IMG/VR virus record: IMGVR_UViG_3300010155_000099
Location: 1 to 23,344 of that record
Length of the DNA stretch: 23,344 nt
From: a virus
Reading direction: 5' to 3' (one strand)
Positions within the stretch are counted from its first letter, which is position 1, and every line of letters starts with the position of its first letter. This document shows, piece after piece, positions 1 to 23,344 of the stretch. The notes beneath the pieces were generated by a model. It did not search any database. It was not told where the DNA came from and was given only the letters and a program-made list of their open reading frames with translations. Made by a program: the position numbers and the translations under genes.

Positions 1-26
1 AACTTCCCCTCTTTCATACAAATCCA

Positions 27-785
27 CTACCCTAACAAATCAGCAAAAGCTTTATCAACGGAATTCCCTTGATCTTTATTTTCGCTAGCATTGTACTTGG
101 TAGTTTCAGACGAAACTTCTTCTGGGTTTGCTTCCCCCAAAAGAAACTCGTCTAGCATCGCTTGGACTTCTGCAAAAGTCTTGCGACTTCCGGCAAAAAG
201 CTCATCAAAGTCCGGGATGCTATCCAGAACTTCGCGACACTTTTCAGGGCCATCGGGACAAAGCGGGGAACTTCGTCGGCGGGGAGTGATGTTCGTCACT
301 GGGAAGGAAGCTCCTGCAGGTTTTCCATAACCAATCGTCAAATCGGTACCTGCTTCAGAATCAGTGATATCACCGTATTCTGGGTTTAGTACCAAATTCA
401 AAAGCTTTTCATATACTTGTTTTCCAAAGCCCCAAACACGTACGCCTTGATCTTCTTCGCCACGTACAACGACTGGAGCGAAAAAACGTTGTCGGGCTGA
501 CAACTTTTTAGCCATTCGTCGACTTTCTTCGGTACCTTCTTGCCAAAGATTTCGAACAAAAGAATCTAGGGGGCAATCTTCGCCAAAATTTCTTTTTGGG
601 CTAAGAAACCCAGGATTGTCGCCTACATTATAATGGAACCAGTAATCCTTGAAAGGATCTCCATCTGCTGTCGGAACAATCCGAATAGTTTGTTCGCCGT
701 CTTGAGGGCGCCAAAAGCCGCTAGCGCCGCCCTTATTTTTAAGCGTGCCAAGACGTTCACGCATTTTTTTCATATCAATTGACAT
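27..785 (-). CDS. 32: gp32-like single-stranded DNA binding protein
   Basis: A 252-aa protein resembling the T4 gp32 family, which coats single-stranded DNA during replication, recombination and repair. Residues 24-45 (FWRPQDGEQTIRIVPTADGD) and the block at 98-160, with RQRFFAPVVVRGEE and LVLNPEYGDITD, are the core OB-fold features I recognise. The C-terminal third (about 205-252) is rich in acidic residues and ends DKAFADLLG, like the acidic tail gp32 uses to recruit partner proteins. T4 gp32 binds zinc through one His and three Cys. Here H51 and C71 remain, but the equivalent positions 62 and 74 are Ser and Asp, so the site looks broken. The start ATG lies 12 nt after GGAG; Met5 is an alternative. 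The gene has its own sigma70-like promoter and a leader hairpin. Its base composition looks less AT-rich than the two genes upstream, as expected of a highly expressed gene. Family assignment is confident; zinc loss is inference. Confidence 0.9.
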   Translation of the reverse strand: MSIDMKKMRERLGTLKNKGGASGFWRPQDGEQTIRIVPTADGDPFKDYWFHYNVGDNPGFLSPKRNFGEDCPLDSFVRNLWQEGTEESRRMAKKLSARQRFFAPVVVRGEEDQGVRVWGFGKQVYEKLLNLVLNPEYGDITDSEAGTDLTIGYGKPAGASFPVTNITPRRRSSPLCPDGPEKCREVLDSIPDFDELFAGSRKTFAEVQAMLDEFLLGEANPEEVSSETTKYNASENKDQGNSVDKAFADLLG

Positions 786-811
786 AATTATTATTTTCTC
801 CTTGTTAAAGT

Positions 812-835
812 CAACATGATAACTCTCTCATGTTG
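812..835 (-). repeat. Perfect 8-bp inverted repeat in the gp32-like gene leader
   Basis: On the minus strand CAACATGA (835-828) is followed after 8 nt by TCATGTTG (819-812), a perfect 8-bp stem. From the promoter just upstream, transcription should start near 837, so the hairpin would form the first structure at the 5' end of the mRNA. It lies 26 nt before the start codon and leaves the AAGGAG ribosome site single-stranded. T4 gp32 represses its own translation through a folded leader next to an unstructured AU-rich ribosome site, and this may be a functional analogue. It could equally be a 5' stabilising stem-loop or a DNA operator. The stem also contains an ATG that opens a six-codon frame ending in TGA right after the hairpin, with no ribosome site of its own. 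Confidence 0.6.
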
Positions 836-843
836 CTGTCTAT

Positions 844-872
844 ATAATACTTCATTTTTTTAAATGTGTCAA
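844..872 (-). promoter_or_regulatory. Sigma70-like promoter for the gp32-like gene
   Basis: On the minus strand a perfect -35 TTGACA (872-867) is followed by a 17-nt spacer and a -10 TATTAT (849-844), five of six matches to TATAAT. This is the best sigma70 promoter I found in the window. The -35 box contains the TGA stop codon of the upstream tubulin-like gene, so promoter and gene end overlap. The predicted start is near 837, giving a leader of about 50 nt with the inverted repeat at 812-835. It would let the gp32-like gene be transcribed by unmodified host RNA polymerase, independently of the polymerase operon upstream. Confidence 0.7.
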
Positions 873-1717
873 GCATTTTTTTCATTTTTTTGAATGAGGG
901 TGCTATTTGATACACAATATACATATAATGTTTCATAATTTGTAGAATATACCGCATAACTGTTTCTCATTTTATCATGTTCAAGACCATTTTTAACTTG
1001 TTTTTTAATTTTTTTAACAAGTGTCCCATCAGAACTTAAAATTTTCTCTGGGATAGCATAATAATACCTTTTCTCTCTTGGCATGTCAAGGTCAAAAAAC
1101 ATATTTTCTTCTCCTGTTTCAAAATCTACTAAGCCAAAAGTTGATATTCGTGCTGTAAGCGTGGGCTCGAATAAGGTACTCATTGCTGATTCTGAGTTCT
1201 CAAAAACATTTATCATGTGAATTGTAGAACAAATTGTTTTATTTATTTGATTATAATATTCTCGTACTGGCGTCTCCCCAACTATCTCGGACACTTTTGT
1301 ATTGTCAACAATATAAAGCCTTTCAAGTAGTCCAGATCGAGCATATTCTTGAAAAACATTAAATACTAGATTTTCTTGAAAAGTTTTTTCTTTTGACAAG
1401 TTATTATTATCTGGTTTGATATAAAGTACGCTCACTTCACAGGTATTTTGTATTTGTTCCAGAAGACGTAAAGAGGCTCCAGAAATAAACCCACAACTTG
1501 TTATAAACAAAGTTGGGCCGGACATCCCCTTCAAAAGAGTTTGTTTTAAATTTGGAAACTTACTTTCGTACGCTTCTGGGCTTGCTTGATACTCCAAGGC
1601 GTACTCGTTCTCGAAATTTTTAAGCCCTACATCTATTTTACAGACTTTATATTGCGGATACTGTTTAAAGTATTCTGCGATGTTACAGCCTGCTTGTCCT
1701 AAACCAATTATATTCAT
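869..1717 (-). CDS. Divergent FtsZ/tubulin-like protein
   Basis: A 282-aa protein whose layout follows the tubulin/FtsZ GTPase fold. Residues 1-17 (MNIIGLGQAGCNIAEYF) match the first strand and glycine loop of FtsZ. Residues 68-90 (GPTLFITSCGFISGASLRLL) sit where FtsZ carries GGGTGTGAAP. Residues 93-101 and 109-146, ending in LERLYIVDNTKVSEI, match the following strand-helix-strand segment. The diagnostic G-box is not conserved (SCGFISGAS), and no clear NxDFAD-type T7 loop follows, so GTP hydrolysis by the usual mechanism is doubtful. It is shorter than typical FtsZ. The ATG follows the polymerase stop codon after one nucleotide, suggesting translational coupling. Its location in a replication cluster suggests DNA or replisome positioning or partition, but that is inference. 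It could also be an unrelated Rossmann-like protein; the fold call rests on motif order only. Confidence 0.55.
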   Translation of the reverse strand: MNIIGLGQAGCNIAEYFKQYPQYKVCKIDVGLKNFENEYALEYQASPEAYESKFPNLKQTLLKGMSGPTLFITSCGFISGASLRLLEQIQNTCEVSVLYIKPDNNNLSKEKTFQENLVFNVFQEYARSGLLERLYIVDNTKVSEIVGETPVREYYNQINKTICSTIHMINVFENSESAMSTLFEPTLTARISTFGLVDFETGEENMFFDLDMPREKRYYYAIPEKILSSDGTLVKKIKKQVKNGLEHDKMRNSYAVYSTNYETLYVYCVSNSTLIQKNEKNA

Positions 1718-1718
1718 T

Positions 1719-2909
1719 TTAGATACTTAATTTTTTCATTTCCCCGTAATTTTTACCCACTGATACGTTTACTACAAAATTTCCTAAATCAGTATCAGAA
1801 AATATCTTTTTTAATTTTGTTAAAATTTCCTTGTCTTCTTCAGAATAATCTATTATGAGAGAATCGTGCATACAAAAAGCAATCCTAGATTTTCTGTCTT
1901 CCAATATTCCCCAAACTTTAATCATTTGCTTAAAAAGCAGATCTGCTGCAGTTGACTGTATCAAATAATTTAATGCGTGATATTCATCAGTTTCAATTGT
2001 TCTGTCATAAATTGTTTGTATGTTGTGTCCATCCCAACAATCTTGTAACAATGATCCCCTATCATAAGCTTTAGTTGAAAGATAATCATTTGATTCTGGA
2101 TTATAAAGCCATGCAAATATTCTTTTTTTGGCTTTTTCTCGTGTAACTAATCCTTGATAAACATTCTTAACATTCCACGCGTGGAGATCTTCTTGTGGCT
2201 GTACTTTTTTCAGGAGGCCAAGCATAACACGCAACTCTGCAGCATTAAAATCAAATTCTATAAACCAATCATTGTTTGGCTTTAATATTCTTCTATAGTC
2301 CTTATCCATGGTTAAAATAGGAAAAGTGCTTGGCCGGGTAGAAAGTCTTCCTGTTTTTGTTTTAAAAGGGTCGTAGCTAATGTATGGTAGATTATTTTTG
2401 TTGTTTGATATAAATTTTCTAACTTTAAATTCGTGCCGGCGATTATTTAATGCCGAATAGTTGACATTAAGTTTTGTATTTTTAATTTCTGTTAGAACTT
2501 TTATGAGTTGCAGCATGAAGTCATGATTTTTGGGTTTTTCGTGACTTGAAAAAACAAAATCACATATTTTGTTTTTAATTTGAGCCAAGTCTTCTAAAAA
2601 AGATTTTGGTGTCATGTCATAAAAACAATGCTTGTTTAAATCTAGCTGTGCTTCTTCGCATGCTTTATAAAAGGCGATCAATTTATTTTTAACCTTTTCC
2701 CAGTCTTTTTGAAGATATTCTGGACATATTGCATCTAATGTTTTTCCTTTACAATAAATTTGTGCATATTCAATATTGTCTTTATTCTTTAATGATTCTG
2801 AATATGCCCAGGTCTTTGTCATTTTTTTAGGAAAGGTTTTAAGGTACAGCTTGTTTTTTGTGTACGTTGCGTTGCAGTTTTTTTTGTCGTCGAATGTTTG
2901 AAACAACAT
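1719..2909 (-). CDS. Compact family A (PolA-type) DNA polymerase
   Basis: A 396-aa replicative DNA polymerase reduced to the polymerase domain. Motifs appear in the family A order: TGRLS at 186-190; motif A FDFNAAELR at 219-227 with catalytic D220 and steric-gate E225; the D-x-H segment at 241-243; motif B (O-helix) R257-x3-K261-x3-F265-x3-Y269; QSTAAD at 318-323; motif C CMHDS at 346-350 with D349. The Glu that normally follows the motif C Asp is Ser350, and the Gly after the O-helix Tyr is Asn270. Only about 185 residues precede TGRLS, too few for a 3'-5' exonuclease plus thumb, and I see no exonuclease motifs, so proofreading must come from elsewhere or be absent. No ribosome site precedes the ATG; a sigma70-like promoter lies so close that the mRNA may be nearly leaderless. 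Met30 is a possible alternative start. Confidence 0.88.
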   Translation of the reverse strand: MLFQTFDDKKNCNATYTKNKLYLKTFPKKMTKTWAYSESLKNKDNIEYAQIYCKGKTLDAICPEYLQKDWEKVKNKLIAFYKACEEAQLDLNKHCFYDMTPKSFLEDLAQIKNKICDFVFSSHEKPKNHDFMLQLIKVLTEIKNTKLNVNYSALNNRRHEFKVRKFISNNKNNLPYISYDPFKTKTGRLSTRPSTFPILTMDKDYRRILKPNNDWFIEFDFNAAELRVMLGLLKKVQPQEDLHAWNVKNVYQGLVTREKAKKRIFAWLYNPESNDYLSTKAYDRGSLLQDCWDGHNIQTIYDRTIETDEYHALNYLIQSTAADLLFKQMIKVWGILEDRKSRIAFCMHDSLIIDYSEEDKEILTKLKKIFSDTDLGNFVVNVSVGKNYGEMKKLSI

Positions 2910-2916
2910 AATTCAT

Positions 2917-2944
2917 ACTATATCACATTTGGTAAAAATATCAA
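2917..2944 (-). promoter_or_regulatory. Sigma70-like extended -10 promoter for the polymerase gene
   Basis: On the minus strand TTGATA (2944-2939) and TATAGT (2922-2917) are separated by 16 nt, each five of six matches to the sigma70 consensus. TG one base before the -10 box makes it an extended -10 promoter. It occupies most of the 53-nt gap between the 631-aa gene and the polymerase gene. The -10 box ends only 7 nt before the ATG at 2909, so transcription would begin at or next to the start codon. Confidence 0.5.
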
Positions 2945-2962
2945 ACAATTTTTTAATATTTT

Positions 2963-4858
2963 TTAAGAGGGGATCATTCCATTTTGAGAAGCGTTTAACA
3001 CTAGTTCGCCAATTGCTTGTTCTTTATCTTCTTTTCTATATATTTGTTTTAAGCCTTTCATCTTCTTTCTAATGATTTTGTTAATGTAAGCCAGCGCAAA
3101 AGGTAAATCAGAATTGATTGAATGTGTGTGGTCTAATGGACCGGCTACGACTCCCAGAGATGTTCCTGTTCTCCCAACTGGCTGTATAGCCCAATTGATT
3201 ATTTTGTGATCGTGCCACTGCGACTGTGGTCCGACACTGGACATTGCCACTGTGCCATTCCCATATTTATCAACAAAATATTTATGTGTATGGTCGTGAT
3301 TTTTCGTTGTGGTGCCCTTTAATTTAGATTTCCCTGTGTTATCGATAAAATTTAAAGTTGCCAACTCCATTATCTTTTTTAGATGTTTATTATATTCAAA
3401 TAGTTTTAATTTTATATTACTTTCCGCCAATTTGATATCAAAATACATTTTAATCCAAAAGAATTCATTATATAATTTATCATATTCTTGTTCAGATAAC
3501 AACTTTAACTTTATTTCTTTAGTAGTAAACTTTGGTGCTATTCCTGGTTTATTAGAACATAAAATTCTTTTTTTAGTGATCGGGTTTTGTACATAATAGC
3601 TTAGGTACCAAGTATATACAGTTTTTTTAATTTCTTCTATTTCGTCTAAGTATGGAATATCATAGTAAATTTCAAAAAATTTATCAAATTTAAGTACTCT
3701 TGACCGACATACTTTAAAGGTTTCTCCTGTGCATATTGCTGCTCCATTAATATCCCATTCTGGGCTTTTAGCATTATAAAGTTCTTTTGTCTCCGTCAGG
3801 CCGGCCGCGAATGTTTCGTTTGCCACGTCAACTAAAACATCATTAAGTTCTTTTTCCAGTTGTTCTTGGCGTTCGGCGATCTCTGAAGGGCTAGCCGTGG
3901 CTTTTTCTAGGTTAGCTCCTTCATAAGTGCCGTCTACAATGCCTTCCACTGTTGGCCATTCAGGAAATTCTGATTTTATTGCTATTTCTGTTGCCTCTAC
4001 GATGGCGTTTTGTCTTTTTTGTATTATACTTTCTTCATATGCAATTCGCATATATTCGCGCATTTTAAGTGATTTAACATCTGCGACCAACCTCCACGGC
4101 ACATTTCTATCTATCATAAATCCAAACCTTCGTGCAACAATTCTATAAACATTAAAGTTTGGATCAGTAAGAAACTTGTGTTTCTTTTCATCATTATCAT
4201 AAGTTTCTGTATCAATTTCAACACATAAGCCAGTAGCCAATGGTGACGTGGAGTAGGTACTAATTGTGCCACTTTTTGTAAATGGTATCTCTGAGGCGAC
4301 ACCTTTTAAATATGTGAGAAAAAGATTCGTAAAGTCTGAGATGTTTGATATTTTTTCTTTATGTTTCGGCGTTCCGGAAGAGAGGAATTGAGAAACAAAA
4401 ACAAAGTAGTGCATTTTTTTCTGTAGTGCGCTTATTGCCCCAAGATCCGGGACGCCCTTGCTTGCTACAAAATCTGCAATCGGCCCGCCAGAAGAAAGCC
4501 AACTAGCTCGTACCAAAGATTTAATATTTGCTTTTAAATCCTTAAAAGCTGCGGCAACAAAATCAAACACAAGGACTTGGCCTGCGCCATCGTTAAGATT
4601 TGTCATTCTTTTGTAAGTTAACTCCCCGTCGACATGAGCACTTTTGGGTATTATATAATCTCCATTTAAATTAACTTTTCCATACAAAGGATTTTCATTA
4701 ATGAAATCAAAAGGCTTGTCAATCCAAGGCAATTTCCCATCTGGATATACTTTTTCATAATAATATTTTTTCTCATCGTAAAGCTCATTAGAGCTTCCCA
4801 TTGAGTTATTGCCTTTTGGAATTTTTGCAATTTCAAATAACTCGTCCATTGATGCCAT
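2963..4858 (-). CDS. Putative baseplate or tail-tip protein with HxH metal-binding motifs
   Basis: A 631-aa protein that I cannot assign to a named T4 gene. The distinctive part is the C-terminal region: HDHTH at 521-525, a glycine-rich GNG turn near 533, HDH at 549-551 and DHTH at 576-579, seven histidines in under 60 residues. Clustered HxH motifs coordinate iron or another metal along the axis of trimeric phage spikes and fibre tips (known for P2 gpV and T4 gp37), so a metal-stabilised tip or connector is a reasonable reading. A helical, charged segment lies at about 325-345. The ATG follows an AGAAGGAG ribosome site, and the gene sits 43 nt after the hub candidate as the last structural gene before the replication genes. 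Virion location is inferred from position and motif; the exact role is unknown. Confidence 0.55.
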   Translation of the reverse strand: MASMDELFEIAKIPKGNNSMGSSNELYDEKKYYYEKVYPDGKLPWIDKPFDFINENPLYGKVNLNGDYIIPKSAHVDGELTYKRMTNLNDGAGQVLVFDFVAAAFKDLKANIKSLVRASWLSSGGPIADFVASKGVPDLGAISALQKKMHYFVFVSQFLSSGTPKHKEKISNISDFTNLFLTYLKGVASEIPFTKSGTISTYSTSPLATGLCVEIDTETYDNDEKKHKFLTDPNFNVYRIVARRFGFMIDRNVPWRLVADVKSLKMREYMRIAYEESIIQKRQNAIVEATEIAIKSEFPEWPTVEGIVDGTYEGANLEKATASPSEIAERQEQLEKELNDVLVDVANETFAAGLTETKELYNAKSPEWDINGAAICTGETFKVCRSRVLKFDKFFEIYYDIPYLDEIEEIKKTVYTWYLSYYVQNPITKKRILCSNKPGIAPKFTTKEIKLKLLSEQEYDKLYNEFFWIKMYFDIKLAESNIKLKLFEYNKHLKKIMELATLNFIDNTGKSKLKGTTTKNHDHTHKYFVDKYGNGTVAMSSVGPQSQWHDHKIINWAIQPVGRTGTSLGVVAGPLDHTHSINSDLPFALAYINKIIRKKMKGLKQIYRKEDKEQAIGELVLNASQNGMIPS

Positions 4859-4901
4859 TTAAATAAACTCCTTCTTAGTTTTAGTCTTTTTTCGTTTCAT
4901 G

Positions 4902-7900
4902 TTAAAAGTCCGGCATTGTTGACATCACGGGCAATGTGTCGCGTCCAGAAATAGATGCTCGGAGTGCGAGTTCTGCCTCACCGGCGAGTAAAATATTAAC
5001 ATAACTTGTGTCGACCAATCCTTTATTTTTACCACCATCACAACTTCCAAAAGTTTCCCAAACTGCACTGATGCTTGTTATGTGCGAAGGATCTCCCCCT
5101 GCATTAATTGCATGATCAACTTCGACCACTCTATAAAAACCGCCAATACCAAGATCTTTCCATTGTTCATAATCTGCAGATCCATCTTTTGTTGGGTCTA
5201 CAAAAAATAACATTCCTGGTTTAAATATATTGTTTCCATACATAGAACAGCTAAATCTATAAACATCTCTTAGCGCGACACCTCCTGTTCGAGTTATTTG
5301 GCCCATCGCGCGCGCCTCCCTTAAGTAGGCTATATTTTCTTTGTTAAATGTTGCCCCTCTTACGATGGAGGGAATCTTTCCTAAATGTAAATAATGTATG
5401 CCATTATATATATTATTTTCTTCATTTGCTGGATCTAAATGTATCGGCGAAAAATTATTTACGTAAATGAGCATATAATTATATTGCTGTGAAACTGGCG
5501 TGTCAGGAGAGATTGATGTGATATCTGTTAAGTGAATAAGTCTGCGAAGATGATCATCATCTGTCGTTGTACTATCCCATGCTACCCCTGTTTCGTCTAG
5601 TGTGTACAAAGAAGTGCCGCCGGGTGGATATATCGAGGAGGCTGTGTCCGTGCCCGTCGGTTGGCGCCAATCTGGGAGGAATGGTGGAACATATTTATTT
5701 TGCCATTTTTCACTAAGGGCTCCTCTGCCATCGAACGGCAGACGCACGTCGTTGGGATCATATTTTTTCATTTTAGTTGTGAAAGTCACCGTTCCAATTT
5801 CTTGGTTTCCGCCTAGTGCCCCTTCAACGCATCGAGACCCCAAACTTGGTAAAATTAAATCTTGAATGAGGTCTTTTATAAAATCGCCTAACAAATATCT
5901 TTCTCTTGAACTTGCTATTACTTTTTTTGCAAAAAAGCCCATCAAAGCTTTTAAAGAAATAGGTACCCAAGCTAAATTAAAAAGATATCTGTCACTAATC
6001 GCAGAAGTTCCGTAATGATTTTCAAGCAGTGGACCAAGTAAATATCCCATCCCCCTATCAAATGTGCCATGACCCGAAGAAGCAATTGTAATTGCGACAT
6101 CCAATATATCGCCTAAAGTAGTGAAATAAATTTTAGCACTATTCGAGCTAAGGTCGCTGGGCTTTGATAAAACTTTGCCACCTAGAATATCTTGTTGTTT
6201 TTGACTTAATGACTTAACCTCGTGTCTTTTCTTTGTTTTTTGTATACTCTGCGTCGGATCCGACGTCTGGGATATTGCCTCCCATGCGCCCGCTATCTCT
6301 TTAGCACTTTTATTGCCTTTTGACCCACGGTCGACAGGTCGAACTACCTTAACCGAATCTGGTTGGAAGGCTATGGCCGCGGTTTCATCTTGTTTCCTGG
6401 TCCTCTCCGTGCTGCGAGTCTTGGCTGTTTTTTGTTCTGATGCCATTTTGCCGCTCTTGCTAGAATATCCAAGCTGAGCTTCTGCTTGGTTCACTCCAAC
6501 GGAATATACTCTTTCCAAGTGCCAAAGATGTGAAAAAATATTTTTATATTTTTGCCCAACATTAAAGCGACGCCAAGACCTTAAATACTCTCTAAGTTTG
6601 TCAACCATTTCTTGAAAAACAGCTACTGCATTTCCTGTATCATTTAATGCTGTTTCTAGATTCTTGGGGTCAAATTTAAGGCCCCGCCTAACCTGAACAA
6701 ATTGTTCTGTCATCCTTTTGGATTTGGCTTTGCTTTCGCTTTCTGCTTTATCAAGATGTTTATCTGTAGGGATGATATTCTTCATTTTTCCCATCTTATT
6801 GGGATTCCAAATTAAATATGATAATACCCCAGCATTGTCTTCTAAAAAGCCTCTTAGCTTATTATATGATGCGGCAGCTGCACTTTTATTCTTGCCGTCT
6901 TGACCGAATATTGCCCCTAAAGTAAGTTGTTCACGTTTTACTGCTTCTAAAGTTCTTCGGGCCCGTGCAAGATTATTCTCTGCGTCTACTAACACTCCTT
7001 CTTCCCCGCCTAAATTAAATATATCTAACTCTGGGTCGTTTAAAACACCTTCAATATAAGCCTTATATTCAAAGTCTATTAATAATTCTGGGTCGGCGCC
7101 GCTTGATTTTGCATTATATTTAATTGTATGAGCAGCAAATTGCAATCTCAGCATTATTGTTGAGTTTCTTAAAAACGATTTTAATCTTTCTTGGCTTTCA
7201 TTATATTCCGCTATCCATTTCTTCTTTTTTTTATTATAAGTTTTCTTCGTGATGAATTGGTCGCCTGTCCCATATGCAGCTGTGCCAAACATATCCCAAT
7301 CTATGTCATCTGGATTATAGCGAATTGCCATTTGTATTTCAAAAAATTCAGAATTTGGGGTGCCTCCGAGATCGAAACTCGCATTATTTTCAATAAATTT
7401 ATCTCCGCTTGTATAGCAGCTAATATCAGTTGCTAGTGATGGTGAATCGATAGGAGTATTGGTTGAGTTATTTTTTCGTAAGAATCTATTTGAATACGAA
7501 ATTAAATCTTTATAGCTCCATTCTACAACTTCGCTTTCATCGACAGTTGTTTTTTCATCATCTGGGTATACAGTTTGCTTAAAAAGGTGATTGAACAAAT
7601 TAAAAGAAGAGAAAGATAAAGTAAATCTTACATTCTCCACGGTATTTAGCAGGGCCACGTTTTTTCCAGCAAACTTAAATGACAGATCAGTTAGCATAAC
7701 ATTTCCAAGAACTCCATGATCATAAAAAAGATTTTCTATAGAAGACATTCCTGTCTTAGACGATGGCATGCCTTCTTCAGCTGCTCTAATGTTTTCGCCC
7801 AGAGGCATTAATATTTTGTGTCGGATTCGTTTTTCGTGCGAAGTCTTGTTTGAGGTCTCTCCTACTGATGGATAAATTTTATATAATCTTATTTCTGGCT

Positions 7901-8309
7901 TAAGTTGCGTTAAAATAGAAGAATCCAAACTAAAAAACAGGTCGGCGCCATCCAAATTATTAAAAGTATTCACCACTGTTGAAGGAGTCTCTGAAATAAT
8001 AGAACTAATATGCTGGTGGGAGTACACTGCTTCACATGTGGAGATCTTCCCGTCCGGGCACGTAGTCACCATTACCTCTGGATAGTCCCTATAAAATTCA
8101 TTGTCTTTATTGTCGGGCGAAGTTCTTCCAACATGCAAGCTTAAAGGGTAGCGCTTCAAACTTACCCATTCTGCAAAAATGTTCGCTTTCCAAAAATGTA
8201 AAAAACATTGCTCTTGAAAACGATATCTTTCTCCTCTGCTGAGAGCGGCAGATTCTTCAAGGCGTATATCAGTTACGTCTCCGGTGTTAAAACTATTGCC
8301 GTTACCCAT
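4902..8309 (-). CDS. Very large baseplate hub-like virion protein
   Basis: A 1135-aa protein, probably a baseplate hub component. The clearest clue is the C-terminal part from about 943: LREARAMGQITRTGGVALRD, SMYGNNIFKPGMLFFVDP (1023-1039) and LGIGGFYRVVEVDH (1053-1066). These resemble tail hub domains (gp27/gpD-like) that describe a placement on the tube followed by a value strand. A helical segment rich in Arg and Glu lies at 438-465, and a Lys/Arg/Ser-rich, probably flexible linker at about 618-700 separates the N- and C-terminal halves. The size exceeds T4 gp27 and gp5 together. I found no lysozyme motif. It starts 11 nt after the LysM wedge gene, whose final codons overlap its ribosome site AAAAGGAG. 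Structural role is well supported by context; hub identity is moderate, and a wedge protein is an alternative. Confidence 0.6.
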   Translation of the reverse strand: MGNGNSFNTGDVTDIRLEESAALSRGERYRFQEQCFLHFWKANIFAEWVSLKRYPLSLHVGRTSPDNKDNEFYRDYPEVMVTTCPDGKISTCEAVYSHQHISSIISETPSTVVNTFNNLDGADLFFSLDSSILTQLKPEIRLYKIYPSVGETSNKTSHEKRIRHKILMPLGENIRAAEEGMPSSKTGMSSIENLFYDHGVLGNVMLTDLSFKFAGKNVALLNTVENVRFTLSFSSFNLFNHLFKQTVYPDDEKTTVDESEVVEWSYKDLISYSNRFLRKNNSTNTPIDSPSLATDISCYTSGDKFIENNASFDLGGTPNSEFFEIQMAIRYNPDDIDWDMFGTAAYGTGDQFITKKTYNKKKKKWIAEYNESQERLKSFLRNSTIMLRLQFAAHTIKYNAKSSGADPELLIDFEYKAYIEGVLNDPELDIFNLGGEEGVLVDAENNLARARRTLEAVKREQLTLGAIFGQDGKNKSAAAASYNKLRGFLEDNAGVLSYLIWNPNKMGKMKNIIPTDKHLDKAESESKAKSKRMTEQFVQVRRGLKFDPKNLETALNDTGNAVAVFQEMVDKLREYLRSWRRFNVGQKYKNIFSHLWHLERVYSVGVNQAEAQLGYSSKSGKMASEQKTAKTRSTERTRKQDETAAIAFQPDSVKVVRPVDRGSKGNKSAKEIAGAWEAISQTSDPTQSIQKTKKRHEVKSLSQKQQDILGGKVLSKPSDLSSNSAKIYFTTLGDILDVAITIASSGHGTFDRGMGYLLGPLLENHYGTSAISDRYLFNLAWVPISLKALMGFFAKKVIASSRERYLLGDFIKDLIQDLILPSLGSRCVEGALGGNQEIGTVTFTTKMKKYDPNDVRLPFDGRGALSEKWQNKYVPPFLPDWRQPTGTDTASSIYPPGGTSLYTLDETGVAWDSTTTDDDHLRRLIHLTDITSISPDTPVSQQYNYMLIYVNNFSPIHLDPANEENNIYNGIHYLHLGKIPSIVRGATFNKENIAYLREARAMGQITRTGGVALRDVYRFSCSMYGNNIFKPGMLFFVDPTKDGSADYEQWKDLGIGGFYRVVEVDHAINAGGDPSHITSISAVWETFGSCDGGKNKGLVDTSYVNILLAGEAELALRASISGRDTLPVMSTMPDF

Positions 8310-8320
8310 TGTGACTCCTT

Positions 8321-8659
8321 TTAGTAATATAATCCATATATTTTAAGTATTTCGTTCAAAGGCATTGGAATATAAATTACATCACCAAGCTTTATATGAG
8401 ATTCTGTTGGCAATTTGTTGAACCATGCAATAACCCACCACATTTTTGAATCATTATAATATTCATATGCTAATTTATAATATTTATCGCCATGAGACCA
8501 ATTGTGATATACAAGATTTAAATTTTTGATTTGTTTAGTTGACGGGTGCTTTAATGTTGGTGTTGAATAATGTTCAATAAAATTAACTCCCCTTTTTTCA
8601 AAATGCTCAGAATATAATTCTTTACCATTGAAAGCAAGTGGTCTTCTTGTATTTCTCAT
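8321..8659 (-). CDS. 53: LysM-domain baseplate wedge protein (gp53-like)
   Basis: A 112-aa protein. Residues 50-100 form a LysM-like domain: YHNWSHGDKYYKLAYEYYND, then MWWVIAWFNKLP, ending in LGDVIYIPMP. This is the typical order of the LysM module in contractile-tail baseplate proteins such as T4 gp53, where it helps clamp wedges around the hub rather than binding peptidoglycan. The N-terminal 50 residues are not recognisable. T4 gp53 is longer (about 196 aa), so this is a minimal version. Start: ATG overlaps the upstream stop as ATGA, with GGAGG seven bases before it inside the preceding gene, so the two are translationally coupled. The family call is good; the wedge role follows from context. 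Confidence 0.78.
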   Translation of the reverse strand: MRNTRRPLAFNGKELYSEHFEKRGVNFIEHYSTPTLKHPSTKQIKNLNLVYHNWSHGDKYYKLAYEYYNDSKMWWVIAWFNKLPTESHIKLGDVIYIPMPLNEILKIYGLYY

Positions 8660-9477
8660 CCTGTGACCTCCGATTTTTGCGAATTAATTATTTTTGTTGC
8701 CCTAGGGTCCGCTAGCTGAGTAGTTGATTTAGTGCTCGGTTTGGAGCTAGGTGTTAATCTTGGGTCTATTTTAATTCCATACGGCCATGAAGAATTATTC
8801 CAGCCGGTTTCATCCTCGCCAATACTTAATCCAAATGAATCTCTCGTTTGAATTGGCTTAAATTCTAAAGAAATATCAACAACGTTCGGGAAAAGATTTT
8901 GTTGCTTTCTTTGTGCGTAGCCATTTGCCCATGCAGCCTCGCTTTCTTGTAATATATGAACACCTTCTACAAAGTTAGGAGTGTAATTAAAGTTGCTAAT
9001 ATAGCCAGGTAGGGCGCCGCCAGTATTTGCTTGAATAAGGTTCGCGAATTTAATTGCCATAAACGATGACTTTGGCTCATACCCTGCGTAACCAGACCAT
9101 TTTAATGTTGGATACATACTTTGCGCCAACCAAGAGCATTTTGCTAAGTTTTTTACAGCCTCTTCTTTGCTTGCTGATGGTACTGTCCACTCAATTTGTA
9201 TGACTCTTCTTGGAGTTGATTGGTGTGCGATTGGAACAGATTGATTAGGGTATTGAGTCTCTTGCCATCCGGCGTTAAAAGAATCTTTAAATGTTCTAAT
9301 AAACGCTTTAAAAGCTACGCTTGTTGACTGTACCTTGTTTTTCTTTGAAGCAGTTTTGTTTGCTCTTACAGCATTCAAATTTTCTATTAGCAAAACAGCC
9401 CATCCAGTCTGATAAGCATAATCAGTTGCAGGATCGTCTCCTAGTCTTTTCTCTCCAAATATATCAAATATTCCCAT
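8656..9477 (-). CDS. Baseplate tube-initiator-like protein (gp48/gp54 type)
   Basis: A 273-aa protein. The conserved-looking parts are RRVIQIEWTVPSASKEEAVKN at about 88-108, the segment YPTLKWSGYAGY near 122-135, and FPNVVDISLEFKPIQ at about 200-214. This beta-rich pattern of a tube-like fold ending in a VxLxFxPI strand is what I recognise in the gp48/gp54 proteins, which cap the hub and nucleate tail tube polymerisation. Its place immediately after the tape measure and before the LysM wedge gene fits. The tape measure stop and this ATG overlap by one base (TAATG), and GAGG upstream serves as ribosome site. The C-terminal 40 residues are Ser/Thr-rich and probably flexible. T4 has two such genes; I see only one here. 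Confidence 0.65.
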   Translation of the reverse strand: MGIFDIFGEKRLGDDPATDYAYQTGWAVLLIENLNAVRANKTASKKNKVQSTSVAFKAFIRTFKDSFNAGWQETQYPNQSVPIAHQSTPRRVIQIEWTVPSASKEEAVKNLAKCSWLAQSMYPTLKWSGYAGYEPKSSFMAIKFANLIQANTGGALPGYISNFNYTPNFVEGVHILQESEAAWANGYAQRKQQNLFPNVVDISLEFKPIQTRDSFGLSIGEDETGWNNSSWPYGIKIDPRLTPSSKPSTKSTTQLADPRATKIINSQKSEVTG

Positions 9478-12008
9478 TATGCGTTCCTCATCATTCGGCT
9501 ATATACCCCTCTTGAAACGTCTTCAATTTTTCTTTCAAGAATGGTCCCACCTACATTTACAGAAATACTATCTGTTACTAATACACCGGATTGACCCCTT
9601 TGTTGACCACCTTGTCGAGGAGCCTCAGACGCACGTGCAACAGCTACAGCATTACCTTGGGCAGAAACTTGGGCTCCAGTCCGCGCTGCGACTGTGGCAG
9701 GCATTGCTGATGCTGCTCTTGACTCTCTTGTTAGTTGTGTCACCGCAACAACAGTTTCTTTTGGTATCGAACGCATAACTGCGCCGAGTGTACCAATCGC
9801 TCTAGAAAATGAATTAATTTTATCTTCATCTAACATATTAATCGCTCTACTCAACTCAGATACACCACTAGCAACTGAATTAAAATCCATATTAGGCGCC
9901 GAAAGCTGGCTAGCGACAGATAAAGCTCTTGTTAAATCAACAACACGTTTATCATTTATTGCGTTAACACTGTTCGCTAAAGTGGAAATCTCAGGAGTTG
10001 CTTTTCGGGCACTTTGAGCCATTGAAGAAAAGCCTTGTGCGATGATACCTGGTAGTGCATATGCGGGAGGAGATTTTTCTTCAGTCATTTTGCTAGAAAA
10101 GAAAAGATAGGCTGCGCCGGCAGCAAGTAAAAGTGGCGCGATTCCTCTTAGTGCAATTGACATAGCAGATACATTTGCTGTTGCGCCAGGAAGCACTGAA
10201 GATAGAGCGGCAGCTTGTAACTTCGCTGCTGCAAAAGAATTTGCTAAGCCCCATACTAATTTTACGGCGACTATGCCTTCAAATCCCAGAGTCTTTAGCA
10301 CACCGACAATTCCTCTAACATAGTCAATAATATGCTTTGCTGCAAAACCTGCATCTTCCATGACACGTCTTATTTGATCCATAATACTGACAACGCCTTG
10401 GCCCATTTGAATTAATTTGCGCTGTGATTCAGCCTGCTCTTCTTGTTTTCTTGTTAGGTCTGCAACTTTTTCCATGTTTCCTTGGAAAAATGCGGAGGCA
10501 GTAGACATACTTTGGAACCCGGCGGCTGCTGCTAAAGCTTTCTTTTCCCACCTATCTAATGATTGCCAACTTCGATTTGTTGCATCTAGGCCGGCCCTTA
10601 ACAAATATAACCTTTCTTGCTCAGAAGCATTTAACATTTGAATAGAGTTGAAATAAGCACCACCTAGTATTGCATTTAATTTTGAAACAGAGGTTGCGGC
10701 ATCTTCGAATGTATCAAATCGCATGGCAACACTAATTAATTGGTTTATCTCAATGCCCGTTGTTTTAGCCATTGAGGATAATCCTTGCAAAACTTGTATC
10801 GCGCGCGGCCCAGAATATTGAGCCATGACATCTATAGCTTGATTGAAATTGCTTACCATGCGAACCGGAGTTTCGCCTATCGCAACCGCTGAATTGTAAA
10901 GCCTATTCATCATATCTGGACCAGTTATTCCAAATATTCGCAGCGAACGGTCCATAACAAGAGCGGTATCATTAATAGAAATTCCAAAACGTTTTGCGGC
11001 CAATGCTGTTCGGTCCATTTCTAATCTTTGGGATGGTAAAAATCCTGAGTATGCACGTGAAATTGAAAATAATTGGCTTTGTATTTGTGATAGTTCACTA
11101 AACGATCCTGCCATTGCTCTTATATCTTTATCTTCGAATGCGCCAATCAAAGTAGTTGTAAAATCTTTGCCTGCTCCTGTGGCGCTTCTTAATCCAACAT
11201 CAGCACGATCAATTGAATGTACCATTGTAACAGTCATTTCTTGTACTTTCATCATAGAAGAGCCAATTACATTGCCCATGGATCCTACATTTGATAATGT
11301 ATTTGACAAATGGGCTGCTGCGCTTGTTAATCCACCTACAATCCCCTGAGCTTTTGTTGCGGCAGCTGTCATTTCTATCAAAGAGCCTGCTAAAGTTTGG
11401 CGCCATTTATTGTCTAACCCAAAGAGGAGAGTCATGGAGCTTTGGACTGCTTGAGAGGATTTTAATTTTGCATCTGTGTACTGCATTTCTGCAGTAATTT
11501 TTTGTATTATTGATTGCCTTTCGGCTTCATTATAATCTACTTGTTGGCCTTGAAGTTTTAAAACTTCCTGGTGGGCACTAACTTGTTTTCGCGTGAGCAC
11601 ATCAAATTGGGTTGCGTTTGCACTAGTTCTGGTGCCGAGTGTAGTTAACTGGTCATTAATTCTTTTTAATTCTGCTTCTGTATCTCTTAGTGCACGGCGA
11701 TTTTGGTGATGGCTGGTTGTGATCTTAGCTAATTGATCTTGAAGGCCTTGTCTATATTGTTGTAAAAGTAGGTTTCTTTTTTCTTCGTTGCCGAGGGCTT
11801 GACCAGAAGCTTGAGCTTCTTTAAATTTTAAATCTACGAGCTGCTGGAAAGTCGATACTTCTTCGGCGACTTTTTTAGTTTTCTGATCTGCCGTTAAGGC
11901 AAGATTTTGATCTTTCCTTGTAATGTCCTCTAGAATAACTTGAATATTCTGCAGTATCGATTGATATTCTGCTAATCGTTTAGGATCAAAACTGTCGCCA
12001 TTCGCCAT
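9477..12008 (-). CDS. Tail tape measure protein
   Basis: An 843-aa protein with the build of a tape measure. Residues 1-190 are strongly helical and charged, rich in Gln, Lys and Glu, with long heptad-like stretches. The middle contains LNAILGGAYFNSIQMLNASE (444-463) and ERLYLLRAG, a segment I associate with tape measures of marine T4-like viruses. Around 565-640 are hydrophobic helices, the clearest GIAPLLLAAGAAYLFFSS at 622-639, the kind of segment thought to enter the host membrane during ejection. By the usual figure of roughly 0.15 nm per residue, 843 aa would suggest a tail near 125 nm; this is a rule-of-thumb inference. It starts 19 nt after the 152-aa gene, with GAGG as ribosome site, and follows the candidate chaperone genes as expected. 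Confidence 0.85.
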   Translation of the reverse strand: MANGDSFDPKRLAEYQSILQNIQVILEDITRKDQNLALTADQKTKKVAEEVSTFQQLVDLKFKEAQASGQALGNEEKRNLLLQQYRQGLQDQLAKITTSHHQNRRALRDTEAELKRINDQLTTLGTRTSANATQFDVLTRKQVSAHQEVLKLQGQQVDYNEAERQSIIQKITAEMQYTDAKLKSSQAVQSSMTLLFGLDNKWRQTLAGSLIEMTAAATKAQGIVGGLTSAAAHLSNTLSNVGSMGNVIGSSMMKVQEMTVTMVHSIDRADVGLRSATGAGKDFTTTLIGAFEDKDIRAMAGSFSELSQIQSQLFSISRAYSGFLPSQRLEMDRTALAAKRFGISINDTALVMDRSLRIFGITGPDMMNRLYNSAVAIGETPVRMVSNFNQAIDVMAQYSGPRAIQVLQGLSSMAKTTGIEINQLISVAMRFDTFEDAATSVSKLNAILGGAYFNSIQMLNASEQERLYLLRAGLDATNRSWQSLDRWEKKALAAAAGFQSMSTASAFFQGNMEKVADLTRKQEEQAESQRKLIQMGQGVVSIMDQIRRVMEDAGFAAKHIIDYVRGIVGVLKTLGFEGIVAVKLVWGLANSFAAAKLQAAALSSVLPGATANVSAMSIALRGIAPLLLAAGAAYLFFSSKMTEEKSPPAYALPGIIAQGFSSMAQSARKATPEISTLANSVNAINDKRVVDLTRALSVASQLSAPNMDFNSVASGVSELSRAINMLDEDKINSFSRAIGTLGAVMRSIPKETVVAVTQLTRESRAASAMPATVAARTGAQVSAQGNAVAVARASEAPRQGGQQRGQSGVLVTDSISVNVGGTILERKIEDVSRGVYSRMMRNA

Positions 12009-12027
12009 TTATTTCATTTTCCTCAAA

Positions 12028-12486
12028 TTATACAAAAGGCCATAAAAGACCAGTAGTTCTTTCAAAATTTTCAACAGCATCATTAAGGAGGTATTTTGTT
12101 TCTCTTGTGCTTTCATCATCCATACCAAGTTGTAAATATTTGTCCATGTATTGATGTTCTGCTTTGAGTGCGTTAACAAAAGAAAGAATTTCTTCGTCCG
12201 TGCCAGCAACAACTAATTCAAATTTTTCAGTTGGTTCTTTTTGTAACATATCTTTATGTACACCAGGCTGTTGTTTATCCTCTGGTGTTAGATCATTTTC
12301 TTCAGCTTCTGCAACCATCGTTTTGTATTCATCTGGTGATGGAATTTTGCCGAACATTCTTTTTAAAACTACTTTAATTGTTTCTCCGAACATCGCCAAA
12401 AAACTTTCTTGTAACCGATTGCTTTTTAATTTATGAAAATTGATCTCCAAAGGTCTCAATTTATCTTCTAAAAGAATTTGCTTCAT
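12028..12486 (-). CDS. Unknown 152-aa protein between chaperone candidates and tape measure
   Basis: I do not recognise this 152-aa protein. It is predicted mainly helical, with a basic N-terminal third (LEDKLRPLEINFHKLKSN, LKRMFGKIPSP) and an acidic middle and C-terminal part (AEAEENDLTPEDK, GTDEEILSFVNALKAEHQYM). It ends in WPFV. No membrane segment or cysteine is visible. The ATG is preceded by AAGGAG at nine bases. It has a promoter-like ACTATTTA element about 26 nt upstream and could be transcribed with the tape measure gene 19 nt after it. The location suggests a tape measure partner, tail chaperone or minor baseplate protein, but nothing in the sequence decides this. Confidence 0.75.
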   Translation of the reverse strand: MKQILLEDKLRPLEINFHKLKSNRLQESFLAMFGETIKVVLKRMFGKIPSPDEYKTMVAEAEENDLTPEDKQQPGVHKDMLQKEPTEKFELVVAGTDEEILSFVNALKAEHQYMDKYLQLGMDDESTRETKYLLNDAVENFERTTGLLWPFV

Positions 12487-12511
12487 TGTGCACTTCTCCT
12501 TATGCTAATAG

Positions 12512-12519
12512 TAAATAGT
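12512..12519 (-). promoter_or_regulatory. ACTATTTA element before the 152-aa gene
   Basis: Reads CAACTATTTACTATTAG on the minus strand in the 65-nt gap between the 59-codon gene and the 152-aa gene, about 26 nt before the ATG. It is one of four identical ACTATTTA 8-mers, all intergenic. Candidate late-promoter element; function is inferred from recurrence. Confidence 0.4.
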
Positions 12520-12551
12520 TGTATTGTGTAAAATGATAAACAGATAATGTT

Positions 12552-12731
12552 TTAAGAGGGGGCTTTAGTATTTTTTTGAGCTTGTTCGTAATCTTCTTTT
12601 TCTTTTTCGAATTGTTCCACTAGCCTTGTTATGAACCAATTTCTTAATCCAACTGGTAGATTGTAGGCTTCCATGAAGCTCCACCCGCCATAATATTTTA
12701 ATAAAAAGAACTGCTCATACACAGATTCCAT
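12552..12731 (-). CDS. Small protein, probable downstream part of a tail assembly chaperone
   Basis: A 59-aa frame: it starts MESVYEQFFLLKYYGGWSFM, continues with EAYNLPVGLRNWFITRLVEQ, and ends in a charged tail. The hydrophobic/aromatic pattern followed by R-x-W-F and an E/K-rich helix is like the small protein found after gp26-type genes in T4-like viruses and like the T-part of tail assembly chaperones. ATG lies 4 nt after the stop of the gp26-like gene and has no Shine-Dalgarno sequence. The frame stays open upstream of the ATG into the T7 run at 12750-12756, so it may be made as a frameshift extension, by reinitiation, or both. I am confident that it is a real gene and moderate about its role. 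Confidence 0.75.
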   Translation of the reverse strand: MESVYEQFFLLKYYGGWSFMEAYNLPVGLRNWFITRLVEQFEKEKEDYEQAQKNTKAPS

Positions 12732-12735
12732 ATAT

Positions 12736-13581
12736 TTATCGCTTAGGCCAAAAAAAGTCCGTCGTAAACGGAACCTCCATTTCTGTTTCTGTGAAACAGT
12801 TTTTACATTTAACTTTTTGAGTTAAATCAATATTTGGTACCAAACTCATATATGTGGTCCGAAGATAATGAGAATCTTTTGCCGGCATATTATCTATAAA
12901 AGAAGAAGTTTCTCCAGGGTTGGAGGTACCATTAACAGAAACAACAAATGCCTTCATTTGATCAGTCACTGGGTTCTCTAGTAAATTATATTGTTTCTTT
13001 TTTTCGGCGCTAGCTAAAAGATTTGCTTCGTCCTTGCCATTTAAGAATCGTACTTCAGCTTTGGCTTTAGATGTGGGTAACTCGATGACAAAAGTTCCAT
13101 TTTTAGTTGAGGAGGCCGCGGCGACTTCAGCTGTTTTTGGTTTTGCTTCATTTAAATCAAATGCATGATCATTAACGCTGTTACAATAAAAACATTGAAC
13201 TTTGGTTTCATATGTATTCCCATAAGCAGAAACTCTTGCTGCTACCATTATTGCATTTTTATCTCCAACAAGAATTTCATTGACATCTATATTTTTATTA
13301 ATAATAAGATTTTGAAGCAGTCTTTCGATTGCAATCCCTTTTTGTAATAATGCTCTAGAAGTCAAAATATCTTCATCTTTTGCAGTCATTTGTCTTACTT
13401 CAATATGTTCTTGATTATGCAGAGGATGTTCCTCTGGATAAAATTTGCCCCCAGATGGAAGCTCAACAAAGTCTGTGGGTACGACAAAATTTAATGTGCT
13501 TGAATCACTCGTAGTTTCTGCGAGGGAGATTGGGGAATCTGCCACCTTGGGCGCCCCAAAGCGATCCTCATTATTTCTCAT
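12736..13581 (-). CDS. 26: gp26-like baseplate hub/tail chaperone protein with two CxxC knuckles
   Basis: A 281-aa protein of the T4 gp26-like type. The recognisable core is FVELPSGGKFYPEEHPL at 38-54, then IEVRQMTAKDEDILTSRALL at 60-79 and ILVGDKNAIMVAARVSAYG at 103-121. Two cysteine pairs, C130-FY-C133 and C259-KN-C262, probably form one zinc knuckle across the domain. In T4, gp26 is counted as a baseplate hub factor; its position here between tube and tape measure is that of a tail assembly chaperone. The ATG follows AGAGGTGATAA, one of the best ribosome sites in the window, complementary to the end of 16S rRNA. The last codons contain TTTTTTT (12756-12750), a possible slippery site leading into the 59-codon frame. 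Family call good; chaperone role inferred. Confidence 0.8.
   Translation of the reverse strand: MRNNEDRFGAPKVADSPISLAETTSDSSTLNFVVPTDFVELPSGGKFYPEEHPLHNQEHIEVRQMTAKDEDILTSRALLQKGIAIERLLQNLIINKNIDVNEILVGDKNAIMVAARVSAYGNTYETKVQCFYCNSVNDHAFDLNEAKPKTAEVAAASSTKNGTFVIELPTSKAKAEVRFLNGKDEANLLASAEKKKQYNLLENPVTDQMKAFVVSVNGTSNPGETSSFIDNMPAKDSHYLRTTYMSLVPNIDLTQKVKCKNCFTETEMEVPFTTDFFWPKR
12750..12756 (-). promoter_or_regulatory. Candidate slippery site (T7 run) for +1 or -2 frameshift
   Basis: On the minus strand the gp26-like gene reads GAC TTT TTT TGG CCT AAG CGA TAA. The following 59-codon frame is offset by +1 (equivalently -2). Read in that frame the run continues TTT GGC CTA AGC GAT AAA TAT ATG with no stop. 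Slippage on the seven Ts would append GLSDKY plus the 59-aa protein to residue 277, giving about 342-343 aa. Phage Mu uses a -2 shift at the equivalent chaperone gene; others use -1. Confidence 0.5.
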
Positions 13582-13605
13582 TTATCACCTCTTTAAAGTA
13601 TTTTT

Positions 13606-14187
13606 TTAGACACCGCCTACGTATGTGCTAGTTGATGGGAAGTTCAAAGGCGCCGATCCTGGGCTTTGCCACGTGCCATGGCTTGGCTGTGTCCAAAGTT
13701 CGGCCCAGTCATATCGAATGGTTAAAGTTATGTCTAAAAGCTCGTCGCGATCATATGACAAATCACCAAATTTTGCGTCTTTAATCCATGGATGTCGTAA
13801 CTTCCATGATTCTATTGTCTTTCCGCTGGCATCAAGTTGTTTGATTTCAAGTTTTTCCATGGCAGTAGATGCCTTAGTCTTTGAGATCGTTTCATATGGC
13901 CCAGTAGAAAGAATATCTGGATTATATCCTGATGCTTCAATAAGTTGCATTATACTTTTAACGCCATCAGGTTGCATTGGATCAACTAAAACAAGACTAA
14001 TTGTGTTCCATTCTACTCTCCCAGGATAATAATATGTATGATTAATAAACCTATGTGAAGTTTCCGAAACAGAAAGGCTTGGTTTCGATACGGATTTAAT
14101 GGCCCATTGTTCAACTTGATTAAAAATCGCCACCCACCTAAAAGCTCGTTTAGTGTCGAAATTTTGTCTGTCATTCCAAAAACCCAT
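13606..14187 (-). CDS. 19: Tail tube protein (gp19-like)
   Basis: A 193-aa protein matching the size (T4 gp19 is 163 aa) and pattern of contractile tail tube subunits. The N-terminal part FRWVAIFNQVEQWAIKSVSK is followed by the conserved VSETSHRFINHTYYYPGRVEW at about 39-60 and by ISLVLVDPM near 64-72. The strand YDRDELLDITLTIRYDWAEL at about 145-164 corresponds to the last tube strand. Hexamers would stack into the inner tube within the sheath. It follows the sheath gene, the standard order, after a 67-nt gap with an ACTATTTA element. A ribosome site AAGGGG lies upstream of the ATG. The Ser/Pro-rich C-terminus after 172 is probably disordered. Confidence 0.88.
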   Translation of the reverse strand: MGFWNDRQNFDTKRAFRWVAIFNQVEQWAIKSVSKPSLSVSETSHRFINHTYYYPGRVEWNTISLVLVDPMQPDGVKSIMQLIEASGYNPDILSTGPYETISKTKASTAMEKLEIKQLDASGKTIESWKLRHPWIKDAKFGDLSYDRDELLDITLTIRYDWAELWTQPSHGTWQSPGSAPLNFPSTSTYVGGV

Positions 14188-14224
14188 TACGTAGATCCCC
14201 TTGCGTCAATAGCAGTTCTATTAA

Positions 14225-14232
14225 TAAATAGT
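14225..14232 (-). promoter_or_regulatory. ACTATTTA element before the tail tube gene
   Basis: Reads GCACTATTTATTAATAG on the minus strand, 38 nt before the tube ATG and just after the sheath stop codon. The extension makes a small palindrome, CTATT-TATT-AATAG. Second of four copies of the 8-mer; a promoter here would boost the tube gene relative to the rest of the tail operon. Confidence 0.4.
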
Positions 14233-14254
14233 GCTAATATTTTTTTTTACCACT

Positions 14255-17200
14255 TTAATCTTCAAATGATGCTCCAGAACGCGTAATAATAAAGTCTAAG
14301 GCAATAAATTCAATAGCTCTAGCAGGCTTTAAATATACTTTTGCATAGAGGATATTTCTATCAATCAAATCTGGAGTAGTAGTTGTATCATCTAATACTA
14401 ACTTATAGTCTGCCAAGCCAAGCCTTGATTTAACACTGTTCAACAGTGCATCTGTTTGTGCTGTAAACGTGGCCCAGGTTAATTGAACATTCGGCTCAAA
14501 CAATATAGTAGAAGCAATTCTAGAAACTTCTTTCTTTAAGAAGATCAAGAGTCTTCGAACATTAATCCTATCTAAAGCAGATGGTGTTAATTGTAAGGTC
14601 TTTTGGCCAAAGATCACGATTCCTTCAGCCGGAAAAGAAGCAATTGGGTTAACATTTACTTCGTAGAGTTTATCTCTCTGTTTTGAAGTTAATTGTTGAT
14701 TTGCCCCAACAACAGGAAGACCTCCAGCCCCTGTGGCAGTTAACCCGCCTCTTGAAAATCCTGCGGGTGCGAACCATACGTCCTTGACAGATTCGCTATA
14801 TGCCATGGCTCCCAAAGCAACAACAGAAGGAGGTGCCCATAAAATCCTATTGTTAAAAGGATCTTGAACTTGAACCCAAGGATAGTAGGCGGCGCCATAA
14901 CTTGAATCAATTCGGCGATCTTTCATGGTGCGCACTGCGTCATCTAAATTGCCTTGATTGGTCATGGCATCATTGGTATTTTCAGTGAATGGGAGATAAT
15001 CTTCTTCAATATCAATGATTGCCATTGTATCTCCACGTTCTTCTGCAACTCTAACAAGTCTTTTTGTAAGATCTTGGTTTGTTACACCAGGAATCGCCAT
15101 CAAGTTACTTTCTACTCGTTCAGCGTCTTTCACAATATCAATAGCTTTATTCACTGAATAATAAGCATAACTGCTTTTTTCTGTAACAGGCCCTCCGGTG
15201 TCACTGTAAGCCAGACCCCGAGTATTATTAAAAGGCTCTGGCTCTACAATATCCAAACCATCGAAGCCGCCGTACATTAACATTGTGAATTTGTTGACGC
15301 CGGCGTCTGAAGAAGTTAATAAGAAATTGGTTCCGCTCATTGCAGTAATTGAATGAGTGCTTCCATCAGCGGTGCCAGCTACCTGGCGACTTCCACTAAC
15401 ATATTTAAAATCACCTCCTGTGTTGTTAGTTAACATGATGTCGTCTAAAGTAAATACAAATTGGCACTCAGCATTAAAATTGCTAGACCCTAAATGAAAA
15501 TCAACTAAATCTTTAGTAGTTTGGTCTGGAAGGTTTTTAAGATAATCTGTAACACAGGGGTCATATCTAAGATCGTCAACGGCCTGCCGCGTAGTATCTA
15601 CTCCCCAATAAGCGTTCGTCTCCTCTTTAATTCCGCCGTTGCTGCCGGCGCTTCTTAGGGATAACGATGGAAAATTAAAGGCGCCGGAGAAAGAGTTGTT
15701 TGTGCCAACCCAAATTTCACCTGCTTGGAGTTTCGGACCGGCGATGCCGTCGCCGCCGTTGCCGGCGTTAAAGAAAGCGCCGTATCGACTTCCTGTGGCA
15801 ACAAGATCCATATCTGCACCTGCTTTAATAAAAGTATCTTGCAAATCTGTTGCTTTCGTTGGATTTCTCATGAGGGTGCCGACCCCGCCCGCAGAAGCAC
15901 TGCAGAAAGCAAATCCTTTATACCTTGGAGGGCCATAAAAACCAAATGGCACAAGTGTGTTGCTGTAGACCTCTTCTCTTGTTTTTACTCTCACGTATTT
16001 TGATTTAAGGTCATAATTTCCACCAACTTTTAAGACTTTATTCGCCTTGTCCCAAACTGTTTCTCTGTCCCCAATTTTGCGAGCAATATAATTTGGAGAA
16101 CGTGGGTTTAAATTACAATTCAGAAATTTTTCAAGAACTTTTTGTTGTTTATCTGTGTCATCTATTGCACGAATTGTAACAGTAAACATTGGCCAAGTTT
16201 TATCATTTTTAGCCGGTTTAATACCTTCAATGGATATTTTAATGTTATTCTGATTCCATTCACCGCCTTGACCTCTAGAAACAAATTTAAATAATCTTAT
16301 CGCGCGATTATCATTATCGGCAGCAAAGGTGGGGGCATCATTAGAGGTATCCTGTGAAATAACCCAACCACTTTCACTAGGAATGGCTTCGTGACGATGT
16401 TTACTATATTCACTTGAGCCAGATCCCAATTGAAGAAGGACGCCCCAAGCTTGGCTGGCACTACTACTAAGACTGCTGATGTTTTCTTGTACTGATCTTT
16501 CAAATGTCTCCCCTAGCCAATAATTTGTAGTAGTACTATAAACTTGATCGTTTACTAACTGTGGATTAGTATTAAAAGCTTTGCGTATATAAGCATCAGA
16601 ATCTGGGTCAAAATTAAAGGAAGTTCGCAGAACTTCATTGTGTGAGGCATCCTTGATTATTACTTTCCACTCTTTATCTCCAATATTTCCAAGCAACACA
16701 GAGGACCCGGAGACGGCTATTGGAGCACCGATGGTGCCGCCGGCGGTTTCGGTACCCCGAAGCGTACCAGAGAGCCACATGTAGCCTTCATTTAAATACC
16801 AAACTGCAGCAAGTGTACCAGTTACCGGGGCGTGGTCGCCACCACTGACACTATTTGAACCAGAAGTCATAACAAACAAACCATAGGCTCCGCCGGTGTT
16901 GTCAACTAAATTTTTAGTGCTCCAGCCTGCATTACCATGCTGGCCAATCACCGATGTGGACCAAGTATCTGGGTTGCTATGTTCATCACCCAACAAACGA
17001 ATAAATGTAACAGGATTACTATTCTTTAAATAAGCTTGCGCGGCGTACGCTGCATAAGTAGGTCCATTATAATTGCCGTTTCTCCAAACATCAGTGGCTT
17101 CTTTGCCAGGAGCGGGATTTCCAAAAGTTTCTACAAACTCAGCAAATGAGTGCACAACAGTAGGCTCAAAACCTGGTCCTTTTTCAGAACGGCCAATAAT

Positions 17201-17299
17201 TACTGGCCCCATTCTTGCTGGCTCTACGGGTAATTGTGATCGATCAATTTCGTTGATAAAAATTCCAGGTGAAACAAATCTAAATTTTTTAACTGACAT
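14255..17299 (-). CDS. 18: Tail sheath protein (gp18-like), enlarged
   Basis: The 1014-aa contractile tail sheath subunit. The N-terminus VSPGIFINEIDRSQLPVEPA followed by GPVIIGRSEKGPG is diagnostic. The C-terminal half has MAIPGVTNQDLTKRLVRVAEERGDTMAIIDI, then YYPWVQVQDP, VWFAPAGFSRGGL (841-853), and the conserved end from about 914 (RRLLIFLKKEVSRIA, LYAKVYLKPARAIEFIALDF) that forms the inner domain contacting the tube. T4 gp18 is 659 aa; the extra length lies in the Gly/Ser/Asn-rich middle, roughly residues 110-600, where sheath proteins carry outward-facing, variable domains. The ribosome site is AAAGGAG. Its 135-nt leader holds a TATAAATA box, a weak hairpin, an inverted repeat and ACTATTTA. 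It would be the most abundant tail protein. Confident call. Confidence 0.95.
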   Translation of the reverse strand: MSVKKFRFVSPGIFINEIDRSQLPVEPARMGPVIIGRSEKGPGFEPTVVHSFAEFVETFGNPAPGKEATDVWRNGNYNGPTYAAYAAQAYLKNSNPVTFIRLLGDEHSNPDTWSTSVIGQHGNAGWSTKNLVDNTGGAYGLFVMTSGSNSVSGGDHAPVTGTLAAVWYLNEGYMWLSGTLRGTETAGGTIGAPIAVSGSSVLLGNIGDKEWKVIIKDASHNEVLRTSFNFDPDSDAYIRKAFNTNPQLVNDQVYSTTTNYWLGETFERSVQENISSLSSSASQAWGVLLQLGSGSSEYSKHRHEAIPSESGWVISQDTSNDAPTFAADNDNRAIRLFKFVSRGQGGEWNQNNIKISIEGIKPAKNDKTWPMFTVTIRAIDDTDKQQKVLEKFLNCNLNPRSPNYIARKIGDRETVWDKANKVLKVGGNYDLKSKYVRVKTREEVYSNTLVPFGFYGPPRYKGFAFCSASAGGVGTLMRNPTKATDLQDTFIKAGADMDLVATGSRYGAFFNAGNGGDGIAGPKLQAGEIWVGTNNSFSGAFNFPSLSLRSAGSNGGIKEETNAYWGVDTTRQAVDDLRYDPCVTDYLKNLPDQTTKDLVDFHLGSSNFNAECQFVFTLDDIMLTNNTGGDFKYVSGSRQVAGTADGSTHSITAMSGTNFLLTSSDAGVNKFTMLMYGGFDGLDIVEPEPFNNTRGLAYSDTGGPVTEKSSYAYYSVNKAIDIVKDAERVESNLMAIPGVTNQDLTKRLVRVAEERGDTMAIIDIEEDYLPFTENTNDAMTNQGNLDDAVRTMKDRRIDSSYGAAYYPWVQVQDPFNNRILWAPPSVVALGAMAYSESVKDVWFAPAGFSRGGLTATGAGGLPVVGANQQLTSKQRDKLYEVNVNPIASFPAEGIVIFGQKTLQLTPSALDRINVRRLLIFLKKEVSRIASTILFEPNVQLTWATFTAQTDALLNSVKSRLGLADYKLVLDDTTTTPDLIDRNILYAKVYLKPARAIEFIALDFIITRSGASFED

Positions 17300-17348
17300 T
17301 CTTTTAGTTCTCCTTTACGGCTCGTAAGACATAAACTGTTTTCTTCTA

Positions 17349-17356
17349 TAAATAGT
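17349..17356 (-). promoter_or_regulatory. ACTATTTA element before the sheath gene
   Basis: Reads TTACTATTTATAGAAG on the minus strand, 50 nt before the sheath ATG. It overlaps one arm of the inverted repeat 17354-17382. Third of four identical 8-mers, all intergenic; candidate late-promoter element. Confidence 0.42.
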
Positions 17357-17382
17357 AATGAGAAATTGTAAAATCCATTACT
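17354..17382 (-). repeat. 7-bp inverted repeat in the sheath leader
   Basis: AGTAATG (17382-17376, minus strand) and CATTACT (17360-17354) are perfect complements 15 nt apart. One arm overlaps the ACTATTTA element. It could be an operator or an mRNA hairpin; the spacing is long and the stem AT-rich, so it is a weak RNA structure. Confidence 0.4.
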
Positions 17383-17392
17383 TTCTTTGAAA

Positions 17393-17406
17393 ATAGGTTT
17401 TCCTAT
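17393..17406 (-). terminator. Weak terminator-like hairpin after the gp15-like gene
   Basis: On the minus strand ATAGG-AAAA-CCTAT (17406-17393) is followed by TTTC. The stem is only 5 bp and the T-run short, so read-through is likely. It lies about 30 nt after the gp15-like stop codon and before the sheath promoter-like elements, where partial termination would make sense. Confidence 0.3.
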
Positions 17407-17431
17407 AAAGCTAAAATATTATTATTAAATT

Positions 17432-17439
17432 TATTTATA
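17432..17439 (-). promoter_or_regulatory. TATAAATA box, T4-type late promoter candidate for the sheath gene
   Basis: The minus strand carries TATAAATA (17439-17432), the exact T4 late-promoter consensus, overlapping the last codons and stop of the gp15-like gene. A transcript from it would have a leader of roughly 125 nt to the sheath ATG. I found only this one exact copy in sense orientation, so it may be a chance match in AT-rich sequence. Confidence 0.35.
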
Positions 17440-18280
17440 ATTCTGGGGCGTTTTCCAAACGATCTACAGCGTTTTCCTGATTGTCTAAGTGCTCTTGGAT
17501 ATCGCCGAAGATAATCCGCTCGCGAGGAATTTTAACTTCTACAGCGTTTTCATGAATAACCATTTTTGGTGTTTCTTGATTTTTGTCCTCTCCTATTAAA
17601 TAACCCAACACTTTTATATTAATATTTGTTTCATATTTTCTTTCTTCTTCGCCTAAAGTAGCTACATTGTTTGTTAATTGAAAATCGCCCTGTATAAACC
17701 CTTCATAAAAATGATTATTGTCCCTCATAACAAAATAATTGATTGCTCCAGTTTTTGTGGCAAAAGGTGTTACCAATTCATTCATTTGTTGTTGATACTC
17801 TGTTCTTAAAGTTATTACATATGTAGTCTCAATATATGTTGGCATTGGCATTGATACCCACTGGTATACAATTTTGTTGTTTTTCCTGGGAAAATTATAT
17901 TGGTCTTCTACTCTATAAGAGTCTGCATTCGCAAAATTAGATGTCTTATCTTGATTTAATATTCTTTTATAAACTATTGAACCGCCGCGGCTATTTCTGT
18001 CTACATTCCCCCAAAAAATACCTTTCCTATTCATATCTTTTACAACAAACGTACGCTCAATTGTAATCAAAGGAAGAACTAATGTTCCTGAGCCGTCTCT
18101 TAAATCTTTGTCATTTTTTATTTGATACGCTCTTTCTGCGGAGGCCCAAATAATTGGTACTTTTTTTCGACCTTTGTTAGTCGTTGTTTTTAAATCTAAC
18201 TCTTCATTAAGATGCTTAAAGACAGCTTCATCGATAGTTTCTAGTGTCGAGGGTATAATTGGAATTTCTCTACGTGGCAT
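17435..18280 (-). CDS. 15: Tail terminator / proximal sheath stabiliser (gp15-like)
   Basis: A 281-aa protein, close in length to T4 gp15 (272 aa), which caps the tail tube and sheath at the neck end. Recognisable parts are VPIIWASAERAYQIK at 41-55, GTLVLPLITIERT at 65-77, and the strand YIETTYVITLRTEYQQQMNE followed by PFATKTGAINYF. A beta strand VNIKVLGYLIG-like segment (INIKVLGYLIGE) comes near the C-terminus. It overlaps the gp14-like gene by 11 nt and has GAGGAAC as ribosome site inside that gene. Position, directly between the neck gene and the sheath gene, supports the call. The last 30 residues are acidic and probably flexible. Confidence 0.8.
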   Translation of the reverse strand: MPRREIPIIPSTLETIDEAVFKHLNEELDLKTTTNKGRKKVPIIWASAERAYQIKNDKDLRDGSGTLVLPLITIERTFVVKDMNRKGIFWGNVDRNSRGGSIVYKRILNQDKTSNFANADSYRVEDQYNFPRKNNKIVYQWVSMPMPTYIETTYVITLRTEYQQQMNELVTPFATKTGAINYFVMRDNNHFYEGFIQGDFQLTNNVATLGEEERKYETNINIKVLGYLIGEDKNQETPKMVIHENAVEVKIPRERIIFGDIQEHLDNQENAVDRLENAPEL

Positions 18281-18758
18281 CGAATGTTCCTCTGCGAGAT
18301 TTAATACATGTTGCTTCTATTTCCATTTTATGATCTGTCTGACCAAACAATTGCCTTGGTTCATTTAAAGTAACTATTTCATAATGTGTGTCGCCATATA
18401 AAACAAAGTCACCTTCTCTTACAAATAAATCTTGATCTTCAGTTAGGCGCCTTTTGTGAAAATGTATAACAATGGAAGGCTTCCTGTCAATTCCCATGCT
18501 TGTTGTTTCAGTAGTATAACCTTTCCAAACAACCAATGCATAAACTCTAATTGGAGGTAAAAATGTTTTTTCTATTGCTTCTCCATATAAAGAATGAAAA
18601 TTAGTATGTTCCATACTTATGGGGTAATACAATACTTGTTGGCCTATAACACGCTCAATAAGCTCATCGTTAACTTGTTTGACAAGATTTCGTTCCTTTT
18701 TCCCAACAAACATCGGAGGAGGTGCTTGGCTAGGCTGTGTCCATTTCTCAGTTGGCAT
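18270..18758 (-). CDS. 14: Neck / head-closure protein (gp14-like)
   Basis: A 162-aa protein. The N-terminal part ERNLVKQVNDELIERVIGQQ followed by VLYYPI is the pattern of T4-type gp14 neck proteins. The C-terminal part DLFVREGDFVLYGDTHYEIV with EPRQLFGQTDHK and ATCIKSRRGTF is a beta-barrel signature that I associate with the same family. It is shorter than T4 gp14 (256 aa). Such proteins seal the portal-connector channel and form the docking surface for the completed tail. Only a weak AGGA precedes the ATG, seven bases after the stop of the preceding gene, so translation probably depends on coupling. It overlaps the next gene by 11 nt. Confidence 0.72.
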   Translation of the reverse strand: MPTEKWTQPSQAPPPMFVGKKERNLVKQVNDELIERVIGQQVLYYPISMEHTNFHSLYGEAIEKTFLPPIRVYALVVWKGYTTETTSMGIDRKPSIVIHFHKRRLTEDQDLFVREGDFVLYGDTHYEIVTLNEPRQLFGQTDHKMEIEATCIKSRRGTFDAT

Positions 18759-18765
18759 TTTTTTA

Positions 18766-20052
18766 TTATCCTAATACAATAGGTACAGGATAAGGAATTT
18801 TACCATGTACGCCCATTGTCGATTCTGCCATAAGAGCCTCTTTTTCAACTAATTTAGCATATGTAAGTTCGTCCAGCGTTGTTTTTAACTCTTCTCTTAG
18901 CTTTTCTTGTTCTGCTTGTCCTTGGCTAATTAAATCACCACCATTTAAGCTAACAGCTTCTCCAGGTATGGGAATAGAGCCAAATTTACTTCGTACCTGT
19001 CCTAAAGTTTCTTTACTGAGTGCTAAAGTGAACCTTCTAATCCATTGTTTACCAATGGCATTAATATTTACAAATGGAATATTTTCAAATGGTAAGGTGT
19101 TCATATTATTGACACCATCAATACCATCATCTTTTTCAGTGTCACGATCCCATATATCATCTTTAACGTAAAAATCAAACCAAATATAGCCTGGAGATCC
19201 AATATGTGGCGACGGGAAAAGTCTTAATCTATTGTTTTTAATTTCATACGAATAGTGGCTATTTCTAGTATAAATTGCATCTTCAAAGGCCATTGCTTGA
19301 AGTTTATTTTGCCAGGCCGGAATAATTTCAAAAGTTGAATCATCGGCAAATTGCCCATAGCTAGCCAAATCGCCAACGGTATTTAAACCACCATAATAGC
19401 CATAAAATCTCCACATAGCGTGCGGCGTTTTATACCAAACTTTGGTTATATGGATTCTTTTATTGTTTATTTTATTTTCAAGCTTGGAGCTAGGATTATT
19501 ATTGTAATCTCCTTCAACAATTTCTTGTAAATCATAATCTTGTACGCTTGCTGTTATTGCAAAAGAAGCTGAATATATTCTTGTGGCGCCGCCAAAGCCA
19601 GCTTCGGTTGCCATACCATCTCCAATTTTTTTACCATAAGAAAATTGCCATTTGGGATATCTAAGGTTAATCTTGTCTTTATGATCTGCGCCGATTTTTT
19701 CGCCGTCATGATCAAAAGTACCAGTTGCCGCGCCAAGTGCACTTCCTAGAATGTTTTTAGCTTGATGTACATTAACAATATAAGAATATTCCAATACAGC
19801 TTCTTCATATGCTGAAAATATGCTTCCTGTTGTTATTTCAATATCTAAGACGTCTCCGCCAAGTTTTTTATAGGTATACGCAACTTGATTGGCAGCTGCT
19901 TCGCAAAAATATTGGGAGAACATATTAGTACTTGAATCTGAATAGATTTGAAATGGTAGCTCAGCGTTGTCTTTTACATCGCTAGCAGTGCTTCCTGTTG
20001 GAAGTGTGATTTTGCTTGTTTGACTCGAAGGTGTTAAAGTGGGTACTGCCAT
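18766..20052 (-). CDS. Head-tail connector or neck protein (possibly gp13-like)
   Basis: A 428-aa virion protein directly before the gp14-like gene. The helical segment TTGSIFSAYEEAVLEYSYIVNV at about 76-97 resembles head-tail connector adaptors, in which a helix bundle contacts the portal. Aromatic-rich middle parts (KVWYKTPHAMWRFYGYYGGL, SPGYIWFDFYVKDDIWDRD) and a charged C-terminal helix (GQAEQEKLREELKTTLDELT near 385-405) follow. Length exceeds T4 gp13 (309 aa), and direct similarity is not obvious to me, so the family is tentative. Start: GCGAGGAGATCT precedes two ATGs four bases apart; only the second (20052) gives the long frame. Operon position strongly supports a neck role. Confidence 0.6.
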   Translation of the reverse strand: MAVPTLTPSSQTSKITLPTGSTASDVKDNAELPFQIYSDSSTNMFSQYFCEAAANQVAYTYKKLGGDVLDIEITTGSIFSAYEEAVLEYSYIVNVHQAKNILGSALGAATGTFDHDGEKIGADHKDKINLRYPKWQFSYGKKIGDGMATEAGFGGATRIYSASFAITASVQDYDLQEIVEGDYNNNPSSKLENKINNKRIHITKVWYKTPHAMWRFYGYYGGLNTVGDLASYGQFADDSTFEIIPAWQNKLQAMAFEDAIYTRNSHYSYEIKNNRLRLFPSPHIGSPGYIWFDFYVKDDIWDRDTEKDDGIDGVNNMNTLPFENIPFVNINAIGKQWIRRFTLALSKETLGQVRSKFGSIPIPGEAVSLNGGDLISQGQAEQEKLREELKTTLDELTYAKLVEKEALMAESTMGVHGKIPYPVPIVLG

Positions 20053-20104
20053 TCATTTAGATCTCCTCGCTATAATTAGTTGGCAGTACTTTAAAAAATC
20101 TAAT

Positions 20105-20413
20105 TTACTTTTTCTTTGCGGGTTTTCTTTTTCTTGCGGATTTCTTTTTAGAATCTGGCCTTTTTTTTCGGGGCGAAATTTTGCGAGATTGTTTTTTTGG
20201 TTTTGGCTCAGATATAACAGATTCATCAATTTCTTTTATTATAACTTTAGGAACCTTTTTCTCTTCAACCTCTTTTCTCTCTTCAACAACTTCTTCGTAG
20301 GTTTCAGTAGTTGTGGTAATCGCTTCCTCTAATGCTGCTTTAAACTTTGCAAACTTTGCTGCAAATTTTCTTGCAAATTTTGGACTAGTCATCCGGCGCT
20401 TTTTCTTTCCCAT
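20105..20413 (-). CDS. Small highly basic Lys/Arg-rich protein
   Basis: A 102-aa protein. It starts MGKKKRRMTSPKFARKFAAK, continues with a helical Ala/Phe/Lys stretch, then an acidic middle (about 40-68, EEVVEERKEVEEKK), and ends in a Lys/Arg/Pro/Ser tail (about 72-102) resembling histone H1 tails. No homologue is recognised. The composition suggests nucleic acid binding, for example an internal head protein packaged with DNA, or a scaffold-like factor. A good ribosome site (AAAAGGAG) precedes the ATG, and a sigma70-like -10 TATAAT lies upstream, after the terminator of the previous gene. It is followed by the neck gene after 52 nt. Gene reality is likely; function is open. Confidence 0.7.
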   Translation of the reverse strand: MGKKKRRMTSPKFARKFAAKFAKFKAALEEAITTTTETYEEVVEERKEVEEKKVPKVIIKEIDESVISEPKPKKQSRKISPRKKRPDSKKKSARKRKPAKKK

Positions 20414-20433
20414 AGTAAACTCCTTTTGTTGAT

Positions 20434-20462
20434 ATTATACAATATTATGTTAAAGATTTTAA
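20434..20462 (-). promoter_or_regulatory. Possible promoter before the small basic gene
   Basis: A perfect -10 TATAAT (20439-20434, minus strand) preceded 17 nt upstream by TTAAAA, a weak -35. It sits directly after the terminator at 20470-20489, where a new promoter is expected for the basic and neck genes. Predicted start near 20427 leaves about 14 nt containing the ribosome site. AT-rich sequence makes chance matches likely. Confidence 0.4.
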
Positions 20463-20489
20463 AAGAAAACCCCTCTCCGCAGAGAGGGG
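20463..20489 (-). terminator. Rho-independent terminator after the beta-sandwich head gene
   Basis: On the minus strand CCCCTCTC-TGCG-GAGAGGGG (20489-20470) makes an 8-bp GC-rich stem with a 4-nt loop, followed by TTTTCTTTT. It lies 15 nt after the stop codon at 20505. Its tail GGGGTTTTCTTTTA is identical to that of the terminator after the capsid gene. Confidence 0.9.
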
Positions 20490-20504
20490 CTTAATGAGAA
20501 GATT

Positions 20505-21377
20505 TTATACAAGACCCCATTCGAGTTCTTCATATACAATGCCCATAGTAGAACTAGCTGCATGGATATGATACATAAATGGTGTGACAAGGTCGCCTGA
20601 GTCAAAAAGAAAGGAACTACTTAAGGCAGCGTTCGTAAATTTTGCCCCATCTAGGTAATAAGTAGGCGAGCCGGACTTATCAACCTCCACTTTAAGCTCG
20701 TGAGACTCGCCATCGGCCCATGTAGTGGCGTCGCCGTGCTCGCTGTCAGTGACGGTGGTTGCATTATTAAGGATTGTTTCTATAAAGAATTTGCCTGCAT
20801 TGACATTAATTGCTGCCATATCGGTATAATTGTCCACCGTCGCGTTGGGCGCTACCACTGGTTTGAAACCAATTAAACAATCGTCTGTGTCTGAAACGTC
20901 TACCAAAGTAAATCTACATCGAACGAAAAACTTTGGACTAGTGCCGATTTTAAAGTAATCGCCATTTAAAACACCCTTTTCTGTCGCTCGTCTAGCCTCC
21001 CATTGAAGGCCAAAGTCGTCAGTTGCAATATATGAATAATTCATTCCGTTTGTAGCAATTGCTGGGACGACGTTTGTAGCTTGGTCGCCGATATTAGTTA
21101 CATGTAATCTCATGCCGGATGAATATTGATGAATATTGGTAATAGTATCGGCGCCGGGAACCCATTCGACGCCCGTATCGGTGGCGTCGCCCGTTCCTCC
21201 GCCGGAAAGCAAAGAAGCGCTCAAAGAACCAGTTGGAAAAACAATCGGTTGTTGGTCAAATGTGCAGAGGCTGCGACCTGCAGCGCGATATGCATTTGCT
21301 CCCGATAATGTTGGATAGCTTACAAAAGCTTTCATTAGCGCTTCAAGGCGCGCCAAACCTACTCTCTTAGTACCCAT
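20505..21377 (-). CDS. Probable head decoration protein with C-terminal beta-sandwich
   Basis: I place the start at 21377, giving 290 aa: this ATG has AGGGAGGG about nine bases upstream, whereas an in-frame ATG at 21464 has no ribosome site and adds 29 residues with an unlikely Cys/Pro-rich sequence. The N-terminus MGTKRVGLARLEALMKAF matches the RVGLAR-x-EAL start I associate with small virion proteins next to capsid genes in T4-like marine phages. The C-terminal part, from about 125, alternates strands (FFVRCRFTLVDVSDTDDCLI, ESHELKVEVDKSG, PTYYLDGAKF) like concanavalin/laminin-G sandwiches, which bind glycans or pad capsid surfaces. Terminators flank it, so it is an independent unit after the capsid gene. 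Decoration role is inferred; it could be a host-binding head fibre. Confidence 0.65.
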   Translation of the reverse strand: MGTKRVGLARLEALMKAFVSYPTLSGANAYRAAGRSLCTFDQQPIVFPTGSLSASLLSGGGTGDATDTGVEWVPGADTITNIHQYSSGMRLHVTNIGDQATNVVPAIATNGMNYSYIATDDFGLQWEARRATEKGVLNGDYFKIGTSPKFFVRCRFTLVDVSDTDDCLIGFKPVVAPNATVDNYTDMAAINVNAGKFFIETILNNATTVTDSEHGDATTWADGESHELKVEVDKSGSPTYYLDGAKFTNAALSSSFLFDSGDLVTPFMYHIHAASSTMGIVYEELEWGLV

Positions 21378-21420
21378 GTTAGAAACCCTCCCTTGGTAAA
21401 ACCATTTATAATCATGTCCG

Positions 21421-21439
21421 CGTTCCACACATGGGAACG
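21421..21439 (-). repeat. Hairpin in the leader of the head decoration gene
   Basis: CGTTCC and GGAACG, separated by 7 nt, form a 6-bp GC-rich stem in the 5' leader of the gene starting at 21377. A second short hairpin, GAATC-GAAA-GATTC on the minus strand (a GNRA-type loop), lies upstream at about 21477-21490. The leader between terminator and ATG is about 120 nt, long for this genome. A structural or regulatory role is possible. Confidence 0.35.
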
Positions 21440-21496
21440 GAGATGGGTCGCATTGCCCATCCAATAACTAGGTATCGAATCTTTCGATTCTGTTTA

Positions 21497-21504
21497 TAAA
21501 TAGT
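21497..21504 (-). promoter_or_regulatory. ACTATTTA element after the capsid terminator
   Basis: Reads ATACTATTTATAAACAG on the minus strand, immediately after the U-tract of the capsid terminator and about 120 nt before the next gene's ATG at 21377. A promoter is needed here because the terminator should stop upstream transcription, which is the best support for reading the 8-mer as a promoter element. Confidence 0.45.
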
Positions 21505-21510
21505 ATTCAG

Positions 21511-21549
21511 ATAAAAGAAAACCCCGATCTCTCGAAAGAAATCGGGGTT
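21511..21549 (-). terminator. Rho-independent terminator after the major capsid gene
   Basis: On the minus strand AACCCCGAT (21549-21541) pairs with ATCGGGGTT (21528-21520), a 9-bp stem with a 12-nt loop that can itself partly pair (TTTC/GAGA region). TTTCTTTTAT follows. It lies 21 nt after the capsid stop codon and should insulate high capsid expression from downstream genes. Confidence 0.92.
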
Positions 21550-21570
21550 AACTCAAAGTTACTTTAACTT

Positions 21571-23344
21571 TTAGCTAGTTGCGCCGGCCTCACCAAGGAG
21601 TCCGCGTACAACTACTAGACCATACATATCAGGTCGAACCATCTTCTTAGCGTAACGAGTCATGACACCCTTACGTGGTACGAAGTCTTCCGTACCAAAG
21701 ATAGTGGGAGTAACCTGCAACGGTACATAAGGAGCGTAGACATAGCCACTCTCCAAGAAACTACCGCCTTTACGGCCAACCAAAACAAGGTTACGTGGGA
21801 AATACGGATCAACGTAGACATCCCATTTCTTGCTTATGCTACCAGATTTAACAGCGCCAACTGTACCCTTGTCATCGTCATGGGTAATGTTAGCACGGAA
21901 GCCACTAGTAAACTCAAGAATATTGGCAACCTCGGGGCTAGTCACAAGGAACGTAGCTCCGCCGCGAAGAGTTTTACGGTGAATCTGTGCGGAGACATCA
22001 TTGATAGTCTCTACAAGAGTCTCGTACCACTCAGAAACGGTACCGGTAAAGTCCGGTGCAGCCGAAGATGCACCAAGCTCAGTGCCGAGTGTGCGATGTA
22101 CAAACAATCCGGGTGCACGCGACCAGTAATAAGTACCAGCAGTCGCGCCTTTAACGAGATCGTTAAGAATCTCACGGTCAATTTCAAGAGCAATATGCTC
22201 AGAAAGAATTGACGTAAGTTCAACTTCTGCGTCAAGGTTGTGATAAGCATTAAGGTCTTGACCAAGTTCTGGCGACCACTTTGCTTTGAGCTTTTTGGTA
22301 ATTGCCGTGACAGCAATCGAATCTACTTTGATATCGATTTCTGCAATGGTGTTTTTATTACCGGCTTCTTTCGTAACGCCAACGTTGCCAGTTGATGGCG
22401 AAGGCTCTTCAAGACCCCACACGTTCCCACCAACAACAGCCCCAATTGCATTAGCAGCGTTGAATTGATCTGCCATCGGTGCTCTCAAGGCGGTAAGGTT
22501 GGTAGTGCTCGTCACAAAGTTCCCAGCTGTGTCGACATTCGTCACATAGTAAAAAGTAAACAGAAGCTCATGGTTTGTTGCGTCAGTCCGCAATTTCCCA
22601 GAAGCATTCCGAGTTCCTTTTTCTGTTAGCCGGCGAACAAGCGTGATGTTGTTGGCAGACAATCCGAAATCTTCGAATGTCCCATCTTCACCTTCAATGG
22701 CGTTTACAAGACTCCAAGTAGTAAGCAGATTCTGGTTAAATCTATCTCTTTGAGCTTTGCTTAACAAGACTGTGCAACTGTACACTCGTCCAGCTGTTTG
22801 TGCCAAAACATCCGGATCATGACGAATAGCTGTTTTTTGTCCATCTGACAATTCAGAGATTTTAGTGCCGCCGATTGCAAACGGAGTATTCGTTGCAGTA
22901 GCTTCAACGGTAACTGTCATGGTGGATTGGGCATTTGGATCACCAGACGTCACGTCGGTAAGCGCGGTCGAAGAACCAGTCGGTGAAGACTGTGCATTCG
23001 CCAGGTTGTAAAACCCAGATCCCGTCAATTGGTTAACACCACCAGTTATTTGTGATGCAACAACACCGCCACCATAAACAGACTCACCAGCTAATACACC
23101 CATGTCTCTACTATCTTCATAAGTAAAGTCTAGGAAAAAGATCAGACCAGAAGGCAAACTCATGGGCTGAACGCTAACAAGATCGTTAGCAACAAGTCCA
23201 CCGAAAACACGGCGAACAATTGGGAATGCGACGGCTGCAAAACCCTCGACATCTCCAGCGGCCATTGAACTGGCCTCACGTAAAAGCTCCTTAGCTTGAT
23301 TTTCAAGCAGTCGAGCCATCGAAGAACGACCGTTACCGTTTAAT
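21571..23344 (-). CDS. 23: Major capsid protein (gp23-like), 5' end beyond the window
   Basis: HK97-fold major capsid protein of the T4 gp23 type. From the first in-window Met (23319) 582 residues are encoded. The N-terminal part includes ENQAKELLREASSM, FAAVAFPIVRRVFGGLVAND and VSVQPMSLPSGLIFFLDFTY; the C-terminal part has IALEIDREILNDLVKGA, WDVYVDPYFPRNLVLVGRKG and YAPYVPLQVTPTI...PRKGVMTRYAKKM, all typical of gp23. The reading frame stays open from 23319 to the window edge, encoding LNGNGRSS, with no ribosome site before that ATG, so the true start is probably outside and the N-terminal propeptide is missing. Composition looks less AT-rich than the baseplate and polymerase genes, as usual for the most abundant virion protein. 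A strong terminator follows. Portal, protease and scaffold genes would be expected upstream, off the window. Confidence 0.95.
   Translation of the reverse strand, partial: LNGNGRSSMARLLENQAKELLREASSMAAGDVEGFAAVAFPIVRRVFGGLVANDLVSVQPMSLPSGLIFFLDFTYEDSRDMGVLAGESVYGGGVVASQITGGVNQLTGSGFYNLANAQSSPTGSSTALTDVTSGDPNAQSTMTVTVEATATNTPFAIGGTKISELSDGQKTAIRHDPDVLAQTAGRVYSCTVLLSKAQRDRFNQNLLTTWSLVNAIEGEDGTFEDFGLSANNITLVRRLTEKGTRNASGKLRTDATNHELLFTFYYVTNVDTAGNFVTSTTNLTALRAPMADQFNAANAIGAVVGGNVWGLEEPSPSTGNVGVTKEAGNKNTIAEIDIKVDSIAVTAITKKLKAKWSPELGQDLNAYHNLDAEVELTSILSEHIALEIDREILNDLVKGATAGTYYWSRAPGLFVHRTLGTELGASSAAPDFTGTVSEWYETLVETINDVSAQIHRKTLRGGATFLVTSPEVANILEFTSGFRANITHDDDKGTVGAVKSGSISKKWDVYVDPYFPRNLVLVGRKGGSFLESGYVYAPYVPLQVTPTIFGTEDFVPRKGVMTRYAKKMVRPDMYGLVVVRGLLGEAGATS

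Follow-up and report, generated by a model that had tools for sequence, protein, structure and literature searches.

What does a tubulin-like protein do when its gene lies between a DNA polymerase gene and a single-strand DNA-binding protein gene, and its catalytic signatures cannot be recognised? The question is raised by a protein, here called Z, encoded in an IMG/VR virus record of 23,344 bases (the window). The original prediction had described Z as a degenerate tubulin/FtsZ relative in a replication operon, one that may act as a non-polymerising scaffold or position replicating DNA. As described below, Z represents a new family within the tubulin superfamily, one that is apparently catalysis-dead.

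Genomic context of Z

In the window, T4-type virion genes (major head protein, tail sheath, tail tube and baseplate parts) lead into the replication cassette that contains Z (Table 1). The polymerase next to Z, named beforehand as a phage DNA polymerase, is of family A; it matched PF00476 with an E-value of 1.3e-16 (60.9 bits, against a cut-off of 34.3), and its model (pLDDT 94.4) is of Klenow-type fold, with Z-scores of 24-25 to the Pol I large fragments of Bst and KlenTaq. The window polymerase is about 150-180 residues shorter than the matched fragments, and its motif C reads HDS instead of HDE; the polymerase of L023 has HDE. Two large proteins are encoded just upstream of the polymerase, both on the minus strand and without PHROG match: one of 1135 residues (4902-8309) and one of 631 residues (2963-4858), the latter holding His-rich HDHTH and DHTH stretches.

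The single base said to separate the polymerase stop from the Z start was read directly in the sequence. On the other side, the gp32 identity of the next gene stands; its position directly after Z involves a gap of 83 bases.

Table 1. Features of the Z locus; positions are those of the window, and residue numbers are those of Z.
Feature	Position	Strand	Basis
Z, tubulin-superfamily protein, 282 aa	869..1717	-	ORF with ATG start; AlphaFold2 model; structure matches; dN/dS
T1 loop equivalent, residues 5-12, GLGQAGCN (cf. tubulin GQCGNQ)	1682..1705	-	Conservation; hhalign to FtsZ, CetZ-like and archaeal T1
T4 loop equivalent, residues 74-80, SCGFISG (canonical GGGTG[ST]G)	1478..1498	-	Motif count, 216 members
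Residues 119-129, FNVFQEYARSG, end of H4, holding Q123, R127 and S128	1331..1363	-	Entropy
N139, aligned to the Asn after S6 of FtsZ/CetZ	1301..1303	-	hhalign; invariant in 110 members, at least 95% in 216
N159 in H7	1241..1243	-	Aligned to AYERIN of CetZ-like protein; invariant in 110 members, at least 95% in 216
T7/H8 equivalent, residues 174-189, without catalytic acidic motif and without helix	1151..1198	-	Model; motif count; variability
Compact family A DNA polymerase, 396 aa, motif A DFNAAELR, motif C HDS	1719..2909	-	PF00476; model; alignment
gp32-like single-strand DNA-binding protein, 252 aa	27..785	-	PF08804 1.7e-13; phrog_1192 2e-25
Polymerase stop/Z start junction, TAA-A-ATG	1715..1721	-	Read directly; TAA 1719-1721, ATG 1715-1717

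Predicted structure and family assignment

Z was modelled with AlphaFold2 from a 33-sequence alignment of the family; the model has a pLDDT of 93.3 and a pTM of 0.91. It contains the tubulin arrangement, with an N-terminal nucleotide domain, the core helix H7 and a C-terminal domain, and its full-length matches have Z-scores of 21-24. When the model was compared with the PDB by Foldseek, the top 50 matches were all FtsZ, TubZ or tubulin (best E-value 2.5e-12, TM-scores of 0.60-0.74 on the query). A second structural aligner, covering residues 1-282, gave Z-scores of 24.2 for CetZ, 23.2 for TubZ, 22.7 for FtsZ and about 21.7 for tubulins. An unrelated NAD-binding or other Rossmann fold, named beforehand as the outcome that would speak against the tubulin assignment, is out, because the leading structure matches all belong to the tubulin superfamily. 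As judged from the predicted model, the tubulin-superfamily fold of Z is secure over its full length.

At the sequence level, the window protein has no convincing family in PHROG, Pfam, NCBIfam or PADLOC, and the Z profile gave no significant match to the sequences of PDB chains. In agreement with the fold, Tubulin (PF00091) is the Pfam family matched by most members, namely by 13 of 33 at E-values up to 1 (best 0.0048), all under the curated cut-off; weak matches to Pyr_redox_2, TrkA_N and ApbA, also under cut-off, fall mostly on the GxGxxG-like start of Z. The FtsZ equivalog TIGR00065 did not match the window protein, and L021 reached 12.9 bits against a cut-off of 295.2.

A sequence bridge is provided by archaeal FtsZ-like proteins, which matched the family profile with E-values of 6.8e-7 and 1.9e-6; one of them matches PF00091 at 4.4e-14. 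In hhalign, the profile alignment between the Z family and the archaeal FtsZ-like proteins has an E-value of 1.2e-7 for this single comparison. The two archaeal proteins (L179:214-1242 and L183:568-1593, the latter on the minus strand) are the nearest cellular sequences found to the Z family; they are small, 341-342 residues in length, with a T4 loop of the form GGTGASG. As the PDB matches of the model and PF00091 show, the FtsZ likeness of Z is more than chance.

The polymerase-Z-gp32 order is conserved

No relative of Z was found by tblastn among 50,697 phage records. When 84,980 cellular species were scanned for homologues or a host, one archaeal FtsZ-like protein was the only match, and no host is therefore assigned. 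Profile scans of IMG/VR, by contrast, recovered 516 and then at least 579 stretches that encode relatives of Z. A literature search, with most subscription journals outside its reach, gave no description of a polymerase-linked, catalysis-dead phage tubulin. The family is large and apparently undescribed.

The gene order is shared by hundreds of uncultured phages. Where the contig extends far enough, the polymerase lies upstream of Z in 97 of 97 unique members and gp32 lies downstream in 105 of 105. Polymerase and Z genes overlap or are at most 10 nt apart in 62 of the 97, with a 4-nt overlap in 24; since the gap exceeds 60 nt in 29 of them, tight coupling of the two genes is not essential. In about 30% of the relatives, additional small genes lie between those for polymerase and Z (L019:2550-3551, for example), which indicates that this spot takes up variable genes.

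To guard against ascertainment bias, reverse searches were started from the polymerase and from gp32. Among the best 80 loci of each search, Z is present at 75 of 77 polymerase loci and at 68 of 73 gp32 loci; the two polymerase loci without Z, and four of the five such gp32 loci, are cut short by contig ends. At the fifth (L346), a 393-residue ORF (138-1319) lies directly upstream of gp32 in the place of Z, and its start appears ParB-like by eye. Beyond the best 80 loci, distant polymerases without Z do exist, as shown by two isolate phages: Flavobacterium phage immuto and Microcystis phage Mel-JY01 possess a related cassette (polymerase, gp32, RecA, exonuclease and helicase) that lacks Z. The 428-residue protein that takes its place in Mel-JY01 (L221:9445-10731, just before gp32) is annotated as hypothetical; it matched PF23780 with an E-value of 4.4e-10 and is of SAM-lyase type, not a Z protein.

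In relatives of the window, the genes that come after gp32 encode a UvsX-like recombinase and a 5'-3' exonuclease; a DnaB-type helicase is present in eight of nine large contigs. The sliding clamp family PF02916 had no match in the nine large contigs, but as the controls gave none as well, this result is uninformative. A search for genes in which Z is fused to polymerase or gp32 found none. The evolutionary distances of Z, polymerase and gp32 correlate, most highly between Z and polymerase (0.645; partial correlation 0.459); as all three genes are co-inherited, this is weak support for the replisome role favoured below. Pairwise dN/dS of Z is 0.06-0.11, and the gene is therefore kept by strong purifying selection. 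Taken together, Z belongs to the core of the replication cassette in an uncultured clade of T4-type phages.

Catalytic motifs are lost and most of the nucleotide pocket is kept

Residues of Z were mapped by profile alignments and secondary structure rather than by residue-level structural alignment, and motifs were counted over 216 unique members. The segment SCGFISGAS, which had been pointed out at the position of the GTP-binding signature, corresponds to residues 74-82. The canonical T4 loop is present in none of the 216 members, the commonest forms being SCGxVSG and GSGxISG, and the conservation of the T4 equivalent alone is not above random (P 0.19). The T7 loop, which had been called unrecognisable, is indeed so: the NxDxxD motif is absent from the T7 region of the window protein and of all 216 members (0/216). 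In the model, H7 spans residues 151-173 and no helix follows until the next strand at residue 191, which indicates that T7 and H8 are missing; from the order of strands and helices, H9 seems to be absent as well. The T7/H8 equivalent is more variable than random (P 0.0033), whereas the same segment of 30 FtsZ sequences is more conserved than random (P 0.016).

Different from the catalytic parts, T1, T3, T5, N139 and N159 are among the better conserved positions of Z, so the term 'degenerate' was too broad. The T1 equivalent is conserved above random (P 0.0009), and among 20,000 random sets there was none with an entropy as low as that of 29 pocket positions, which include T1, T3, T5 and the guanine-site Asn residues. 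The Asn after S6 of FtsZ and CetZ, which contacts guanine (N166 region of FtsZ), is presumably N139 of Z; N159 we take to be the guanine-contacting Asn/Asp of tubulin and FtsZ (N228 of tubulin, by analogy). Because these positions are well conserved, guanine nucleotide binding has probably been kept by Z. The loss of canonical T4, T7 and H8, on the other hand, argues against hydrolysis and against the standard longitudinal contacts.

The most conserved segment of Z is formed by residues 119-129 (entropy under random, P 0.0001), and to our knowledge it has no canonical tubulin counterpart. The strongest conservation is that of Y23, Q123, R127, S128, H167, N170 and Q276; we know of no canonical tubulin role for any of them, and from their conservation we take these residues as a putative partner-binding or self-association face.

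Comparison with known tubulin-superfamily systems

The best structural match of Z is archaeal CetZ (PDB 3zid, 4b45 and 4b46), which superimposed over the full length with an rmsd of 2.9 over 259 residues. The identity is 12-16%, and Z, with 282 residues, is shorter than the CetZ structures (330-342 residues). Unlike CetZ, Z lacks canonical T4, T7 and H8 and is encoded in a phage replication cassette. TubZ (PDB 2xka and 4ei7), the partition tubulin of plasmids and phages, also shares the fold (274 residues aligned, 15-18% identity); it is the GTPase of a tubR-tubC partition system with dynamic filaments (PMC7762940, PMC5322520). Z, by comparison, lacks T7, and its gene has those for polymerase and gp32 as neighbours.

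PhuZ of the phiKZ-like jumbo phages resembles Z in being a phage-encoded protein of tubulin fold, and a DNA-handling role is plausible for both. By tblastn, Z and PhuZ (gp39 of phiKZ, gp59 of 201phi2-1) share no matches (179 PhuZ records, none in common), and hhalign gave a weak match with an E-value of 8e-4 for the single pair. PhuZ possesses a catalytic T7 loop and a long C-terminal tail and forms dynamic filaments (PMC7950403), whereas the T7 motif is absent from Z. In phiKZ, the PhuZ gene lies at a distance of about 11 genes from that of the DNA polymerase. The predicted difference of Z from the PhuZ and TubZ systems is thus supported.

Divergent tubulin-superfamily families have been recognised from sequence before, namely FtsZl1 and FtsZl2 (Makarova and Koonin 2010), of which FtsZl1 has no recognisable T6-H7; these cellular proteins are tied to membrane remodelling and were found via an intact GGGTG(S/T)G loop (PMC2875224). 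Z differs from both in lacking that intact T4 loop and in being a phage replication-cassette gene. The best viral structural match of Z is A0A6J5RW92, annotated as 'FtsZ Cell division GTPase' of an uncultured Caudovirales phage (E-value 6.7e-13, TM-score 0.77 on the query), which is 452 residues in length and 18% identical. With its fold secure, the Z family is distinct in both motifs and context.

Possible functions of Z

A function in replication is suggested by the fixed position of Z, the frequent stop/start coupling and the purifying selection. The reading we favour, and to which we give slightly less than an even chance, is that Z is a nucleotide-binding, non-hydrolysing scaffold or accessory replisome subunit, a dedicated component of the replication machinery of the clade. 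Z would still bind guanine nucleotide, but it could not complete a catalytic site of the kind that arises between the subunits of canonical tubulins, and would not become a dynamic filament. Its role would instead be that of a static scaffold or accessory subunit, stabilised by nucleotide and produced in concert with the polymerase. Through the family-specific invariant residues Y23, Q123, R127, S128, H167, N170 and Q276 it may bind the polymerase, gp32 or both, the partner being a guess, and may thereby organise or anchor the replisome, in a nucleotide state that is likewise a guess. A narrower version, in which Z is a fixed replisome subunit that governs the assembly, processivity or anchoring of the polymerase through its nucleotide-bound state and without any filament, is tentative and appears somewhat less probable. 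Adjacency of polymerase, Z and gp32 is not proof of a complex, and the cassettes of immuto and Mel-JY01, which work without Z, count against a replisome role.

The main rival, which we consider unlikely though a serious contender, is that Z forms non-dynamic filaments, a static PhuZ-like skeleton by which phage DNA is held or positioned during replication, without a direct role in the replisome. The tubulin fold of Z is complete, and the highly conserved residues could form a new self-association face. PhuZ T7 mutants that have lost hydrolysis still form non-dynamic filaments (PMC7950403); therefore, loss of T7 alone is no proof of lost polymerisation. A prophage actin-like protein is required for efficient phage DNA replication (PMC4446434), which also fits a skeleton. 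However, Z lacks H8 and T7, which make up half of the canonical longitudinal contact, and the segment is variable; in the model, Z ends shortly after its last strand, with no filament-specific tail like that of PhuZ, and no DNA-binding adaptor gene was recognised next to Z.

It is improbable, to a clearly greater degree, that nucleotide binding has been lost too and that the tubulin fold now serves solely as a platform for binding other proteins, for example as a processivity or loading factor of the polymerase, comparable to thioredoxin for T7 polymerase. The alteration of the T4 phosphate loop in all members, the fact that most of the invariant residues are not canonical nucleotide contacts, and the constant position beside a compact polymerase would agree with such a platform, as would the conservation of the T4 equivalent, which is not above random; the conservation of T1, T3, T5, N139 and N159 would be hard to explain without a ligand, although the T1 glycines can be structural.

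FtsZ is a common phage target, and a tubulin fold that lacks T7/H8 could attach to an FtsZ filament at one end and leave the other end blocked, so that Z might be a poison subunit or cap that halts host cell division during infection. We regard this as very improbable: at about 11-13% identity between Z and FtsZ, copolymerisation is unlikely, Z evolves slowly, and it is fixed in the replication cassette, whereas host-takeover genes are usually scattered and variable. Least credible of all is an active GTPase with a cryptic T7 loop, for which one profile alignment puts HMINVFENSESAM opposite GLMNVDFADVRTVM of FtsZ and N170 is conserved in at least 95% of members, since the catalytic Asp positions there are F/Y/C/L (172) and S/T/I/Q (175), with an acidic residue in 0-1% of members, and the model puts residues 151-173 in H7.

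The known phage tubulins, PhuZ and TubZ, are active GTPases and use dynamic filaments to transport DNA or cargo, whereas the Z family is without the catalytic parts. Its fold and most of its pocket positions are nonetheless under strong selection, with the gene fixed between those for polymerase and single-strand-binding protein, and it can serve as a marker gene for this large clade of uncultured phages. If Z works in the replisome, one can test directly whether a tubulin fold is able to act without hydrolysis or polymerisation. Our observations suggest that a cytoskeletal fold has been turned into a fixed part of the phage DNA-copying machinery; under the same condition, such a fold would have been recruited into DNA synthesis.

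Follow-up and report, generated by a model that had tools for sequence, protein, structure and literature searches.

The gp26-like gene and the 59-codon open reading frame (ORF) behind it in the window (the whole stretch of 23,344 nucleotides of viral DNA analysed here, IMG/VR record IMGVR_UViG_3300010155_000099) are very probably a single tail assembly chaperone gene, read by frameshifting into a short product, TAC-N, and a C-terminally extended one, TAC-NC, as in the G/GT-type tail chaperones. In the mechanism we propose, most ribosomes would end at the TAA codon and produce TAC-N, while presumably a minority would slip by +1 on the conserved sequence UUU-YUU-U, where the tRNA in the P site (Phe, or Leu on CUU) would re-pair one base downstream. 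Reading in the +1 frame would append GLSDKY plus 59 residues, yielding TAC-NC. If the two proteins work as lambda G and GT do, their common part would be the one that binds the tape measure protein and the extension the one that recruits tail tube subunits, and both TAC-N and TAC-NC would be absent from the finished virion. Chaperones expressed by a shift are required for tail building in many phages, and the lineage of the window appears to hold a +1 version whose signal hardly varies across a large group that is mostly uncultured.

The structural genes of the window lie on the minus strand (Table 1). The gp26-like gene closes in the 0 frame with GAC TTT TTT TGG CCT AAG CGA TAA. The T7 run that the initial annotation had seen near this end is present, but its position needs correction: it lies inside the last codons, as the FF of FFWPKR followed by the stop. 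As first proposed, the 59-codon frame stands at +1 (= -2, modulo 3) relative to the gp26-like ORF, with an offset of 850 nt; upstream of the gp26-like stop, the +1 frame has no stop codon for 83 nt, a stretch that includes the T7 run (scored on the identical locus L009). The ATG of the small ORF, four bases after that stop, indeed has no Shine-Dalgarno (SD) sequence before it in the window. The predicted TAC-NC keeps the 0 frame to FF and then continues with GLSDKY and the 59 residues; at this junction, G278 and L279 are invariant in an alignment with fused relatives. The order of tube gene, chaperone pair and putative tape measure gene is that of G/GT-type tail chaperones and agrees with the placement of the pair between tube and tape measure in the initial annotation, except that a 152-aa gene precedes the tape measure ORF. 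Two further ORFs of the minus strand were looked at in passing. One of 282 aa (869-1717) begins MNIIGLGQAGCNIAEYF, by eye like an FtsZ/tubulin-like nucleotide-binding start, and has no Pfam or PHROG match; the other, of 396 aa (1719-2909), matches family A DNA polymerase (PF00476, E 1.3e-16) and is short for a complete polymerase.

Table 1. Features of the chaperone locus and its neighbours, in window coordinates.
Feature	Position	Strand	Remark
gp19-like tube gene	14187-13606		upstream of the pair; PF06841 E 3.6e-5, phrog_4542 E 4.1e-22
gp26-like gene, predicted short chaperone isoform TAC-N	13581-12736	minus	281 aa plus stop
SD-like GGAGGT	12778-12773	minus	possible stimulator; 16 nt upstream of the T run
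T7 run	12756-12750	minus	predicted +1 shift site (UUU UUU U)
Invariant 12-nt motif TTTTTTTGGCCT	12745..12756	minus	codes F F W P in the 0 frame, F F G L in the +1 frame
59-codon ORF, ATG to stop	12731-12552	minus	predicted C-terminal extension (T part) of the long isoform
Predicted frameshift product TAC-NC	12552..13581	minus	342 aa; stop at 12554-12552
152-aa gene	12486-12028		between the chaperone pair and the putative tape measure ORF
843-aa ORF	12008-9477		downstream; putative tape measure by position and length only

The frame relation recurs throughout the relatives of this locus. A tblastn search of phage records gave 26 distant relatives, and further ones came from scans of IMG/VR and of bacterial genome contigs; the 139 +1 loci collected fall into 99 clusters at 80% identity, which share ancestry, and counts of them are not independent observations. 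In the first set, the IMG/VR loci share 36 to 100% identity with the window and all carry the extension at +1, as do the named phages of that set with the sole exception of a 595-kb jumbo phage (L007), which has it at -1. In the second set the extension is at +1 in 79 of 79 scorable loci, and the same holds for all nine listed loci from bacterial genomes. Such a shared offset is far beyond chance. Relatives conserve the 59-codon extension protein at +1 whether or not they have an ATG, and the relation is present in cultured, sequenced phages (Mel-JY01, immuto, SP-15 (locus L008) and those of loci L004, L005 and L006). The +1 lineage includes phages of Flavobacterium and Microcystis, and more distant +1 relatives infect Bacillus, Streptomyces and Streptococcus. 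One of the nine bacterial-genome loci, a close relative of the window pair (L180; CP070664.1, 2762506-2771258), sits in a 2.8-Mb chromosome assigned to candidate division WOR-3 and is either a prophage or phage sequence binned into a MAG.

The putative shift site is strongly conserved, with third codon positions fixed in the motif TTTYTTTNNCCT common to 93 of the 99 clusters. Loss of the T run in relatives had been named as a sign against a shift, and it is not what we found: TTTYTTT is kept in the same 93 clusters. Nor does any of the scored relatives have a stop between run and ATG, the overlap being open in all of them. In the set without the genome-contig loci, 123 of 129 had TTTYTTT followed by GG, AC or TC and then CCT. 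Every canonical cluster uses TTT for the first Phe (93/93; usage elsewhere in these genes 0.82), the Leu variant of the site is always CTT (0.20 of Leu codons), and the Pro codon is CCT in 93/93, although CCT makes up 38% of Pro codons in the rest of the genes. Read in the +1 frame, the invariant T of CCT is position two of a Leu codon, and it is located upstream of the ATG; the +1 frame is therefore under selection ahead of any possible start. A run of T7 or longer is present in 82 of the 93 canonical clusters, the remaining eleven having TTTCTTT. Six sites are non-canonical (L049, L001, L004, L005, L006 and L008), and all of them permit +1 re-pairing.

Upstream of the site, 75 of the 93 clusters have an SD-like 7-mer of -7 kcal/mol or lower, compared with 5.8% of control windows from the same genes; the spacers cluster at 15, 23-24 and 26 nt, and the element lies mostly 15-27 nt upstream of the +1 site. 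Compared with synonymous-codon shuffles, SD-like strength in the region -42 to -12 was -10.5 against -6.4 kcal/mol, and other parts of the genes had no excess over such shuffles, in tests that were chosen after the sequences had been seen, with codon usage pooled and clusters related to one another. For these reasons, we treat the upstream element as a lead towards a possible stimulator. The RF2 +1 site has its Shine-Dalgarno sequence 3 nt upstream, whereas the SD-like element of the window lineage lies about 15-27 nt away. The -1 cyanophages P-SSM2 and S-PM2 have a GGAGGG some 9 nt ahead of their slippery heptamer, a spacing of the kind known from dnaX. Downstream RNA structure was not seen as a general stimulator in the 75 nt after the site (mean z -0.64 over 40 loci), z falling below -2 in seven of the 40.

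The direction of the shift deserves separate consideration, as the canonical site is compatible with +1 and its U7 form with -2 as well. A frame change that is real but runs backwards, the P-site tRNA moving back two bases on U7 with the gain of one extra Phe, is unlikely but is the alternative that we take most seriously. On U7 the -2 re-pairing would be perfect, and the SD-like spacing of 15-27 nt is longer than known for +1; a stretched duplex would be expected to pull backwards, and perhaps the SD-anti-SD duplex far upstream supplies that pull. The non-canonical sites speak for the other direction. When codon re-pairing was judged by hand at L049 (TTC TTT TGG), L001 (TTT CTA TTC), L004 (TTC TTT CGT) and L005 (CTG TTT CAG), it was perfect at +1 (UUU to UUU or UUC) and poor at -2. 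Because these sites re-pair well at +1 and poorly at -2, +1 is the preferred direction, and we infer it for the U7 form too.

Whether the small frame needs a shift at all can be judged from its start codons. As an ordinary separate gene, it would be translated by termination at the gp26-like stop and re-initiation at the ATG four bases further on. Genes within operons of this kind are often coupled, and an ATG lies close to the stop (between -12 and +30 nt) in the window and in other clusters, 22 of 99 in all. Yet the protein is still kept although 55 of the 99 clusters lack an ATG across the whole interval from -180 to +51 and 21 lack start codons altogether. A near start codon preceded by a Shine-Dalgarno sequence, the independent ribosome site that had been suggested as a counter-sign, was clear in none and present in some form in a single cluster (1/99). 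Moreover, the +1 frame shows conservation ahead of the ATG, where CCT is invariant (93/93 clusters), and the synonymous sites of the T run are fixed. Translation of the small frame as an ordinary separate gene is thus very improbable; coupled re-initiation at the ATG of the window could yield a free 59-aa protein as well. The conserved site and the scarcity of start codons support a programmed frameshift in a chaperone-type pair, as the initial annotation had supposed.

Slippage could also occur during transcription. RNA polymerase stuttering on T7 would give mixed mRNAs, some of them one base shorter, which would then be read normally. Homopolymer runs can slip, and 82 of the 93 canonical clusters have T7 or longer, but seven Ts are short for RNA polymerase slippage, TTTCTTT breaks the run in eleven canonical clusters with no change in the frame relation, and the relation is equally unchanged at L001, L004 and L005, whose sites have no long run. 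We consider this explanation as improbable as re-initiation. It is next to inconceivable that the extension has decayed to a remnant or that the frame break comes from an assembly error: metagenomic contigs can bear indel errors at homopolymers, but the relation recurs in cultured phages and the extension is conserved.

The protein encoded by the gp26-like gene belongs to PF12322 (T4_baseplate / gp26 family), with E 6.1e-14 and 52.7 bits against a cut-off of 24.5, its residues 40-278 aligning with profile positions 8-219; it also matches phrog_150 (baseplate hub) at E 2.4e-18. A sequence search against the PDB returned nothing useful. Its structure model (pLDDT 88) has as best PDB match the HK97 tail assembly chaperone (2ob9; Z 5.3, 90 aligned, rmsd 5.8) and as second YqbN (3klu; Z 5.2, 79 aligned, rmsd 3.2), both Z scores being modest (<8), followed by a third match of Z 3.7. 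We take YqbN to be an XkdN-type chaperone, the 3klu entry giving the protein name only. Zinc-binding proteins are among the lower PDB matches, in agreement with the CxxC pairs of the protein, and matches to viral structures include the SP-15 hub protein and a "baseplate hub assembly chaperone". PF12322 is matched by T4 gp26 and also by T4 gp51, which has 48 additional residues that align by eye with the 59-aa frame. In profile comparisons, the +1 extension matched the -1 extension (prob 96.7, E 4.6e-10) and the -1 extension matched the gp51 C-terminus (prob 91.6, E 8e-7), the direct comparison of the +1 extension with the gp51 C-terminus reaching a prob of only 5.4. By this transitive route through the -1 group, the 59-aa extension is judged homologous to about residues 202-249 of T4 gp51. 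In P-SSM2, the 57-aa gp51 aligns with the end of phrog_150 (E 3.5e-7). For a T4-type gp51 model, PDB matches did not exceed Z 4.8. A match of the 59-aa protein to DUF6760 (PF20546) reached E 0.062 only; this family was absent from the records searched and named in no paper found, and a link through it to contractile injection systems was not established.

T4 gp51 is a gp26-type domain with the extension fused in frame. The idea that a shift in this pair would tie T4-like hub factors to the chaperone system thus holds, gp51 combining the gp26-type domain with the same C-terminal part. This link is not new: according to papers that cite it, Vladimirov, Gautam & Davidson 2022 (Virology 566:9-15) identified the tail assembly chaperones of T4-like phages, some made by frameshift and those of T4 by duplication. 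These citing papers state that in some T4-like phages a short gene is accompanied by a long, fused one, and that poly-T is known to act as a -1 signal in genes of T4-like phages.

Among our sequences, the extension is at -1 after U UUU UUY in the cyanophages P-SSM2 and S-PM2, the pelagiphage HTVC008M (no ATG near the junction), phiM12 and KVP40, and it is also at -1 in Atu_ph07, PA5oct and L007, some of these being jumbo phages. The window and all scored IMG/VR relatives are at +1, so they are not of the -1 type on U UUU UUY. Salmonella phage Vi01 has its extension at -1 with a non-canonical slippery site, GAA ATT TTC ATT TAA. Campylobacter phage CP220 (L211, L212) has two separate PF12322 genes: a short one, and another that ends in a fused T-like part. 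It is the second example of a two-gene form resembling that of T4. In-frame joining of the two parts at the site was not seen outside the T4-type and Campylobacter two-gene forms. Genes named 'gp51' in P-SSM2 (L204:6495-7390) and in L192, L206 and L205 (cyanophage, pelagiphage, KVP40) encode the extension alone; their missing N part would be gp26, joined at -1 after U UUU UUY. Cyanophage gp51 has been an oddity since 2010, with only about 20% of the length of T4 gp51 (PMC3037559); it would be short because the gene covers the extension only, gp26 supplying the N part by the -1 shift.

In a tree of the common domain, whose long deep branches call for care in reading, the four labels need 7 changes (least possible 3). 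The window falls into a single clade of 27 +1 rows (100/99), and T4 gp26 is placed with the gp51 clade (99/80), a grouping that a duplication in the T4 line would predict. On balance, we lean towards the view that a widespread group of contractile-tailed phages uses a distinct +1 signal for its tail chaperone, TTTYTTTNNCCT with a remote SD-like element 15-27 nt upstream, and that the direction of the shift at this one site has changed among +1, -1 and in-frame fusion as a single gene family evolved. A single site decoded at +1, at -1, or bypassed by duplication would offer a natural series for testing how the direction of a shift is chosen. There is also a practical consequence, as annotation misses the long form: the extension is omitted, called hypothetical, or truncated at a false ATG.

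A functional parallel is lambda G/GT, where short and frameshift-extended proteins are likewise encoded between the tail tube and tape measure genes; lambda shifts by -1 at another site, and the window lineage by a predicted +1. Xu, Hendrix and Duda reportedly described a conserved tail-gene frameshift in 2004. P-site slips are known on CUU U in RF2 (prfB) and on UUU C in influenza PA-X. The window site lacks both the A-site stop codon of RF2 and its Shine-Dalgarno sequence 3 nt upstream. The predicted shift site of L004, UUU CGU C, is the same string as the influenza PA-X +1 site. L004 is Streptococcus phage vB_SagM-GXN1, and its site lies in the last gp26-like codons before a stop at 3727-3729. 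A two-gene chaperone is also known from Bacillus phage 0305phi8-36 (PMC2147016), in which short and long forms share a domain and come from two genes without a frameshift; in the window a frameshift is predicted. Atkins et al. 2016 (PMC5009743) describe the G-T frameshift as a conserved feature of long-tailed phages other than T4, and the tail chaperone of halovirus HSTV-2 as likely made by a +1 shift. HSTV-2 is a myovirus, and like the window it has a chaperone gene with a probable +1 shift; no PF12322 match was found in the HSTV-2 genome, and its +1 shift apparently belongs to another gene family. The open-access text searched contained no +1 signal of the present kind for the gp26 family, and the +1 signal and its wide distribution are likely the new part of this work. 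The window locus and the T4-like chaperones belong to the same PF12322 family and have the same short and long isoforms, and in the T4-like cyanophages, the pelagiphage and KVP40 the extension is added by a frame change at the same place. Where T4 has two genes, and the cyanophages and KVP40 shift by -1 on U UUU UUY, the lineage of the window would shift by +1 on UUU YUU U.
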